DNA from: Pontiella desulfatans
GTDB taxonomy: Bacteria > Verrucomicrobiota > Kiritimatiellia > Kiritimatiellales > Pontiellaceae
Direction of reading: 5' to 3'
NCBI RefSeq assembly: GCF_900890425.1
Contig: NZ_CAAHFG010000005.1
Span: forward strand, 310,001-374,000
DNA length: 64,000 nt
Shown: positions 1-64,000 of the stretch, piece after piece
How positions within the stretch are numbered: position 1 is the first letter of the stretch
Layout: each line of letters starts with the position of its first letter
Program-made: the position numbers and the translations under genes
The notes under the pieces: generated by a model
Told to the model about the DNA's origin: nothing
The model's database searches: none
Seen by the model: the letters and a program-made list of their open reading frames with translations, nothing else

Positions 1-578
1 TCCAGCTTGTCGAGCAGCTCGGCCAGATCCGCTTTCCCGGCATGCAGCAACGTATCGCCCGCAACGACGGCGGGTACGCCCTGGATTTTTCGCTCGGAAA
101 TCTCGGGTTGGAAATGGGTGCCTTCCACCATCTCGTGCTGGAAGTCGGGATGGATCAGCGCCATCTGGTTGAGCGCCTGCACCACGTCCGGGCAGTTGAC
201 GCAGCCGGTGGAGACATAGCTAACGAGCTTGATCGGCCCTTTGAGGGCGGCGATCCGGTTCTTGATTCCATCATCCGGCCACTTGCCTTTTCCGTCGGCG
301 TTGAGGATGGCAAGAATCAGCGTCGTGAATTCGTGGCCCCCGGGAACGCCGCGGATGACGATGGGCAGCGCCTCGCCATTGCGCTCGAAGCGGGTTTCAA
401 AGCCTTCGGCATCCTGCTCAACGAGTTCGATCTTATCGGAGACCGACGCCACGTCGTGCATCATTCCAACCAGTTCCTTCTCCGCCGCATGGCCCTTGGC
501 GGAAACCAGCAGTCGGTAGGATGATTCGAGATCGGCATATACGGTTTTGAGTTGGTTGAGTGTGGCTTGGTCGAGCAT
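1..578 (-). CDS. ahpF: Alkyl hydroperoxide reductase subunit F, N-terminal part (cut by window edge)
   Basis: This is the NADH-dependent flavoprotein that re-reduces AhpC. Only the first 192 residues are in the window, corresponding to the N-terminal double-thioredoxin domain. A redox CxxC (TGCVNCPD, C126 and C129) sits where E. coli AhpF has C129/C132. The FAD and NAD domains would lie beyond position 1. The ATG at 578 follows AAGAGAAATCCC. It lies 102 bases downstream of the ahpC stop on the same strand, separated by a terminator-like hairpin, so it probably depends on read-through from ahpC or has its own promoter. Confidence 0.88.
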   Translation of the reverse strand, partial: MLDQATLNQLKTVYADLESSYRLLVSAKGHAAEKELVGMMHDVASVSDKIELVEQDAEGFETRFERNGEALPIVIRGVPGGHEFTTLILAILNADGKGKWPDDGIKNRIAALKGPIKLVSYVSTGCVNCPDVVQALNQMALIHPDFQHEMVEGTHFQPEISERKIQGVPAVVAGDTLLHAGKADLAELLDKL

Positions 579-612
579 GGGATTTCTCTTATATGTGAAT
601 TGTTTTGCTAAA

Positions 613-656
613 GAAAATGCCGCCCCCCGCAAAAGGGAGGAGTAGCGGGGGGCGGC
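613..656 (-). terminator. Hairpin between ahpC and ahpF
   Basis: A perfect 12-base stem (619-630 with 645-656, GCCGCCCCCCGC/GCGGGGGGCGGC) with a 14-base loop is followed on the minus strand by ATTTTCTTTA. This looks like an intrinsic terminator after ahpC. Partial read-through would make ahpC transcript exceed ahpF transcript, the usual ratio for this pair. Confidence 0.7.
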
Positions 657-680
657 GGGTGTTGCGGGGTGGGGGATTGA

Positions 681-1244
681 TTAGATTTTGCCGACGAGAT
701 CGAGGCCGGGCTTCAGGGTGTCGCCGCCGGGCGTCCAGTTTGCCGGGCAAACCTGGTCTCCGTTCTCGTGCACAAACTTGGCGGCTTCCAGCTTGCGCAG
801 CGCTTCGGCGGCGGAGCGGCCGATGCCGAGGTCGTGGATCTCTGCGGTTTTCAGGTTGCCGTCGGGATCGATGATGAAGGTGCCGCGCAGCGCCAGACCT
901 TCTTCTTCGATGTATACGCCGAACTGCTTGGAAACCGCGCCCGTCGGATCGGCGCCCATCGGATAGTCCACCTTGCCGATGGCGGGCGACTCGTCGTGCC
1001 AGGCCTTGTGGACGAACGCGGTGTCGGTGGAAACGGAGATGACTTCCGCGCCGGCTTCCTGGAATTTCGGGTAGAGAGCGGCCAGGTCTTCAAGCTCGGT
1101 CGGGCAGACGAAGGTGAAGTCGGCCGGGTAGAAAGCCAGCACGACCCACTTGCCCTTGTAGTCGGACAGTTTGATGTCCTTGATTTCGTCGTTCTGGAAG
1201 GCGGCCATTTTGAACTCTTCTACGGGTTGTCCTACTTTGATCAT
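681..1244 (-). CDS. ahpC: Peroxiredoxin AhpC (alkyl hydroperoxide reductase subunit C)
   Basis: Typical 2-Cys peroxiredoxin that reduces hydrogen peroxide, organic peroxides and peroxynitrite, and is recycled by AhpF. The protein is 187 residues, the same length as E. coli AhpC. The peroxidatic cysteine is C47 in FTFVCPTELEDL and the resolving cysteine is C166 in QVCPANW. The start at 1244 is chosen because AGGAGA lies 7 bases upstream; the open frame extends further but that part has no peroxiredoxin similarity. The OxyR gene lies on the other side of an insertion sequence, consistent with an ancestral divergent oxyR/ahpC arrangement. Confidence 0.96.
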   Translation of the reverse strand: MIKVGQPVEEFKMAAFQNDEIKDIKLSDYKGKWVVLAFYPADFTFVCPTELEDLAALYPKFQEAGAEVISVSTDTAFVHKAWHDESPAIGKVDYPMGADPTGAVSKQFGVYIEEEGLALRGTFIIDPDGNLKTAEIHDLGIGRSAAEALRKLEAAKFVHENGDQVCPANWTPGGDTLKPGLDLVGKI

Positions 1245-1359
1245 TTTCTTTCTCCTGTGTTGGTTGGTGTTTCTGGTCAGTTTTCTCTTCGTTTTCATCT
1301 CTAAACTACTTCTCTTGATTGGGGGTTGATGCCTTCGGCGTCTTCTCCCCTGTTTTATC

Positions 1360-2920
1360 CCGAGTTTTGATTGGATAAGATGGGGTCGTTCCAAGCCCTT
1401 TTGCCGCACGCAAAAAAAACAGGGAAGACCCCATGAAAAATGATCTAAGGAAACTGCTTCGCTGGGTATGTCGCAAGCTTACCTACAACGATCTGGCTTC
1501 GGTGGTGCCGGTGCTGCTCGAAGTACTCAACGGTTCAAGGCAGGATATCGAACTCAAGCCGCAGGAAGTGCGGCCTCCGCACTATCGCCAGTTCCGGGTC
1601 GATCCTCAACCGCCGCTATGCGAACCATTGCTGCCGCACGCACCGCAAAAGGACTGGGAGGAGCTTCAGGCCGACCATTTGCGCGCCACGGGAAAAACAA
1701 TCGCCAAGGTAGCGCGTCGGACGGGTTCGCCCATGCCGCCTGAAAAATGCCGATGCCGGCACTGCCATGCCCCCGTGCGCTATCTCTACCTCAACAACGG
1801 AAAGCTTGGGTCGCAGGTTCAGTGCAAGATCTGCAAAAGGACTTCGCCAACCGACAAGCCCCGGCGCGAAAGCAAGGCGCGCTACTGGTGCCCGCATTGC
1901 GGCTATGCACTCTTTCGATGGAAGGAGGATGGCCTGTGCACCGCCTTCAAGTGCCCGAACGACCACTGCCCCGTCTACGTACGGAACCTCGCCCAGCTCA
2001 CGCCCGAAGAGCACGCCATGCGCAAAGCCGGAAACATCAGCCAGTTCAAGCTGCGCTACCACTTCCGCGAATACCACTTCGCCTCGCAACACCTTCCGCT
2101 CAAACGCCCCGAAGACGCCCCGGTCGATCTCAACCGCATCCCCCCCAGCCTGCATACCCTCGGACTCTGCCTCACCTTCTCCATCAGCCTCGGACTCAGC
2201 GCAAGGCTCACCGCCCAGGCGCTCGAACGCGTCTTCGGGATCCGCATCTCGCACCAGACCGTCGTCAACTACATCAAGGCCGCAGCCTGCCAGCTCGCCG
2301 ACTTCACCGATGAAAACAGTCCCGTTCCCGAAGGAACCTGCGCGGCGGACGAAACCTACATCAAGATCGGCGGGAAAACCCGCTACACCTGGCTCGTCAT
2401 CACCGAAACACGGCGGGCCATCTGCGGCTACAACCTCTCCGAAACCCGTGGGGCCGAACCGGCGCTCGGACTCATCCAAAGCATGTGCGGCCCGCCGGAC
2501 GCGCCCCGGGCCGAAGCCTTCGAACTCGTCACCGACGGCCTGCCGTCCTACGACAGCGCCACCGTCGCCTACAACACCGCCGCCGTGGTGGCCGGAGGCG
2601 AAGCAGTCCTGAATAAACGTACCGTCATCGGACTCAAGAACCTCGATCCCGAAAGCGAGACCTACCGCGTCTACAAGCAGCTCATCGAGCGGCTCAACCG
2701 CACCTATAAATACCACACGCGACCCCGCGCCGGCTTCAAGAGCTTCGACGGAGCCACGGCACTCACCACGCTCTTCGTCGCCTACTACAACTTCATGCGC
2801 CCGCACGGCAGCCTCGGCGGGCATCCGCCCGTCGCGATCGCCTGCCTCAAAGGCAAGAGGCTCTACCCCGACATGTGGGTCGAGCTCCTCCGGCAAGCCG
2901 CATGAACAATCAAAACTCGG
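1360..2920 (+). mobile_element. Insertion sequence with 14-bp perfect terminal inverted repeats
   Basis: CCGAGTTTTGATTG at 1360-1373 is repeated as its exact reverse complement at 2907-2920, and the two copies bracket a single intact transposase gene, giving an element of about 1.56 kb. No target-site duplication is obvious: the flanks are GTTTTATC on the left and ATGTCAAA on the right. Either the true ends differ by a few bases, or the duplication has decayed. The element lies in the ahpC-oxyR interval. Confidence 0.85.
1433..2905 (+). CDS. DDE transposase with N-terminal zinc ribbons
   Basis: The 490-residue protein has two cysteine-rich zinc-ribbon-like regions (about residues 104-140 and 155-190). 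A DDE catalytic core follows: D306 in AADETYIKIGGK, D368 in LVTDGLPSY and a likely E419 in IERLNRTYKYHTRP. The first aspartate block and the ending YYNFMRPHGSLGG resemble IS6/IS481-type integrase cores, but I cannot place the IS family firmly. The frame is intact from start to stop and ends 2 bases before the right inverted repeat, so the element may still be active. Confidence 0.87.
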   Translation: MKNDLRKLLRWVCRKLTYNDLASVVPVLLEVLNGSRQDIELKPQEVRPPHYRQFRVDPQPPLCEPLLPHAPQKDWEELQADHLRATGKTIAKVARRTGSPMPPEKCRCRHCHAPVRYLYLNNGKLGSQVQCKICKRTSPTDKPRRESKARYWCPHCGYALFRWKEDGLCTAFKCPNDHCPVYVRNLAQLTPEEHAMRKAGNISQFKLRYHFREYHFASQHLPLKRPEDAPVDLNRIPPSLHTLGLCLTFSISLGLSARLTAQALERVFGIRISHQTVVNYIKAAACQLADFTDENSPVPEGTCAADETYIKIGGKTRYTWLVITETRRAICGYNLSETRGAEPALGLIQSMCGPPDAPRAEAFELVTDGLPSYDSATVAYNTAAVVAGGEAVLNKRTVIGLKNLDPESETYRVYKQLIERLNRTYKYHTRPRAGFKSFDGATALTTLFVAYYNFMRPHGSLGGHPPVAIACLKGKRLYPDMWVELLRQAA

Positions 2921-3186
2921 ATGTCAAAGAACACGAGGCTTTCGCCTCAGCTACCCACAGCCCCGCTGTGCGTCGCCGCCCTCATCAGGGCTAAAAAACA
3001 ACAATCAAATCATCGCCGACACAGAAACCATCCCCATCAAAAGCCTTCTTTCGGCCCAGTAAGGGGACCCATCTCACCTTGCTTCTCTGCCATCGGCTCT
3101 TTCATCGAAAATTTTACAGAACCTGGTTGGTTAACGCTGTTTCTTTCGATGCGCAATAACCTGCACTAGGCCATGGGTTTTGTAAA
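2921..3186. other. Right flank of the insertion sequence, no gene recognised
   Basis: About 265 bases without a convincing gene. The 82-codon open frame from 2921 is low-complexity (Pro/Arg/His-rich) with no domain and no ribosome binding site. A small hairpin (GAGGC-TTTC-GCCTC) lies near 2934-2948. Together with 1245-1359 this is probably the remains of the original ahpC/oxyR intergenic region plus scar sequence. Confidence 0.5.
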
Positions 3187-3223
3187 ATATATAGAATTTA
3201 CTAGTATGATAAATATTGCTTAT
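3187..3223 (+). promoter_or_regulatory. Candidate OxyR operator upstream of oxyR
   Basis: Two 15-base half sites lie 22 bases apart: ATATATAGAATTTAC at 3187-3201 and ATAAATATTGCTTAT at 3209-3223, separated by 7 bases. They fit the E. coli OxyR consensus pattern ATAG-N7-CTAT, N7, ATAG-N7-CTAT at most of the A/T positions and at the exact spacing. The right half contains a perfect GATAA-N7-TTATC palindrome. The site ends 41 bases before the oxyR start, as expected for autoregulation. The identification is an inference. Confidence 0.5.
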
Positions 3224-3264
3224 CGAACAGGGGTGTGTGATTTTTCATTTTTTGGTGAAGTAAT

Positions 3265-4140
3265 ATGAATCTACAGGCATTCAAATATCTATTGGCACTC
3301 GAAGCGGAAGGTGGGTTCCACCGAGCGGCCGAGGCGTGCAACGTCAGCCAACCCGCGTTGAGCATCCAGATCAAGAAGTTCGAGGAGGAATTGGACATCC
3401 GGTTGCTTGAGCGTGGCCACAAGGGGTTCTTCTTCACCCCCGCCGGCAAGGAGGTGCTGGAGCGCGCCCGGATCGTGATGCAGCAGGTGGCGGAGATTGA
3501 AGAACTCTCCGAGCTTTGGAACGATCCCTACGCCGGCCAGCTTTCCATCGGGGCCTTCCCGACGTTGGCTCCCTATTATTTGCCGTCGATCATCGACCAC
3601 CTGGTTGATTCCTATCCCAACCTGCAGGTCAACCTGGTTGAGGAAAAGACGCATGTGTTGCTGGAGCGGTTGAAGGCCGGCACCATCGACGCCGCGTTCC
3701 TCGCGCTGCCGGAGGATGAACCCGCGCTTGAATGCGGGACGATTTTCTCGGAGGAGTTCCATGTTGGCGTTGCGCCTAACCACCCATTGGCCAAACGGAA
3801 AACCATCACGCCCGAAAAACTATCGGAAGAAAAACTGCTGTTGCTGGAAGAGGGGCACTGTTTGAGAGGGCAGGCCTTGGAATATTGCGCCACGGCGGGC
3901 ATTGGCGAAGTGCTGAACTTCCGTGCCTCTTCGATGGAGACATTGCTGCAGATGGTTTCCATGGGGAGGGCCGTGTCGCTGATCCCCGACTGTGTCGCCA
4001 AGCGCAACCCGCACCTGCACTATCTCAAGCTCAAGGGCGGCGGTGCCGAGCGTACCATCGCCCTCTTCTGGCGCAGGTCCAGCGTCCGCCGCGACCTCAT
4101 GCTCGAGCTCGTCGACGATCTGGGCCGCGAGTATGCGTAA
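3265..4140 (+). CDS. oxyR: Hydrogen-peroxide-sensing LysR-family regulator OxyR
   Basis: LysR-type activator of 291 residues: winged helix-turn-helix at residues 1-60 (FHRAAEACNVSQPALSIQIKKFE) and a type-2 periplasmic-binding-like sensor domain. The two redox cysteines are C199 and C208 (GHCLRGQALEYC), the same residue numbers as in E. coli OxyR, so disulfide sensing of peroxide is very likely. The start is supported by GGTGAAG upstream. It lies divergent from ahpC, the classic OxyR target, but an insertion sequence now separates the two. Confidence 0.96.
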   Translation: MNLQAFKYLLALEAEGGFHRAAEACNVSQPALSIQIKKFEEELDIRLLERGHKGFFFTPAGKEVLERARIVMQQVAEIEELSELWNDPYAGQLSIGAFPTLAPYYLPSIIDHLVDSYPNLQVNLVEEKTHVLLERLKAGTIDAAFLALPEDEPALECGTIFSEEFHVGVAPNHPLAKRKTITPEKLSEEKLLLLEEGHCLRGQALEYCATAGIGEVLNFRASSMETLLQMVSMGRAVSLIPDCVAKRNPHLHYLKLKGGGAERTIALFWRRSSVRRDLMLELVDDLGREYA

Positions 4141-4171
4141 TGCCCGGGCTTGAACCTAATCCGGGGATAAT

Positions 4172-4200
4172 TTGACAAATCTAAAGTATTGAATTAGATA
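4172..4200 (+). promoter_or_regulatory. Near-consensus sigma-70-type promoter
   Basis: TTGACA (4172-4177), a 17-base spacer and TAGATA (4195-4200) match the housekeeping promoter consensus. The ATG of the ATPase remnant begins 6 bases after the -10 box, so the original transcript would have been leaderless or nearly so. Confidence 0.55.
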
Positions 4201-4206
4201 TGTCAT

Positions 4207-4646
4207 ATGAAGTTTATCGAACGCCAAATCACATCGGAGCTAAAAAGGGCCGCCATGCATTTTCCGGCGGCGATCGTTAGCGGCCCTCGCCGTTCGGGAA
4301 AGACAACGCTGTTACGGCATCTGTTCGCGGTGCCGTTTTCGAAGAGTTCGTTGCGTCAGAAATCCTGAAACATCGCTTGAATCGGGGTCTGGATCGAAAC
4401 CTCTACTATTTCCGGGACCGCCAAGGCTTGGAAGTCGATTTCCTGATCGACAATGGGAACAATGCAATTCAGAGGCTGGAGGTGAAGGCTTCCAGAACTC
4501 CAAGAAGCGACGATGCCACCCCCATGCGTTCGCTCATGAAAAACATGGGCGGGAAAAACGTGTCGGCATGGCTGGCGCATGATGGGCCGAGCCAAGCGTT
4601 AACGGTGCTCGCTCCCGGGGTGAAAGCCATTGGAATTGAGGACTGA
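4207..4646 (+). pseudogene. DUF4143-type AAA+ ATPase, internally deleted remnant
   Basis: The first 53 codons give an intact N-terminus (MKFIERQITSELKRAA) and the Walker A loop GPRRSGKTTLL. After residue ~46 the sequence jumps straight to the C-terminal DUF4143 region (FEEFVASEILKHRLNR, then FRDRQGLEVDFLID), which reads in another frame up to the stop at 4646. Full members of this family are around 400 residues, so a large internal segment including Walker B has been lost in one deletion, with a frame change. The product would not be functional. Confidence 0.8.
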
Positions 4647-4716
4647 CAGCCATATTATAAATGGTCGCACGAAGTCTGTCGCGAAAGCACTATGACAGTA
4701 AGGAGGGTGATGCAGA

Positions 4717-5661
4717 ATGAACAAATGTCCAGAACGGCTCTATATGTATTTGCGATTGGATACCTTTGGGCTGAAGAAGTTAATCGCGTTGCTAAATGGA
4801 ACGGTACCTTTAACCAAGGTGTCGTGGTTCAACGATCCCTTTGATTCTCAACTTTCATTTGATCATACTGGTACGCAATATGAGCAGACCGAGGATATTC
4901 AGCGATCGATTGATAGGGGGCAAATTGGAGAAGAACGGGTTCAGTCAATGGAGTCGCGCATCTTTGAAGATGGCTTCATTTCAACTCGGGCAGTCTTCTG
5001 TGTTACCGAGTGCTGGGACTCGTGTCTAATGTGGTCGCATTATGCCGATTCACATAAAGGTATATGTGTTGAATTAGCGTACGATAAGGATACGCGTTTA
5101 CCTGATGGATGCGAATTTGGGAAAGTTCGTTATTCCACGCACTATCCACGTCCCGTGGCGAATCGGATTGAAGATCCATCTGAGTTCCAGACTTTGTTTT
5201 TAACCAAATCAACCGATTGGATGTATGAGCATGAGTGGCGCCTCATCGCTACCGTTGACAACCATTTGGACAAGACGAAAACCTTTGATGGCCTAATCTC
5301 GAGATCTCCGTTTACTGTAGCTCGGATCCTATGTGGGGTTAAGTGTCAAAATAGTATGGATGTCAGGGATTTGTACCAAGGGGCCGGATTGCCGGGGAGC
5401 AAAGAAATCTTGAGCGATGAGGATTGTGGCTTTGTTGAGAAACTTGAGCAGAGATATTTGGACGGAGATGTGAATGGAGCTTATACCTCATTGCTGAGGT
5501 ATCTTGAAAAATTCAAAGTTGACCGGAAGAAAGATACTCTTGAAAGGGCAAGTGCCAAAGAAGAAATCATCTCAACGGCGATTCTGCAGATTCTGAATTT
5601 TGATGGCTACATCGTTAGGCTCAAGAAGTCCGATGTGAGATTCGCTATTACGCAACTGTAA
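4717..5661 (+). CDS. DUF2971-family protein
   Basis: The 314-residue protein has the features of DUF2971 (PF11185): an N-terminal YMYLRL...LLNGTV...WFNDPFDSQ block and the signature CLMWSHYADSHKGICVEL near residues 105-120. The C-terminal third (EKLEQRYLDGDVNGAYTSLL onward) looks helical and has no assignment. No biochemical function is established for the family that I can state. A strong AAGGAGG stands 9 bases before the ATG. It is visibly more AT-rich than its neighbours and lies between a pseudogene and a housekeeping-like gene, which suggests horizontal acquisition. Confidence 0.75.
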   Translation: MNKCPERLYMYLRLDTFGLKKLIALLNGTVPLTKVSWFNDPFDSQLSFDHTGTQYEQTEDIQRSIDRGQIGEERVQSMESRIFEDGFISTRAVFCVTECWDSCLMWSHYADSHKGICVELAYDKDTRLPDGCEFGKVRYSTHYPRPVANRIEDPSEFQTLFLTKSTDWMYEHEWRLIATVDNHLDKTKTFDGLISRSPFTVARILCGVKCQNSMDVRDLYQGAGLPGSKEILSDEDCGFVEKLEQRYLDGDVNGAYTSLLRYLEKFKVDRKKDTLERASAKEEIISTAILQILNFDGYIVRLKKSDVRFAITQL

Positions 5662-5686
5662 GTTAAAGTTTCAAGGATACATCATC

Positions 5687-6460
5687 ATGAGCGACGACAT
5701 TAAATCCATACACGAGTTCGACCTGAACCTGATCTGCGAATATTTCGCGCAGGTGGAGCGGCAGGGCCCGGGGAGCCCGGAGATCACGCGCAAGGCGCTG
5801 GGCTTTGTTGAGGGGCTCACCGACGAATCGCGAATCGCCGACATCGGTTGCGGAAGCGGCGGGCAGACGATGACGCTGGCGCAGGCTGTGCCCGGAACCA
5901 TTACGGGCGTCGATCTGTTCCAAACCTTCATCGATCTTTTCAACCGAAACGCGGCGGGGCTTGGGCTTCAGGATCGCGTGCGGGGCGTGGTCGGTTCCAT
6001 GGATGCGCTCTCGTTCGCGGATGAAGAGCTGGATCTGATCTGGTCGGAGGGGGCCATCTACAACATGGGCTTTGAGCGCGGATTGAACGAGTGGCGCAAG
6101 TTCCTGAAGCCCGGTGGAACCATTGCCGTTTCCGAAGCCTCGTGGTTCACGGAAGAGCGGCCGGCCGAGATCAACGATTTTTGGATGAGCGAATATCCGG
6201 GGATCGACACCATTCCGAACAAGGTGGCGCAGCTGCAAAAGGCGGGCTACGTTCCCGTTGCTACCTTCATCGTGCCCGAGACGTGCTGGATCGATCATTT
6301 CTACGCACCGCAGGTGGAAGCCATGGAGCGGTTTCTCGAAAAGCACAAAGGGAATCCGGCGGCGGAGGGTTTCATCGCCAACCAACGGCATGAGATGAAA
6401 CTGTACCATAAATACAAGGAATACTACGGCTATGTGTTTTACATCGGGAAGAAAAGGTAG
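5687..6460 (+). CDS. Class I SAM-dependent methyltransferase
   Basis: The 257-residue cytoplasmic protein has the Rossmann-fold methyltransferase motif I (IADIGCGSGGQT, about residues 48-59), the acidic strand-2 end (GVDLFQTFID) and a motif IV region (LDLIWSEGAIYNMGF). The substrate cannot be read from the sequence; small-molecule methylases of the UbiE/arsenite type share this layout. AAGGA lies 9 bases before the ATG. The gene stands alone, 25 bases after the DUF2971 gene. Confidence 0.85.
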   Translation: MSDDIKSIHEFDLNLICEYFAQVERQGPGSPEITRKALGFVEGLTDESRIADIGCGSGGQTMTLAQAVPGTITGVDLFQTFIDLFNRNAAGLGLQDRVRGVVGSMDALSFADEELDLIWSEGAIYNMGFERGLNEWRKFLKPGGTIAVSEASWFTEERPAEINDFWMSEYPGIDTIPNKVAQLQKAGYVPVATFIVPETCWIDHFYAPQVEAMERFLEKHKGNPAAEGFIANQRHEMKLYHKYKEYYGYVFYIGKKR

Positions 6461-6498
6461 AACGGTGTTTGTCTTATATGCATGAATGGGGGCTGGGC

Positions 6499-7272
6499 AT
6501 GAAGCAAGTTTGTTTGATCGGTGTGTTGGTCTTGGCGGTTGCTGTGTCGCATGCACATGTGCAGCGGGGCACGGGGGAACGCTTTACGTGCCTGGGAAAA
6601 ACCTACGAACAGGAGCTGCCGAAGCTGGGGAGCGGGGCTTATCCCAAATGGAATCCGGCAGCGGGGGCCTGCCCGTTGCATCCAACCAACGCCGTTGCCA
6701 TCGCAGGCCATGCCGCAACCAACGCGATTCCCGACAGCATGGTTCGAAAAGGCTCGAATCCGAAACTCTCCCTGCATTCCGACTCGGGCGAATGGTATTA
6801 TCTGGTTGGTTTATCCATAACCACGGAGGAGGCTGCCGGAAACCGGTTTCGCCGGGGCGGTTCTGCGTCGATCATGGTCGGACTCGACGGCAAGGTTCCG
6901 CCCATCAAGTTTATTCCCAAGGAAGAGCTGAATGCCGAACGGGAGGAGGTCCGCGCAAACCTGCGGCAATACCAGATGGAGGTGATCCGGGCCGGCATGC
7001 CTCCATTGGCGATTCCGTTGACGCAGGAGATGGACGACCAGCTGGTGGCGGAAGGCGTGCTCCCTCCGGCAAAAACGAACACCACCCCCCGTCGTTTTGG
7101 CAGTGGTTTTCGCCGGGCACCCGGCCCAAATCCGGAGGTGCCCCCCGGGGTAAAGCGCAAGCAGGCTCAGGACGCCTTGCGGGAATACCAGGAAGAGGCC
7201 ATGCGCGCAGGCATGCCGCCGCTCGCCGAGCTGTTCCCCCAAACCAATGCACCCGCGGCCACAGGAAAATAG
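6499..7272 (+). CDS. Secreted protein with internal repeats, function unknown
   Basis: Translation from the ATG at 6499 gives a clean signal peptide (MKQVCLIGVLVLAVAVSHA); an upstream in-frame ATG at 6469 would place ten residues before it. The mature protein of roughly 238 residues has no domain I recognise. It contains two copies of a helical unit: NLRQYQMEVIRAGMPPLA near the middle and ALREYQEEAMRAGMPPLA near the end. Two cysteines occur early in the mature region. It is followed 51 bases later by another exported protein gene. Confidence 0.6.
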   Translation: MKQVCLIGVLVLAVAVSHAHVQRGTGERFTCLGKTYEQELPKLGSGAYPKWNPAAGACPLHPTNAVAIAGHAATNAIPDSMVRKGSNPKLSLHSDSGEWYYLVGLSITTEEAAGNRFRRGGSASIMVGLDGKVPPIKFIPKEELNAEREEVRANLRQYQMEVIRAGMPPLAIPLTQEMDDQLVAEGVLPPAKTNTTPRRFGSGFRRAPGPNPEVPPGVKRKQAQDALREYQEEAMRAGMPPLAELFPQTNAPAATGK

Positions 7273-7323
7273 GTTCTAAAAACTTGAACCGCATGGCAAG
7301 TTGGCCAACATTCTGGAGCCATC

Positions 7324-7986
7324 ATGAAATATGTTTTTAGATTTGTTGTGTCGGGTCTCGCCCTCGTGATGCTTTCCATTATGGGGGCCACGTTGTTCCA
7401 GGGCACCAAAACCGTGCAGGATCTGCTGGCCGGAAGCGAAGAGCTGAAGGAGGCGATCGCCACCCTGACCCACGAAGACCAGATCGGCTTTGCCAAGGTG
7501 GTCAAGCAGGAGGAGCGCGACGGGCAGCTCTACACCACCATCAAGTTTGTCGAGACCGCGCGCGACAACATGCTCAACCGGGTGCTCGAAAAAGAATACG
7601 AGATCGAGGGCGACGTGGTGCATTTCGATGCCCTCATCGTCACCTTTGCCGACCAGGCCGTTATGAACGGCGACAAGCGGTCGCTCTATCTCTGGCGGCG
7701 CGTCTTTGGCGAAAACATGAATCCGGCCGACGGCTTCGACATCGCAACGCCGGGAACGCACCCCGAACGCTATGCCGACCTGCTCCGCAACCTGAAGCAG
7801 TCCGAGCAGGATGTGTTTTGGGAGGCCGTCTGGAACCTGGCCAACGATCCCAACGCGCTGCAGGAATACGGCGTAAAAGCCATCTATGGCAACGCCGTCT
7901 ACAAGCGCCTGCGCCCCGGCCTTATCTACGTCTTCAAAATCGGCGCCGACGGCCAGATCTATCCCGAAACCGTGCTGGATATGTGA
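7324..7986 (+). CDS. Membrane-anchored or exported protein, function unknown
   Basis: A 220-residue protein with one hydrophobic N-terminal segment (residues 4-24, FRFVVSGLALVMLSIMGATL), either an uncleaved anchor or a signal peptide. The remainder is soluble and mixed alpha/beta, ending RPGLIYVFKIGADGQIYPETVLDM. No known domain is recognised. GGAGCC lies 6 bases upstream of the ATG. The stop codon overlaps the ATG of the following deacetylase remnant (TGATG), so the two were co-transcribed. Confidence 0.6.
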   Translation: MKYVFRFVVSGLALVMLSIMGATLFQGTKTVQDLLAGSEELKEAIATLTHEDQIGFAKVVKQEERDGQLYTTIKFVETARDNMLNRVLEKEYEIEGDVVHFDALIVTFADQAVMNGDKRSLYLWRRVFGENMNPADGFDIATPGTHPERYADLLRNLKQSEQDVFWEAVWNLANDPNALQEYGVKAIYGNAVYKRLRPGLIYVFKIGADGQIYPETVLDM

Positions 7987-8241
7987 TGCGTATTTCGTAT
8001 TGCTTATTGCGTAACCTGTTGCTCGGTTTGGCATGCGCGTCTTTTTGTGTTGCGGAAGAGGAACGGAAGGTGGTGGCGCTTACGTTCGACGATGGCCCGA
8101 ATCCTCCCTATACGGATAAGCTCCTCCAAGTGTTGGAGACGAACAAGGTTGTGGCCACGTTCTTTTGCCTTGCCGATGATCATCAATGCCTTGAGAGAGC
8201 AGGGATATGGTTTTGTTGGTGTGAGTGAGCTTGTGCTGTAG
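7986..8241 (+). pseudogene. Polysaccharide deacetylase (NodB domain), internally deleted
   Basis: The N-terminus has a signal peptide and the NodB start VVALTFDDGPNPPYTDKLLQVLETNKVVATFF, including the metal-binding Asp pair. It then runs directly into what is recognisably the family C-terminus (INALREQGYGFVGVSELVL, stop at 8241) in a different frame; the original frame stops at 8228. The middle of the domain, about 130-150 residues with the zinc histidines, is missing. A single internal deletion explains both halves. The signal-peptide codons at 7988-8015 are made of a GTATTGCG-type repeat arm. Confidence 0.8.
7988..8015. repeat. Single arm of the GTATTGCG-type repeat
   Basis: GCGTATTTCGTATTGCTTATTGCGTAA has the same imperfect tandem unit as the palindrome at 43277-43363. 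Here it forms the first codons of the deacetylase remnant (ISYCLLRN). Confidence 0.55.
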
Positions 8242-8301
8242 AACGGTGCTCCGCGTTCTACTTACTTGGTGTCCTTTGTATCTTAGTGTTTAATCCCGGC
8301 C

Positions 8302-8913
8302 ATGTTGGAAATCATTTACCAGGACGAGGCATTTATTGCCGTGAACAAGCCGACGGGGATGCTGAGCGTACCGGGCAGGGGGCCGGACAAGCAGGATTGC
8401 TGCCTGGCGCGCGTGCAGGCGGAATTCCCCGAGGCGCTGATGGTGCATCGATTGGATATGGATACCTCCGGCCTGATGCTGTTTGCCCGTTCGCTGGAGG
8501 TGCAGCGGAATCTTTCCCTGCAATTCGAGAAGCGCGAGATTCATAAAACCTATGTGGCGATCGTGGAGGGCGTGATTGAAAAGGAGGTCGGCAGGATCGA
8601 TTTCCCGATGCGCAAGGATATGGAACAGCGCCTGCCGCCGAAACATATCGTGGATTGCGTGCGCGGCAAGAAGGCGGTCACCGAATGGCAGGTGCTGGAG
8701 CGGACGGCAACAACGACGCGCCTCGCGCTGTTTCCGCAGACCGGCCGCTCGCACCAGTTGCGCGTACACATGCAGAGCATCGGCCATCCCATCGTCGGCG
8801 ACAATATCTACGGCACCGCCGCCGAACGCCTCATGCTCCATGCCCAGTCGTTGGAGATGCGCCATCCGCTAACCGGCGAGCCGATCCGGCTGGAATGTCC
8901 CGCAACGTTTTAA
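8302..8913 (+). CDS. rluA: RluA-family RNA pseudouridine synthase
   Basis: Isomerises uridine to pseudouridine in RNA. The 203-residue protein lacks an S4 domain and opens with VNKPTGMLSVPGRGPDKQD, as RluA does (E. coli 219 residues). The catalytic aspartate is D52 in VHRLDMDTSGLMLFA; PQTGRSHQLRVHMQSIGHPIVGD is the conserved RNA-binding block. RluA modifies 23S rRNA U746 and tRNA U32 in E. coli, so that dual target is possible here. The ATG at 8302 is the first Met of the domain; no strong ribosome binding site is seen. Confidence 0.88.
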   Translation: MLEIIYQDEAFIAVNKPTGMLSVPGRGPDKQDCCLARVQAEFPEALMVHRLDMDTSGLMLFARSLEVQRNLSLQFEKREIHKTYVAIVEGVIEKEVGRIDFPMRKDMEQRLPPKHIVDCVRGKKAVTEWQVLERTATTTRLALFPQTGRSHQLRVHMQSIGHPIVGDNIYGTAAERLMLHAQSLEMRHPLTGEPIRLECPATF

Positions 8914-8916
8914 AGC

Positions 8917-8950
8917 AAAAAAGCGGCCCGGCATTGGTATGCCGGGCCGC
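8917..8950 (-). terminator. Intrinsic terminator for the leftward NTF2-like gene
   Basis: A perfect 12-base stem (8923-8934 with 8939-8950, GCGGCCCGGCAT/ATGCCGGGCCGC) with a four-base loop is followed on the minus strand by TTTTTTGC. On the plus strand no T-run follows, so it serves the leftward gene ending at 9054; rluA may share it as a weaker convergent stop. Confidence 0.8.
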
Positions 8951-9053
8951 ACGGTCAGCTCCTTTGGCGCTCTATTCAAGAATGCCCAGTTGGTAGAACT
9001 GTTGGTGGGTTCGGATTGGTGGACAATTTAGATCGCGTCCAGTTTTTGCTATC

Positions 9054-10175
9054 CTACTGGCCAGCAGCTTCGTTTGTTGCGGGCGGCGGGAGAGGACAGT
9101 CAAAGGCCGGATCCACAACACACCTGTAGGATACTCTGAACCCTTCCACCGCTTGGTCGAGCCCGGGGATGGTTGCCATGACGTCGGACTCGCTGTAATA
9201 GTCCCGCGAGTAGTACGTCTGTGTGCTCCAGTCACTGAACTTGAGAATCGACATACCCTTGGCACTGTAAGGTACGCCATTGAATTGTCCGACCATCGTC
9301 CACGTCGCCGTGTAGATGTCGCCGATCAGCATTTCGTCCTCGACCGTGGTGACCAGATCGGGCGAACTGGCAAAGAGTCGCGCGAAGAAGGGCACCAGCG
9401 TGTCGAAGCCATAAATATCGACGATCGGGTCATGATACTCGTAATCGTCGGCATAGTACGGGAGCAACGATTGCCAATTTGCGGCGTTGATCTCGACAAG
9501 CTCGCGGCCGATACTTAGACGGTCCCGGCGCAACTTGAGAAAGGAGCGGAAATTGCGGCTGTATTTCTTCGGCGCCGATGCATCGGCTAGCGGATGCATT
9601 TCGGGCTGGGAGTCGGTAGTGGCCAGTTCGATGGGGCAGTCGAAGGTTGGATCGACGGCGCACCGATAGTAGGTACGGAACCCCAGGATCGCTTGATCGA
9701 ATCCCGGGATATTGGACATAATGTCGCCTTCGGAGTAGTAGTCTCTCCAGTAGTAAACCTCCTTGGTCCAGCGCCGGAATTTGATAATTGAAATACCTTT
9801 AGCTTCATAGGGCACGCCGTTGAAGGAGCCGACCATCGTCCAGGTTGCCGAATACACGTCGCCCGCCAGAGTTTCGTCCTCAATCGTCGTGACAAGGTCT
9901 GGCGAACTGCCGTAGAGCCGTCCGAGGAACTGCGTCAGCATGTCGATACCGTAGACATCGACGATCGAATCATGATACTCGATATCTTCAGCGTAATATT
10001 GCAAAAGCGTAGTCCAATCGACATTCTGCACCTCGAGCATGCCGCGCCCGATCTCTAGTCGATCCTGGCGGAGTTGGTGCAGTTCACGCAACCTGCCTGC
10101 CTCCGCATCCTCAACAAAAGGAAAGAGTATGAACGTGCAAGCAAGCAATAAAGTTGTGTTGATGATTTTTTTCAT
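9054..10175 (-). CDS. Secreted protein with two tandem NTF2/SnoaL-like domains
   Basis: A signal peptide (MKKIINTTLLLACTFILFPFVEDAEA) is followed by two homologous domains, about residues 28-182 and 205-360. Matching blocks include DRLEIGRGMLEVQNVDW with DRLSIGRELVEINAANW, YYAEDIEYHDSIVDVYGID with YYADDYEYHDPIVDIYGFD, and GSFNGVPYEAKGISI with GQFNGVPYSAKGMSI. Each ends with a cysteine pair, YRC-VDP-FDCP. The YHD and nuclear-transport-factor-2-like pattern suggests a SnoaL-like ligand pocket; the substrate is unknown. AGGAGG lies 8 bases before the chosen ATG at 10175. This is a clear within-gene duplication. Confidence 0.72.
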   Translation of the reverse strand: MKKIINTTLLLACTFILFPFVEDAEAGRLRELHQLRQDRLEIGRGMLEVQNVDWTTLLQYYAEDIEYHDSIVDVYGIDMLTQFLGRLYGSSPDLVTTIEDETLAGDVYSATWTMVGSFNGVPYEAKGISIIKFRRWTKEVYYWRDYYSEGDIMSNIPGFDQAILGFRTYYRCAVDPTFDCPIELATTDSQPEMHPLADASAPKKYSRNFRSFLKLRRDRLSIGRELVEINAANWQSLLPYYADDYEYHDPIVDIYGFDTLVPFFARLFASSPDLVTTVEDEMLIGDIYTATWTMVGQFNGVPYSAKGMSILKFSDWSTQTYYSRDYYSESDVMATIPGLDQAVEGFRVSYRCVVDPAFDCPLPPPATNEAAGQ

Positions 10176-10209
10176 TTTGATCCTCCTAAGTTTGCATTCT
10201 AGTGGGTGA

Positions 10210-10464
10210 TTAAAGCATGTATTCCAAATGGATGGGTTCCCTGGGGCCGTCAAGCATCGCGGCCACGCATTTGGGTGTTTCATGCTGTAGCTTCATTAGG
10301 CCTTTGAGCTTGGAGATGAAAGAGCACATCCGCTCCAAGTATTGATTATGATTGAAATGCGGTAGGGCCTGGAATTTCCAGGCATCGCCTGACCGTTTGG
10401 ATTGTACGGCAGTCGACATAAATAGAACGCTCGCGATGAGCACGGTAAGTATTCGGTCTTTTAT
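10210..10464 (-). CDS. Small exported protein, possibly with an ATA start codon
   Basis: An open frame of 84 codons whose first residues, KDRILTVLIASVLFMSTAVQS, form a signal peptide. The best ribosome binding site (AGGAGG, 10472-10477) stands 7 bases before an ATA codon at 10464, the position a start should occupy; the first ATG in frame is well inside the hydrophobic core. The mature part contains two cysteines. It lies 34 bases upstream of the duplicated NTF2-like gene on the same strand and probably shares its transcript. No family recognised. Confidence 0.45.
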   Translation of the reverse strand: MKDRILTVLIASVLFMSTAVQSKRSGDAWKFQALPHFNHNQYLERMCSFISKLKGLMKLQHETPKCVAAMLDGPREPIHLEYML

Positions 10465-10700
10465 AGTTTTACCTCCTGTCGTTGATGTTTCAACCGAGCC
10501 GGCCAAACTACCCCAACCCGCCCGGTCTCAGGTGTTCTCTGCGTTTAAAACGCATGTCGTTGTATATAAAGAATGTCCGAATTAGTCAACCCTTAATAAG
10601 GGTTCGGGGGAAAAGGATTTTGTCTAAGAAAGCGACCCGGCGATGCAGTGAAGGCGGTTTGCGCTTGCAACCTGTTCCCCGTTCTGAAAAATCACGCTTT

Positions 10701-11594
10701 ATGAACGATTTACTTTATAAAGGCCATTTCAAGGGACTCGACATTGCCTTCACCTATGCGGTGACGACGCAGGCGGTGAACGAGTCCATCGTGCGGCACA
10801 ACTGCGACCCCGCGGCGGCCCATATCCTCGGGCGCGCCACCACCGGCGCGCTGCTGGCGGCGGCCATCCTGCCGGAGGGGCAGCGGCTCAATGCATGCTG
10901 GAAATACCAGGGCGCGCTCAAGACCATCGTGGCCGATGCCGGGCGGGACGGCTCCGTCCGTTCCTTGATTTCGCCGACCCAACTGGGCGATTTAAGCGAT
11001 GCCCACGACGGGCTCTATGGCGAGATGGGCGACCTCCAGGTGGTGGTCTCAACGGATGGGAAAATCGCCAACTCGGGCACGACGCCGGTTTCGCTGCACG
11101 ATGCCGTGGGCGATCTCGCCTACCACTATTGCATCTCCGACCAGGTGGAAACCGGCATGAGCGTGATGATCGGCTTCCAGCCGGATCCCGCCGCTCCCGT
11201 CAAGCTCTGCCAGGGCTGGATGATCCAGGCGTTGCCGGGCACCGACCTGGAGCGGTTCGACCGCATTCGCCACCACATGGACGACCGCGGATTCCGCGAG
11301 CTGCTCGGGCACGATAGCGCATCGGAACACTATTTCGAGCAGATTGCCCAGGCGCTGATCGGTGATGAAAAGGGATATGAAGGCATCCAGGTTGAATCCT
11401 GCCCCGCACCCAAGTTTGCATGCACCTGCAGCAAGCAAAAGATGACGGCCGTGCTGCGAAGCATCCCGATCCCCGACCGTATGACGATCGTCAAGCGCAA
11501 GGAGCCCGTCGGCATCAGCTGCCAGTTCTGCAACGAGCGCTACGAAATGAGCATCGAAGAATGCATCGTCGCCTGGAACCAGAAACCGGAATAA
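10701..11594 (+). CDS. hslO: Hsp33 redox-regulated chaperone
   Basis: Holdase chaperone activated by oxidative unfolding. The 297-residue protein has the Hsp33 N-terminal domain (GRATTGALLAAAILPEGQRLN; GLYGEMGDLQVVVSTDGKI) and the C-terminal redox switch CxC-X30-CxxC at C241, C243, C274 and C277 (ACTCSK and SCQFCNERY), which binds zinc when reduced. The ATG at 10701 begins the domain directly (MNDLLYKGHFKGLDIAF); in-frame codons upstream to 10482 are not part of the family. It fits the peroxide-defence theme of the window's left end. Confidence 0.92.
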   Translation: MNDLLYKGHFKGLDIAFTYAVTTQAVNESIVRHNCDPAAAHILGRATTGALLAAAILPEGQRLNACWKYQGALKTIVADAGRDGSVRSLISPTQLGDLSDAHDGLYGEMGDLQVVVSTDGKIANSGTTPVSLHDAVGDLAYHYCISDQVETGMSVMIGFQPDPAAPVKLCQGWMIQALPGTDLERFDRIRHHMDDRGFRELLGHDSASEHYFEQIAQALIGDEKGYEGIQVESCPAPKFACTCSKQKMTAVLRSIPIPDRMTIVKRKEPVGISCQFCNERYEMSIEECIVAWNQKPE

Positions 11595-11601
11595 ACATTT
11601 T

Positions 11602-11674
11602 CCCACAAAAGAACGCAAAGGTCGCGAAAGCCGTTGCATCAGGATTCTTTGAGGTCTTTGTGCTGTTTCGTGGC
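11602..11674. repeat. AACGCAAAG-type palindrome between hslO and sfsA
   Basis: The left arm 11602-11630 (CACAAAAGAACGCAAAGGTC...) and the right arm 11645-11674 (...GTCTTTGTGCTGTTTCGTGG) are imperfect reverse complements. Each arm is made of short GAACGCAAAG-like units. The sfsA start lies 12 bases after the right arm. Confidence 0.7.
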
Positions 11675-11685
11675 TAGAAAAACCC

Positions 11686-12378
11686 ATGGAATTGCCGCCC
11701 GTCATTTTTGGAACGTTGATCAAGCGCTATAAACGGTTTTTGGCCGATGTGGAATTGGACGACGGTTCAATTATTACCGCTCACTGTCCCAACACGGGGC
11801 GGATGACGACCTGCGCCGAACCGGGCTGGCGCGTGGCGCTTTCCGATAGCCAAAACCCGAAACGCAAATACCGCTACACCTGGGAGCTGGTTCACAACGG
11901 CGACTGCTGGATCTGCGTCAACACCGGCCGCGCCAACGAGATGGCCTTCGAGGCGGTTTCCAACAAGGTGATCCCGGAATTGGCCGGCTACGACGAAGTC
12001 CTGCGCGAGCAAACCTTCGGCAACAGCCGCTTCGACCTGCTGCTAAAGAGGGGCGACGACCTCTGCTACGTCGAGGTCAAGAACGTCACCCTGCTGGCGG
12101 ACGACGGCTGTTATGCCTTTCCCGACGCCGTCACCGAACGCGGCCGCAAGCACCTCAACGAATTGGTCGATGTCGTAAAAGCCGGCCACCGTGCCGCGAT
12201 GCTGTTCGTCATCCCGCGCTCAGACGGCACCACCTTCCGCGCCGCCCACGAAATCGACCCGCAATATGCCGACGCGCTTGAGCATGCCGCCAGTAATGGC
12301 GTTGAGGTGCACGCGTGGGGGGGCGAGGTCTCTCCTGGCGGTTTGAAGCTGGTTAAACCGGCTGAAATTATTTTTTAA
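11686..12378 (+). CDS. sfsA: SfsA family DNA/RNA nuclease-like protein
   Basis: The 230-residue protein matches SfsA over its whole length: an OB-fold N-terminal part (IKRYKRFLADVELDDGSIITAHCPNTGRMT) and a PD-(D/E)XK-like core (SRFDLLLKRGDDLCYVEVKNVTL). E. coli SfsA was named sugar fermentation stimulation protein and binds DNA; its cellular role is not settled. No Shine-Dalgarno is visible before the ATG, and the palindrome arm occupies the region just upstream. Confidence 0.9.
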   Translation: MELPPVIFGTLIKRYKRFLADVELDDGSIITAHCPNTGRMTTCAEPGWRVALSDSQNPKRKYRYTWELVHNGDCWICVNTGRANEMAFEAVSNKVIPELAGYDEVLREQTFGNSRFDLLLKRGDDLCYVEVKNVTLLADDGCYAFPDAVTERGRKHLNELVDVVKAGHRAAMLFVIPRSDGTTFRAAHEIDPQYADALEHAASNGVEVHAWGGEVSPGGLKLVKPAEIIF

Positions 12379-12456
12379 AAAGGTTCGTCACTTCGGCTTC
12401 TATCGATAAGGCTGATTTATGCGTGGAGCGCATTAGGTCAATAAATGGAGGGCACC

Positions 12457-15400
12457 ATGAACCAGAGCCGCAAGAAAACCGTCATTTCTCTTCTCGTTCT
12501 CTCCGTTGTTTGTGTTGGAACCATCCTGTTCTTCCAGAAACCCAATCAACAGGTAATAGGGGCCACGCCATCAACACCGACAACCATCCAAAATGGTGAA
12601 ATCATCCCGTCATCGGAGTGGGTGGATAAAGTGGCCAGCCTTGATAGGCAAGGGGATATTGAGTGGGCTAAAGCGCGTGGACGAATGATGCGCGCCCTGA
12701 TCCGGTCGAATCCAGAACAGGCCATCCTCGAAGCCTTGACGCTTTCCGAATGGAGCGCACTCCCGCCGGAAGTTCAGGCTCACGTTGAGCAACCCTTCAG
12801 TAGCATCGTCAATGTGGAGGTCATGGTTGCATGTGGTGCTGAAAGCAGCGAAACATCCATTTCCACCGAACTTCCAACCCTTGGAAACATGGAAACCTAT
12901 GTTTACGGCCACCGAAAGGAGATGGGCTCGAAAAACAGCATACCTGTTCAGGGTATCCGGGTTGGAAAGGTTGGCGCTTTGCGAGAAGAAATATTCCAAC
13001 CCCTGGAAAAACAGGATGAGCTGGCTGCACTGGAACTATACCCGGTAGTGACTGAAAAACCGGGCGGCCATGCGGTCGCCGCACTGGCCGGCGGAAAACT
13101 CTTCTACTTCAAGAGCCGTGCGGAACTCGAGGAGGCAAATACCCGCCTCGCGAATCTTGATAAATTGCCGTGCCCAGAGAGCGGGTCCGGCGCGCTTTTC
13201 CAGGATTTGGAAGCGGCTATGATTGGTGGTGAAATCGATTTCCAGGCGTTGGAAGAAATCGTAATGAAGGCGACCGCTGCTTGGACGGGAACGCCGCGCG
13301 ATATGTATGTGGTCATGGTGGATTTCCCCGACAACACCGGACAGCCGGCCGACCCGGTTACGTTCTCCAATTCGCTGAACACGACGGTGTCGCAGCAGAT
13401 TTGGGATATGTCATATGAAAAAACCCATATTGTGGCGACAGTGAATGCCAACACCTATCGAATGCCGAACGTGAGCAGCTATTATACAAACAAAACGGCC
13501 ACTCTTTTTACCGATGCTAGGGACCTTGCCATAGCAGGCGGCGCGGATCTATCTTCCTATGAAACGATCTGTGTGCTCTTCAAGAAAATTGACAGCATTT
13601 GGTGGGCGGGGCTGGCCAGCATTAATGGTGAACGGCTATGGCTGAACGGTACGACTAACACGGATGTCGTGATTCACGAACTGGGGCATAACTATGGATC
13701 CTATCACGCCTCCTTCTGGGAAGTGTCAGGTTTTGATCCCGTCGATCCCTCCGGCACACCTTATGAGTATGGCGATTTCATGGATATCATGGGCGGGGGC
13801 GATGCGCCGGAAGGCCACTTCAATGCGTGGCATAAAAATAGGATCAGTTGGTTCGATGCCGACAACTGGCAGTCGGTTTCCAACTCAGGCACCTATCGGG
13901 TTTATCGCTCCGACCATCGCCAGACCACCGGGCTGGTGCGCGGGTTGGAAATTGATAAGGGTGCCGGTGATTATTATTGGGTCGGGATTCGGCAGGAATA
14001 CGCCGACTACGAAACCTTCAGCCGCGGCGCCTATCTGCTCTGGAAGAAATCGGGCGACAGCCGCTCGTACCTGCTCGACACCAGCCCACAGTCGGTCGGA
14101 GGCGTATTAGATGGCGGGTTGGCGCTGGGGCAGACCTATTCCGATGCAGCTGCCGGAGTGCACATCACAGCTGTAGATCGCGGTGGACCAACCCCGAACG
14201 AGTGGTTGGATGTTGCGGTGAATCTCGGAACCTTCCCCGGCAATACGGTTCCGACCGCCTCGCTCAGTGCTCCATCAAATATTGCCGTGCAAACCAGTAC
14301 CCTGCTATCGGTATCCGCTTCCGATGCCGATGGCGATGAGCTGGCTTACTATTGGGACACCGGGGACGGACTCGTGAAACCCAATGCTGCTTCTATTTCA
14401 GCGGCCTGGCTGTCTGGAGGAACCAATACCATCAGTTGTGTGGTGTCTGATATGAAGGGCGGAACCAATCGTGTTTCCCAAACCGTCGTAGTTTCAAGTC
14501 CTCTTGAAAGTTGGACTAAACGCACCACCGGGACGACTGCGCAACTTAATGATATTGCCTACGGGAACGGGCGTCTGGTCGCCGTTGGGCGTGACTGGAA
14601 GATTGTTTATTCCGATGATGGGGTAAACTGGACTGTATTCACGTTTGGCTATCCCTATGCCCCCTATTTTGAAGGCGTAGTATTTGATGGTTCTCTATTC
14701 GTTGCGGTTGGGCTCGATTATGATGGCGCGGCCTGGGGAGCAGGAATCTACACATCGACCGATGGTGCAAGCTGGACGAGAAGATACACCGGCGGTTCGG
14801 CGCTGAATGATGTGGCTTTTGGAAATGGATCCTATGTTGCTGTTGGCGGAAGCGGAACAATTCTTCGTTCAACCGATGGGCTTAGCTGGAGTCCGGTGAC
14901 GTCTGGAACAACAACCGATTTGCGCGCGGTCGGCTATGGCGAAGGAACCTTTGTTGCGGTTGGCGATGCGGGAAACCTGACCCCGCATGTGGTACTGACC
15001 TCTACCGACGGGTCTTCCTGGTCGGATCAAAGCGCAGGTGTACAAATGTATGCCGGAAACTGGTTGTTTGCCGTGGAGTATTGCAACGACCGTTTTCTTG
15101 CCGGCGGTTGGAATTCGGAAATTTTCGGCTCAACCAATCAGGGCAGTTCATTTGATTATTACCTTTCCGGGGCGCTCGATCTGGAGAGCTTTGCCTTTGG
15201 AAATGGAAATTATTTCGCGGCCGGAAGGGATATCGGCAATTCGTACGCGGATATTAATCTGGTCTCGGTGGATGGTGAAAACTGGGTCGCATTGGCAACG
15301 CCGGACCAGGATGACCGCAATGCGGCGATCTATTATAACGGCACATTCATTACGGTCGGGGACAATGGATCAATCTGGCAGTCCGATAGCGTGGGTTCCA

Positions 15401-15783
15401 TTGATCCGGGATTTGCCATGTGGCAGCTGGAAAACGGCGCGGTGCTGGGGCTGAACCGCGACCCTCTCGACGACGCCGACTTCGACGGCCACTTGAACCT
15501 GGCTGAATATGCGATGGGAACCGGTGCTGCCGATGCGGGGTCGAAGCCTGCTTCGGTCATGTTGAACTCCGGAACCTATTTTCAGGTTTCATACGAACGC
15601 GATGGTATGAAGTCGGACATCGACTACGTGGTGGAACGCGGCGTCAACCTGGTTTCCAACGAGTGGAACTCGGCGGGTACTTTGGTGTTGGTAGACAATG
15701 AGACCAATCTCACCGCTCGATCCACCTACACGATGTCCTCGCAGACGAACGAGTTCATGCGGCTGAAGCTTGAGCTGAAGTAA
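12457..15783 (+). CDS. Large secreted zinc metalloprotease with Ig-like and propeller-type repeats
   Basis: The 1108-residue exported protein starts at the ATG after GGAGGG (12457). An N-terminal hydrophobic segment (residues 10-26) is the signal peptide or anchor. A metzincin-type zinc site HELGHNYGSYH (H407, E408, H411, H417) is followed by a likely Met-turn (FMDIMGGGD, about residues 443-451). Then come an Ig/PKD-like domain with SASDADGDELAYYW (about 590-690) and repeated units such as FGNGSYVAVGGSGTILRSTDGLSW typical of BNR/sialidase-like beta-propellers (about 690-985). The end has a dockerin/EF-hand-like DPLDDADFDGHLNLAEYAMGT and a beta-rich domain seen in PVC secreted enzymes. The substrate is unknown. 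Confidence 0.8.
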   Translation: MNQSRKKTVISLLVLSVVCVGTILFFQKPNQQVIGATPSTPTTIQNGEIIPSSEWVDKVASLDRQGDIEWAKARGRMMRALIRSNPEQAILEALTLSEWSALPPEVQAHVEQPFSSIVNVEVMVACGAESSETSISTELPTLGNMETYVYGHRKEMGSKNSIPVQGIRVGKVGALREEIFQPLEKQDELAALELYPVVTEKPGGHAVAALAGGKLFYFKSRAELEEANTRLANLDKLPCPESGSGALFQDLEAAMIGGEIDFQALEEIVMKATAAWTGTPRDMYVVMVDFPDNTGQPADPVTFSNSLNTTVSQQIWDMSYEKTHIVATVNANTYRMPNVSSYYTNKTATLFTDARDLAIAGGADLSSYETICVLFKKIDSIWWAGLASINGERLWLNGTTNTDVVIHELGHNYGSYHASFWEVSGFDPVDPSGTPYEYGDFMDIMGGGDAPEGHFNAWHKNRISWFDADNWQSVSNSGTYRVYRSDHRQTTGLVRGLEIDKGAGDYYWVGIRQEYADYETFSRGAYLLWKKSGDSRSYLLDTSPQSVGGVLDGGLALGQTYSDAAAGVHITAVDRGGPTPNEWLDVAVNLGTFPGNTVPTASLSAPSNIAVQTSTLLSVSASDADGDELAYYWDTGDGLVKPNAASISAAWLSGGTNTISCVVSDMKGGTNRVSQTVVVSSPLESWTKRTTGTTAQLNDIAYGNGRLVAVGRDWKIVYSDDGVNWTVFTFGYPYAPYFEGVVFDGSLFVAVGLDYDGAAWGAGIYTSTDGASWTRRYTGGSALNDVAFGNGSYVAVGGSGTILRSTDGLSWSPVTSGTTTDLRAVGYGEGTFVAVGDAGNLTPHVVLTSTDGSSWSDQSAGVQMYAGNWLFAVEYCNDRFLAGGWNSEIFGSTNQGSSFDYYLSGALDLESFAFGNGNYFAAGRDIGNSYADINLVSVDGENWVALATPDQDDRNAAIYYNGTFITVGDNGSIWQSDSVGSIDPGFAMWQLENGAVLGLNRDPLDDADFDGHLNLAEYAMGTGAADAGSKPASVMLNSGTYFQVSYERDGMKSDIDYVVERGVNLVSNEWNSAGTLVLVDNETNLTARSTYTMSSQTNEFMRLKLELK

Positions 15784-15803
15784 TCGGGAATCGGCATGGA
15801 AAA

Positions 15804-15840
15804 GCAGCGTGTGGAAAGAGGGAGGAGAACCACACGCTGC
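15804..15840. repeat. Hairpin after the metalloprotease gene
   Basis: A perfect 11-base stem GCAGCGTGTGG (15804-15814) with CCACACGCTGC (15830-15840) and a 15-base loop lies 21 bases after the stop. No T-run follows, so it may be a transcript 3' end stabiliser or a factor-dependent stop rather than a classic terminator. Confidence 0.5.
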
Positions 15841-15958
15841 CCAGGTGAAACCCAAACCGAGGTTTCGGTTCCAGTAAACGCCGGTAGGTGGTTTCTGTAT
15901 AGAAAAAAGTGTGGGAACCCATCGTTTAAACAACAGGATTGATTAGCAGGAAAAACGG

Positions 15959-16411
15959 ATGAAAACGGCCAAGGAATGGATCGGGGAATTGGGGTTGGCG
16001 CCGCATCCTGAAGGCGGGTGGTATCGGCGCGTCTATGAATCGGAGCTGAGGCTCGAAGGGGATTGCCCGGCCATGACGTCGATCCACTACCTGCTCGAAG
16101 GGGACGACTTTTCGGCCTTGCATCGGTTGAAGTCGGACGAGCAGTGGAATTTTTATGCCGGGGATCCGATCACGATTCATGAGATTGATCCCGATGGGGA
16201 ATATTGTTCCACCGTCTTGGGGAATGGCCAGTTCCAGCACGTGGTCGCGGCCGGCCATTGGTTTGGTGCAACGGTGGAGGGTGACTATGCGCTTGTTGGA
16301 TGCACGGTCGTTCCTGGCTTTGATTTCACTGAGTTTGAGATGCCGTCAAGGGATGTATTATTGGCGAAATTTCCCAATCAACATGAGTTGATTGTGCGTT
16401 TATCTCGTTGA
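15959..16411 (+). CDS. Cupin domain protein, DUF985 family
   Basis: The 150-residue single-domain cupin matches the DUF985/Cupin_5 pattern from the first residues: LGLAPHPEGGWYRRVYES, then TSIHYLLEGDDFSALHRLKSDEQWNFYAGDPITIHEI and GHWFGATVEGDYALVGCTVVPGFDF. Family structures are beta-barrels; the reaction is not established. The ATG is preceded by AGGAAAAACGG. Monocistronic, with no informative neighbour. Confidence 0.85.
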   Translation: MKTAKEWIGELGLAPHPEGGWYRRVYESELRLEGDCPAMTSIHYLLEGDDFSALHRLKSDEQWNFYAGDPITIHEIDPDGEYCSTVLGNGQFQHVVAAGHWFGATVEGDYALVGCTVVPGFDFTEFEMPSRDVLLAKFPNQHELIVRLSR

Positions 16412-16498
16412 AATCGAGTAATTTATATCGATCAAACCTGTTTGACAGACTTCATTCGCCCTCTAAAATCACATAACAGAAGCGAAAGGAGCATTCAT

Positions 16499-16972
16499 AT
16501 GCCATTTGATCAAACCAAAGACGTACTCAACCATGCCCGGAAGTTCCATCATAGGCTCAGCGAGTTTTATGAAGATCTAAAGGACTCCGCCGATATGGAG
16601 CGGACAAGGGCACTGCTCGATTATCTGAGTCGGCATGAGCAATATCTCGAGGATTGCCTTGAGGAGTTTCAGCAGGATGTCGATAAAAACGTACTGGATT
16701 CCTATTTCCAATATGGATCCGATGCATCGAAACTCAGTGGGATCAGCGACTTTGAAATCAAGGACGATATGGAGATTGAAGATGTGGTGGCCGCCGCGAT
16801 GCACTTTGATGCCTGCCTGATCAAATTTTATCGGGAAATTGCGCAGAAGGCCCACACCGCCAAGGTACGGGAAGTGTTCGAGAATCTGCTCGTGATGGAA
16901 GAACACGAGCAGATCGAGCTCAGCAAAACCACGTTGGAGCTTGGTTTGGTGGAAACCGGCCATCGGGAATAG
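16499..16972 (+). CDS. Ferritin-like helical-bundle protein
   Basis: The 157-residue all-helical protein has regularly spaced Glu and His residues in a four-helix pattern: FHHRLSEFYEDL (about 16-27), YLSRHEQYLEDCLEEF (42-57), HFDACLIKFYREIA (102-115) and NLLVMEEHEQIELSK (128-142). The ExxH-type motifs in helices 2 and 4 suggest a rubrerythrin/ferritin-like di-iron site; assignment rests on pattern only. Start at 16499, preceded by AAAGGAG. It lies 36 bases before the gamma-carbonic anhydrase gene on the same strand. Confidence 0.6.
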   Translation: MPFDQTKDVLNHARKFHHRLSEFYEDLKDSADMERTRALLDYLSRHEQYLEDCLEEFQQDVDKNVLDSYFQYGSDASKLSGISDFEIKDDMEIEDVVAAAMHFDACLIKFYREIAQKAHTAKVREVFENLLVMEEHEQIELSKTTLELGLVETGHRE

Positions 16973-17008
16973 GTTCCATCTGGCGAAAACTTCGCTACAC
17001 TGCGCGAC

Positions 17009-17530
17009 ATGATTTACCAATTCGAAGACCGCGAACCTGTCCTGCCGGAAGAATACTATGTCGCCGATAACGCCAGCGTGATCGGCGATGTTGTTTTGGG
17101 CGAGCAATCGAGCATTTGGTTCGGTGCCGTCCTGCGCGGCGACATTGAGCCTATCATCGTTGGCGCCCGCTCCAATATTCAGGACAACTCGGTGGCCCAT
17201 ACCGGCAAAGGGGCGCCCACGGTTCTGGGCGACGACGTTACGGTTGGCCACAAGGTCACCCTGCATGGATGCACGGTTGGCAACAACTGCCTCATCGGCA
17301 TGGGCGCCATCCTGCTCGACGGTTGCGAGATTGGCGACAACTGCATCATCGGTGCCGGATCGATTGTGGCCCAGGGACGCAAGATACCCGCCGGATCGCT
17401 CGCGGTCGGCAGCCCCGCCCGGGTGATCCGCAAGCTTTCGGAAGAGGCCATTGCCGATATCCGGCACTATGCCGAGCGCTATGTTGATAAAATGAAGCGC
17501 TACCGCGCAGGTGCACTGAAAGCGATCTGA
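17009..17530 (+). CDS. Gamma-carbonic anhydrase family hexapeptide-repeat protein
   Basis: The 173-residue left-handed beta-helix protein contains hexapeptide repeats throughout (for example IGDVVLGEQSSIWFGAVLRGD and IGMGAILLDGCEIGDNCIIGAGSIV). Three zinc-site histidines typical of the gamma class are present at H64 (VAHTGKG), H81 and H86 (GHKVTLHGC). Homologues such as YrdA/PaaY bind zinc but do not all show carbonic anhydrase activity. It ends 4 bases before the next gene, so the two form an operon. Confidence 0.88.
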   Translation: MIYQFEDREPVLPEEYYVADNASVIGDVVLGEQSSIWFGAVLRGDIEPIIVGARSNIQDNSVAHTGKGAPTVLGDDVTVGHKVTLHGCTVGNNCLIGMGAILLDGCEIGDNCIIGAGSIVAQGRKIPAGSLAVGSPARVIRKLSEEAIADIRHYAERYVDKMKRYRAGALKAI

Positions 17531-17534
17531 TGCC

Positions 17535-18200
17535 ATGTTGAAAAAATTTCGTTCCATGGTGGAAGCCCTTAAGAGTCCGGCGCAGCAGATCGATCCATCC
17601 CGGTTCAACGATTCCGTTGCCGAGCGCACGCGCTGGGTGCCCATGAAGCAGGGCGGTGCGAGTTTCCGGACGCACCGGCTGGTGCAGCAGGATCTCAACC
17701 GCATGGTCTTCCGGCCCACGTTTGGCGTGCTGCTGTTTGCGTTGCTGTTCCTGGGCATGGGGTTGGGTGCGCTGTGGTTTGCTGTTGCCGGCCTGGTGAG
17801 TGATGCGGGGGCGATGAAGCTGGGACTGCTCATTCCCTTGGTGGTCGGGGCGCTCTTTTCGGCAGCGGGCACCTATATGGTGCTGAATTTTTCCACGCCG
17901 ATTGTTTTCGACCGGCGGGCCGGCTATTTCTGGAAAGGCCGGAAAAACCCTGCGGAGGTCATCAATTCCGATGAGCTGAAATGCTGTACCAAGCTCCACG
18001 ATGTCCACGCCCTCCAGCTCATTTCCGAGTTTTGCTCTGGTGACAACAGCTCTTATTTTAGCCACGAGCTGAACCTCGTGCTGGGGTCGGGGGAGCGGGT
18101 CAATGTGTTCGACCACGGCAACCAGGAAAAGGCGTTCGAAGATGCCCAAAGACTGGCAGAGTTTTTAGGAATCCCGCTATGGGACGTCTCGGAGGGTTGA
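17535..18200 (+). CDS. Two-helix membrane protein, function unknown
   Basis: The 221-residue protein has a soluble basic N-terminus (about 55 residues), two transmembrane helices (FGVLLFALLFLGMGLGALWFAVAGL and LGLLIPLVVGALFSAAGTYMVL, about residues 62-115) and a C-terminal cytoplasmic domain. After the helices come FDRRAGYFWKGRKNP and HALQLISEFCSG, a layout seen in small PH-like membrane proteins, but no family can be named. It follows the gamma-carbonic anhydrase gene by 4 bases. Confidence 0.6.
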   Translation: MLKKFRSMVEALKSPAQQIDPSRFNDSVAERTRWVPMKQGGASFRTHRLVQQDLNRMVFRPTFGVLLFALLFLGMGLGALWFAVAGLVSDAGAMKLGLLIPLVVGALFSAAGTYMVLNFSTPIVFDRRAGYFWKGRKNPAEVINSDELKCCTKLHDVHALQLISEFCSGDNSSYFSHELNLVLGSGERVNVFDHGNQEKAFEDAQRLAEFLGIPLWDVSEG

Positions 18201-18324
18201 TTCTCTTTTTTCGCCCGTATTTGGCCGGTGTTTAAAATTGTGCCGTTAGCCGGTCAGGTTGCCGGTTTGGGGCGGATTGCTCTTCTCGGGGCGATTTTGT
18301 CCGTTTTTCGCGATTTTAGGGTGA

Positions 18325-20940
<2,616 letters not shown>

Positions 20941-20960
20941 ATTTTCGGAAGGCCGAAGAC

Positions 20961-21167
20961 ATGAAAGTGGAACTTGCAAAGGATAAAGACGGATATACCG
21001 CGAAGATCGCCGGCTACAAGCATTTGGTTGCATTCGGCTACACGAAGCTCGAGGCGCTCGACGAGCTCACCGGGGTGGTCGAACTCGAACTCGATTCCCA
21101 GAAGGAAATCAGCCAGATCGAAAAAAAGATTGCAGAGTATGTCCGCAAGCTGGAGCAAGACGACTAG
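20961..21167 (+). CDS. Small protein between gyrB and gyrA
   Basis: The 68-residue protein starts with a short beta-rich part (MKVELAKDKDGYTAKIAGYKHLVAFGYTKLEALDEL) reminiscent of HicB-like partial RNase-H folds, then a charged helix (ISQIEKKIAEYVRKLEQDD). It lies 20 bases after gyrB and 40 bases before gyrA on the same strand. GGAAGG stands upstream. It lacks a HicA partner, so a toxin-antitoxin role is not supported. A gyrase-associated role is only suggested by position. Confidence 0.6.
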   Translation: MKVELAKDKDGYTAKIAGYKHLVAFGYTKLEALDELTGVVELELDSQKEISQIEKKIAEYVRKLEQDD

Positions 21168-21207
21168 GCCGCGCCTGAAACGGATTTAAAAACACGAAAG
21201 CCCTATT

Positions 21208-23766
21208 ATGGAAAACACGAACGAACGTATCGACCTGATTAATATTGAAGACGAGATGCAGCGTGCATACATCGACTATTCGATGTCGGTGATTGTCGGC
21301 CGCGCCTTGCCGGACGTGCGCGACGGCATGAAGCCGGGCAACCGCCGCATCCTCTACGCCATGAAGGAACGTGGCTGGACGCACAACAAGGCCTATGTGA
21401 AGTGCGCCAAGGTGGTCGGTGAAGTGATCGGTAACTACCACCCGCACGGCGACACCGCGGTCTACGACACGATGGTGCGCATGGCGCAGGATTTCGCGAT
21501 GCGCGGCATGCTCATCGATGGCCAGGGTAACTTTGGTTCGATCGACGGCGACCGCGCGGCCGCCTATCGTTACACCGAGTGCCGCCTGCGCCCGCTGGCC
21601 GAGGAGATGCTCGCCGATATCGACAAGGAAACCGTCGATATGCGCCCGAACTTCGACGAATCGCTGATGGAGCCTTCGGTGCTTCCCGCCCGCGTTCCGA
21701 ACCTGCTGGTGAACGGCTCGACCGGCATCGCGGTCGGTATGGCCACCAACATTCCGCCGCACAACCTCGGCGAGGTGATCGACGGCACCATCCTGCTGAT
21801 CGACAATCCCGAAGCGACGATCGACGAGCTGCACGAGCTGATCAAGGGGCCGGACTTCCCGACCGGCGGCACCGTCTACGGCCTCAACGCCGTGCGCGAG
21901 TTCTACACCACCGGCCGCGGCAAGATCAAGGTGCGCGGCAAGGCCGACATCGAAGAGGATGACAACGGCAAGGCCCGCATCATCATCACCGAGATCCCGT
22001 ATGCGCTGAACAAGACGCTGTTGATCCAGAAAATGGTTCACCTCGTTCGCGACAAGAAGCTCGAAGGCATCTCCGACATCCGCGATGAGTCCGGCAAGGA
22101 GGGCATCCGCCTCGTCATCGAGCTCAAGCGCAACGCCGTGCCGAACGTGCTGCTCAACAACATTTTCAAGCACACGCAGATGGAGTCGACCTTCGGCGGC
22201 ATCATGCTGGCGATCGACAAGGGCAAGCCCCGCGTCCTGAACCTGAAGGAAACCCTCCAGTGCTTCATCGACCACCGTTTCGATGTCATCACCCGCCGTA
22301 CCGAGTTCGACCTTAAAAAGGCCAAAGCCCGGGCGCACATTCTCGAAGGCTACCTGCTCGCCATGGATAACATGGATGAAGTGGTTCGCATTATTCGCGA
22401 TTCCAAAAACCGTGAAGAAGCCCAAGAACGCCTGATGACCAAGTTCGGGTTCTCCGAAATCCAGGCCAAGGCCATTCTTGAAATGCGCCTCTACCAGCTG
22501 ACCGGGCTGGAGCGCGACAAGGTCGAGGCCGAATACGCCGAGCTGATGGAACTCATCAAATATCTCGAAGACCTGCTGGCGCACCCCGAAAAAATCTTTG
22601 ACGTCATCAAGGAAGACCTCGAGCAGATCCGCGCCAAGTATGGCGAAGTCCGCCGCACCGATCTTTCGATCGACGAAGGCGAAATCGACATTGAAGACCT
22701 CATTGCCGACGAGCCGTGCGTGATCACGCTTTCCAACACCGGCTACATCAAGCGCGTCCCGACCGATACCTACCGCCAGCAGCGCCGCGGCGGCAAGGGC
22801 GTGGTTGGCATGAGCACAAAGGACGAGGACTTCGTGGAGCATATCTTCTCGGCCTCGACCCACGACTACCTGCTCTGCTTCACCGAAGCCGGCCGCATGT
22901 ATTGGCTCAAGGCCTACTATGTTCCGGAAGGCACCCGCCAGAGCCGCGGCCGTTCGCTGGCCAATGTGTTGCAGATGGCGCAGGACGAAAAGCTCGCCGC
23001 CATCCTCTGCGTGCGCGAGCTCGACGACCATGCCCACAACCTGATCATGGCCACCCGCAAGGGCATCATTAAGAAGACCGTGCTGGCCGCCTACAAGAAC
23101 GTCCGCGTTGCCGGCGTGAAAGCCATCAACATCGACGAGGATGACTCGCTGATCGGCGTTCAGCTGACCAACGGCAACGACCAGATCATCCTCAGCATGA
23201 AGAACGGCAAGGCGATCCGCTTCAACGAAACCGATGCCCGGCCGCTCGGCCGTGTTTCGCGCGGCGTGAAAGGCGTAACCCTGACCGGCGACGACGAAGT
23301 AGTCACCATCGAAATCGTCGACACCGAGTCGACCATGATGGCCATCACCGAAAACGGCTACGGCAAACGCACGAGCTTCGAGGAATACCGCACGCAGTCC
23401 CGCGGCGGCAAGGGCATCATCAGCATCCAGACGACGGAGCGCAACGGCAAGGTGGTCAGCGCCCACGCCGTCACCGAGGAGCATCGCCTGATGCTCATCT
23501 CCGAAGGCGGGCAGATGATCTGTATCGGCGCCAACGACCTGCGCGTGATTGGCCGCAACACCCAGGGCGTCCGCCTCTTCAACCTCAAGGAAGGCGACAA
23601 GCTGGTCTCCGCCGCCGTCCTCGATCCGGAAGAGGACGTTCCGGAAACCGAGGCCGCTGAAGGAGCCGAAGGCGAAGCCCCGGTTGAAGGTGCTGAAGCG
23701 GAAGCTCCGGCTGCAGAGTCTGCGCCGGAAGCCGATACTGCACCGGAAGAGCCTGCGGGAGAATAA
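21208..23766 (+). CDS. gyrA: DNA gyrase subunit A
   Basis: The 852-residue breakage-reunion subunit has the catalytic tyrosine Y122 (AAYRYTE) at the E. coli position. The quinolone-determining region reads [10 protein letters not shown] with Thr at position 83 (Ser in E. coli). The GyrA box QQRRGGKGV marks the C-terminal wrapping domain, confirming gyrase rather than topoisomerase IV. The last 45 residues are an acidic Ala/Glu/Pro tail, similar in composition to the acidic insert of GyrB. Confidence 0.98.
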
Positions 23767-23788
23767 TTCCAAATCTCGACAGGGGTTG

Positions 23789-23866
23789 ATGGCCACGAAA
23801 AGGCACAAAAAGCACAAGGACTGCGTGGGTATGCTCTTTGTGCCGCTTGAGCCTCTTTGTGGCCAT
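23789..23866. repeat. Palindrome of the CACGAAAAGGCACAAAAAGC type after gyrA
   Basis: The left arm 23789-23820 and right arm 23833-23866 are imperfect reverse complements with perfect outer ends ATGGCCAC/GTGGCCAT. The arms consist of GGCACAAA-like units, a variant of the AACGCAAAG family. It fills the interval between gyrA and the rhodanese gene, whose ATG follows 11 bases later. Confidence 0.7.
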
Positions 23867-23877
23867 TTTCATGTTCT

Positions 23878-24345
23878 ATGAATGTAACCGTCAAACAGAT
23901 TGGCATCATCCTGTTGGTGAGTGGTTTTTTGGCGCTGGTTTCGAACCTGGTTCATCCGCGCAGGATTCCGTGGGTGCAGGATTGGTCGGGCCATGTCGAG
24001 GCCAAGGCCCGCAAGCTGGGCATCGGGGTGATTCCGCTATCGGGGGCGCTGGAGCGCTTCAAGCAGTCCGGGTCGGTTTTCATCGATGCCCGTTCCCCGG
24101 AAGAGTATGCCAAGGGGCATATTCCCGGTTCCTTATCGGTTCCGCTCAACTCGCTCGATGAGCAGTTCGAGACGATTGGCAACCTCATTGATTCGGGCAG
24201 GGAGCTGGTGGTCTATTGCCGCAACCGCGAGTGCGATGATGCCCTGGTTCTGGCCACCGAGCTGAAGGGAATCGGGGCGACCAACCTGATCTATTATGTC
24301 GATGGATTCGACGCGTGGATCAAGTATGGAGGGGCTTCCGAATGA
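23878..24345 (+). CDS. Membrane-anchored rhodanese-like sulfurtransferase
   Basis: The 155-residue protein has one N-terminal transmembrane segment (IGIILLVSGFLALVSNLV) and a single rhodanese domain (SGSVFIDARSPEEYAKGHIPGSLSVPL). The active-site cysteine is in VVYCRNRECDDA, a loop of the usual six-residue type. It overlaps the MauE-like gene by 4 bases (ATGA), so the pair is translationally coupled. The anchor implies the domain acts at the membrane, perhaps in the periplasm. The start at 23878 has no Shine-Dalgarno and lies next to a palindrome arm. Confidence 0.85.
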   Translation: MNVTVKQIGIILLVSGFLALVSNLVHPRRIPWVQDWSGHVEAKARKLGIGVIPLSGALERFKQSGSVFIDARSPEEYAKGHIPGSLSVPLNSLDEQFETIGNLIDSGRELVVYCRNRECDDALVLATELKGIGATNLIYYVDGFDAWIKYGGASE

Positions 24346-24779
24346 CGCGCGACCAGAAAACCTATCGCCTGGCCTATTGGATTGCGTCGTTGATTGTTGC
24401 GGCAACCTGGTTGTCCGGCTACCACAAGATCCTGCATCCGGCCGACTTCGCCTTGTCGGTCTACCGCTTCCATCTGCTGCCGGCGGTTCTGGTGAACGTT
24501 GTTTCGCTCCATATCCAGTGGCTGGAGATGGTCTGTGCAGGCTGCCTGCTGTTCATTCCGAAACTCCGCGTTGCGGCGCTCTGGATTTCGCTCGTCCTGC
24601 TGGCGTTGTTCACCACGGGCATTGCCATCAACCTGATCCGCGGGACGGCGTTCGGTTGCGGTTGCTTCGGCAACCTGCCGACCGAACGGCCAATGGACGC
24701 GCTCAATGTCGCGCGTAACCTGGCGCTGATGGCGCTGGTTGGGTTGGCCCTGTTCGGGAAGCGGAAGTCGGGGGCTTAG
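24342..24779 (+). CDS. MauE/DoxX-like membrane protein
   Basis: The 145-residue integral membrane protein has four predicted helices: [60 protein letters not shown] and [16 protein letters not shown]. It carries the CGCFG motif ([10 protein letters not shown]) after the third helix, typical of the MauE-like family thought to transfer reducing equivalents to periplasmic thiols. The coupling with a rhodanese suggests a thiol or sulfane-sulfur relay, an inference. The stop overlaps the convergent ppa stop by a few bases. Confidence 0.8.
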
Positions 24780-25387
24780 CCGTACTCTTCGGTGTAGTCT
24801 TCCATCGAGGCTTCGATGACCTTGAGCGCGTGCTCGCGACCGTAGATTTCCGGGATGGTGACGTCGGAGGGCTGGCCGGGGACCAGCTTGTAGGTTTCGA
24901 AATAGTGGCGCATGCGTTCGATGAGGGCGTGGGAGACATCCTTGATGTCGTGCGCATCCTGCCAGAACTGGTCGTTGTCGAGCACGGCGATGATCTTGTC
25001 GTCGGCCTCTCCGTTATCGACCATTTGCAGGCCGCCGATGACGCGCGCGCGGAGGATGACCTCGCCGCGGTTGATGGGGCGTTCGGTGATGACGCAGATA
25101 TCGAGCGGGTCGCCATCGCCGCACTTTGAAGTTGGGGAGAGTTCGTGAACGCGGGTGGAGCAGTAGGTCTGCGGGATGAAGCCGTATAGGGTGGGCGTCA
25201 TGGAAGAGGTGAGCTGGGGACGGTCGACGCGCAGGTAGCCGGTGGTTTTATCGACCTCGTATTTCACCGCGTCGAACGGGGTCATTTCGATGTAGGAGTT
25301 GACCACGCCGAGGTTTTCGCCATCGCAGGCCTGCAGGCCGTGCCAGGGGTGGGGGCGCCAGCGGTAGAAGGTTTTTGGGAATGCCAT
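24776..25387 (-). CDS. ppa: Inorganic pyrophosphatase, family I
   Basis: Soluble pyrophosphatase that pulls biosynthetic reactions forward by hydrolysing PPi. The 203-residue protein contains the family I metal signature DGDPLDICV, with YGFIPQTYC before and [18 protein letters not shown] after it. The start at 25387 ([15 protein letters not shown]) has AGAGG upstream; the longer open frame reaches back into murA. It is 28 bases downstream of murA on the same strand. Confidence 0.93.
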
Positions 25388-25415
25388 GTTAAATGCCTCT
25401 TTCTTTATCGGATTT

Positions 25416-26693
25416 CTAGTGTTCCCGGACAATATCCGCACCGAGCGCGGCAAGTCGATCTTCAATTGCCTCATATCCGCGGTCGATGACCTGCGCATTG
25501 TGGATGACGCTTTCGCCATCGGCGCAGCAGGCGGCAATGAGCAGGGCCATGCCGGCGCGGATGTCCGGGCTGGTGAGTTTGCTTCCGCGCAACCGGGTGG
25601 GGCCGATGACCACGACGCGGTGGGGGTCGCACTGGATAATGTTGGCCCCCATGCCCATCAGGTGGTCGACGAAATACATGCGGCTCTCGAACATTTTCTC
25701 GAAGAAGAGCGCGGTGCCTTGGGTCTGGGTGGCGAGCACGATGCTGACGCTCATCAAGTCCGACGGGAAGGCGGGCCAGATGCCGTCTTCGATCTTGGGG
25801 GTGGCGTTGCCTTCGTCCGGGCGGATGCACCGTTCGGTTTGCCGCGGAACCACCAGGGTGCGGCCGGTGCGCGTCCACTCCACACCGAGTTTCGAGAACG
25901 TGCGCTGCATGACCTGTTGAACGAGGGGCTCGCCGGCATCCGGGATCGTTAGCGTTCCGCCGGTGACGGCGGAGGCCACGATGAAGCTGCCGACCTCCAT
26001 GAAGTCGGGTTGCACGGTGTATTCCGCGCCATGCAGTTTCCCGACGCCGCGGATGGTCAGGTTGTTGGTTCCGATGCCGGAGATGTCCGCGCCCATCTGG
26101 TTCAAGAGGTTGGCCAGGTCTTGCACGTGCGGTTCGCAGGCGGCGTTGTAGATCGTGGAGGTGCCCTCCGCCAGGGTGGCGGCCATCATCACGTTTTCCG
26201 TGGCGGTCACGCTGGCTTCGTCGAAAACCATTTTCCAGGCGGTCAGCGGCCCCGCCTTGAACCGGAAGGCGTGGTCGGTCGAGATGTCGGCCCCGAGGGA
26301 GCGCAGCCCGTAGAAATGGGTGTCGAGCCTGCGGCGGCCGATCACGTCGCCGCCCGGCGGATAGATGGTTGCCCCGCCGTGCCGCGCGGTCAGGGGGCCG
26401 GCGAGCAGGATGGAGGTGCGCACTTTCGCGCAGAGTTCCGCGTCGAGTTCGGTGGTTCGCAGGCCCTTGGCGCAGAGCGTCAAGGTGTGGTCTTCCAGCG
26501 CAACTTCCACGCCGATGCTTTCCAGCAGCTGGAGCATCACTTTCACGTCGTTGATCAGCGGGACGTTGTGGAGGATGATGGGCTGGTCGGTCAGCAGGCA
26601 GCTGGCGAGCATGGGCAAAACGGCATTCTTGTTGCCGCGCGGGTGGAAGGTGCCCCCGATCGGTTTTCCGCCGTTGATGATGAATTTAGCCAC
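25416..26693 (-). CDS. murA: UDP-N-acetylglucosamine 1-carboxyvinyltransferase with Asp at the catalytic Cys position
   Basis: Catalyses the first committed step of peptidoglycan synthesis, enolpyruvyl transfer from PEP to UDP-GlcNAc. The 425-residue protein shows K22 ([11 protein letters not shown]) and the active-site loop [16 protein letters not shown]116 occupies the position of C115 in E. coli (PGGCTIGARPVD). Asp at this position keeps activity but blocks fosfomycin alkylation, as known in Mycobacterium and Chlamydia. The C-terminus [20 protein letters not shown] is typical. Presence of murA shows the organism makes or can make peptidoglycan. Confidence 0.95.
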
Positions 26694-26782
26694 TGCCTAA
26701 GCCCCCTTGGAACGAGAAAAAACAAATCTCCCAGACCTGTGTAAAAATGAAAAGCACAATTCCGGACATTGGGGATGAGCCT

Positions 26783-26927
26783 CTTGCAAAACCCTTCGAG
26801 TTTGCGAGGCGGTTTTTTGTTAAAAGTTATTGGTTATTGGGCTAAACCGCAGGTTGCGCATGACTTGTCCTGATAACCAATAACCAGTACCTGATAAATG
26901 GAACGGCAAAACCAGAGGTTTTGCAAG
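26783..26927. repeat. Nested inverted repeats upstream of murA (TTATTGG-type)
   Basis: The outer pair CTTGCAAAACC (26783-26793) and GGTTTTGCAAG (26917-26927) encloses an inner pair GTTATTGGTTAT (26826-26837) and ATAACCAATAAC (26873-26884). The inner arms are built from repeated TTATTGG units. The 247-base interval between the murA start and the next gene holds no open frame of interest. The structure could be a decayed small mobile element or a dispersed repeat. Confidence 0.75.
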
Positions 26928-26940
26928 TTCCTCGGGATGG

Positions 26941-27243
26941 CTAGGTGTTTTCTTCCGCCCGCTTTTCCTCGCGGAGCTTGAGGATGCGAAGGAAGAAGAG
27001 CTGGGTGTCGTATTTGGTCATGACCACCAGGGAGACGGTGGCCAGGAAAAGCGACAGGATGCAGAGCGTCATCTGGTTGGTGAATGCCGTAATGAAGATG
27101 CAGGCAAAGCCGGTCAGGAACAGCCAGAGGTAGATGTTGCGCCGCATCTTGGCATCACGCTCCCATTTGTCGTGGAACTCGGCGTCGAACGCCTCGTTCA
27201 GGAACCGTTCACTGTTCAAATCTTCGAGTCTTGGAAGTTTCAT
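26941..27243 (-). CDS. Small membrane protein with two transmembrane helices
   Basis: The 100-residue protein starts at 27243 (MKLPRLEDLNSERFLNEAF), preceded by GGAGCACCC. A charged N-terminus is followed by two helices (IYLWLFLTGFACIFITAF and MTLCILSLFLATVSLVVM) and a basic C-terminal helix (LRILKLREEKRAEENT). No family recognised. Divergent from dnaG. Confidence 0.6.
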   Translation of the reverse strand: MKLPRLEDLNSERFLNEAFDAEFHDKWERDAKMRRNIYLWLFLTGFACIFITAFTNQMTLCILSLFLATVSLVVMTKYDTQLFFLRILKLREEKRAEENT

Positions 27244-27371
27244 GGGTGCTCCACCGGGTGCGAATGGAAAGAAAATAGTGCGTTTTAGGGGGGATCGCAA
27301 CCCCGGCGGTGAAAATTCCGGCACAGGGGATTGAGGGCGGCGCGGGGTTCCGGTATTGCTAGGGGATGGCC

Positions 27372-29195
27372 ATGATTCCCAAAGAAACGATTGAAGAGAT
27401 ACGCGCACGCTGCAACATTGTCGAGGTGGTGGGGGCCTACCTGCCCGAGCTGCGCCGCCGGGGATCCACCTATAAATGCAACTGCCCGTTCCACAAGGAA
27501 AAGACGCCCTCCTTCACCGTCAACGATGGCCGCCAGATTTTCCACTGCTTCGGCTGCGGGGCCGGCGGCGATGTCTTCCGCTTCGTGATGGACTATGAAA
27601 AGATCGATTTCGTGACCGCCGTGAACGTCCTGGCCGAACGGGTGGGGGTGGAGATCACCTACGAAGGCGGACAACCCGAAAAGAGCGGCAACAAGGATGT
27701 GCTCTACAAGCTGCACACCGATGCCGCCGCCTTCTACCACCGGATGCTGCTCGACAGCCCCGAGGGCGCCGAGGCGCGCCGCTACATGGAGGAGCGCGAC
27801 CTGCCCGAGGAAATCATCAAGGCGTTCCAGATCGGCTTTGCCCCCAACGAATGGGAAGGCCTGCTGGCGCGCGCGCTCAAGAAGGGCTATGAACCGAAAC
27901 AGCTCGAAGCCGCCGGGCTGGTGGTGCCCTCCGAGCGCGATGGAAAGACCAGCCACTACGACCGCTTCCGCAACCGCGTCATGTTCCCGATCTGCGACCA
28001 GATGGGGCGGGTGATCGGCTTTTCCGGCCGCATCATGAACAAGGCCGAGAAAGGGGCGAAATATGTCAACAGCCCCGAAACCCTCCTGTTCAAGAAGAAC
28101 CGCGTGCTCTTCGCGTTCGACAAGGCGCGCAAGGCCATTGTCGAATCGCGCCAGGCCATTGTGGTCGAAGGGCAGATCGATGCCATCCGCTGCCACCAGG
28201 CCGGGCTGGACAATGTCGTTGCTTCGCAGGGCACCGCGCTCACCGAAAACCATGCGCGCATGCTCAAGCGCTACGCCGACGAAGTCATCCTCGTGCTCGA
28301 TTCCGATGCCGCCGGGCTCAAAGCTGCGCTGGGCTCCTCCGAAATCTTCATCGCCAACGAGCTCAGCGTTCGCGTGGTCACCCTGCCGGAAGGCGAGGAT
28401 CCCGACTCGCTCATCAAGAACAGCGGGAAAGAGGCCCTGATTAAGCTGGTGGGCGAAGCCCAGAGCGCGCTCGACTTTCTGATCGACGCCTTCCAGAAGC
28501 AGGAGGACATGTCGACCGAGGCCGGGCGCATGCGGGTGGTGAGGGCGGTCATCAATCTCATCAACCATTGCCCGTCCGCCGCGCGGCGCGACCCGATGAT
28601 CCATTCCGCCGCCGATCGGCTCAATATTTCCCCGCTGGCGCTCAGCCAGGACCTGCACCGGGCCAAGAGCCAGCAGCGTCCCGCGCGGAAGCAGGAGGAA
28701 GCTCCTCTGCAGTCCGCCCCCGCCCGCAAGACCTATCCCCGGCAGGAGACCGCCTTGCTGGAGCTGCTCGTGCACTATTACCCCGATGTGCATCCGCTGG
28801 TGCACGATTTCCTGCCGCCGGGCCACCTGACCGATCCCACCTGCAAGCAGCTGGTGGAAATCCTCATGCTCGATCCACCCGAAACCCTCACCGAGGGCTT
28901 CCACGAGTTCGACGACGCCACGCAGAAGATCATCAGCCAGGTGCAGGTGGAGGAGTCGCGCACGATCGACAACGAAACCTCGGCCGTCGAAACCGCGCAG
29001 CGCTACATCCTGATCTTCTGGAAGCGCCACCTGGAAGGCGAGCTGGCCCAGCTGGCGCGGCGCACCAATCTCTCGAACGAGGAGCGCTTTGTCGAAACCT
29101 CCCGCATCAAGCAGGACATCCATGCCCTCGCCAAAGGCTGGGAGCATGCCCGGCCCATGCTCGAAGTCCGCCTGCACAAGGACGTGGAATTCTAG
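27372..29195 (+). CDS. dnaG: DNA primase
   Basis: Synthesises RNA primers for replication. The 607-residue protein starts with IPKETIEEIRARCNIVEVVG, has the CHC2 zinc finger (CNCPFHKEKTPSF and FHCFGCGAGGD), the RNA-polymerase domain, and TOPRIM (VVEGQIDAIRCHQAGLDNVVA and VILVLDSDAAG). The C-terminal region is helical, as in DnaB-binding domains. An ATG two codons earlier (27366) directly abuts AGGGG, so the second ATG (27372), six bases from AGGGG, is preferred. Confidence 0.96.
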   Translation: MIPKETIEEIRARCNIVEVVGAYLPELRRRGSTYKCNCPFHKEKTPSFTVNDGRQIFHCFGCGAGGDVFRFVMDYEKIDFVTAVNVLAERVGVEITYEGGQPEKSGNKDVLYKLHTDAAAFYHRMLLDSPEGAEARRYMEERDLPEEIIKAFQIGFAPNEWEGLLARALKKGYEPKQLEAAGLVVPSERDGKTSHYDRFRNRVMFPICDQMGRVIGFSGRIMNKAEKGAKYVNSPETLLFKKNRVLFAFDKARKAIVESRQAIVVEGQIDAIRCHQAGLDNVVASQGTALTENHARMLKRYADEVILVLDSDAAGLKAALGSSEIFIANELSVRVVTLPEGEDPDSLIKNSGKEALIKLVGEAQSALDFLIDAFQKQEDMSTEAGRMRVVRAVINLINHCPSAARRDPMIHSAADRLNISPLALSQDLHRAKSQQRPARKQEEAPLQSAPARKTYPRQETALLELLVHYYPDVHPLVHDFLPPGHLTDPTCKQLVEILMLDPPETLTEGFHEFDDATQKIISQVQVEESRTIDNETSAVETAQRYILIFWKRHLEGELAQLARRTNLSNEERFVETSRIKQDIHALAKGWEHARPMLEVRLHKDVEF

Positions 29196-29200
29196 ATTCT

Positions 29201-31114
29201 TTAATCGTGGATCTTTAGAAAGAGATCCTTGCAACCCATATGCTTTGCAAGGCCGGTATCGAGGATACGCTCTATCAATTGAGCCGCTTTTTCCGCTTTT
29301 GTTCTCTTGGCATATTCGACGTAGGCTCTAGCGATGACTGCGGGGTATTCCACGCGCCTATCCCTGTTGTTTGTATGACCGCCCTTGCCTGAACTCGGAT
29401 GGCAGAAAATTCCAATGCTTGAAATGGGAAGATTTGCTTGTTGGGCAATTTCCCTCCGCCATGTTAGCAACGGCGATGTTTTTGTGTGGTCATCATGAGA
29501 CGCGTAGATGGCATCAAAAGGACTGTCCGGATCGTTTTCTGGAACAGTCATCTCCATATCAACATGAAAGGCGTGTGGGGGAGTTTCATCGGAGGGCGAT
29601 GCTGAGGCTTTCGTAAAGTCGATGAAAACAATTGCGGAGGTTTTGGTTTTGTATTTCTTCCCGCTGATCACATTGGTATGCAGAATTCTATTTTGGTAGT
29701 GCTTTTCCAACTCTATTTTTTTCTTTAGGAGGTTGGGGGAGGTGAGGGCGCGACTATCGACGCCTGTCCAGTAATACAGGATTCTATCAACCATTTCATG
29801 CGCCTCTGGAGGGGAGGAGATCTCTACCAGCTGGATGGCTTTACGTAGGTAATCTTCATCTCCCCATTTGGGCTTCTTTTGCTCGATGACGGAATTGATT
29901 CTAGGCAGTAGTGCAGGAAGACTGTCGCTGGTGAGGGATTCGAAGATGATTGAAGTCTCGTGGCTGTCCAGTTCCGTGGTCATGAGAGCGTGTTCAAGTG
30001 CGTTGCGGACGTTCTCTTCGACAGGTTTGGGCAGTTGTCTTGAAAAACGGATAGCTTCTTTAATGATATAAGGATTGGGTGAGTGCAACTGAAGGGCAAT
30101 TACGTCGGGCAAAGCCGCTGGTGCAATTTTTTCCAGACAGCGACATGCATCCTTAAAAAGAACCGGGTTTTTAGCCTGTTTTGCCAGCGTAGCCACAACA
30201 TCTTTTGCTGCTGTATATTCATGTTCTTTTATTTGTTTAATGATGGCTCGTTGTCCGCCTATGAAATTGTTCTCTATTGGCTCTGATGTTTCAGGGATTG
30301 ACGAGGTAAGCTTTTCGGTTAGCAGTTCAAGCATCCTGTGTTTGTCATCCGTTTTCATGAGTCCTGAAACTGCTTCGCTTTGTACATGGCCGTTAGGATC
30401 TTCGAGTAAATCTAAAAGCAAAACTTTAGCCTGAGGGGTGGGAATCATATCACCGAGTAGTTGAGCGGAGTATTGACGCGTCAGCGGGTGCGGATTGTTT
30501 GTGATGGACTCAAGCCCCTTGATCCAATCGCGCCCACCCCAGAGCCGGTAATAAGCAATATGATCAGGGAGGCTGTTTGTATTCGTTTCCACGATTTCTT
30601 TTTGGATCGTCAGCCGAAGGTGTTGAACGCGCTCTTCATTGGGTTTGCCCTGTTCTTGAAAGAAGACGGTATTGATTATGAATTCTTCAAACTCCGCAGT
30701 GGGATGCGCTGGAAGATTCGCGAATGCAGTCGGGCTAAGCATGCAATAATTAACGGTTCCGTCTCCGTTAAGGCGCAGTATTCCGGTAGAGGGAGTCGGA
30801 ACGGTATACGCATCACGCCAGTAGTGGAGAAAAAGGTACGCCTTCTGTTTCTTCCGTTGAGCCCGGTTCTGTTGCCATTCATCGGATGCACAGTTGTTGT
30901 TGAAACGCTCTACCCTAATGCTCTCATTGAGTTGTCCTTTCAGGATTTTAAGGGGAGTTACTACCGCGTCATCAACTCCCCCTTCCGTTACTTCAAAGAG
31001 ACCAATAATCTCAGCATCATGGATCATTTCCTCCCATTCCGGATCTTCCCATGAGGAGGCAAAGGCATGCAGGCTTTGCATGAGCAGGACAATGGCGAAG
31101 AGAATGTGTTTCAT
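29201..31114 (-). CDS. Exported HEAT-repeat-like protein
   Basis: A signal peptide (MKHILFAIVLLMQSLHAFAS) precedes a 617-residue mature protein. The middle part (about residues 195-470) is a run of helical repeats of HEAT type, for example HPLTRQYSAQLLGDMIP, LLEDPNGHVQSEAVSGLM and SPNPYIIKEAIRFSRQLP. No catalytic motif recognised. It begins 4 bases after the YkgJ-type gene, so they share a transcript. Base composition is lower in GC than dnaG and the kinase gene beside it, suggesting later acquisition. Its stop lies only 5 bases from the convergent dnaG stop. Confidence 0.65.
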   Translation of the reverse strand: MKHILFAIVLLMQSLHAFASSWEDPEWEEMIHDAEIIGLFEVTEGGVDDAVVTPLKILKGQLNESIRVERFNNNCASDEWQQNRAQRKKQKAYLFLHYWRDAYTVPTPSTGILRLNGDGTVNYCMLSPTAFANLPAHPTAEFEEFIINTVFFQEQGKPNEERVQHLRLTIQKEIVETNTNSLPDHIAYYRLWGGRDWIKGLESITNNPHPLTRQYSAQLLGDMIPTPQAKVLLLDLLEDPNGHVQSEAVSGLMKTDDKHRMLELLTEKLTSSIPETSEPIENNFIGGQRAIIKQIKEHEYTAAKDVVATLAKQAKNPVLFKDACRCLEKIAPAALPDVIALQLHSPNPYIIKEAIRFSRQLPKPVEENVRNALEHALMTTELDSHETSIIFESLTSDSLPALLPRINSVIEQKKPKWGDEDYLRKAIQLVEISSPPEAHEMVDRILYYWTGVDSRALTSPNLLKKKIELEKHYQNRILHTNVISGKKYKTKTSAIVFIDFTKASASPSDETPPHAFHVDMEMTVPENDPDSPFDAIYASHDDHTKTSPLLTWRREIAQQANLPISSIGIFCHPSSGKGGHTNNRDRRVEYPAVIARAYVEYAKRTKAEKAAQLIERILDTGLAKHMGCKDLFLKIHD

Positions 31115-31118
31115 GGCT

Positions 31119-31547
31119 CTAATCCACGATGTATTTTTCGAGGCGCGCTTCGTCGGCGAGGAATTCGGGGATCAGCTTTTTGCGGGCGGAGGCGCCGTGG
31201 GCGTGGACGGATGCCGGATCGCCGGTGATGAGCGGGTGCCACTGCGGCAGGGGCTTGCCTTCGTGCCGCAGGCGGTAGGCGCAGGTTTCGGGCATCCACG
31301 CGAAGTGTTCGGGATGGTCGGCGGAGAGCACGGCGCAGTCGGGCACGAGTTCGTGGCGCTGGTCGTAGTTGGTGCAGCGGCAGGTGTTGACGTCGAGCAG
31401 GCGGCAGGCGACGCAGGTATAGTGGATCTTGCCGGTCTCCTCGACCTCCAGCTTGTGCACGCAGCATTTTGCGCAACCGTCGCAGAGCGATTCCCACTCC
31501 ATCTTGTTGAGTTCGTGGAGCGTTTTGGTTTCCCAGAAAGGTTTCAT
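31119..31547 (-). CDS. YcgN/YkgJ-type cysteine-rich protein (UPF0260)
   Basis: The 142-residue protein has the cluster CDGCAKCCVHKLE near residues 18-30, then YTCVACRLLD and CRCTNY, and ends LADEARLEKYIVD. This matches the UPF0260 (YcgN) branch of the YkgJ zinc/iron-chelating family. The exact function is unknown. The start at 31547 (MKPFWETKTLHEL) lies 2 bases after the stop of the sensor kinase gene; upstream in-frame codons belong to that gene's region. Confidence 0.82.
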   Translation of the reverse strand: MKPFWETKTLHELNKMEWESLCDGCAKCCVHKLEVEETGKIHYTCVACRLLDVNTCRCTNYDQRHELVPDCAVLSADHPEHFAWMPETCAYRLRHEGKPLPQWHPLITGDPASVHAHGASARKKLIPEFLADEARLEKYIVD

Positions 31548-31549
31548 GT

Positions 31550-34027
31550 TCAAGAGGTGTGTTTGTTGATGAGGTCGATGAGCGCCTGCCGGCTGACCGG
31601 TTTGGAAATATAGTCGTCCATGCCGCCGTCGAGGCATTTCTGCTTGTCGTCCTTCATGGCGTGGGCCGTGATGGCGATGATGGGGATTGTGCTGATGGAA
31701 CCGTGCATGGCCCGGATTCTTGCGGTGGCCTCGAAGCCGTCCATGACCGGCATTTGGCAGTCCATGAGCACCACGTCGTATTCAGCCATGCGGATTTGCT
31801 GGATCGCGTCCTGCCCGTTGTCGGCCGTATCGACCTTGCACCCGGCCTTGCGCAGGATGGCGGTGGCCACCTTCTGGTTCACGAGGTTGTCCTCGACCAG
31901 CAGCACGTGGGTGTCGGGTTTGACGATCGTTTTGTTCCTGAGCCGATCCGGTTCCTTGATGCTGGCCGGATTCACCGCCTGGGGCAGGGTGAGGTTGAAG
32001 AAGAAGGTGGAGCCCTTGCCATGGGAGCTGATCAGGCCGATTTGCCCGCCCATCAGCTCAACGAGCTGCTTGCAAATGGCCAGTCCGAGGCCGGTGCCGC
32101 CATAGAGCCGCTTGGCCGATCCATCGGCCTGGGTGAATTTGTCGAAGATGGTTTTCTGCTTCTCTTTCTCGATGCCGATGCCTGTGTCGATGACCTGGAA
32201 ATAGAGCTCGGCGCCCTTGGCGGTTTTCGTGTGGCATTCAATGTTGAGGGTAACGGAGCCGCCGTGGGTGAACTTCAGCGCGTTGCCGACGAGGTTGACG
32301 AGGATCTGTTCGATCAACCCTTCGTCTCCCATGACATACAGCGGGACATTGTCCTGGCAGCCGCACTTGAAATCGACGCCGCTTTGGGAGGCCTGTGGCT
32401 GGAACATGTAGAACAGGGTGTCGCACATCTCGCGCAGATCGATGACCGACTCGCGGACATCCATCTGGCCGGCCTCGACCTTGGAGATGTCCAGCACGTG
32501 GTTGATGATCTTGAGCAGGCCCGTGGTGGACTGCAGGATGGTTTCAACGCAGTTGTTTTGCTCGCTGGTGAGCGGGGTGTCGGCCATGAGCTGGGCCATG
32601 CCGACGATGCCGTTGAGCGGGGTCCGGATTTCGTGGCTCATGTTGGCGAGGAATTCGCTTTTGGCCTGGCTGGCATGCTCGGCGATCTCCCTCGCGTTCT
32701 CGGCCATGGTCTTGGCCTCTTCGGCCATTTCGCGTGCGGCGTGGATTTTTTCCTCGGCCTCTTTGCGCAGGGTGGTGTCGCGCACATGCAGCTGGAGCAC
32801 CTGCCGGCCGCCGATGTTCTGGAGCGTACCGGTCATTTCGATGGGGCTGATGGTGCCGTCCGCTGCCATGCTAACGCCTTCGCATTGCTCCAGCCCGCCG
32901 TTGAACCATGTTTTCATGTTGCCATCGACCTCTGCACGGAAGGCCTCCGGCACGAGGTCGTGCACCCGCTTGGTAAGCAAGACCTCTTTCTTCATCTTGA
33001 CCATCTCGCAGGCCTGCGTGTTGGCCGAGACAATATGGCCTTCGCGATCAAGCACGTAGACGGCATCGGGCGACTTCTCGAAAATCTGGCGCAGCCGTTC
33101 TTCGCTGTCGGCATACTGCCGGGTACGTTCATCGACCTTGCGCTGGAGCTTGCGGTTCCATAGCAGGGTCAACGCAAGAACCACGGCCACGATCGTGGCG
33201 GCGGCGGATGCGATGCGGAGGATGGTTTCGATCGGCAGGATGTGGCGGGCGTATTCCGACCCCAGCCATTTGGCCTGGATCTTGGTCAGGGTGCCGCTCC
33301 TGCGCGCCTGCGAAATCCCCTTGTTGAGAATCGAGAGCAAGTCACGGTTCCCGTCGGCGACCGCCATGCCGAGCTTGGCGGTGTAGATGGGGTCGCCGAC
33401 GATCCGCAGGTCGCCCTTGCCGGTGGAATACATGTAGTGCTGGGTCACCAGTTCGTTGCCAACCATGGCATCGACCGTGCCCGAGGCAACCAGTTCCACG
33501 CATTCCTCGGTGCTGGGGACAAACTTGATCTGGCACCGGACGCCCCGTTGCTGCAGCACCTCCATGGCATGGCCGGAACCCATGATGGCCACCTTGAGGC
33601 CTTCGAGGTCGTAGATGTTGTAGATGCCGGTGCGGTCGTGGCGGACGAACAGCGTGACCGGGGTCAGTTTAATGTTCTGGGAAAAGTCGAATTCGTTTTC
33701 CCGCGATTCCGAGTGGAACAGGCTGCTGATGGCATCGGCTTCGCCTGAACGCACCATTTCCATGGCCTCGGCCAATGGCGCCACCTCGAAGCGCACCTTG
33801 AAGCCCATGTCGGCCGCCATCCACTGCACCAGCTCGACGTTCATGCCGCTCACCTGTTTCTTGCGGATGAATTCGAAGGGGGCGTGGCGCGGCTGCATGA
33901 CGAAGACGATATCCTCTTTCCCCGCAAGATAGGCCAATTCGCGCTCGCTTAGCGGAGCCGCCAGCGCGGGCGTCAAGGCTGCCAGGAGTGCGATCAATAG
34001 CGCACGTTGTAAGATTCTCGTCATCAT
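31550..34027 (-). CDS. Hybrid sensor histidine kinase with periplasmic solute-binding domain
   Basis: Layout from the N-terminus: signal segment (MMTRILQRALLIALLAALTP), a SBP_bac_3 amino-acid-binding-like domain (about 30-265), one transmembrane helix (ILRIASAAATIVAVVLALTLLW), PAS (about 305-430), coiled segment, HisKA with FLANMSHEIRTPLNG, HATPase_c (NLVGNALKFTHGG; DTGIGIEKEK; GGTGLGLAICKQL) and a receiver domain (VLMDCQMPVMDG). This resembles BvgS/EvgS-type sensors that detect small ligands. No output regulator gene is adjacent. Two adjacent ATG codons at 34027/34024 are both possible starts. Confidence 0.88.
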   Translation of the reverse strand: MMTRILQRALLIALLAALTPALAAPLSERELAYLAGKEDIVFVMQPRHAPFEFIRKKQVSGMNVELVQWMAADMGFKVRFEVAPLAEAMEMVRSGEADAISSLFHSESRENEFDFSQNIKLTPVTLFVRHDRTGIYNIYDLEGLKVAIMGSGHAMEVLQQRGVRCQIKFVPSTEECVELVASGTVDAMVGNELVTQHYMYSTGKGDLRIVGDPIYTAKLGMAVADGNRDLLSILNKGISQARRSGTLTKIQAKWLGSEYARHILPIETILRIASAAATIVAVVLALTLLWNRKLQRKVDERTRQYADSEERLRQIFEKSPDAVYVLDREGHIVSANTQACEMVKMKKEVLLTKRVHDLVPEAFRAEVDGNMKTWFNGGLEQCEGVSMAADGTISPIEMTGTLQNIGGRQVLQLHVRDTTLRKEAEEKIHAAREMAEEAKTMAENAREIAEHASQAKSEFLANMSHEIRTPLNGIVGMAQLMADTPLTSEQNNCVETILQSTTGLLKIINHVLDISKVEAGQMDVRESVIDLREMCDTLFYMFQPQASQSGVDFKCGCQDNVPLYVMGDEGLIEQILVNLVGNALKFTHGGSVTLNIECHTKTAKGAELYFQVIDTGIGIEKEKQKTIFDKFTQADGSAKRLYGGTGLGLAICKQLVELMGGQIGLISSHGKGSTFFFNLTLPQAVNPASIKEPDRLRNKTIVKPDTHVLLVEDNLVNQKVATAILRKAGCKVDTADNGQDAIQQIRMAEYDVVLMDCQMPVMDGFEATARIRAMHGSISTIPIIAITAHAMKDDKQKCLDGGMDDYISKPVSRQALIDLINKHTS

Positions 34028-34070
34028 GTAACCGTGCTTGAAACTATAAGGTTTGGCGTGGGGGCGGTAA

Positions 34071-34106
34071 ACAAAAACACCCGGCAATTTATAACGGAAT
34101 GCCGGG
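34071..34106 (-). terminator. Terminator-like hairpin in the leader of the sensor kinase
   Basis: CCCGGCA (34080-34086) pairs with TGCCGGG (34100-34106), and on the minus strand the stem is followed by TGTTTTTGTTT. It lies between the divergent kinase and glycosyltransferase genes, so it would act on transcripts moving toward the kinase: either an attenuator in its leader or a block on antisense reading from the right. Confidence 0.5.
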
Positions 34107-34146
34107 CTTCCAAGTACGGGCGGATTCGCCTACGATCCCGATCGTT

Positions 34147-35391
34147 ATGCCAAAGCTGGAAAAGGTTGCCCACGTCATGCGCAGGTTCGTCCCGGGGAAA
34201 TGGGGCGGCACGGAGAGCGTTGTCTACAGCCTGTCGCGCAAGTTGGCCGAGCGTTGCATCGACAGCCCCGTTTTCTGCACCGACATGTTTTCCGAATCCG
34301 GCACGCAGGAGTTCGAAGGGGTCCGGGTGCATCGGTTCGCCCATGTGTTCCCTTGGCTGGGCCTCTCGGCCGCGGTCCGGGCCCAGCTGCGGTTGAAGGG
34401 CGGCAGTCCGCTTTCGCTTCCGCTCTTCTTCGGCCTGCTGCGGGAAAAAAACATTTCGGTCATCCACGCCCATGTGCAGCACCGGCTCGGCGGAATGGCC
34501 CGCACGGTGGCGAGACTCAAGGGCATTCCCTATGTCGTCAGCCTGCACGGCGGGCACTTCACCCTGCCGCAGGAGCAGGTCGACAAAATGACCGAGCCGT
34601 TCCGGGGAAAACTGGAATGGGGCAAGGCTTTTGGAGCGCTGTTCGGTTCGCGCCGCGTGCTGCGCGATGCCGACGCCATCATCTGCGTCGGCAAAAGCGA
34701 GTGCGAAGCCGTGCGGGAACGTTTTCCGGGAAAGCCCGTTTTCTACATTCCCAACGGGGTGGACGTGGAGCGCTTCGCCCGGGCGGACGGCGCCCTTTTC
34801 CGGGCGGCCTTCGGTTTTGCGCCCTCGGAAAAAATCGTGCTGTGCGTTTCGCGCATCGACTACCAGAAAAACCAGCTGGGCCTGGTGCGGGCCTTCGCCG
34901 GATTTTCCAGGAGCCATCCCGCCCACCGGCTGGTGCTCGTTGGTGCGGTGACGGTCGAGGCCTATCGCCAGGAGATCGATCGCGAGGTCGAACGCCTGGG
35001 GCTTTCTGAAAAGGTTCTCGTTATCGAGGGGTTTCCGCCGGACGATCCGCGGCTGCCCAGCGCGTACCAGGCGGCGGAGCTGTTTGTGCTGCCCTCCCTG
35101 CACGAGCCGTTCGGCATTGTGGTGCTCGAGGCCTGGGCGGCGGGGCTGCCCGTGGTGGCCAGCCGCGTCGGCGGGATCCCCGGCTTTGCGACGGATCGGG
35201 AAAACATCCTGTTGGCCGAGGCCGGCAACGGGGAGGAGCTGGCCGCCCGCATGGCCGCGCTGGCCGACGATGCCGACCTGCGCTCCGACCTCGCTGGCCG
35301 GGCGGCGGCCGAAGTGGGGGCCCGCTACGATTGGGCAAGGATTGCCGATGCCTACCAGCGCGTTTATGTGGATCTAGTGAACAAAGGATGA
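34147..35391 (+). CDS. Glycosyltransferase family 4 (GT-B fold)
   Basis: The protein is 414 residues from the ATG at 34147 (MPKLEKVAHVMRRFVPGKWGG). Features are the GT-B N-terminal glycine loop (KWGGTESVVYSLSRKLAE), VIHAHVQHRLGG, the nucleotide-sugar-binding C-terminal half (LCVSRIDYQKNQLGLVRAF) and the EX7E retaining-transferase motif EPFGIVVLE. It is likely to act on a surface or cell-envelope glycan; donor and acceptor are unknown. The ATG at 34099 lies inside the hairpin of the intergenic region, so the later start is preferred although neither has a clear ribosome binding site. Confidence 0.85.
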   Translation: MPKLEKVAHVMRRFVPGKWGGTESVVYSLSRKLAERCIDSPVFCTDMFSESGTQEFEGVRVHRFAHVFPWLGLSAAVRAQLRLKGGSPLSLPLFFGLLREKNISVIHAHVQHRLGGMARTVARLKGIPYVVSLHGGHFTLPQEQVDKMTEPFRGKLEWGKAFGALFGSRRVLRDADAIICVGKSECEAVRERFPGKPVFYIPNGVDVERFARADGALFRAAFGFAPSEKIVLCVSRIDYQKNQLGLVRAFAGFSRSHPAHRLVLVGAVTVEAYRQEIDREVERLGLSEKVLVIEGFPPDDPRLPSAYQAAELFVLPSLHEPFGIVVLEAWAAGLPVVASRVGGIPGFATDRENILLAEAGNGEELAARMAALADDADLRSDLAGRAAAEVGARYDWARIADAYQRVYVDLVNKG

Positions 35392-35489
35392 GCTGGATGT
35401 TAGCATAAATTAATCCATTATAACTGGAGCCGGGCAGGTGGATTCTCCATATTTGCCCGCTCGAATCTCAAGTAACCGAAGGGGGCGCC

Positions 35490-35741
35490 ATGCCGCATAA
35501 GGAAGTCAAGCAGTCGATCGGCGAGCTGAAAAGCGAGCTACGGAAAACAGAGCAGGAAACCGGGGCTTTCGAGGAAGTGCTGCGCCATGCGCAGGAGGGC
35601 CTTGAACGCTATACCCCCGAAGCCGTTCAAGAGTTGGCGCAAACATTGCGTAAGGAAGCCGAGGAATTCGAGGTCGAGCATCCGCGCATCACCGCGCTGA
35701 TCAACAACATCATGACCTCGTTGAGCAATTTGGGAATCTAA
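35490..35741 (+). CDS. DUF4404-type small helical protein
   Basis: The 83-residue protein is almost entirely helical with heptad-like Leu/Glu spacing and ends [25 protein letters not shown], matching the DUF4404 pattern (short coiled-coil then a FE-HP-L block). Function unknown. GAAGGGGG precedes the ATG. It lies 16 bases upstream of ugd, same strand. Confidence 0.65.
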
Positions 35742-35757
35742 AGAAGGAGAAAGAGGA

Positions 35758-37128
35758 ATGACGAAAATTTGCTGTATTGGCGCCGGCTATGTCGGCGGCC
35801 CCACCATGGCGATGATCGCCAAGCAATGCCCCGACGTGCAGGTGAACGTCGTCGACATCAATGAAAACCGCATCGCCGCCTGGCAGACCGACGAGTTGCC
35901 GATCTACGAGCCCGGGCTGCTGGAGGTGGTTCAGGAGGCGCGCGGCCGCAACCTCTTTTTCTCGACCGATGTCGACCAGGGCATCCGCGACGCCGACATT
36001 GTTTTCGTGAGTGTCAACACGCCGACGAAAACCTTCGGCGAAGGCGCGGGCTGCGCGTCCGACCTGCAATATTGGGAACTCTGCGCGCGCCGCATCAAGG
36101 AGGTGTCCACCTCCGACAAGATCATTGTTGAAAAGTCCACCTTGCCCGTCCGCACGGCCGAGGCCATGGAGCGCGTGCTGCACGCCGGCGACAACCCGGT
36201 GCATTTCGAAGTGCTTTCCAATCCCGAATTCCTGGCCGAAGGCACCGCCATCGACGACCTGCACAATCCCGATCGTGTGCTGATCGGCGGGCATGAGACC
36301 GAAACCGGACGGAAGGCGATACAGACGCTGGTGGAGATCTACGCCACCTGGATTCCGCGCGAACGCATCCTCACCACCAACCTGTGGTCGTCCGAACTCT
36401 CGAAGCTGACCGCCAACGCCTTCCTGGCCCAGCGCGTCAGCTCGATCAACGCCATCTCCGCCCTGTGCGAAGCCACCGAGGCCGATGTTGCCGAAGTGGC
36501 CCACGCCATCGGAACCGACAGCCGCATCGGCCCCAAGTTCCTCAAGGCTTCCATTGGCTTCGGAGGGTCGTGCTTCAAAAAGGATATCCTCAACCTCGTC
36601 TACCTGTGCGAAACCTACGGCCTGAAAGAGCCGGCCGAATACTGGCGCCAGGTGGTCGTGATGAACGAATACCAGGAAAAGCGTTTTGTCACCACCATGC
36701 TCCACAGCATGTTCAACACGATCGCCAACAAGCGCATCGCCGTCCTCGGCTTCGCCTTCAAGGCCGATACCGGCGACACGCGCGAAAGCCCGGCCATCAA
36801 GGTCTGCCGCGAGCTGGCCGCCGAGCACGCCACCATTGTGGTCTCCGATCCGGAGGCCATGGAAAACGCCAAGCTCGAAATGCCCGAGCTGGCCGACCGG
36901 ATCGGGTTCGAGGAAGATCCCTATAAAGCGGCCGAAGGCGCTCACGCCGTTGCCGTGCTGACCGATTGGAAGCTCTACAAGGAACTCGATTTCCGGCGCA
37001 TCTACGACGGCATGCAGAAACCGGCCTTCCTGTTCGATGGCCGCAACATGCTCGACCACGACGCGCTGTTCGAAATGGGCTTCGAGGTCTATTCAATCGG
37101 CAAGGGCTACAAGACCCACCTGAAGTAG
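35758..37128 (+). CDS. ugd: UDP-glucose 6-dehydrogenase, eukaryotic type
   Basis: Oxidises UDP-glucose to UDP-glucuronate with two NAD+. The 456-residue protein has the Rossmann start [17 protein letters not shown], the catalytic cysteine C272 in [10 protein letters not shown] and the C-terminal UDP-binding domain. The sequence follows the animal/plant UGDH closely: [45 protein letters not shown] and [13 protein letters not shown]. Bacterial Ugd enzymes of the RkpK/TuaD type differ at these blocks. UDP-glucuronate would feed glycan synthesis, consistent with the glycosyltransferase upstream. A terminator follows. Confidence 0.94.
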
Positions 37129-37144
37129 GGAAACGTTTTGGAGT

Positions 37145-37167
37145 GCGGCACTTCGGTGCCGCTTTTT
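37145..37167 (+). terminator. Intrinsic terminator of ugd
   Basis: GCGGCAC (37145-37151), a TTCG tetraloop and GTGCCGC (37156-37162) are followed by TTTTT. The T-run ends on the stop codon of the convergent S4-domain gene. Confidence 0.88.
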
Positions 37168-37381
37168 AGCTCTCCGCGGTTTTTACCGAAATCGTTTCGC
37201 CGGCAAAGCCGACGCTCATCCCGGCGCGGATCTTGCGCCGTTTGCGGGTTTCAAGCTCGCCATCGACGGTCACGAGGCCTTGCGCCACCACTTCCTTGCC
37301 TTCGCCGCCGGACATGACGAGGTTGGCGGCCTTGAGCAGTTTGCACAGTTCGATGTATTCTCCGGTCAGTGGAAAGTCCAT
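37166..37381 (-). CDS. S4-domain RNA-binding protein, YbcJ type
   Basis: The 71-residue protein is a stand-alone S4 domain: ITGEYIELCKLLKAANLV-like start, then GGEGKEVVAQGLVTVDGELETRKRRKIRAGMSV. It matches the YbcJ family of small RNA-binding proteins. It lies 2 bases after the next gene upstream and is the last gene of the long leftward operon. Confidence 0.87.
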   Translation of the reverse strand: MDFPLTGEYIELCKLLKAANLVMSGGEGKEVVAQGLVTVDGELETRKRRKIRAGMSVGFAGETISVKTAES

Positions 37382-37383
37382 GG

Positions 37384-37683
37384 CTAGTTTTCCTCTCTCT
37401 TCTGCTGTTTGATCATGCCCCGGATTCCGATGACGAGCAGGATGACGCCGATCGGGAGCAGCAGGATTCCGATGGCGGTGGACGTGAGTGCAAAGCCCAT
37501 TTCCTCCGCCAAGGCTTCCGGTTTTTCCACGCCTTGTCCGCCGATGGTTTGGAATGCGGAAACCATGGCGATGATGGTGCAGAGAATGCCCAGCACCGGG
37601 CCAAACGAGAGGATGGAGCCGAGAACGACCAGAACGGCTGGGGTCTTCTTCGGTCGCGTGGGTCCGGTGCTCCGGGTGGTCAT
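37384..37683 (-). CDS. Minimal ExbB/MotA-like two-helix membrane protein
   Basis: The 99-residue protein contains two transmembrane helices and the interhelical pattern of the MotA/TolQ/ExbB channel domain: GPVLGILCTIIAMVSAFQTIGGQG then LAEEMGFALTSTAIGILLLPIGVIL. Canonical ExbB proteins are twice as long with an extra helix and a large cytoplasmic loop, so this is a reduced core or a convergent look-alike. No ExbD/MotB partner gene follows. Confidence 0.62.
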   Translation of the reverse strand: MTTRSTGPTRPKKTPAVLVVLGSILSFGPVLGILCTIIAMVSAFQTIGGQGVEKPEALAEEMGFALTSTAIGILLLPIGVILLVIGIRGMIKQQKREEN

Positions 37684-37688
37684 GCCGG

Positions 37689-37949
37689 TTAGCTTCCTTC
37701 AGCTTCTTTTCGGAGTTTCTTTATGAGTTCGATGCGCTTGTAGGGCTGGCGTCCGCGATGGTAGAGGATGTCGATTTTTTCTTCGATGACATCCCAGTCC
37801 TCGGGGGTTGGGGGCGTGTCGTAGTCCCAGGCCTCTTCGTCGGAACGCTTGGTTTGCCACTTCATCAGGGTTTTGCCCATGAAGGTGATCCGGATCTTGC
37901 GCTTCACGCCATCCCCGAGCTTTTCCGTCCATTCGATATCGGCTTTCAC
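37689..37949 (-). CDS. Small soluble protein, function unknown
   Basis: The 86-residue charged protein has alternating beta and helix (IEWTEKLGDGVKRKIRITFMGKTLMKW; DWDVIEEKIDILYHRGRQPYKRIELIKKL). No family recognised. It sits between two membrane-protein genes, 5 and 9 bases away, within the leftward operon. Its even codon use and tight spacing argue it is real. Confidence 0.6.
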   Translation of the reverse strand: MKADIEWTEKLGDGVKRKIRITFMGKTLMKWQTKRSDEEAWDYDTPPTPEDWDVIEEKIDILYHRGRQPYKRIELIKKLRKEAEGS

Positions 37950-37958
37950 GGGCGGCCT

Positions 37959-38186
37959 CTATTTCGGGTAGAACCATCGTCCGGCCGTGCCGGCAATGAT
38001 GCATACGCCGGCAATCACAATGCCGATCAGCGGGAAAATCATCCGCTGCTGGCGCATGGTGACGTCGATCTCGGCCTGGCTGCCGAGAAAAAAGTAGAGG
38101 GCTCCGGATACGGCCAGCGAGATGATCGCGACCCACCAAAGCATGGCTTTCGGTTGGAACGGGCTTTTCTTTGCGGGTTTCTTCAT
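37959..38186 (-). CDS. Small membrane protein with two helices
   Basis: The 75-residue protein has a basic N-terminus (MKKPAKKSPFQPK) and two helices (AMLWWVAIISLAVSGALYFFL and MIFPLIGIVIAGVCIIAGTAG). No family recognised. It follows the batE-like gene by 36 bases on the same strand. Confidence 0.6.
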   Translation of the reverse strand: MKKPAKKSPFQPKAMLWWVAIISLAVSGALYFFLGSQAEIDVTMRQQRMIFPLIGIVIAGVCIIAGTAGRWFYPK

Positions 38187-38222
38187 AGGTAAGTCGCAAT
38201 GTATGGTTGATGCGGGGGCTTA

Positions 38223-38963
38223 TCAAGGAGAAACCCGGCTTATATATTCAGTCTTTAACCACCCTCGTTTGCCGTCGTATTCCAATTCGATCCACCCTTT
38301 CGGGTCGCTTCCATGCTGCCGTGCGAGCGCGCCGAGCGGCAGCTTGTAGTGCGCGGTGCTTCCCTCGACCGGGCCATACAGCGCCGTTGCCTCGCTTTTG
38401 ACCACCACCCATTCCGGATGGATGGCCAGCTGGCGCCACTGCCACCACCCGCCGGCCGCCACAACCATCAGCGCAAGTGGGACAAGGCAGGCCTTCAGGG
38501 TCGGGCGCCGGGCGCCGGGCGCAACCAGGGCCGCCATGAGCAGGACGGCCAGCAGCAGATAGCCACTCGTGGCGGCAATGATCCATTCGCTGTGGGACAG
38601 CGTTTCGAAGACGCGCTCCACGAAGCCGGGCGCGGGATCGATGGCCCCGGCGGCATTCAATGCAAAGTGAAGGTTGGCCCGGATGTCGGGATCGCGCGGT
38701 GCCTCGTACCACGCCTTGCGGTAATGCCAAACGGCCTGGGGCAGGTCGCCATCCTTGAAGTTGGCGTTGGCGAGGTTGTAGTGCACCTCGGCATTGGCAA
38801 TCCCGTTGTTGATCAAGTCTTCGTAGAGCAGGGCGGCCTCGGCGTAGCGCGCGTCGTCGTAGGCGGCCTGCGCCATCAGGAACTTTTCCGATGAACTCGT
38901 TTGCGCCGCGGTTGTTGAAAGGGCCGGAAGCGCGAGCAGCAGGATGAGGGGGAGGAATCTCAT
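38223..38963 (-). CDS. BatE-like TPR and SH3-domain protein
   Basis: The 246-residue membrane protein has a signal peptide (MRFLPLILLLALPALSTTAA), TPR units (FLMAQAAYDDARYAEAALLYEDLI; NAEVHYNLANANFKDGDLPQAVWHYRKA), two transmembrane helices in the middle (WIIAATSGYLLLAVLLMAALV; LVPLALMVVAAGGWW) and a C-terminal SH3-like domain (VVKSEATALYGPVEGSTAHYKLPLG...WIELEYDGKRGWLKTEYI). This layout is that of BatE in Bacteroides-type aerotolerance operons. The ATG at 38963 overlaps the batD stop (ATGA) and has AAAGGA 7 bases upstream. Confidence 0.8.
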   Translation of the reverse strand: MRFLPLILLLALPALSTTAAQTSSSEKFLMAQAAYDDARYAEAALLYEDLINNGIANAEVHYNLANANFKDGDLPQAVWHYRKAWYEAPRDPDIRANLHFALNAAGAIDPAPGFVERVFETLSHSEWIIAATSGYLLLAVLLMAALVAPGARRPTLKACLVPLALMVVAAGGWWQWRQLAIHPEWVVVKSEATALYGPVEGSTAHYKLPLGALARQHGSDPKGWIELEYDGKRGWLKTEYISRVSP

Positions 38964-40756
38964 ATCTTCATCCTTTCGCATTTTTTCAGGGTGGTCGAAA
39001 GCCGGTTCAGCAGCGCCTTCATTTCGTCCTGGGGATCGGTTTCGGGTTGGATGCCGTAGCGGCGCTGCTCGATGGTGCTGAAGAGCGATGCAATGGCGTC
39101 CTTTTCATCCGGCACGCGCGCCAGCACGGCCTGCAGGGTAACATCGCCCGGCGGGAGGTTCAGCCGATGCCCGAAATAGTCGGCCAAGGCATTCCACATG
39201 GCTTCATGGAACGCGGCGCCGTCCTGTTTCCGCAGGGCCTGTTCCGCCAGTTGGACATGTTTCCGCGCGGCCTTGGGGGCCTTCTGCCTCCGGGCCAGGG
39301 CAACATTGTTTTGCAGCGTGTTGCGGCGCGCCGTGGTGCCGGCCACGGCCAGGAGCAGCAGGGCGGGCAACGCCAGCAAAACCTTGAATAGGGTGGAGGC
39401 ATGCCAAGCGGTTTCGTTGCTGCCGTTCCATTTCTTGGGCAGGGGCTTGAGGTAGACGATGTCCCGGCCCAGAATCTTGGTTTCCTGTTGGATGGTGCTG
39501 GGCATCGACGCGATCACTTGCGCGGCCTGTTGCGCGACGGCCTGGACCGAAACCGGGAACGGTCCCTGCTTAAGGGTGCGGAAGTCGGTGGTTTTCGTGT
39601 TGAAGTACGAGAACGAAACCGGCGGAATATTGGTGACGCTTCCGGACTTGGGAATCACCACCTGCTCAAAGCGAATCTCGTTCGGGTTCTTCGATTCAAC
39701 GGTTCGGGCGTCGTAGAGCTTGAAGTCGTGGCTGTCGGCGATGGTCGGCGGGGTGATTTGGGAAAGGTTGCCCTCGCCGGCAATGCGCATGCGGATGGTA
39801 ATCGGTTCGCCGGCCTTGACCTCGGTCGGCCCCACTTGGACATCGAAATCAAAAACACCGACGCCCCCCGTGAAGCTTTCCGGCCGCCCCACCGTGGGGA
39901 CGGGGCGCACCCCGATGTCGAGCTTGTTGCAGTCGAGCACCACCGGGCGCGTCTCCTGCCGTCCGAACATATCGCCGAAGAACGGGTCGTCGAACCCCCA
40001 CGAGCGGCGCTGCTGGCGGGGGATCACCACGTTGAGTTGAACTTCCGGCTGGAATGCGAACGTGCCGGCGGTCAAGGTTTTGGCGGTCGTCACCAGGGTG
40101 TAGACATTGAAGATGGAACCCTTGATTTCCTTGCGTTCGCGCCCGGCGATGTTCCACTGGAGCTCCCCATCCATCCCGGTTTCCGGCATGCCGCCGCGAA
40201 TGCTGAAGTTGCCGTCGATCTGGATGCCGTCGCGAATGTGGACCTTGAGTTCCAGACCGAATGGCTCGTGCACGTGCGGCGCTTCGCGGTTGGATGATAT
40301 TTCGGAAAACATCAGCTCGGAGAGTTCCTGGGCTTCCTGGTCGTCGGCCTTCTTGATGACCCTCAGCCGGCCGGTCAGTTCCTTTTCGCCGCCCTTGTAT
40401 TGGGCGATGACGGGGCCAATCGGAAAGTCGCCGGTCTTGGACGGCGTGATGAGATAGCTGTGGATTACCTTCGACGAGCTGCGCATGTTCACGATGCGCG
40501 TTTCCGAGCTTTGCCCTTGGTATTGGATCTTCAGTCCATCGACTTCCGGAAAATCAACCGCGCTGCCCTTGCAGTCGATAAACTCGATCTTCAAGACCGC
40601 CCGGTCCAGCAAACTGATCAACTGCGGCTGGATGCTCATCTGAACGTCCGCCGCAAGGGCGGTTCCCGCACTAGCGAATATCGAATACAGAACAAGGAAT
40701 ATCGAATATCGAACCATCCTTTTCCACAACCTTGCTGCTATTCCTTCGAGATTCAT
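38960..40756 (-). CDS. batD: BatD-like oxygen-tolerance protein
   Basis: The 598-residue exported membrane protein: signal peptide ending TALA-AD, a long beta-sandwich periplasmic region (DUF-type BatD domain; QPQLISLLDRAVLKIEFIDCKG, PSKTGDFPIGPVIAQYKGGEK, VGPTEVKAGEPITIRMRIAGEGNL), a transmembrane helix (LFKVLLALPALLLLAVAGT) and a cytoplasmic helical tail. The signal peptide core (RYSIFLVLYSIF) is encoded by a GAATATC-type repeat arm. Start at 40756 after AAGGAAGA in the other arm; the ATG at 40717 after GGAAAAGG is an alternative. Confidence 0.85.
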   Translation of the reverse strand: MNLEGIAARLWKRMVRYSIFLVLYSIFASAGTALAADVQMSIQPQLISLLDRAVLKIEFIDCKGSAVDFPEVDGLKIQYQGQSSETRIVNMRSSSKVIHSYLITPSKTGDFPIGPVIAQYKGGEKELTGRLRVIKKADDQEAQELSELMFSEISSNREAPHVHEPFGLELKVHIRDGIQIDGNFSIRGGMPETGMDGELQWNIAGRERKEIKGSIFNVYTLVTTAKTLTAGTFAFQPEVQLNVVIPRQQRRSWGFDDPFFGDMFGRQETRPVVLDCNKLDIGVRPVPTVGRPESFTGGVGVFDFDVQVGPTEVKAGEPITIRMRIAGEGNLSQITPPTIADSHDFKLYDARTVESKNPNEIRFEQVVIPKSGSVTNIPPVSFSYFNTKTTDFRTLKQGPFPVSVQAVAQQAAQVIASMPSTIQQETKILGRDIVYLKPLPKKWNGSNETAWHASTLFKVLLALPALLLLAVAGTTARRNTLQNNVALARRQKAPKAARKHVQLAEQALRKQDGAAFHEAMWNALADYFGHRLNLPPGDVTLQAVLARVPDEKDAIASLFSTIEQRRYGIQPETDPQDEMKALLNRLSTTLKKCERMKI

Positions 40757-40784
40757 TCTTCCTTGTTCGTTATTCGTCGTTCAA
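40674..40784. repeat. GAATATC-type palindrome between the BatC-like gene and batD
   Basis: The left arm 40674-40713 is made of GAATATCGAATA units around GAACAAGGAA. The right arm 40752-40784 is an imperfect reverse complement (TTCTTCCTTGTTCGTTATTCG). The left arm encodes the batD signal-peptide core and the right arm supplies the batD ribosome binding site and first ATG. Confidence 0.75.
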
Positions 40785-40801
40785 CGGCCGGTGATCCCCG
40801 A

Positions 40802-41350
40802 TCACCAGTCCTTATCCACCTTGACCGGGGCACCCAGTACGGGGTGCAGTTGCAGGCGTTTGTTTTCCTCTTCCTGCTTCATGGCGTCCAGCAGGCGCTC
40901 GGCTTCGTCCTGGCTCATCTGTTCCGCACGCGGCGGTTCCTGTTGTTGCTGTGGGTCCTGCTGCTGGTCTTGCTGCTGTTGATCCTGGTTTTGTTGCTGG
41001 TCTTGCTCGTTTTGTTGTTCGTCTTGGTTTTGCTGGTCCTGGTCTTGTTGCTGATCCTGGTTTTGGTCTTGTTCGTTTTGCTGATCCTGGTTCTGTTGCT
41101 GGTCGTCCTGATCCTGGTTCTGCTCCTGTTGCTGGTCGATCAGCTCCTTGAGGCGCAGCAGCTTTCCGTTCTCCGGATAGTGCGCGAGGCCCTGGACGAC
41201 CAGGTTGCTGGCGCTGGCGGTGTCGCCATGGATATACATGCTGGCCGCCGGGTGGAAGTAGGTCGAATCGATATCGGCCACGTCGTTGGTGGTCTGCGCC
41301 AAGGCGGGCAGGGCCACGGCCAAAAACAGGATGGTTGCGAGCGTCTTCAT
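40802..41350 (-). CDS. BatC-like exported protein with a Q/N/D-rich low-complexity stretch
   Basis: Of 182 residues, the first 19 are a signal peptide (MKTLATILFLAVALPALAQ). A short helical part (about 35-68) is followed by about 65 residues made almost only of Gln, Asn, Asp and Glu (roughly 70-135) in QNQDQQ-like units. The end, MSQDEAERLLDAMKQEEENKRLQ, resembles the C-terminal block of BatC proteins (a run ending in LLxALKxxE). The ATG overlaps the stop of the batB-TPR gene (ATGA). It probably works in the periplasm or as a lipid-free exported partner of the VWA proteins. Confidence 0.72.
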   Translation of the reverse strand: MKTLATILFLAVALPALAQTTNDVADIDSTYFHPAASMYIHGDTASASNLVVQGLAHYPENGKLLRLKELIDQQQEQNQDQDDQQQNQDQQNEQDQNQDQQQDQDQQNQDEQQNEQDQQQNQDQQQQDQQQDPQQQQEPPRAEQMSQDEAERLLDAMKQEEENKRLQLHPVLGAPVKVDKDW

Positions 41351-43272
41351 TTTGCCATGTTGGTGGTTGGGAAGAGATCCTGGATAATCTTCAGCACGTC
41401 CTGGTTTTTCTGGATCGTTTCTTCATAGTTTTTTTTCAGGTCGGGTTTCAGGTCGAACGCGTATTTTCGCTCATCCGTCTCGGTTGTCAACCGTTGTGCG
41501 GCCAGCATGTACTGGTAATCGGTAATATATTGCAGTGCGGTCTTCAGGTCGATTTCCGCGGCTTCGACGGCGAGCGCCAGCATTTCCAGCCGCTCCTCGA
41601 TTTTCGGTAGATACTGTTTCGACTCGGGATGCTCCGGGGCCACGTTCTCCATGATGTGCCTGAACTGTTTTTTCGCCAGGCGATAGTTGGCTTGCGCATC
41701 CTTCGCCTTGAACTGCGGGAGCAGCTCCTCCGCCTGGTCGAAATACCACTTGCCCAGGTTATGTTCCAGTTTAAGCCGCAGCTGCTGGGCGCGTTCGAAG
41801 TTTTGCTTGGCCGCGAGGTCGTCCGGTTCCAGCAGCATGCTTTTTTCATACATGTCCATCGCCAGGAACGAGAGCTCGATGGCCATGCCGATCTGCTCCT
41901 GCCCGGTCAGCGCCGTGGTGCGCGCCAGCAGGGCATTGCCCCGGTTGAAGTAGGCCTTCGCCTGCAGCTCCACGTCGGTCGAGCGCAGGGCTTCGTTGTA
42001 GGAATCGGCCGCGGTTTCGAAGTCGCCCGCGCGGTACTGCGCATTACCGAGGTTGTAGTTCCCGATGTCCGCAAACTCCAACGCGGTCTTTTCGAGATGC
42101 TCGATGGCGTTGGTGTAGTCGCCCCGCTTGTAGGCCTTCAGCCCTTTCCGCATCGAAGAGCGCGGCGTATCCTCGGCTTTCACCACGCATGGCAAGAGCA
42201 GGAGGAGTGTAACCGCGAAAGAACGCAAAGATCGCAAGGATTTCCGGTTCGTTGGCTTTTGCGTTCCTTGCGTTCTTTCGCGGTTATAATTGACCGGTCG
42301 AATGGCCGTTTCGATGAGTAGCAGAAGCAGGGCCGCGCCCAGGAACCACTGGAACCGCTCCGTCCAGGATTTCGACATGCGGGCCTCGCGCTCCTCGCGC
42401 TGCAGCTCGGCGATGCCCTGCTGGTAGACGCGCTCCAGTCCAAAGTCGCCCGGGGCGGAGCGGACATAGAAGCCGCCGGTTTCCAAGGCGATCCGTTCGA
42501 GGACGCTTTCGTCCAGCGAGCTCTTCACCACGTTGCCGGTCTTGTCCTTCACGAATCCGTCCGACGTTTGGATCAGCTCGCCTTCCTTGGTGCCGACGCC
42601 GATCGCGAACACGCGGATGTTTTCCTGTTTCAATGCGGGCAGCAGTGCCAGCGGATCGCCGGAGTGCCCTTCGCCATCGGAGATCAGGATAATCACCTTG
42701 TCGGCCTGCGTCTCCTCCGCCTTCTTGAAGCTCTCAATGGAGGTATCCAGCGCCTGGTAAAGATCGGTTCCGCCAATGGGTACGATGCCCGCGTAGATGT
42801 CTTCGAGCATCATCAGGAAGGCGGCATAGTCGATGGTTGCGGGGCATTGCAGGAAGGCGTCGCCGGCAAAGGCCACAATGCCGATGCGGTCGCCGCGCAG
42901 CTCCTTCACCAGATCGCGCACGCCCCATTTGGCCTGCTGCAACCGGTTGGGCTTGATGTCCTGCGCCAGCATGCTCTTCGAGGTGTCGAGCGCAACAATA
43001 ATGCTGAGTCCGCGCTGTTTCACCTCTTCCCATTTAAAGCCCCATTGCGGGCGGGCCAGCGCGGCAATCGCCAGCGCAAGGGCCAGTACGCGAACCAGGT
43101 TCTTGAAGCGCTGGCGACGGGGCGAAAGGCCGGGGAGCATGGTGTTCCACAACGCTACATCGGCCATGCGTTTGAGCAACTGGGCGCGCCGCTTCAGCAT
43201 GAGCCCGGTCAAGAGCAATAGCGGAAGCAGGGCCAGCAGCCACATCAACGTATCTGGATTATGCCATTTCAT
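41347..43272 (-). CDS. batB: BatB VWA protein fused to a TPR protein through a palindrome-derived linker
   Basis: The 641-residue protein. Residues 1-325 are BatB: two N-terminal helices, a VWA domain with the MIDAS motif DTSKS (D96-S100), VIILISDGEGHSGD, and a C-terminal helix (FLGAALLLLLIETAI). Residues about 329-355 are encoded by an AACGCAAAG palindrome (42210-42286). A second hydrophobic segment (SFAVTLLLLLPCVVKA) follows, then TPR repeats (KAYKRGDYTNAIEHLEKTA; GNYNLGNAQYRAGDFETAADSY) and a helical C-terminus. In most bat operons BatB and the TPR protein are separate. The topology would place both VWA and TPR parts in the periplasm. Confidence 0.85.
   Translation of the reverse strand: MKWHNPDTLMWLLALLPLLLLTGLMLKRRAQLLKRMADVALWNTMLPGLSPRRQRFKNLVRVLALALAIAALARPQWGFKWEEVKQRGLSIIVALDTSKSMLAQDIKPNRLQQAKWGVRDLVKELRGDRIGIVAFAGDAFLQCPATIDYAAFLMMLEDIYAGIVPIGGTDLYQALDTSIESFKKAEETQADKVIILISDGEGHSGDPLALLPALKQENIRVFAIGVGTKEGELIQTSDGFVKDKTGNVVKSSLDESVLERIALETGGFYVRSAPGDFGLERVYQQGIAELQREEREARMSKSWTERFQWFLGAALLLLLIETAIRPVNYNRERTQGTQKPTNRKSLRSLRSFAVTLLLLLPCVVKAEDTPRSSMRKGLKAYKRGDYTNAIEHLEKTALEFADIGNYNLGNAQYRAGDFETAADSYNEALRSTDVELQAKAYFNRGNALLARTTALTGQEQIGMAIELSFLAMDMYEKSMLLEPDDLAAKQNFERAQQLRLKLEHNLGKWYFDQAEELLPQFKAKDAQANYRLAKKQFRHIMENVAPEHPESKQYLPKIEERLEMLALAVEAAEIDLKTALQYITDYQYMLAAQRLTTETDERKYAFDLKPDLKKNYEETIQKNQDVLKIIQDLFPTTNMAK
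42210..42286. repeat. AACGCAAAG palindrome inside the batB-TPR frame
   Basis: The left arm 42210-42240 (TAACCGCGAAAGAACGCAAAG...) and the right arm 42257-42286 (TTTTGCGTTCCTTGCGTTCTTTCGCGGTTA, near-perfect reverse complement) have a 16-base loop. The same sequence class is found at 44338, 44796, 45768, 46231, 47159 and 47207. Here it is translated without a stop and joins two protein domains. Confidence 0.85.
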
Positions 43273-43276
43273 TTTT

Positions 43277-43363
43277 CGTATTGCGTGTTGCGTACTGCGT
43301 ATTGCCGAAGAGCCTCCTGATCAAAAGAGGTTTTGCAATACGCAATACGAAGTACGCAGTATC
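43277..43363. repeat. GTATTGCG-type palindrome between batA and batB
   Basis: The left arm 43277-43305 (CGTATTGCGTGTTGCGTACTG...) and the right arm 43335-43363 (GCAATACGCAATACGAAGTAC...) are imperfect reverse complements built of GTATTGCG-like units. It starts 5 bases after the batB ATG, and its outer end contains the batA stop codon, so it fills the junction exactly. Confidence 0.8.
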
Positions 43364-44324
43364 AAGGAAGCCTCCCCAACCTCGTTAGATTCAAAAACTG
43401 TTCCAGTGCCAAAAGCACGATGCCCAAAATAATCCAGTTTGCCGCTTTCTCTTCGAAGCGGGTAAAGCGCTCCACTTCAATCTCCGTTTTTTCCAGCAGG
43501 TCGATTTCCCCGTAGACGGAGTCGAGCGTTTCAAGATCCTTCGCGCGGTAAAACTTGGCGTTGGTCGTTTTGGCAATTTTCTTAAGGGAGTCCTCGTCGA
43601 CCTCCTGCCGCTGCATGAAGAAGCCGGTTCGCGCGCCGCCTGCGCCGATGGTGTAGATCTTGATGTCCAGCGCTTCCGCGGCACTCGCGGCATTCTCCGG
43701 CGAAAGGGTGCCGTGGTTGTTGGCGCCATCGGTCAGCAGGATGATCACCTTGCTTTTCGCCTCGCTGTCGCGCAGGCGGTTGATGGCCGAGGCAATGCCA
43801 TCGCCAATGGCGGTGCGGTTGCCGTCGAGCATGCCCGTGTGCAGGCCCTCCATGCGTTGGTTCAGCCAGCCATGGTCGAGGGTGAGCGGTGCAATCGCGT
43901 AGGGCACGGTCGCGAAGGCCACGACGCCGATCCGGTCGCTAGGGCGGTTTTCGAGGAAGCGCGTAATCACTTCCTTCGAAGCATCCAGGCGGCTCATGCG
44001 ACGGCCGAATTTCTGGAAGTCCTCCGTGTCCATCGAACCCGACAAGTCCATCAGCAGAATGATGTCCACGGCCTCGGTGCGCACGCGGCTATCCTCCAGC
44101 CCGCGCTGCGGCCGCGCGAGTGCAACCACCAGGCACACCAGCCCGAGGGCAAAGAGCACGGGCAGGACTGGTTGCAACCGAATCCGCCAGCTCTTCGGCA
44201 AGCCCTTCAGCACGGCGCTGCTGCTAAACTGCATCGTTCGCCGCTTCTGAATGAAATACCGAAGCCAAACCAGCGCCGGGATCAGCAACAGCAACAAAAG
44301 AAAAACTGGATAAGCGAGTCTCAT
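43362..44324 (-). CDS. batA: BatA-like VWA-domain membrane protein
   Basis: The 320-residue protein has two N-terminal helices (VFLLLLLLIPALVWL; LPVLFALGLVCLVVALA), a VWA domain with MIDAS motif DLSGS (D93, S95, S97), DRIGVVAFATVPYAIAPLTLDHGWL, VIILLTDGANNHGTLSPENAA, and a C-terminal helix (WIILGIVLLALEQFL). This is the layout of BatA in aerotolerance operons; VWA domains there bind metal and partner proteins. Its stop codon lies in the outer end of a palindrome arm. Confidence 0.88.
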   Translation of the reverse strand: MRLAYPVFLLLLLLIPALVWLRYFIQKRRTMQFSSSAVLKGLPKSWRIRLQPVLPVLFALGLVCLVVALARPQRGLEDSRVRTEAVDIILLMDLSGSMDTEDFQKFGRRMSRLDASKEVITRFLENRPSDRIGVVAFATVPYAIAPLTLDHGWLNQRMEGLHTGMLDGNRTAIGDGIASAINRLRDSEAKSKVIILLTDGANNHGTLSPENAASAAEALDIKIYTIGAGGARTGFFMQRQEVDEDSLKKIAKTTNAKFYRAKDLETLDSVYGEIDLLEKTEIEVERFTRFEEKAANWIILGIVLLALEQFLNLTRLGRLP

Positions 44325-44337
44325 CAGGAATATTTAT

Positions 44338-44790
44338 TTAGCCGCGAAAGAGCGCAAAGGACGCAAAAGAAAGCAGGAAAGAAAGGGCTTTGGGAATGCT
44401 GGTTGTCCGTTTGGCCTTATCCATCACGAACTTTTTGATTTGGAATTTGTAGGAGCCGAAGTTGATTAGCAAACCATGTTCAAGATTAGCAGACCGTAGG
44501 TAACCAATAAGCTGTGCCTTATGCTCTTCCGAAAAAGTCTTGCAGGCTTTTAGTTCGATGATCAGGACGTCTTCGACAATCAGGTCGGCATAATAGTCGC
44601 CGATTTCAGTTCCGTCTTCGTCAAAGACCTTCAGTGGATGTTGTTGCTTCACATCAAATCCCGCCTTGCGAAGGCGGTGAGCGAGGGCGTTTTCATAAAC
44701 CTTCTCCAAATGACCCGTACCATGGTACTCATGGATCGCATATGACGTTTCTCTTACCAGGTCGCACAGTTCTTTGATTTTCGCCTCCAT
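44338..44790 (-). CDS. GxxExxY protein (PD-(D/E)XK nuclease-like), copy A
   Basis: The 150-residue protein carries the family motif GHLEKVY (GxxExxY) and a PD-(D/E)XK-type core (YYADLIVEDVLIIELKACK, with Asp then Glu-x-Lys), followed by HKAQLIGYLRSANLEHGLLINFG. The family is of unknown function; nuclease activity is predicted only from the fold motif. The C-terminus FASFALFRG is encoded by the repeat arm. AAGGAGAAGG precedes the ATG at 44790, which overlaps the neighbour's TGA. It is clearly paralogous to copy B along its whole length. Confidence 0.85.
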   Translation of the reverse strand: MEAKIKELCDLVRETSYAIHEYHGTGHLEKVYENALAHRLRKAGFDVKQQHPLKVFDEDGTEIGDYYADLIVEDVLIIELKACKTFSEEHKAQLIGYLRSANLEHGLLINFGSYKFQIKKFVMDKAKRTTSIPKALSFLLSFASFALFRG

Positions 44791-44834
44791 CAACCTTCTC
44801 CTTCTTTGGGTTCCCTGCGTTCTCTCGTGGCTAA
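44338..44834. mobile_element. Repeat-bracketed GxxExxY unit A
   Basis: An AACGCAAAG-type left arm (44338-44373) and right arm (44796-44834) face each other in inverted orientation about 420 bases apart, and enclose one gene. TTAGCCGCGAAAGAGCGCAAAGG on the left matches the reverse complement of CCCTGCGTTCTCTCGTGGCTAA on the right at most positions. The left arm encodes the last residues of the enclosed protein, and the right arm encodes the last residues of the upstream BatG-like gene. Confidence 0.65.
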
Positions 44835-45761
44835 CTCCTCAGTCTGTTTGGTTTGTTCAACGAATTGCCGGGTGGTGTTGAAGGCGGATTCCATGGTGGT
44901 GCGGTCGGGGTGGCCCTTGGCAAACTTGACCATGTCGGCCTGGCGCATGAACTCCTGCAGGATGTTGCGCTGGTTGCCATCGAGCTCCGGCGATTTGCTC
45001 ATCTCCTCGACAATCTCTTCGGTGGTTTCGTCCGGGGCGTTGAGCTGGAAGCGCCCTTCGAGATAGGTGCGCAGAATCATGGAAAGTTCGGTGTAGAACG
45101 GGTTGCATTCGTCCTTTTCGAGCAGCCCCTTCCGCATCAATGCGTCCAATGCCTTGAAGGCGACGACGTGCGGTGGAACCGGTGGCGCTTTCGGAACGAG
45201 CGTCTCGCGGTTTTTCCAGAGCTTCGAAGTAACCAGGCCCACTAAAAAGGCAACCACGGCCGATCCGAGTACGATCCAGATCCACGGTGGAATCCGCCCC
45301 GGAAGCTTGTGGACTTTTTTGATGTCGGCGATCTCGCTTGAAGATATTTGGCCGAGGCTGCTGACGACGCGGATGGTTGTTTCGGGGAAGGCATTGGTTA
45401 AAGCTTTGCCACCCATGCGGTAAACGACGGGATTGGTCGTTAGCACATGTTCGCCCAGGCGGAAGGAGGTGAGGGTGTAGATGGTTTCCGTTAGAACGTT
45501 CCCGTCCGCGAGCGGCGTGCTTTCCCAATCGCGCTTAAGGACAACGATATCCTTTTCGTGGCCGATCTCCGGCAGTTCAACCACACCGTTGCTTGGACAG
45601 ATCGTCGTGATGGAAAGCTCCACCTGATCGCCGATCATGATCGATTCGTGTGGAAGCGAAACGTCCAAGTTCAGCTCCATGGCATGAATGGTTGCCGATA
45701 TGCAGAGCAGGTATAGGCCCGCGACTGCTAGTCGATTCAGAATGTGGCTTGGGTGGCGCAT
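44790..45761 (-). CDS. BatG-like membrane protein (Ig-like plus DUF4381-like tail)
   Basis: The 323-residue protein: signal peptide (LAVAGLYLLCISATIHA), a beta-rich exported domain (SLPHESIMIGDQVELSITTICPSNGVVELPEIG), one transmembrane helix (IPPWIWIVLGSAVVAFLVGLV) and a cytoplasmic helical domain (FKALDALMRKGLLEKDECNPFYTELSMILRTYLEGRF, TTEEIVEEM) resembling DUF4381 proteins near DUF58/VWA genes. The position between DUF58 and batA is that of batG. The last 12 residues (ATRERREPKEGEG) are encoded by the right arm of unit A. Confidence 0.7.
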   Translation of the reverse strand: MRHPSHILNRLAVAGLYLLCISATIHAMELNLDVSLPHESIMIGDQVELSITTICPSNGVVELPEIGHEKDIVVLKRDWESTPLADGNVLTETIYTLTSFRLGEHVLTTNPVVYRMGGKALTNAFPETTIRVVSSLGQISSSEIADIKKVHKLPGRIPPWIWIVLGSAVVAFLVGLVTSKLWKNRETLVPKAPPVPPHVVAFKALDALMRKGLLEKDECNPFYTELSMILRTYLEGRFQLNAPDETTEEIVEEMSKSPELDGNQRNILQEFMRQADMVKFAKGHPDRTTMESAFNTTRQFVEQTKQTEELATRERREPKEGEG

Positions 45762-45767
45762 TTATTA

Positions 45768-46220
45768 TTAACCGCGAAAGAACGCAAGGAACGCAAAGAT
45801 AGGGAGTGGGAAGCTTGTTAGTTTAGTGGCAGGATTGCTTTTTTCGCTTTTGGCGAATTTCTTGATGAAAAATTTGTAGGAGCCGAAGTTGATCAGCAAC
45901 CCGTGTTCTTTGCTTGCTCCTTTCAGGTAGTTGAGTAGTTGGGCTTTATGTTCGTCGTTAATGGATTTGCACGCTTTCAGTTCGATGATGAGTTCACCTT
46001 CGATCAGGAGGTCTGCGAAATATTCGCCGATTTCCGTGCCATCTTCGTCATGGATGATCAAGCGATGTTGTTGTTCAACTTGTAGCCCTGCTTTTCGGAG
46101 ACGGCTGGCAAGTGCATTTTCATAAACTTTTTCAAGGTATCCCGTTCCATGGTATTGGTGGATGGCATACGCGGTTTCGCGAATCTGGTTGCTGAGTTTC
46201 ATAGCTTCATTCGTATCCAT
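45768..46220 (-). CDS. GxxExxY protein (PD-(D/E)XK nuclease-like), copy B
   Basis: The 150-residue protein is the same length as copy A and shows GYLEKVY, YFADLLIEGELIIELKACK and HKAQLLNYLKGASKEHGLLINFGSYKF. The C-terminus FAFLAFFRG is encoded by the repeat arm, the same design as copy A. The start at 46220 has AAGGAGA 6 bases upstream; in-frame codons before it (NRERTQGTQKENG) are only the translated right arm. The two copies differ enough that they are not a recent tandem duplication. Confidence 0.85.
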   Translation of the reverse strand: MDTNEAMKLSNQIRETAYAIHQYHGTGYLEKVYENALASRLRKAGLQVEQQHRLIIHDEDGTEIGEYFADLLIEGELIIELKACKSINDEHKAQLLNYLKGASKEHGLLINFGSYKFFIKKFAKSEKSNPATKLTSFPLPIFAFLAFFRG

Positions 46221-46261
46221 ACCATTCTCCTTTTGCGTTCCTTGCGTTCTTTCGCGGTTAA
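45768..46261. mobile_element. Repeat-bracketed GxxExxY unit B
   Basis: The left arm 45768-45803 (TTAACCGCGAAAGAACGCAAGG...) and the right arm 46231-46261 (TTTTGCGTTCCTTGCGTTCTTTCGCGGTTAA) are near-perfect reverse complements about 430 bases apart, enclosing one GxxExxY gene. The unit fits between the DUF58 stop (4 bases away) and the BatG-like start (7 bases away). Confidence 0.7.
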
Positions 46262-46264
46262 ACC

Positions 46265-47152
46265 TCATCTGCGTTGTGCGCGCTGGCGGAAGAATTTAAT
46301 GAATTGCTTGTCGTAGGGTTCGCCGGCGAAGAGGTGGATGGTATCGATGCCGGCCTTGCGGTGCAGCTCGTCGATGGCTTCCCCGCGGCGGGTCTGCTCC
46401 ATGGCCAGCTGGTTGCGCACCTTTTTGCTGGACGTGTCCACCAGGACGGTCTCGCCGGTTTCCGCATCGTGCCAGTTGATGAGGCCGACGTCCGGCCAGG
46501 CAATCTCGCGCTTGTCGCCGACGACGACGCTGATGAGGTCGTGGCGGCGCGCGGAGATTTTAAGTAGCTGCTCATAGTCGTCCGAAAACATGAAATCGGA
46601 AATCAGGAAGGTGACGTTTTTGCGCGTGCTGATGTGGTTGAGATAGTCGAGTGCCGGAACCACGTTGGTGCCCTTGCCCTGGGGTTTGTGCGAAAGCATT
46701 TCGCGCACGAGGCGCAGCACATGGCGCGTGCCCTTTTTCGGCGGGATATATTTTTCAACCTCCTCGGCAAAGAGGATCAGCCCGATGCGATCGTTGTTGC
46801 GGATGGCGGAGAAGGCCAGCACGGCGGCCACCTCGGCGGCGAGATCGCGCTTCATCTGGTTGCCGCTGCCGAACAGGTGGGAGGCCGAAATATCCACCAC
46901 CAGCATCACGGTCATCTCGCGCTCTTCCACGAATTTCTTGATGTGCGGCGCGCCGGTGCGCGCGGTCACGTTCCAGTCGATCGAGCGGATGTCGTCGCCG
47001 GGCACATATTCGCGCACCTCGTCGAACTCCATGCCACGCCCCTTGAAGGTGGAATGGTATTGCCCCGCAAACACATCGTTCACGGCGTGCTTGGTGGTGA
47101 TCTGGATTCTCCTGACTTTTTTCAGGAGTTCTTTGTGGTCGATTGTTTCCAT
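46265..47152 (-). CDS. DUF58 protein (BatF-like)
   Basis: The 295-residue cytoplasmic protein is a classic DUF58 partner of MoxR: YHSTFKGRGMEFDEVREYVPGDDIRSIDWNVTART, then a VWA-like part with VMLVVDISASHLFGSG and VTFLISDFMF. It lacks transmembrane helices. It has no Shine-Dalgarno; its ATG lies 6 bases after a palindrome arm, and its stop lies 4 bases before unit B. Confidence 0.9.
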   Translation of the reverse strand: METIDHKELLKKVRRIQITTKHAVNDVFAGQYHSTFKGRGMEFDEVREYVPGDDIRSIDWNVTARTGAPHIKKFVEEREMTVMLVVDISASHLFGSGNQMKRDLAAEVAAVLAFSAIRNNDRIGLILFAEEVEKYIPPKKGTRHVLRLVREMLSHKPQGKGTNVVPALDYLNHISTRKNVTFLISDFMFSDDYEQLLKISARRHDLISVVVGDKREIAWPDVGLINWHDAETGETVLVDTSSKKVRNQLAMEQTRRGEAIDELHRKAGIDTIHLFAGEPYDKQFIKFFRQRAQRR

Positions 47153-47158
47153 TTTTTA

Positions 47159-47237
47159 TTAACCGCGAAAGAACGCAGAGAACGCAAAAAAACAGGTGCA
47201 GGGAATCTTTGCGTTCCTTGCGTTCTTTCGCGGTGAA
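47159..47237. repeat. AACGCAAAG palindrome between moxR and the DUF58 gene
   Basis: The left arm 47159-47192 (TTAACCGCGAAAGAACGCAGAG...) and the right arm 47207-47237 (CTTTGCGTTCCTTGCGTTCTTTCGCGGTGAA) form a hairpin with a short loop. It leaves 3 bases to the moxR stop and 6 bases to the DUF58 start. It is an empty version of the arms that bracket the GxxExxY genes. Confidence 0.85.
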
Positions 47238-47240
47238 TTC

Positions 47241-48227
47241 CTACGGCACGGGGATTTCGCTCAGGATCTTTTCGATGATGTCTTCGCTGGTCATCTCTTC
47301 GGCCTCGGCTTCGTAGGAGACGATGACGCGGTGGCGGAGCACGTCCTGCGCAATGGATTTGACGTCCTGCGGGGTAACATAGCCGCGGCCCTGCATGAAG
47401 GCGTGCGCCCGGGCGCCCATCGTCAGGTTGATCGTCGCGCGCGGGGAGGCGCCGTATTGCAGGTAGTCGCGGATGTCGAGGTTGTACTTTTCCGGCTCGC
47501 GCGTGGCGAAGACAATGCTCAGGATGTAGTCCTTGATCTTTTCGTCGATGTAGATTTCGTCGACGATCTCGCGCGCCTTGAGGATTTCGTCGGGGTGGAG
47601 CACGGGGTTCACCTGGATCTCGGTGTTCGAGTGCGCCATGCGGTCGAGGATGCGGCGCTCCTCCTCGATGGTCGGATAGCCGACCTTGAGTTTGAGCATG
47701 AAACGGTCGACCTGCGCCTCGGGCAGGGGATAGGTGCCTTCCTGTTCGATCGGGTTTTCGGTGGCCATCACCAGGAACGGGCGCGGGAGCTTGAAGGTTT
47801 CGTCGCCGATCGTTACCTGCTTTTCCTGCATGGCTTCGAGCAGTGCACTCTGCACCTTGGCCGGGGCGCGGTTGATTTCGTCGGCTAGGATGACGTTCGC
47901 GAAAACGGGGCCCTTCTTAATGATGAAGTCGCCGTGTTTCTGGTTGTAGATCAGGGTGCCGATGAGGTCGGCGGGAAGCAGGTCGGGCGTAAACTGGATG
48001 CGTTGGAACGAGGTGTCGAGCGCCTGGGCGAGGGTGTTGATGGTCAGCGTCTTGGCCAAACCGGGCACCCCTTCCAGCAAGACATGGCCGTTGGCCAGCA
48101 TGCTGATGATCAGCCGGTCGATCAAATATTCCTGCCCGACGATCACTTTTCCAATTTCGGTTTTTAGGGTGGGTACGAACGCGCTTTGTTCGCGCACTTT
48201 CTGGTTGATCACTTCGATTCCCGCCAT
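47241..48227 (-). CDS. moxR: MoxR-family AAA+ ATPase
   Basis: The 328-residue ATPase has Walker A (LLEGVPGLAKTLTI), Walker B (NVILADEINRAPAKVQSALLEAMQE), the sensor region (FLVMATENPIEQEGTYPLPEAQVDRFMLK) and the C-terminal lid (YLQYGASPRATINLTMGARAHAF). MoxR proteins act as chaperone-like ATPases for VWA partners. It is the first gene of the leftward bat operon, with AAGGAG before the ATG. Confidence 0.95.
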   Translation of the reverse strand: MAGIEVINQKVREQSAFVPTLKTEIGKVIVGQEYLIDRLIISMLANGHVLLEGVPGLAKTLTINTLAQALDTSFQRIQFTPDLLPADLIGTLIYNQKHGDFIIKKGPVFANVILADEINRAPAKVQSALLEAMQEKQVTIGDETFKLPRPFLVMATENPIEQEGTYPLPEAQVDRFMLKLKVGYPTIEEERRILDRMAHSNTEIQVNPVLHPDEILKAREIVDEIYIDEKIKDYILSIVFATREPEKYNLDIRDYLQYGASPRATINLTMGARAHAFMQGRGYVTPQDVKSIAQDVLRHRVIVSYEAEAEEMTSEDIIEKILSEIPVP

Positions 48228-48295
48228 TCCAGCTTCTCCTTGTTAAAAGTTGATGCGGCTTTCGACCGCATACATGAACCCATGTTCAAAAATTA

Positions 48296-48323
48296 TTACG
48301 TATTACTTACTACGTATTTCGTC
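48296..48323. repeat. Single TACGTATT-type repeat arm at the end of trmL
   Basis: TTACGTATTACTTACTACGTATTTCGTC consists of imperfect TACGTATT units, related to the GTATTGCG arms. It encodes the last residues (DEIRSK) and the stop of trmL. Confidence 0.5.
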
Positions 48324-48854
48324 TCTCCCGCAGTTGAGTTGACGCAGCGCCTCATAAAGCACAATCGCCGCGCAATTTGACAAATTGAGCGAACGTACGC
48401 AATCAAGTTTTATGGGGATGTTCAAGACTTGCTCCAGGGGCTGGGCATCGATGATTTCATCGGGTAGTCCGTAGGTCTCGTTGCCGAAGATGAGAAAGTC
48501 GCCCGCTTCGTATTCAACCTGCTGGAAATTTTTCTTCCCGGCGGTCGTGAAGAAATATTTCTGTCCGGCGGGATTTTTTTCGAGGAACGAGTCGAAATCG
48601 GGATAGACGGTCAGGTCGACCGAATCCCAATAGTCGAGCCCGGCGCGGCGAACGGCGCGGTCGTCGATGTCGAACCCAAGAGGTTCAATAAGGTGCAAGC
48701 GGCTCCCTGTTGCAGCGCACAGGCGCGAAGCATTGCCGGTGTTGGGCGGAATGGAAGGGTAGACCAGCACCAGGTTCAACGGGACATCCGGCCACTGGAA
48801 CTCCATCTCAACCCGCTTCCGATCCGAAAAGCGCATCTGTTCGTTCTTTTTCAT
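48303..48854 (-). CDS. trmL: tRNA 2'-O-methyltransferase TrmL-type (SpoU superfamily)
   Basis: Methylates the wobble nucleotide 34 of tRNA-Leu isoacceptors in E. coli. The protein of 183 residues shows the SPOUT knot signatures: LVYPSIPPNTGNASRLCAATGSRLHLIEPLGFD (motif 1), FLIFGNETYGLPDEII (motif 2) and LDCVRSLNLSNCAAIVLYEALRQLN (motif 3). The length and the PSIPPNTGN block fit TrmL rather than TrmH. The ATG at 48854 is kept, but the Met at residue 17 is an equally possible start. Confidence 0.85.
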   Translation of the reverse strand: MKKNEQMRFSDRKRVEMEFQWPDVPLNLVLVYPSIPPNTGNASRLCAATGSRLHLIEPLGFDIDDRAVRRAGLDYWDSVDLTVYPDFDSFLEKNPAGQKYFFTTAGKKNFQQVEYEAGDFLIFGNETYGLPDEIIDAQPLEQVLNIPIKLDCVRSLNLSNCAAIVLYEALRQLNCGRDEIRSK

Positions 48855-48914
48855 GAGCGCAACAGAATAGCAAAGTGTGGGCAGGCTGGAAGTCCAGGGA
48901 TGCGGAAAAACAGT

Positions 48915-49928
48915 TCAGGGATAAATGGTTTTCCAGTTGTTTTTCATGCTGACCACTATCCAGCCGCGCTCGGAGCTTTCGTCCAGTCCGCGGGCAAGTT
49001 TACCGATGTGGGAGTTGCGGTCGTAGGCATATTCACGCTTGGCATCGTCGTGGTGGATATAAACCCCCAATCGGGCTCCATCCCCCGCAGTAGTCCATTC
49101 CAGCATTTGGAAGTCGCCGTCGGAGTTGCCGAAGGCGGCGATCGGGCGGCGGCCGATATGTTGATTGATGCCGACCGGTTTGCCTTCCTTGTCGTCGATA
49201 AAGTTCATTTCCGGCAACCGGGCGAGAACCGGCTGGCCCTCGCGCAGCTCGTATTTTGTCTTTATGCTGCTTCCTATGACCTGCTCCGGAGGAATGCCAT
49301 AGATGCGTTCCGTCCAAGGGCGCATGAATTCGATGCCGCCGCCCGACACAATGTAGGTCTTGAAGCCGTTTTCCCGCAGATAGGTTAGTAGTTCAAGCAT
49401 GGGCTGGTAGACCATTTCGGTCAAAAGCTTGCCGGTTTCGGGGTGCCGGGCGGTCGAGATCCATTCCATGGCCAATTGATGGAATTCTTCAGTGGTTGTG
49501 CCGGCATGGGTGGCCATGGCCATTTCGATCAGGGCATGCTCACCGCCTGCCAGTGCGGTTTTGGTATCTCCCTTCAGTACGGATGCAAAAGGCTCCTGGG
49601 CCTTCCACTCCGGGTGTTGCGGAGCAAGCTGCTTGATGCGGTCAAAGATAAACAGGGCTTGGAAATACAAGGGTTGTTCGCTCCACAACGTTCCGTCGTT
49701 GTCGAACACCGCGATGCGTTCTGCCGGGGGAACATGGTTTTCCGAGCCGGGGGAGGTTGTTGATTTAACGAAGTCGAGAATCGCCTGCTTCGCGGGACCC
49801 GCGTTCCACGAAGGTAACGGGTCGGCTGCATGGACGCCCAGCACTGAAAACAGGACGAATAGGGCTATGCTCAGCGATTGGGTGAGCCGTATTTTCAAGG
49901 TATGGTTGATCGCGTTGGTTACCGTCAT
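48915..49928 (-). CDS. Exported HAD-superfamily phosphatase
   Basis: The 337-residue protein has a signal peptide (SLSIALFVLFSVLGVHA) and the HAD motifs VFDNDGTLW (D76, D78), TYIVSGGGIEFMRP (motif II) and AAFGNSDGDFQMLEW (motif IV). Secreted HAD proteins of this kind are often found next to sulfatases. The substrate is unknown. AGGAG is 7 bases before the ATG. It lies 91 bases downstream of the sulfatase gene on the same strand, with a hairpin between. Confidence 0.85.
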   Translation of the reverse strand: MTVTNAINHTLKIRLTQSLSIALFVLFSVLGVHAADPLPSWNAGPAKQAILDFVKSTTSPGSENHVPPAERIAVFDNDGTLWSEQPLYFQALFIFDRIKQLAPQHPEWKAQEPFASVLKGDTKTALAGGEHALIEMAMATHAGTTTEEFHQLAMEWISTARHPETGKLLTEMVYQPMLELLTYLRENGFKTYIVSGGGIEFMRPWTERIYGIPPEQVIGSSIKTKYELREGQPVLARLPEMNFIDDKEGKPVGINQHIGRRPIAAFGNSDGDFQMLEWTTAGDGARLGVYIHHDDAKREYAYDRNSHIGKLARGLDESSERGWIVVSMKNNWKTIYP

Positions 49929-49966
49929 TTCAACTACTCCTATGTATTAGAGATTGTAGGATCTTA

Positions 49967-49996
49967 AAAGGAAACACGGGCGAAAAGCCCGTGTTT
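49967..49996 (-). terminator. Hairpin after the sulfatase gene
   Basis: AAACACGGGC (49972-49981) and GCCCGTGTTT (49987-49996) form a perfect 10-base stem with a 5-base loop. Minus-strand sequence after it is CCTTTTAAG and plus-strand sequence is TCTATTT, so it could stop transcription in the sulfatase direction, with partial read-through to the phosphatase gene. Confidence 0.6.
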
Positions 49997-50019
49997 TCTA
50001 TTTCCGGGCAACCGAAAAC

Positions 50020-51582
50020 CTACCGTTCTCCGGCGGCTCCCTTGGTCATTTGTTCGATCACCTGGTCCAGGCTGAAGGTGGCCGCTTTCTGGCGCGGCGG
50101 AAATTCAGCAAACGTTTTCAGGAAGTCTCCGACATAGGCCTGCGCCGGAACCAGCAGGTAGGCGCGGTCGATCATCCAGTCGTAGTAGGTGTTCGACGTG
50201 ATCGGTGCGCGCTCGTAGGGATCACGTCGAAGGTTCAGGATCATGGGGACGCGCAGAGGAACAAAAGGATCCATCCAGACGCGCAAGGTGCCTGCCGTTT
50301 TCTGCTCCATGAAAATCATTTTCCAGGCGTTATACCGCAAGGCGGTCAGGTCGCCGTCGTCCGAGAAATAGAAGACCTCCTTGCGCGGAGACTCCACATG
50401 GTCGGGATCCTTCAAGTGATCCATCAGGTTGTAGCCATCGAGGTGAACCTTATAGTTGCGGCCTAGCGCCTTGGACTTGTAGCCGTCGAGCAGGTCTTCC
50501 TTGATGTTGGTCTTGCCTGCCGCAGCCAGGAAGGTCGGCAACCAATCCATGTGATGCACAATTCCGTTGGAAACGGTATCCGGCTTAATGACGCCCGGCC
50601 AGCGCACGGCGCAGGGCACACGCCAACCGCCTTCCCAGTTCGTGTTTTTCTCGCCGCGGAAGGGGGTCGATGCGGCATCCGGCCAGGTGTTGTAGTGCGG
50701 GCCATTGTCGGTGGAGTAATGGACGAGGGTGTTATCGGCAATCCCGAGTTCGTCGAGCAGCTCGAGGAATACACCAATATGCATGTCATGCTCGATCATG
50801 CCGCAGGTATATTCGTCGGCATGCGGATTCAGGGCTTTGATCTGCGCCATTTTTTCTTCGCTGACGTGGGTGCGGAAATGCATGCGCGTTCCGCTCCACC
50901 AAACGAACCATGGGGTTCCGGCGGCATGCTGGCGCTTGATGAAGTCCACGGCTGCGGCAACGGTCTCGTCATCGACGGTTTCCATGCGTTTCTTGGTGAG
51001 TGGGCCGGTGTCCTCGATTTTTCCACCAGCAAAGGATTTGATGACGCCGCGAGGGCCAAATTTTTCCCGGAAGGCTGGATCTTTCGGATAATCTTCGTTT
51101 TCCGGTTCTTCCTCGGCGTTGAGGTGGTAGAGGTTGCCAAAAAACTCATCAAACCCATTATTGGTTGGAAGATGTTCGTCGCGGTCGCCCAGATGGTTTT
51201 TGCCGAACTGACCGGTGGCGTAACCTTGGTCTTTCAACAGACCGGCGATGGTCGGATCGAGCGTGCTCATGCCTTCCTTGGCGCCCGGAAGGCCGACCTT
51301 CGAGAGGCCGGTGCGAAAGACGCTTTGCCCTGTAATAAAGGAGGAGCGGCCGGCGGTGCAGCTTTGCTCGCCGTAATAGTCGGTAAAGAGCATGCCCTCA
51401 TCGGTAATGCGGTCGATGTTGGGCGTCTTGTAGCCCATCATGCCCCGGGTATACGCACTGATGTTGGCTTGGCCAACATCGTCGCCCCAAATCACGAGGA
51501 TATTGGGTTTGTTGCTTTTTGCCGTTCCAAGCAGTGGAACAAGTGCCGCCATCAGGCACAGGGTCTTCAGGGTCAACTTCAT
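50020..51582 (-). CDS. Secreted arylsulfatase-type sulfatase
   Basis: A type I formylglycine sulfatase, 520 residues with signal peptide (LCLMAALVPLLGTA). The modification motif CTAGR (C75; CxAxR form) lies in GEQSCTAGRSSFITGQ. The metal-binding aspartates are in NILVIWGDDVG, and DNGPHYNTW plus TPFRGEKNTNWEGGWRVP form the second metal site. Activity needs a formylglycine-generating or anaerobic maturase enzyme, not in the window. It likely removes sulfate from a marine polysaccharide or sulfolipid. AGGAGG precedes the ATG. Confidence 0.92.
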   Translation of the reverse strand: MKLTLKTLCLMAALVPLLGTAKSNKPNILVIWGDDVGQANISAYTRGMMGYKTPNIDRITDEGMLFTDYYGEQSCTAGRSSFITGQSVFRTGLSKVGLPGAKEGMSTLDPTIAGLLKDQGYATGQFGKNHLGDRDEHLPTNNGFDEFFGNLYHLNAEEEPENEDYPKDPAFREKFGPRGVIKSFAGGKIEDTGPLTKKRMETVDDETVAAAVDFIKRQHAAGTPWFVWWSGTRMHFRTHVSEEKMAQIKALNPHADEYTCGMIEHDMHIGVFLELLDELGIADNTLVHYSTDNGPHYNTWPDAASTPFRGEKNTNWEGGWRVPCAVRWPGVIKPDTVSNGIVHHMDWLPTFLAAAGKTNIKEDLLDGYKSKALGRNYKVHLDGYNLMDHLKDPDHVESPRKEVFYFSDDGDLTALRYNAWKMIFMEQKTAGTLRVWMDPFVPLRVPMILNLRRDPYERAPITSNTYYDWMIDRAYLLVPAQAYVGDFLKTFAEFPPRQKAATFSLDQVIEQMTKGAAGER

Positions 51583-51762
51583 TGGTCTACCTCCTGTTGG
51601 GTTTTGATTGTGGATCGTGACATTCTTAAAAGATAGTGCGGTTTATAACGAAGTTGGAGTTTAGTGCGGGAAATGAGGGTGGCAAGAAAAAATCATACGG
51701 TAATGGTGCTATATGGCGGCCGGTTGAGATCCATTCATGGATGTTCCCGGGGGGCGGTGCGC

Positions 51763-52440
51763 CTAGAAGCCGGCGGTGTAGGTGATGAAGCCGGCGAATC
51801 CGCTTAGGTCGGTACTGCCCCCGATTTCGGTGAAGTCCATGTTCGACCAGTTTCCCCGAACGCCGACTCCGAGCATGCCTTTGTGGTGCAACCGGATCTC
51901 GACGCCGGTGCGGGCATAGAGCCCGAGGCCGAAGGCGGATTCGCTGGAGGAAACCGTAGGCGTTCCGGCATCTTCGTAATCCTGTTCCGACCGGTAGTCC
52001 GCGTAAGCCATCAGGGGCCCGCCGCCGGCATAGATGCGGATCTTGCTGCCTTTGTCGAGGAACAGGCTGGCATAGGCGCCGCCCGAAAAGTCGAACATCC
52101 ACATGGAGGTGGAGAGGCTGATGTAGGCCCCGCTGCCTCCAAGGTAGAGATGGTTGATTTGGTCGAACTTGAAGCCGAGCAGGAAGGTGCATTCCAGTCC
52201 ATACTGGAAGCGCTCCCCCCGGGGCAGGGTGGTCCAGGCACCGCCTAGTTGCGGCAGGGTGGAGACATCCACCTTGATATCTTCACTGCCCTCGACCTCG
52301 AATTTCAGGTCGTCGTATTTAACGGCGCCGAGCAGGGCTTGAACGGTGTAGTTTTGATCCCAGGTATCGTATTTGTGGTATTGCGCCTGGGCGACGGTTG
52401 CAACTAAAAGGGCGGCGCTGGCGATGGCGTGGATTTTCAT
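51763..52440 (-). CDS. Outer-membrane beta-barrel protein in the efflux operon
   Basis: The 225-residue exported protein has a signal peptide (MKIHAIASAALLVATVAQA), glycine- and aromatic-rich amphipathic strands (NHLYLGGSGAYISLS, MWMFDFSGGAYASLFL, IRIYAGGGPLMAYADY, GLYARTGVEIRLHHKGMLGVGVRGNW) and a terminal phenylalanine (FITYTAGF). This is an 8-stranded OmpA/OmpW-size barrel. Its ATG overlaps the stop of the RND pump gene, in the position a TolC-like channel usually has. Confidence 0.72.
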   Translation of the reverse strand: MKIHAIASAALLVATVAQAQYHKYDTWDQNYTVQALLGAVKYDDLKFEVEGSEDIKVDVSTLPQLGGAWTTLPRGERFQYGLECTFLLGFKFDQINHLYLGGSGAYISLSTSMWMFDFSGGAYASLFLDKGSKIRIYAGGGPLMAYADYRSEQDYEDAGTPTVSSSESAFGLGLYARTGVEIRLHHKGMLGVGVRGNWSNMDFTEIGGSTDLSGFAGFITYTAGF

Positions 52441-55400
52441 TCTGCGTCTTCCTTGGGTACGGGCTGCTTGCTGGATTTTTCCTTCATGACCTGGACGATG
52501 TAGTAGAGCATGGGCACGAAGATCAAGCTGGCGACGGTGGCAACGAGCATGCCGCCGAAAACGGTGGCCCCGAGCACCTTGCGGCTCTCCGCGCCCGCAC
52601 CGGATGCGGTCAGCAGCGGAATGACGCCGAGAATGAAGGAGAAGGCGGTCATGAGTACGGCGCGGAAACGCAAGTTGGAGGCGCTCATGGCGGCCTCGAA
52701 AACCGACTTGCCTTCCTCGTGCTCCACCTTGGCGAATTCGACGATCAGAATGGCTGTCTTGGTGCAGAGGCCGATCAGCAGCACGATGCCCACCTGGGCA
52801 TAGACGTTGTTGTCGAACGCCGCCACCTTCAGCGCAATCACCGCGCCGAGCAGGGCAGTCGGCACGGAAAGGCAGACCGAAACCGGAATGCTCCAGCTTT
52901 CATACTGCGCCGCCAACACCAGATAGACGAGTATGATGGCCAGCACATAAATGATGTTCGAGGAACCCTGCGCCGCCTTTTCCTGATAGGAAAGCTCCGT
53001 CCATTCCACGCCCATGGAGGCCGGCAGTTTTTGCTGGCCCATGTTTTCGACGATGGCCATGGCTTGGCCCGTACTGTAGCCGTCGCCGGGCTGCCCCATG
53101 ATCTTTGCGGAGGGATACATGTTGTAGCGGTTGACCGACTGGGGGCCGAGAATCTCCTCGATGCTCACCACGGAGCCGAGCGGAAGCATTTTGCCATCGC
53201 GGTTGCGGATCTCCATGTCGCGGATTTGGCTGGCTTCGCGGCGGTATTCGCCGGCGGCCTGGGCGCGCACCTGGAAGACGCGGTTCATGTAGGTGAAGTC
53301 GTTCATGTATACCGAGCCATAGAAATACTGCAGCGCATTGAATACCGCGCTCATGGAGACATTCTTGGTGAGCACCTGGTCGCGGTCGATGTCCACAAAC
53401 AGCTGGGGCACGTTGGCCCGGAAGGTGGTGTACATCCCTTGCAGGCCGGACTGCGAATTGCCGTCGTTCATGAACTCTTCGGCAACCTGCTGCAGCGTTC
53501 CCATGCCGGCCCCGCCCCGGTCCTGCAGTTGCATGACCAGGCCGCCGGACATGCCGACGCCCGGCAACGACGGCATCGGGAAGGAAAAGGCCACGCCGTC
53601 TTTGAGCTGGGACAATTTCATGTTCAGTTCGCGGATGATTTCGGACTGGTGCCGGTTCTTGCGCTCGTCCCAGTGCTTGAACGTGGCCACGCTGAAGGCC
53701 GCGTTGGGAATGGCCGCGCCATCGAGGATGGAGTATCCGGCAATGGTCATATAGTCGGCAATGCCGTCGGTGCCGCCGATGATGGCGTTGACTTCGCGGA
53801 TGAATTCATCGGTCCGTTCCAGCGCAGAGGCATCGGGCAGCAGCACGTTGACCATGCAATAGCCTTCGTCTTCCTGGGGGACGAAACCGCCCGGCAGGTC
53901 GGAGAAGCCGATGAAGGCCAGCGCGGACATGGCGAGAAAGACCACCAGGCCGATGAACGATTTGCGCAGGGCCTGGTTGACCACTTTAAGGTAGCCCTTC
54001 TTGGTGGAATCCAGCGATTTGTTGAAGAGGCCGAAAACCCCGGTCTGTGTTTCCCCTTTGGACCGGCGCAGCAGGATCGAGCAGAGCGCCGGGCTCAGCG
54101 TCAGGGCGTTGATGGTGCTGAAGACCGTCGCCACCGAAATGGTTACCGCGAACTGCTTGAACAGGGTGCCGGTGATGCCCGGCATGAACGTGGTCGGGAT
54201 GAACACGGAGAGCAGCACCAGCGTGGTGGCGATCACCGGCCCGGAGATTTCGCTCATGGCCCGCAGGGCGGCCTCTTTCGGCGAGAGGCCTTCCTCGTCG
54301 ATCAGGCGCGTGCAGTTTTCCACCACCACGATGGCGTCATCCACCACGATGCCGATCACCAGCACGAGGCCGAACAGGGTGAACTGGTTGATGGAATAGC
54401 CCAGCGCCGACATGGCGGCGAAGGTGCCGATCAGCGAAACCGGAATGGTGACGGAGGGGACGATCGTGGCGCGGACGTTCTGCAGGAAAATATAAACGGT
54501 GAAGACCACCAGGATCAGGGTGATGAAGAGGGTGACCACCACTTCCTTGATGGAGGCCTTGATGACCACGGTGTTGTCGTAGACGATGGTGTAGTCCATG
54601 CCTTCGGGGAAGCCGGGTTTCAACTCTTCCATCTTGGCGCGTACGCCATCGACCACGGCCAGTGCATTTTCCCCGGGAATCTGGTAGACGGCAATGGTGG
54701 AGGAGGGTTTGCCGTTGAGGCTGGAGCGGATAATGTAGTTCTGGGCGCCGAGCTCCACGTTGGCGATATCGCGGATCCGCAGCACCCGGCCATCGTTGCC
54801 GGTACGGATCACGATGGCGCCGAATTCCTCGGCTTCGAGCAGGCGGCCCTTGACTTGGATGGTCATCTGGTGGGCCTGCCCGGAAGGTACCGGGGGTTCG
54901 CCGATCTGCCCGGCGGCAACCTGCAGGTTTTGTTCCTTGACGGCATTGACGACATCGTCGGCGGTCAGCCCGCGCGCTTTCATCTTATCCGGATCGAGCC
55001 AAACGCGCATGGAATAGTTGCCCGCGCCGAAGGCCATCACTTCGCCCACCCCCGGAACCCGGGCCACTTCGTCTTTCACCCGCAGGGCCACATAGTTGGC
55101 CAGGAAGATGTCGTCGTGGTTTTCGTCGGTGCTGGTGAAGCCGATGTAGAGGTTGGCGTCGGTGGATTTTTTCTTGGTGGATACTCCCAGGCGCTGTACT
55201 TCCTGCGGCAGTTGCGGGATGGCAATGGCCACGCGGTTCTGGACCAGGACGTTGGCCATATCGAGGTCGATCCCCGTTTTAAAGGTCACGGTCAGCTTCA
55301 TGGTGCCGTCGTTGGCGCTGACGGAACTCATATAGATCATGCCTTCGACACCGTTCACCTCTTTTTCGATCACGGCGGCGACGGTGTCGGCCACGGTGTT

Positions 55401-55565
55401 GGCATCCGCTCCCGGATAGGCGGCACTCACGGTGATGGCCGGCGGTGCAATGTTGGGGTAGCGCTCGATCGGCAGGCCCTTGAGGGCAAAGGAGCCGAGC
55501 AGCACGATCACGATCGCGATGACGGCGGCAAAGATGGGGCGTCTAATGAAGAAATGGCTGAACAT
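52437..55565 (-). CDS. RND-family multidrug efflux permease (HAE1, AcrB type)
   Basis: The 1042-residue inner-membrane proton/drug antiporter starts MFSHFFIRRPIFAAVIAIVIVLLG and matches AcrB/MexB throughout: GVSTKKKSTDANLYIGF, the GIVVDDAIVVVENCTRL block in TM4 (the two proton-relay aspartates), PALCSILLRR, and the C-terminal WSIPVSVCLSVPTALLGAV, GLCTKTAILIVEFA. Drug specificity cannot be read. It lies 14 bases after the adaptor gene, and GGAG precedes the ATG. Confidence 0.95.
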   Translation of the reverse strand: MFSHFFIRRPIFAAVIAIVIVLLGSFALKGLPIERYPNIAPPAITVSAAYPGADANTVADTVAAVIEKEVNGVEGMIYMSSVSANDGTMKLTVTFKTGIDLDMANVLVQNRVAIAIPQLPQEVQRLGVSTKKKSTDANLYIGFTSTDENHDDIFLANYVALRVKDEVARVPGVGEVMAFGAGNYSMRVWLDPDKMKARGLTADDVVNAVKEQNLQVAAGQIGEPPVPSGQAHQMTIQVKGRLLEAEEFGAIVIRTGNDGRVLRIRDIANVELGAQNYIIRSSLNGKPSSTIAVYQIPGENALAVVDGVRAKMEELKPGFPEGMDYTIVYDNTVVIKASIKEVVVTLFITLILVVFTVYIFLQNVRATIVPSVTIPVSLIGTFAAMSALGYSINQFTLFGLVLVIGIVVDDAIVVVENCTRLIDEEGLSPKEAALRAMSEISGPVIATTLVLLSVFIPTTFMPGITGTLFKQFAVTISVATVFSTINALTLSPALCSILLRRSKGETQTGVFGLFNKSLDSTKKGYLKVVNQALRKSFIGLVVFLAMSALAFIGFSDLPGGFVPQEDEGYCMVNVLLPDASALERTDEFIREVNAIIGGTDGIADYMTIAGYSILDGAAIPNAAFSVATFKHWDERKNRHQSEIIRELNMKLSQLKDGVAFSFPMPSLPGVGMSGGLVMQLQDRGGAGMGTLQQVAEEFMNDGNSQSGLQGMYTTFRANVPQLFVDIDRDQVLTKNVSMSAVFNALQYFYGSVYMNDFTYMNRVFQVRAQAAGEYRREASQIRDMEIRNRDGKMLPLGSVVSIEEILGPQSVNRYNMYPSAKIMGQPGDGYSTGQAMAIVENMGQQKLPASMGVEWTELSYQEKAAQGSSNIIYVLAIILVYLVLAAQYESWSIPVSVCLSVPTALLGAVIALKVAAFDNNVYAQVGIVLLIGLCTKTAILIVEFAKVEHEEGKSVFEAAMSASNLRFRAVLMTAFSFILGVIPLLTASGAGAESRKVLGATVFGGMLVATVASLIFVPMLYYIVQVMKEKSSKQPVPKEDAE

Positions 55566-55579
55566 GGGGGGTCTCCAAT

Positions 55580-56728
55580 CTATTCAGTGGCCGGGGCGGC
55601 GGCTTCTTCAGTCGATGGGGTTTTTGCCGGAGCGGCCACCCGAACCGGAATGCCGGGGCGCGCCCGCTGCAGGCCGTTGACAATAACCTGTTCTTCCCCG
55701 GTGAGGCCGTCGGTAATGATGCGGTCGGTGCCGGTCAGCGCGCCGCGCTGGACATAGCGGCTTTCCACCATGTTGTCCGCATTCACGATCAGGACATAGG
55801 CGCCGCTGAGGTCGCGCTGGACGGCCAGGTCGGGTACCAGCAGGGCATTCTCGATTTCATTCGGAAGCAGGATCTTGCCAAACATGCCTGGGAGCAGCTT
55901 GAGCTCCCGGTTCTCGAACATGGCGCGAACCTGGAGCGTGCCGGTGTCGGGATCAAACCTGGGGTCGCTGTAATCGACCAGACCTTCTTCTTCATGCAGG
56001 CCGCCGTCGGCCAATTCCAGTTTGACCGGGGGCATGTTCCCTCCCGTTTTCTCTCCGCGGCTTTTGTTCCGGGCATAGGGAAGGAGGGTGCGTTCATCGA
56101 CATTGAAGAAGACTTTGATCGGGGCTTCGACCACGATGGTGGTGAGCAGGGTGGATTCGCCGCTACCCACCAGATTGCCGACACTGAGCGCGCGCCGGGC
56201 AACGCGACCGTCGAACGGGGCGTGGATTTGGGTGTAGGAAAGATCCAGTTTGGCATTGTCCAGGGCGGCTTCCGCCGCCATCACGCCGGCCTCGGCCGAT
56301 AGCTTGTTGGCTCTGGCGGTCAGCACATCGACTTCCGAAACCGCCTGGGACTTAAACGCGGTCTCATTCTTTTGCAATGTCGCTTCGGCCAGCGCGAGCG
56401 CGGACTTGGCCTGGGCCAGCTGAGCCTCGGCGGCGCTGACCTGGGCTTCGTACTGTTCGGGTTCGATCGTGAAGAGCAGGTCGCCTTGCTTAACGCGCTG
56501 GCCGTCTTCGAAATCGATCGTTTTCAGGAAGCCTTTCACCCGGGCGCGGATATCGACGGCGTCCGATGCCGCCAGGCGTCCGGGGAAGTTGGCGAAGACC
56601 GTCACGCTTTTCTGAACCGGTTGCTGCACGGAAACCTCCGGTGGAGGCGGAGCCTGGAATTCGTTTTTCTTGGTGCAGCCGAATACCAGCAGCAACGTGA
56701 GCGTTGGGACAATCATTGTTTTTTTCAT
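55580..56728 (-). CDS. RND efflux periplasmic adaptor lipoprotein
   Basis: The 382-residue membrane-fusion protein: lipobox LLLVFGC followed by TKKN, barrel-sandwich halves (RARVKGFLKTIDFEDGQRVKQGDLLFTIEP and LSYTQIHAPFDGRVARRALSVGNLV), an alpha-hairpin (AEAQLAQAKSALALAEATLQKNE) and a C-terminal domain (GALTGTDRIITDGLTGEEQVIVNGLQRARPG). It connects the RND pump to an outer-membrane channel. The Met at 56728 is chosen because GAGGAG is 9 bases upstream; an ATG at 56737 abuts it. Confidence 0.92.
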   Translation of the reverse strand: MKKTMIVPTLTLLLVFGCTKKNEFQAPPPPEVSVQQPVQKSVTVFANFPGRLAASDAVDIRARVKGFLKTIDFEDGQRVKQGDLLFTIEPEQYEAQVSAAEAQLAQAKSALALAEATLQKNETAFKSQAVSEVDVLTARANKLSAEAGVMAAEAALDNAKLDLSYTQIHAPFDGRVARRALSVGNLVGSGESTLLTTIVVEAPIKVFFNVDERTLLPYARNKSRGEKTGGNMPPVKLELADGGLHEEEGLVDYSDPRFDPDTGTLQVRAMFENRELKLLPGMFGKILLPNEIENALLVPDLAVQRDLSGAYVLIVNADNMVESRYVQRGALTGTDRIITDGLTGEEQVIVNGLQRARPGIPVRVAAPAKTPSTEEAAAPATE

Positions 56729-56862
56729 AACAGGCATCTCCTCGGTTGAGAGCAAGAGACTAGTTTGCCCGGAGGGGGCTTGTCGAGTGCGAACAGTTTT
56801 GTTCCGGGAAACTCTTATTAGGTATTTTCCGGCGGGGGCGCGCATGCGCCGCGCGGCGGCGG

Positions 56863-57390
56863 TCAGCCCGCGGGGTGCTGGCGGCAATATTCATAGATGG
56901 CCATCGAGGTGGCGGTGGCCACGTTGTAGGAATAGGGCATGCCCCAGACGGGGATTTCGACGACCGCATCCAGCAGGCACAGGCACTCCTGCGAAAGCCC
57001 TTCGCGTTCCGAGCCGACCACCAGCACGGCTTTTTTGGGGAAGGCATACTGCGAGAGCTCGGTCGAGTTGGTGGTTTGTTCGAGACCCACGAGGGTGTAG
57101 CCGTCCTCTTTCAGCTTTTTCAGCACGGGCGGAAGGCTGTTGCGGGGGGTCAGTTTCACCTCGTCCGCGCCGTCGCGCGCAATCTTTCCAATCAGCTTGG
57201 CATTGCCCGTGGCAATGATTTCGCGGACGCCGCAGCACCCGGCCGTCCGGAAAATCGTGGAGAGGTTGACGTTGCTGCGCAGGGGGCTGCAGGCCACGAT
57301 CAAGGGGCGTTCTTCCTTGAGCGCGGTCGGTGGCTTATGGCGCACATGCTCGAATTTATGTTGGGATTGGTCTGGTTGGTTGGTCTGCAT
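56863..57390 (-). CDS. SpoU/TrmH-family RNA methyltransferase
   Basis: The 175-residue SPOUT methylase has LIVACSPLRSNVNLSTIFRTAGCCGV (motif 1), VLVVGSEREGLSQECL (motif 2) and IPVWGMPYSYNVATATSMAIYEYC (motif 3). It differs from TrmL in motif 1 and lacks an N-terminal substrate-binding domain, so the target (tRNA or rRNA) cannot be named. Start at 57390 (MQTNQPDQSQHKFEHVRH) after AAAGAGACG. Confidence 0.85.
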   Translation of the reverse strand: MQTNQPDQSQHKFEHVRHKPPTALKEERPLIVACSPLRSNVNLSTIFRTAGCCGVREIIATGNAKLIGKIARDGADEVKLTPRNSLPPVLKKLKEDGYTLVGLEQTTNSTELSQYAFPKKAVLVVGSEREGLSQECLCLLDAVVEIPVWGMPYSYNVATATSMAIYEYCRQHPAG

Positions 57391-57558
57391 CGTCTCTTTG
57401 CCGAATGGTTTCGAATGCGGGCAGTATATCTTGTCCGGATTCCGGATACAACCCAATCGGGACCGTTCGGCAGGCTGGCCGGATTATTCTCCGTGCGGGC
57501 TGGTCTTTTGCGTGCCGGAACCCCTATGCTTTCCCGTAATGGCATTGGAGGGTCAGGC

Positions 57559-58059
57559 ATGGATTTCAAGACACCGGACGAAATGATCAAGCGCATCGGC
57601 GGCTACCTGCACCGCGTGGTGCCCGTGGTGGATGCAACGGGCAAGGTGCTCGACTACACCCTCAAGCCGCTGATGATCGAGTTCAAGCCGCGCGATGTGA
57701 TGCAGGTGATTGTCGGCGCGTCGCTGCTCTCCATTCCGGTCTCTTTCACGGAAGAGGTCTGGGTGCTCGGCTCGGAACTGCCGTTGGCCAATGTGATTGG
57801 CCTGAGTGCCCTCTCGCTGGTGTTCATCGGCCTGTTCGTCTACTACAACTTCTATCGCTTCGACTTCAAGGGGCACACGCTGGAGTTCATCAAGCGCGTG
57901 GCCGGAACCTACTTCATTTCCCTGCTGGTGGTGGCGCTGCTGCTTTCCATCATCAACAAGTGCCCGTGGGGCACCGACTATATGACCGCCATCAAACGCA
58001 TCCTGATCGTCGCCTTTCCGGCCTCCATGAGCGCGGCCGTGAGCGACTCGATCAAGTAG
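57559..58059 (+). CDS. DUF2391-like integral membrane protein
   Basis: The 166-residue protein has about five transmembrane helices after a soluble N-terminus. The block PRDVMQVIVGASLLSIPVSFTEEVWVLGSELPLANVIGLSALSLVFIGLFVYYNFYR resembles DUF2391 (TIGR02587-type) proteins. Function unknown. GGAGGG lies 6 bases before the ATG at 57559. Long in-frame codons upstream are antisense to the SpoU gene and are not coding. Confidence 0.7.
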   Translation: MDFKTPDEMIKRIGGYLHRVVPVVDATGKVLDYTLKPLMIEFKPRDVMQVIVGASLLSIPVSFTEEVWVLGSELPLANVIGLSALSLVFIGLFVYYNFYRFDFKGHTLEFIKRVAGTYFISLLVVALLLSIINKCPWGTDYMTAIKRILIVAFPASMSAAVSDSIK

Positions 58060-58146
58060 GGCCACGGGGTTTGGGCCTGTTCGGGGAAAAAATCCTTGGC
58101 GGCGAAGACCGGCACCGGTCCGGAGCGTGGTGCTTCCTTTTTCCGG

Positions 58147-59007
58147 CTATCGTTTGAAAAAGCTCTCGGCGGTGTAGAGGAACTCGCAGGTGAGCATGAG
58201 CGACCAATCTGCGGAGCCGGCCGGGGCCTCGGTGTAGGAATAGGCTTCCAGCTTGAGGTTGACCGGAATCCGGTTGGGGATCACGACTTTGCCGATGCCG
58301 CCGCCGAGGGGGATCGTCCAGGTTTCTCCGGATGCCGCTTCCCAGTTGGCGGTGTTGACCGGCGAGGTGCCGACCCACCACCCCTTGCCGAGGTTGGCAT
58401 ACAGAAAATATTCGATGGTGGAGAGGTTGACGTCGGGGCGGTCGTCTTTCCCGGCGAACGACCAGAGGTGGTTGGCGCGGATGCCGGCCACGATGGGACC
58501 TTTCACGAGGGTTGCCGTTGCGGCAAGCCCGGCGCTCCACTTGCGGGTGCCGAGCTGCGGATCGGTGGCCGTCGGCAGCTGGAAGGCCGGGCCGACGCCC
58601 CAATACAGACTACGTTCGCCGACCGGGCCCATGAAGCTTTCGTAGGTGGTGTCGCCCAGCCCGAACGAATCCTTTTCGCCGGCTTCGCGGCCGGGCTGGT
58701 AGATGAAGGGGAGGTTGAGCCGGTTGGCGACGATCCAGTCCTCGTTCACCTGCGAAACCATCGAGGGATGGTAAAGCAGGGAATACTTCAGCTGCTCCTT
58801 GTTGCCGTAGCCGGGTTCGAACTGGCTTTCGATCGGCAGCTTCATGGCATCGGCCATCGGGTTCTGCGCCACCCGGGCCCAGTCGGATGGGCCGGCCGCC
58901 CACGGGGTTCCCGGCAGGACGAGGGCAGAGAGTCCGAGGAGCAAGGCGATCCGGTTCCTTGGTGGAACCGCGCCGACCGGCCTTCTCCTGTTTTTTCGCG
59001 TTGCCAT
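58147..59007 (-). CDS. Exported beta-barrel protein of transporter/porin type
   Basis: The protein of 286 residues starts at 59007 (MATRKNRRRPVGAVPPRNR) with a signal segment (IALLLGLSALVLPGTPWA). It has alternating amphipathic strands (YWGVGPAFQLPTATDP, WSAGLAATATLVKGPIVAGIRANHLWSF, YFLYANLGKGWWVGTSPV, PVNLKLEAYSYTEA), matching a family of outer-membrane 'transporter' proteins with unknown substrates. It follows pssA by a short gap on the same strand. Confidence 0.7.
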   Translation of the reverse strand: MATRKNRRRPVGAVPPRNRIALLLGLSALVLPGTPWAAGPSDWARVAQNPMADAMKLPIESQFEPGYGNKEQLKYSLLYHPSMVSQVNEDWIVANRLNLPFIYQPGREAGEKDSFGLGDTTYESFMGPVGERSLYWGVGPAFQLPTATDPQLGTRKWSAGLAATATLVKGPIVAGIRANHLWSFAGKDDRPDVNLSTIEYFLYANLGKGWWVGTSPVNTANWEAASGETWTIPLGGGIGKVVIPNRIPVNLKLEAYSYTEAPAGSADWSLMLTCEFLYTAESFFKR

Positions 59008-59017
59008 GGGCGGGGAA

Positions 59018-59815
59018 TCAGAGTTCGGGGGGCGTGTCGGCAAGGGGAAGGTCTTTTTTGAAATGCGTTTCGCCCATCAGGCCGGAGAGCAGATAGAGGT
59101 GCACAACCACAAAGAGCAAATAAAAGATGAATTCGTCGATCATCAGGATGGCGGTGAGCATGAGCAGGAATACGGCGATGCGGAAGGGGATGGGCCCCGT
59201 GGTGACGACTTTCTTGAAGTGGTTGTATTTGAATCCGCTAATCATCATCAGCCCCAAGATGAAGCCATAGGCGATGATGATGAAGCCCACGGCGCGGTCT
59301 TCGACGTTGAGCCGGGTGGAGAGCAATGCCATGGAGCAGAGTATGGCCGTTGCGCCGGGGGTCGGCAGCCCTGAAAAGACGCCGTCCGACGAAGTGTCGG
59401 AAAGGGCGACGGTGTTGTAAAGCGCCAGTCGCCACATGGCGCATACCATGAAGAACCCGGCCGCCGCCCAGGCAACCCATTGCCCGGGAACGGAGCCATC
59501 GCAGCAGCCTTGCGCCACCCGGAAGATGAGGATGGCCGGGGCAATGCCGAACGAAAGCAGGTCCGAAAGGGAGTCGAGCTCCATGCCGTGCCGGCTGACC
59601 GCATTGAGCTTGCGGGCGGCGAATCCATCGAAAATGTCAAAAAACATGGCGGCCAGAATCAGCCATACCGCCGGGAGGGGAACGAGGCCCTCGCCGCCGC
59701 GCGATCCCGTCATGTAGATGATGGCGGAAAGGCCGCAAAGCGCATTGCAGAGCGTGATGGATGAGGGAATGAACGAGAGATGGTCTCTCCAGTTCAATGT
59801 TTTCGTTGGTTTCAT
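59018..59815 (-). CDS. pssA: CDP-diacylglycerol-serine O-phosphatidyltransferase
   Basis: Makes phosphatidylserine from CDP-diacylglycerol and serine. The 265-residue membrane enzyme carries the complete CDP-alcohol phosphotransferase motif D(63)G-x2-AR-x8-G-x3-D-x3-D in FDGFAARKLNAVSRHGMELD plus SLSD (D81, D85) and about eight helices. Its ATG overlaps the psd stop, giving a psd-pssA unit for phosphatidylethanolamine synthesis. Confidence 0.94.
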   Translation of the reverse strand: MKPTKTLNWRDHLSFIPSSITLCNALCGLSAIIYMTGSRGGEGLVPLPAVWLILAAMFFDIFDGFAARKLNAVSRHGMELDSLSDLLSFGIAPAILIFRVAQGCCDGSVPGQWVAWAAAGFFMVCAMWRLALYNTVALSDTSSDGVFSGLPTPGATAILCSMALLSTRLNVEDRAVGFIIIAYGFILGLMMISGFKYNHFKKVVTTGPIPFRIAVFLLMLTAILMIDEFIFYLLFVVVHLYLLSGLMGETHFKKDLPLADTPPEL

Positions 59816-60516
59816 GCAAAATCCCCGGCAAGCTGGATGCTTGCGATTACCGTGGAACCAGAACAGATTTTATCGCCAATGGCAACTCTGGCGGTCATCC
59901 AGGGTTCATTCGGCAGGTAGAGTTCCGTACGGGATCCAAATTTGATCATTCCATAAATCGCGCCCTTTTCCAGGGCATCGCCTGGGGCGGCCTCGCAAAC
60001 GATCCGCCGGGCAATCGCCCCGGAAACCTGGCGCACGGCCATCGGGAAATCCTTCCCTCCGGCACGTCCGGTTCCGGCAATCACCAGCGATTCGTTTTCC
60101 TTCGCGCAGCGCGGGCTGCGGGCGTCGAGGAACCGGCCTTCCTTGTATTTCCGGTGTTCGACCTTGAAGGCGCAGGGCGCCCGGTTCACATGCACATCCA
60201 ATACGGAGAGGAAAATGCCGATCCGCAGCAGCTCCAGCCCTTCGAATGCCTCGATCCCATGATCCTTCACGACTTCGATATCGCGCACGAGTCCATCCGC
60301 CGGCGAAACCAGAACGAGGTCGTCGGAGGGGATGGCTCGCACCGGCACCCGGAAAAAGGCGGCGATGGCCAGCCAGGCCAGCGCCGTCAGGATCAGCAGG
60401 ACGGTCCCTGCTGCAACATTGAGTTTCAGCAGCACCAGCAACCATACCCCCCCCATGGCTAGTGCAGCCAGTCCGCTGCCCAGCCATTCCCTCATTCCAT
60501 ATCGACAAAGCTTCAT
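59812..60516 (-). CDS. psd: Phosphatidylserine decarboxylase
   Basis: Converts phosphatidylserine to phosphatidylethanolamine. The 234-residue protein is of the short (Psd-A) type: two N-terminal helices (LAALAMGGVWLLVLLKL; TVLLILTALAWLAIAAFF), VLVSPADGLVRDIEVV, IGIFLSVLDVHVNRAPC, and the self-cleavage site with G220-S221 in CSGSTVIASI, where the usual triad is LGST; cleavage at Gly-Ser creates the pyruvoyl group. Start at 60516 overlaps the DUF2062 stop. The deviation Cys-Ser-Gly-Ser at the processing site is noteworthy. Confidence 0.9.
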   Translation of the reverse strand: MKLCRYGMREWLGSGLAALAMGGVWLLVLLKLNVAAGTVLLILTALAWLAIAAFFRVPVRAIPSDDLVLVSPADGLVRDIEVVKDHGIEAFEGLELLRIGIFLSVLDVHVNRAPCAFKVEHRKYKEGRFLDARSPRCAKENESLVIAGTGRAGGKDFPMAVRQVSGAIARRIVCEAAPGDALEKGAIYGMIKFGSRTELYLPNEPWMTARVAIGDKICSGSTVIASIQLAGDFA

Positions 60517-61034
60517 GGGCAAACACTCTTTTCCGCCCGTTGCAGTCGCCGGGCTTTGCGTTGTTCTGTTCTTTCCCGGTAGCTGCGCACCAGGTTGGAC
60601 ATGACGACATACCCGATCAGCGCGGCAACCGTTCCGAACAGGAGGCCCCCCGCAAAGAAGGCGAGGACAAGGTCGGCGCCCAGTCCCAGCAACTTTGAGA
60701 TGGTGGGGGTTTCGATCAGGTCTATCGATGATTCCTGCAAGGACCCGTAGGAAAGGGGGCGGCCGACCAGGTGGCTGCCCACAAAGCATTGCAGCGGGTA
60801 GAGCACCGGAATCGTGACCGGGTTGGTGATCCACGTGAAAAGCAGCGCCGGCAGCTTGGCCGCCTTGAACAGGATGGCCAGCGGAAAGGCCACCAGCATC
60901 TGGAACGAAAACGGCACAACGAACGCAACCGCAAGCCCCGTCGCAACGCCGCGTCCGACGCATTCCGGGGAGCCCTTGTGCTTCATTAGCCGCAGATAGG
61001 TCTGCAGGATTTGCTTTTTTGTGAACGGGTTCAT
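60513..61034 (-). CDS. DUF2062 membrane protein
   Basis: The 173-residue membrane protein has the DUF2062 pattern: ATGLAVAFVVPFSFQMLVAFPLAILFKAAKLPALLFTWITNPVTIPVLYPLQCFVGSHLVGRPL, then two C-terminal helices. Function unknown; members often lie near lipid or glycan genes. It is the first gene of the psd-pssA cluster and overlaps psd by 4 bases. Start at 61034 (MNPFTKKQILQ). Confidence 0.82.
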   Translation of the reverse strand: MNPFTKKQILQTYLRLMKHKGSPECVGRGVATGLAVAFVVPFSFQMLVAFPLAILFKAAKLPALLFTWITNPVTIPVLYPLQCFVGSHLVGRPLSYGSLQESSIDLIETPTISKLLGLGADLVLAFFAGGLLFGTVAALIGYVVMSNLVRSYRERTEQRKARRLQRAEKSVCP

Positions 61035-61160
61035 GATTCGGACGCAAAACCTACCACGCATGATGGATTAAATAAACAGGTTTGCCATGTCGAAATGATT
61101 GGCACGGGCCATGTCCTCTGCCTACACTCGCTGGCGATGAACCCAGGGAGGAACAACACC

Positions 61161-61874
61161 ATGAACGGCATCAAACGGCTCGCCCTGCTGGCATGCCTGC
61201 TCGCGGCGGGCCGGAGCGGACGTGCGGCGGAGGTTGTGTTCGAGTTGGATTTTTCCCAGGCCCGGGGCGATGCCGGCACCTGGTTGGAAGAGCGGGGCTG
61301 GGCGACGCAGGGAAAAATCCGGAAGATGAAGCCCCGCTTCGAAAACGGCGCGCTGGTGCTGGAGGCCATGGACGGCGATTCGGGTGCGTTCATCTACCGT
61401 TTCGGCAAAGAGGCTTTTCTGACGAACGCCCACCAGATCCAGATTGAATGGGGCGTTGAGCAATATCCGCAGGGTTCCGACTGGAGCGGCCCCATCGACA
61501 AGGCCAGGAATACGCGGGACGCGATCAATGTGATGGTTTCCTTCGGTACCAAAAAGATCGGAAGCGGCAACCTGCTGGTGCCCGCCATTCCCTATTTCAT
61601 CGGTTTGTTCCCGGCCGATGGCGAGGAAACCGGCAAAGCTTATTATGGGAACTATTGGCAGAAGGGCGGGCGCTATTTCTGCATCTCGGGCAATGGCACC
61701 ACCGATCCGATTTCCACCCGGTTTCCGCTTGCGCAAAAATTCCAGGAAACCTTCGGGATGCCTGCCCCGCCGGTCACCGCCGTAACCCTTGAGGTCGATG
61801 CCAAGCATACGGAAAAAAGGGACGGCCGCCATTCCAAGGCCTATGTCCGGAAAATCATGTTCCTGTCGGAATAG
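61161..61874 (+). CDS. Exported protein, function unknown
   Basis: The 237-residue protein has a signal peptide (MNGIKRLALLACLLAAGRSGRA) and a beta-rich mature part: VVFELDFSQARGDAGTWLEERGW, QIQIEWGVEQYPQGSDW, INVMVSFGTKKIGSGNLLVPAIPYFIGLFPA, VTLEVDAKH. The strand spacing resembles jelly-roll carbohydrate-associated domains such as DUF3047, but no catalytic motif is seen and I do not assign a family. GGGAGG is 9 bases before the ATG. Confidence 0.6.
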   Translation: MNGIKRLALLACLLAAGRSGRAAEVVFELDFSQARGDAGTWLEERGWATQGKIRKMKPRFENGALVLEAMDGDSGAFIYRFGKEAFLTNAHQIQIEWGVEQYPQGSDWSGPIDKARNTRDAINVMVSFGTKKIGSGNLLVPAIPYFIGLFPADGEETGKAYYGNYWQKGGRYFCISGNGTTDPISTRFPLAQKFQETFGMPAPPVTAVTLEVDAKHTEKRDGRHSKAYVRKIMFLSE

Positions 61875-61876
61875 GG

Positions 61877-62338
61877 CTAGAAGTGTACGCCGATGACGAG
61901 GCCGAACCCCTCCCAGTCGCCGAAAACATACTTGGCTTCCACGAACGCGCTGAACGGTTGCGCCAGGTTGAAGCTGAGGCCCGCGCCGAGATTGCCACCG
62001 ATCCGGTTTTCCTTGCTGCGGATCGCGAAATCGACGCCCGCCAGCGGATAGATCCGCAGCGGCGAGTCGGGCGTCAGGATGAAGTGGTAGTCCGCGTCGA
62101 AGCGGAAGGTGAACCGGTCCTGGTTGTAGCCGCCGGCCAGCACCGCAACTTCGGAGCGCTGGCCCAGCTGGAAATCCTTGCCGATCTGCATGCCGGGATC
62201 GCCGTCGAAATAGCCTAGGCCGAACCGGATGTCCATCGGTTCCGCCGCCGCCGTGCTGTTGGTTTTCGTGTCGGCAAACGAGCCGATGGCCAGCAGGCCA
62301 ATCACAAGCATCAGGGTTTGGGTATACAGCGGCTTCAT
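61877..62338 (-). CDS. Small outer-membrane beta-barrel protein
   Basis: The 153-residue protein has a signal peptide (LMLVIGLLAIGSFA) and alternating strands (IRFGLGYFDGDPGMQIG, SEVAVLAGGYNQDRFTFRFDADYHF, RIYPLAGVDFAIRS, IGGNLGAGLSFNLAQPFSAFVEAKYVF) ending in Phe (GLVIGVHF), the usual barrel signature. Likely an eight-stranded barrel. GAGGATATC precedes the ATG at 62338. Function unknown. Confidence 0.72.
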   Translation of the reverse strand: MKPLYTQTLMLVIGLLAIGSFADTKTNSTAAAEPMDIRFGLGYFDGDPGMQIGKDFQLGQRSEVAVLAGGYNQDRFTFRFDADYHFILTPDSPLRIYPLAGVDFAIRSKENRIGGNLGAGLSFNLAQPFSAFVEAKYVFGDWEGFGLVIGVHF

Positions 62339-62360
62339 GGCGATATCCTCAGTGAACGTT

Positions 62361-62389
62361 GAAAGACGGTAGACCGGAAGACGGCGGGG
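62361..62389. repeat. GAAGACGG-type single repeat arm
   Basis: GAAAGACGGTAGACCGGAAGACGGCGGGG consists of imperfect GAAGACGG units, the same design as the other arm classes but with a different unit. It lies in the 167-base interval between two barrel genes. No partner arm was found. Confidence 0.4.
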
Positions 62390-62505
62390 CGGCAAATGAA
62401 TTGTTTTAAAACTTCCCTTCATCGAAAAACGTTCGCCGCGGATTCGGAGGATGCTCTCCAATGGGTTTGGGTTGGCTTCCCCCGTCTGCAAAAGGAAGAC
62501 CCATT

Positions 62506-63699
62506 TTAAAGAGACGTGCCGAAGGCGAACTTGACGGAAAACTGGATGCGGATGTCGTCGAAGCTTTCGATCAGTTCGGCGGTGCCGTCGCCGTCCACAT
62601 CCTCCATCTGCCCGTCGCCCTTGTTTTCGCGCTTGCCGTATTGAAGCTCCAGGCCGTAGGTGAGGTTGGGGGTTGGGTGGTGCAGCACGTTGGCGAGGGC
62701 ATAGTGGCCGGTCTTGAACGCGCTGGCGGTCTGGGCGGAAGAGTTGTCGATGTTGTACATCGAGTAGCCGAGCGAGGTGGTCAACTTGTCGCTCCACGAA
62801 TGGTCGTAGAACGCCACGATGCCCAGCAGCGGCAATGTTTCCGCCTGCCCGGCGCCGGTTGCTCCAACATCCGGTGCGCCATCGTTGAGATAGTTGCCAA
62901 CGCCTTCTCCGTAGAGCAACTGCAGACGAACGGTGTCGGCCTTGATCTTGTAGTTGCCGCTCAGGTTGAGGCCCCATCCGATAAACTCGTCCTCCACGCC
63001 GCCGCCCTGGTCTTCCAGTTCGCCATAGCGCAGAATGCCGGCGAGCTGAACATGTCCCCAGTCCTGCATATGGCGATAATGCGCGGCCAAGTCGGGGAGC
63101 GGGTAGTGTGCGGCGGTATTGGCGAACGAGGCTCCTTCATAGCCGGGATCTCCGCTGCCACCGGGTTTTTCCAGCGAAACGGCAACATAGTCGTGGTCGG
63201 CTTTAACCGGGATATAGCGGAACTGGACGTTGCGGTAGAAGATCATGCCGCTTGGGCCCCAGTATTCGATGGTGTTCGGAAAGACATCCGGATCCATGAA
63301 AACGCTCCAGTATTGGCCGGCCCCGAAATGCTTGTATTCACCGTAGGCATGGCGTAGGCGGAAGGTGGTCTGGCCTTCGTCAACTCCCGTGCCGAAGAGT
63401 TCGAATTCGAAAATGGTCTTGATTTCCTCGTCGCCGAGCGGCGTGGAGGTTTTGAAGCCGAGCCGGCTTTGGCGGACGCCCATGAACCAGTTGCCGTCGG
63501 CGCCGTATTGATCCTGGTAGACCGGAAGCTTTGCCGGGCGCACCACGTCGAACCAGTTCGGATCGTTTTGTTTGGCCTGGTAGCCCATGTCGAGCATCAC
63601 GTGGCCATAGATGTCCATCTTGGTTTCGCCCAGCTCCAGCTCGGCATGGGCAGCACCCGCAACACCGATCGCAATACATAGTGATAGTGGTTTTTTCAT
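62506..63699 (-). CDS. DcaP-like outer-membrane porin
   Basis: The 397-residue protein has a signal peptide (MKKPLSLCIAIGVAGAAHA) and a 16-strand-type porin pattern: MDIYGHVMLDMGYQ, SRLGFKTSTPLGDEEIKTIFEFELFG, RLRHAYGEYKHFGAGQYWSVFMD, ending VKFAFGTSL. The opening and the GAGQYWSVFMD block match the DcaP/trimeric porin family, which take up small anionic compounds. GAGGAAC precedes the ATG. Confidence 0.85.
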   Translation of the reverse strand: MKKPLSLCIAIGVAGAAHAELELGETKMDIYGHVMLDMGYQAKQNDPNWFDVVRPAKLPVYQDQYGADGNWFMGVRQSRLGFKTSTPLGDEEIKTIFEFELFGTGVDEGQTTFRLRHAYGEYKHFGAGQYWSVFMDPDVFPNTIEYWGPSGMIFYRNVQFRYIPVKADHDYVAVSLEKPGGSGDPGYEGASFANTAAHYPLPDLAAHYRHMQDWGHVQLAGILRYGELEDQGGGVEDEFIGWGLNLSGNYKIKADTVRLQLLYGEGVGNYLNDGAPDVGATGAGQAETLPLLGIVAFYDHSWSDKLTTSLGYSMYNIDNSSAQTASAFKTGHYALANVLHHPTPNLTYGLELQYGKRENKGDGQMEDVDGDGTAELIESFDDIRIQFSVKFAFGTSL

Positions 63700-63731
63700 C
63701 TCAGTTCCTCCGTATTCTCTGTGGTGGAAAC

Positions 63732-64000
63732 CTATTCCGGGTTGGCGCCGTAGACGCCTACGCCCAGCTCACCTGAGATCTGGCGGATGGCCTTCATCGC
63801 CTTGATCGAATTGCCCGCTTCGTTCAGGCGCGGCGAAAAGGCGGCGATGGCGAACTTGCCGGGCACCACGGCAACAATGCCGCCGCCAACCCCCGTCTTG
63901 GCCGGGAGCCCGGCGGAATACATCCATTCGCCGGATTCATCGTAGAAGCCCGCCGTGGCCATGATCGCCAGCAGCTCCGGCACATGTTCCGCCGGCAGCA
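63732..64000 (-). CDS. glsA: Glutaminase, C-terminal part (cut by window edge)
   Basis: The last 89 residues of a serine-dependent beta-lactamase-like glutaminase, converting glutamine to glutamate and ammonia. Conserved blocks AGLPAKTGVGGGIVAVVPGKFAIAAFSPRLNEAGNSIKAMKAI are at the family's C-terminal position, which includes the active-site VGGGIV. The gene begins beyond 64000. Confidence 0.9.
   Translation of the reverse strand, partial: LPAEHVPELLAIMATAGFYDESGEWMYSAGLPAKTGVGGGIVAVVPGKFAIAAFSPRLNEAGNSIKAMKAIRQISGELGVGVYGANPE

Follow-up and report, generated by a model that had tools for sequence, protein, structure and literature searches.

A GxxExxY gene and the inverted arms on either side of it are probably a single selfish element that the encoded nuclease spreads or maintains by acting on short units within the arms. 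The assignment to selfish elements is made because the gene almost always lies between inverted arms and because gene-less copies of the arms are scattered. Judged on open-access text, these elements look like a previously undescribed class.

In the window, that is, the whole 64-kb stretch of DNA that was analysed, two minus-strand genes (44338-44790 and 45768-46220), each of 150 codons plus a stop, matched PF13366/TIGR04256 with E values from 1e-32 to 4e-35. Their scores of 113-121 bits, against curated cut-offs of 22 and 35 (TIGR04256, GxxExxY / PF13366, PDDEXK_3), place both in the family. Both lie in a MoxR-DUF58-BatD-BatA-BatB operon, the genes of which were named by Pfam and position. 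The first-pass annotation had described two 150-codon GxxExxY genes between inverted arms, with gene-less hairpins beside them, and all of these were located as listed here:

44338..44834, minus strand: element 1, consisting of arm, GxxExxY gene and arm; inverted arms
44338..44790, minus strand: GxxExxY gene 1, 150 aa (PF13366, E 1.3e-32; TIGR04256, E 2.1e-34)
44338..44367, plus strand: element 1 arm, TTAGCCGCGAAAGAGCGCAAAGGACGCAAA
44805..44834, minus strand: element 1 arm, TTAGCCACGAGAGAACGCAGGGAACCCAAA (reverse strand); this arm doubles as coding sequence for the C-terminus of the upstream BatD-like protein
45768..46261, minus strand: element 2, consisting of arm, GxxExxY gene and arm; arm score 60, 30/30
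45768..46220, minus strand: GxxExxY gene 2, 150 aa (PF13366, E 3.7e-33; TIGR04256, E 3.5e-35)
45768..45797, plus strand: element 2 arm, TTAACCGCGAAAGAACGCAAGGAACGCAAA, a perfect 30/30 match with its partner
46232..46261, minus strand: other arm of element 2, identical to its partner on the reverse strand
42210..42286, no strand assigned: gene-less hairpin of the window arm type at an ancestral gene junction, through which a VWA gene runs in frame into the gene that follows
47158..47238, no strand assigned: gene-less hairpin of the window arm type, flanked by the MoxR and DUF58 genes, with an orthologous hairpin in sister locus L082

As the first-pass annotation had claimed, the last residues of gene 1 (FALFRG) and gene 2 (AFFRG) are encoded by an arm. 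The arms of element 1 are collinear but imperfect, weaker than those of element 2 (score 25), and in TGATG the start codon of gene 1 overlaps the preceding gene's stop. In sister species, a gene junction is found where the hairpin at 42210-42286 sits in the in-frame fusion of two genes here. When the 64 kb were searched de novo for inverted repeats, four strong hairpins emerged, namely that of gene 2 and those at 42210-42286, 47158-47238 and 40682-40776. Since the same search of the shuffled window yielded no strong hairpin, the window hairpins are not due to chance. The hairpin at 40682-40776 carries CGAATA-type repeats and lies in a region of overlapping open frames.

The linkage of gene and arms extends to the entire genome. 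Fifteen TIGR04256 hits were obtained in 14 genes, two hits sharing one double-domain frame. The arm scores of 12 of these genes were above the maximum (29) of 2,702 control boxes, and the remaining two genes had collinear arms with scores of 24 and 25. Inverted arms thus bracket every GxxExxY gene of the genome (14/14), which answers a check suggested in the first-pass annotation. The further claim that the arms are the same was correct for the window pair only, since the arm sequences vary by gene (CCACGAAG..., GCCAAGACGCAAAGGCGCAAAG, CCACTAATTTTCACTAATCTGCACTAATT, CGCAGAGGCGCGGAGAGCGCAGAGG, GCAACGAATGCATGGAAAGCAACGAAT, ACAGGACTATTGATAACAGGACTATT and others) and the other 12 genes have arms of other sequence.

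Relatives were collected by a contig scan using one genome per species, in which 577 were found and 80 loci were kept, 78 of them with enough flank. An arm pair with a score of at least 28 was present at 54 of the 78 loci (69%), whereas only 17 of 2,340 control boxes from the same loci (0.7%) contained one. The titles of the sampled records named Alpha-, Beta- and Gammaproteobacteria, Bacteroidetes, Planctomycetes, Verrucomicrobia, Acidobacteria, Chloroflexota, Cyanobacteria, Omnitrophota, Hydrogenedentota and others. Records of a plasmid collection showed the same arrangement in Bacteroides, Bernardetia and Sphingomonas, and a weak case in Treponema. Within 800 kb not chosen for GxxExxY, the long-range arm pairs included one GxxExxY element (L286:9482-9934).

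Two observations had been named in advance as evidence against the linkage, namely GxxExxY genes without arms and arms in genomes without the gene. The former do not occur among the 14 genes of the genome; across phyla, arms were present by an inverted-repeat or unit criterion at 98 of 117 loci. The latter are few but not zero. A strict arm pattern of three units, looked for in 289 genomes of the phylum, was found in 107 of the 164 genomes with the gene versus 11 of the 125 without it, and the number of pattern sites was 1,711 in the former and 31 in the latter, while the reversed pattern was nearly absent. The Fisher p value for this co-occurrence (4e-24) is indicative only, because the genomes are related. 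Gene-less hairpins are common in the genome and include GTAG-type REPs, which would fit the idea that the arms arose by chance or are ordinary terminators or REPs flanking small genes. However, the control boxes, the co-occurrence of gene and arms, and a unit grammar and orientation that are the same in many phyla and differ from the grammar at the four-helix genes described below refute this idea, to which we assign practically no probability.

Several loci had unusual forms. Long GxxExxY genes of 264-276 codons lie between near-perfect arms at L012 (G000:C3:576505-577358), L013 and L014, one of which carries two domain copies in one frame. The GxxExxY locus L148 has 84-nt composite arms, in which two periodic blocks surround a 27-nt non-periodic block on both sides, and at L002 tandem gene-less hairpin copies are located directly downstream of the element.

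Presence or absence of the element between relatives, which the first-pass annotation had anticipated, was seen at three unrelated sites. In a comparison of the Bat operon among 20 sister species, element 1 was also found at the BatD/BatA junction of L082 (81% protein identity) and was missing from most sister species, and the site of element 2 was filled in L093 and L094 too and not in the other sister loci read. In other sister species, both junctions were short or held other hairpins. At a Flavobacterium junction examined in 30 loci, 11 gene elements, 10 hairpins of a second arm type and three of a third were found; four loci were unoccupied and two had other contents. The closest Flavobacterium species pairs gave no exact junction, being too diverged or carrying other hairpins. 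At a Thioalkalivibrio junction, seven of 15 species had GxxExxY elements of three types, including a decayed copy of 450 nt in G520, and eight had none, some of these eight sites being collinear and unoccupied. At the occupied site of L335, two left arms follow each other, as though the arm of an older element had been invaded by another.

The species that supplied the unoccupied sites are about 10-17% diverged. Since Thioalkalivibrio species do not have the same bases next to the stop codon, insertion scars there are indistinguishable from host sequence. The empty orthologous sites that the first-pass annotation had said to look for exist, but no clear target-site duplication was seen among 87 elements, where direct repeats at the ends measured 2.2 nt against 1.9 nt by chance, with a slight excess of 2- and 4-nt matches. 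Both neighbours had the orientation of the GxxExxY gene in 66 of the 87 elements and both were opposed in one. In the 66 co-directional cases, the median distance is 7 nt from the upstream stop to the first arm and 11.5 nt from the second arm to the following start. This placement suggests expression by operon read-through, the element probably having no promoter of its own.

The arms consist of tandem CRCNRAG units, neighbours being 8-11 bp apart (most commonly 9), which are oriented toward the gene. On average, 2.1 units per side pointed at the gene and 0.5 in the opposite direction, as compared to 0.15 in control sequence. When the arms of a locus were compared with each other, the unit's C, C, A and G agreed at 98-99% and the spacers at 61-75%, and the mismatches compatible with G-U pairing showed no strand asymmetry (98 vs 92). 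The agreement of the units and the symmetry of the mismatches point to units that are recognised by the protein on DNA rather than to an RNA stem under selection. An RNA-level element similar to the intervening sequences (IVSs) of 23S rRNA, whose arms pair in the transcript and get processed, would suit the sense orientation within operons; moreover, those IVSs of 23S rRNA that carry an S23 ORF are inserted hairpins known to be cleaved by RNase III (PMC4990558). We consider such an element improbable, as the G-U-compatible mismatches are symmetric, the spacers are often unpaired, and the best structural matches of the predicted PD-(D/E)XK fold are DNA enzymes.

In 49 loci, the best match of an arm among 116 was its own partner arm. 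The units also match the protein. When arm states were mapped on a tree of 112 proteins, A/G at unit position 2 required 12 changes, as against a mean of 23.6 and a minimum of 19 in 300 shuffles, and positions 4-5 required 19 (shuffled mean 31, minimum 26). Protein identity correlated with arm similarity (Mantel r 0.38; 0 of 2,000 permutations). The arms are not one sequence; they share a grammar, of which each gene subtype has a private version. These unit variants, which track the protein tree, would provide a natural set of recognition variants for a 120-residue nuclease.

With up to three mismatches allowed, 41 copies of the window arm CGCGAAAGAACGCAAGGAACGCAAA are present in the 8.66-Mb genome. 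The arms of the three gene subtypes tested in this genome had 41, 29 and 39 copies, mostly in close pairs and the majority without a gene, and their reversed patterns gave no matches. In the window subtype, the arms of the gene-less hairpins are near identical, while their loops of 15-36 nt are no more alike than shuffled loops. These hairpins, which the first-pass annotation took for non-autonomous derivatives of the gene element, are therefore not plain internal deletions of it, nor is a simple hairpin what gets copied. Hairpins of the CACTAAT subtype keep intact units while their 3-nt spacers are near random between copies, a pattern that is not explained by a simple transposition burst of one master hairpin. 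Within single CACTAAT hairpins of G000, the spacers of the two arms were less alike than chance (0.17 vs 0.34). The loop of a gene-less hairpin at the DUF58/BatD junction of L079 keeps a ribosome-binding-site-like AAAAGGAG and an ATG; this hairpin may have arisen from a gene element by genuine internal deletion.

Alternatively, the hairpins may be spread by something else, GxxExxY only cutting gene-less hairpins, after which repair copies the gene in. Such homing would account for the gene-bearing and gene-less forms at the same junctions, for one junction being held by different subtypes in different species, for the tandem left arms of L335, and for the excess of arm copies without a gene. 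However, the scarcity of arms in genomes without the gene and the agreement of arm variants with the protein tree suggest that the hairpins depend on the protein, and we regard homing of this kind as unlikely.

GxxExxY is predicted to be a small PD-(D/E)XK nuclease of the Cas4/RecB/lambda-exonuclease fold group. In an alignment of 28 diverse rows, six columns were invariant (E31, Y34, D71, E81, K83 and N112 in first-row numbering), and Q95 and Y99 were nearly so. The catalytic D...ExK (D71, E81 and K83) of PD-(D/E)XK enzymes is intact and lies in the common fold. The structure model (pLDDT 88) was best matched by Cas4 SSO0001 (Foldseek E 1e-4, Z 10.4), followed by other PD-(D/E)XK enzymes including lambda exonuclease and Hjc. 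Conserved cysteines of the Cas4 iron-sulphur type were absent from the alignment. Searches of Pfam and NCBIfam gave only the PF13366/TIGR04256 match and no HUH profile, and the only matches in a sequence search of the PDB, T7 endonuclease I and Cas4, were weak (E about 0.4). A defence role was rejected, as PADLOC gave only weak similarity to Cas4 (E 0.003), and so was a phage role, as PHROGs gave no real match and 2.9 million viral contigs held one relative only. No description of GxxExxY hairpin elements was found in the titles, abstracts and open-access text searched, nor anything in the open-access literature on PDDEXK_3; GxxExxY was mentioned in two open papers, one on a haptophyte-virus genome and another that describes no such element. 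The family is thus spread over many bacterial phyla with no assigned role found in open-access text.

Nine Flavobacterium orthologues had a dN/dS of 0.08, which indicates strong purifying selection. This selection and the reuse of the same junctions could instead reflect a host function, with the nuclease and hairpins domesticated for genome architecture, mRNA ends or recombination control and the arms selected site by site. Units that stay intact while spacers are random, and the stable vertical inheritance of hairpins at the Flavobacterium and Bat junctions, would also be expected of such a system. Against it, the elements are patchy between sister species, one genome holds many private subtypes, the G520 copy has decayed and several GxxExxY hits have internal stops. 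A domesticated system therefore appears somewhat less probable even than homing.

Under the preferred reading of a selfish element, the arms would be inverted arrays of about three short units (CRCNRAG, or subtype variants such as CACTAAT) spaced 8-11 bp, or about one helical turn, apart. The protein would most likely recognise the unit arrays of its own subtype and nick or cut at the units, possibly on an extruded or single-stranded hairpin. Repair or recombination would then copy the arms, sometimes together with the gene, into new intergenic sites, and the matching protein would mobilise or maintain gene-less hairpins in trans. The element would occupy operon gaps in sense orientation, where read-through would serve it. 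DNA binding, cutting and copying by GxxExxY are inferred here, as is movement of the element, for which the route may be transposition or homing into existing hairpins. If GxxExxY drives the hairpins, a role-less family and many unexplained periodic intergenic repeats would have one explanation, and a nuclease that is not a transposase would join the short list of DNA-spreading enzymes.

Rickettsia palindromic elements are palindromic insertions that a protein-coding gene can accommodate in frame, like the hairpin at 42210-42286, although the sequence is different; we know of no protein associated with them. Like GxxExxY elements, REPIN/RAYT systems have short intergenic inverted-repeat hairpins with a protein gene beside or inside the same repeats; a genome contains several subtypes of the repeat, and every subtype has a protein of its own (PMC3116915). 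GxxExxY elements likewise have dispersed hairpins with a subtype-matched protein gene. However, RAYT is a Y1/HUH transposase and GxxExxY a predicted PD-(D/E)XK nuclease without an HUH motif, and the REP arms carry GTAG or CGTC tags (PMC3733652) instead of tandem CRCNRAG at near-helical spacing. Because the protein is unrelated and the arms are built otherwise, GxxExxY elements are not members of the REPIN-RAYT group and are alike in logic. There is strong support for the first-pass proposal of an element that is bounded by arms, has the gene as its coding part and gene-less hairpins as relatives, and resembles RAYT and REP but with an unrelated nuclease. Relative G333 contains both systems: in the same 800 kb, a RAYT-like gene (L286:4885-5472, named by eye from its MPDHVHAL motif) lies between GTAG-tagged REP arms, so that a REPIN-RAYT system coexists with GxxExxY elements there.

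As for other systems, GxxExxY shares with Cas4, lambda exonuclease and RecB nucleases the predicted fold and a putative catalytic D-ExK with QxxxY. Unlike Cas4, it lacks the four iron-sulphur cysteines and has ordinary operon neighbours, and the sequence similarity is weak. GxxExxY elements resemble classical IS elements and MITEs in their presence or absence at orthologous sites, but they have arms private to each subtype instead of common terminal inverted repeats with a target-site duplication. The gene-less hairpins at used junctions would be compatible with a homing endonuclease element. Small mobile sequences are covered in a review (PMC2229807).

A second class of elements was found at the MoxR/DUF58 junction, where seven sister species (L083, L085, L086, L088, L091, L092 and L093) have a four-helix TIGR02436 (S23-like) gene between arms of another kind. 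An arm pair was present at 14 of the 23 testable four-helix loci in the genus, as compared to one of 690 controls. These arms repeat every 7 bp (self-match 0.65 at lag 7 and 0.67 at lag 14) and contain 0.2 CRCNRAG units per locus, versus 4.2 at GxxExxY loci. The four-helix class is therefore a cross-control for the pairing of arm and protein. The IVS of Coxiella 23S rRNA has been called selfish and has an S23 four-helix ORF preceded by tandem GACAGAT heptamers (PMC4990558). Such IVSs share with GxxExxY elements the inverted ends, one small ORF and a proposed selfish or mobile status (PMC4990558). They differ in their unrelated protein, heptamers instead of 8-11-bp units and insertion in rRNA, whereas GxxExxY elements lie between protein genes and have a nuclease ORF; the four-helix elements next to protein genes are the closer match.

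The odds seem to us about even that both classes belong to an unrecognised superclass of bacterial selfish elements, in which inverted arms of tandem short units are combined with at least two unrelated proteins, each having one grammar, and the units are read rather than base pairing. Its members would be GxxExxY nucleases with CRCNRAG units at 8-11 bp and four-helix/S23 proteins with 7-bp units, including rRNA intervening sequences. Since such proteins would read units and not base pairing, the units would persist while spacers and loops were replaced at each copying event. The four-helix/S23 class makes the spread of rRNA intervening sequences directly testable. A gene-less hairpin with CAATACG-type repeats of 7-8 bp, located at 43277-43362 of the window between the BatA-like gene and the next gene, looks like the arms of this class.
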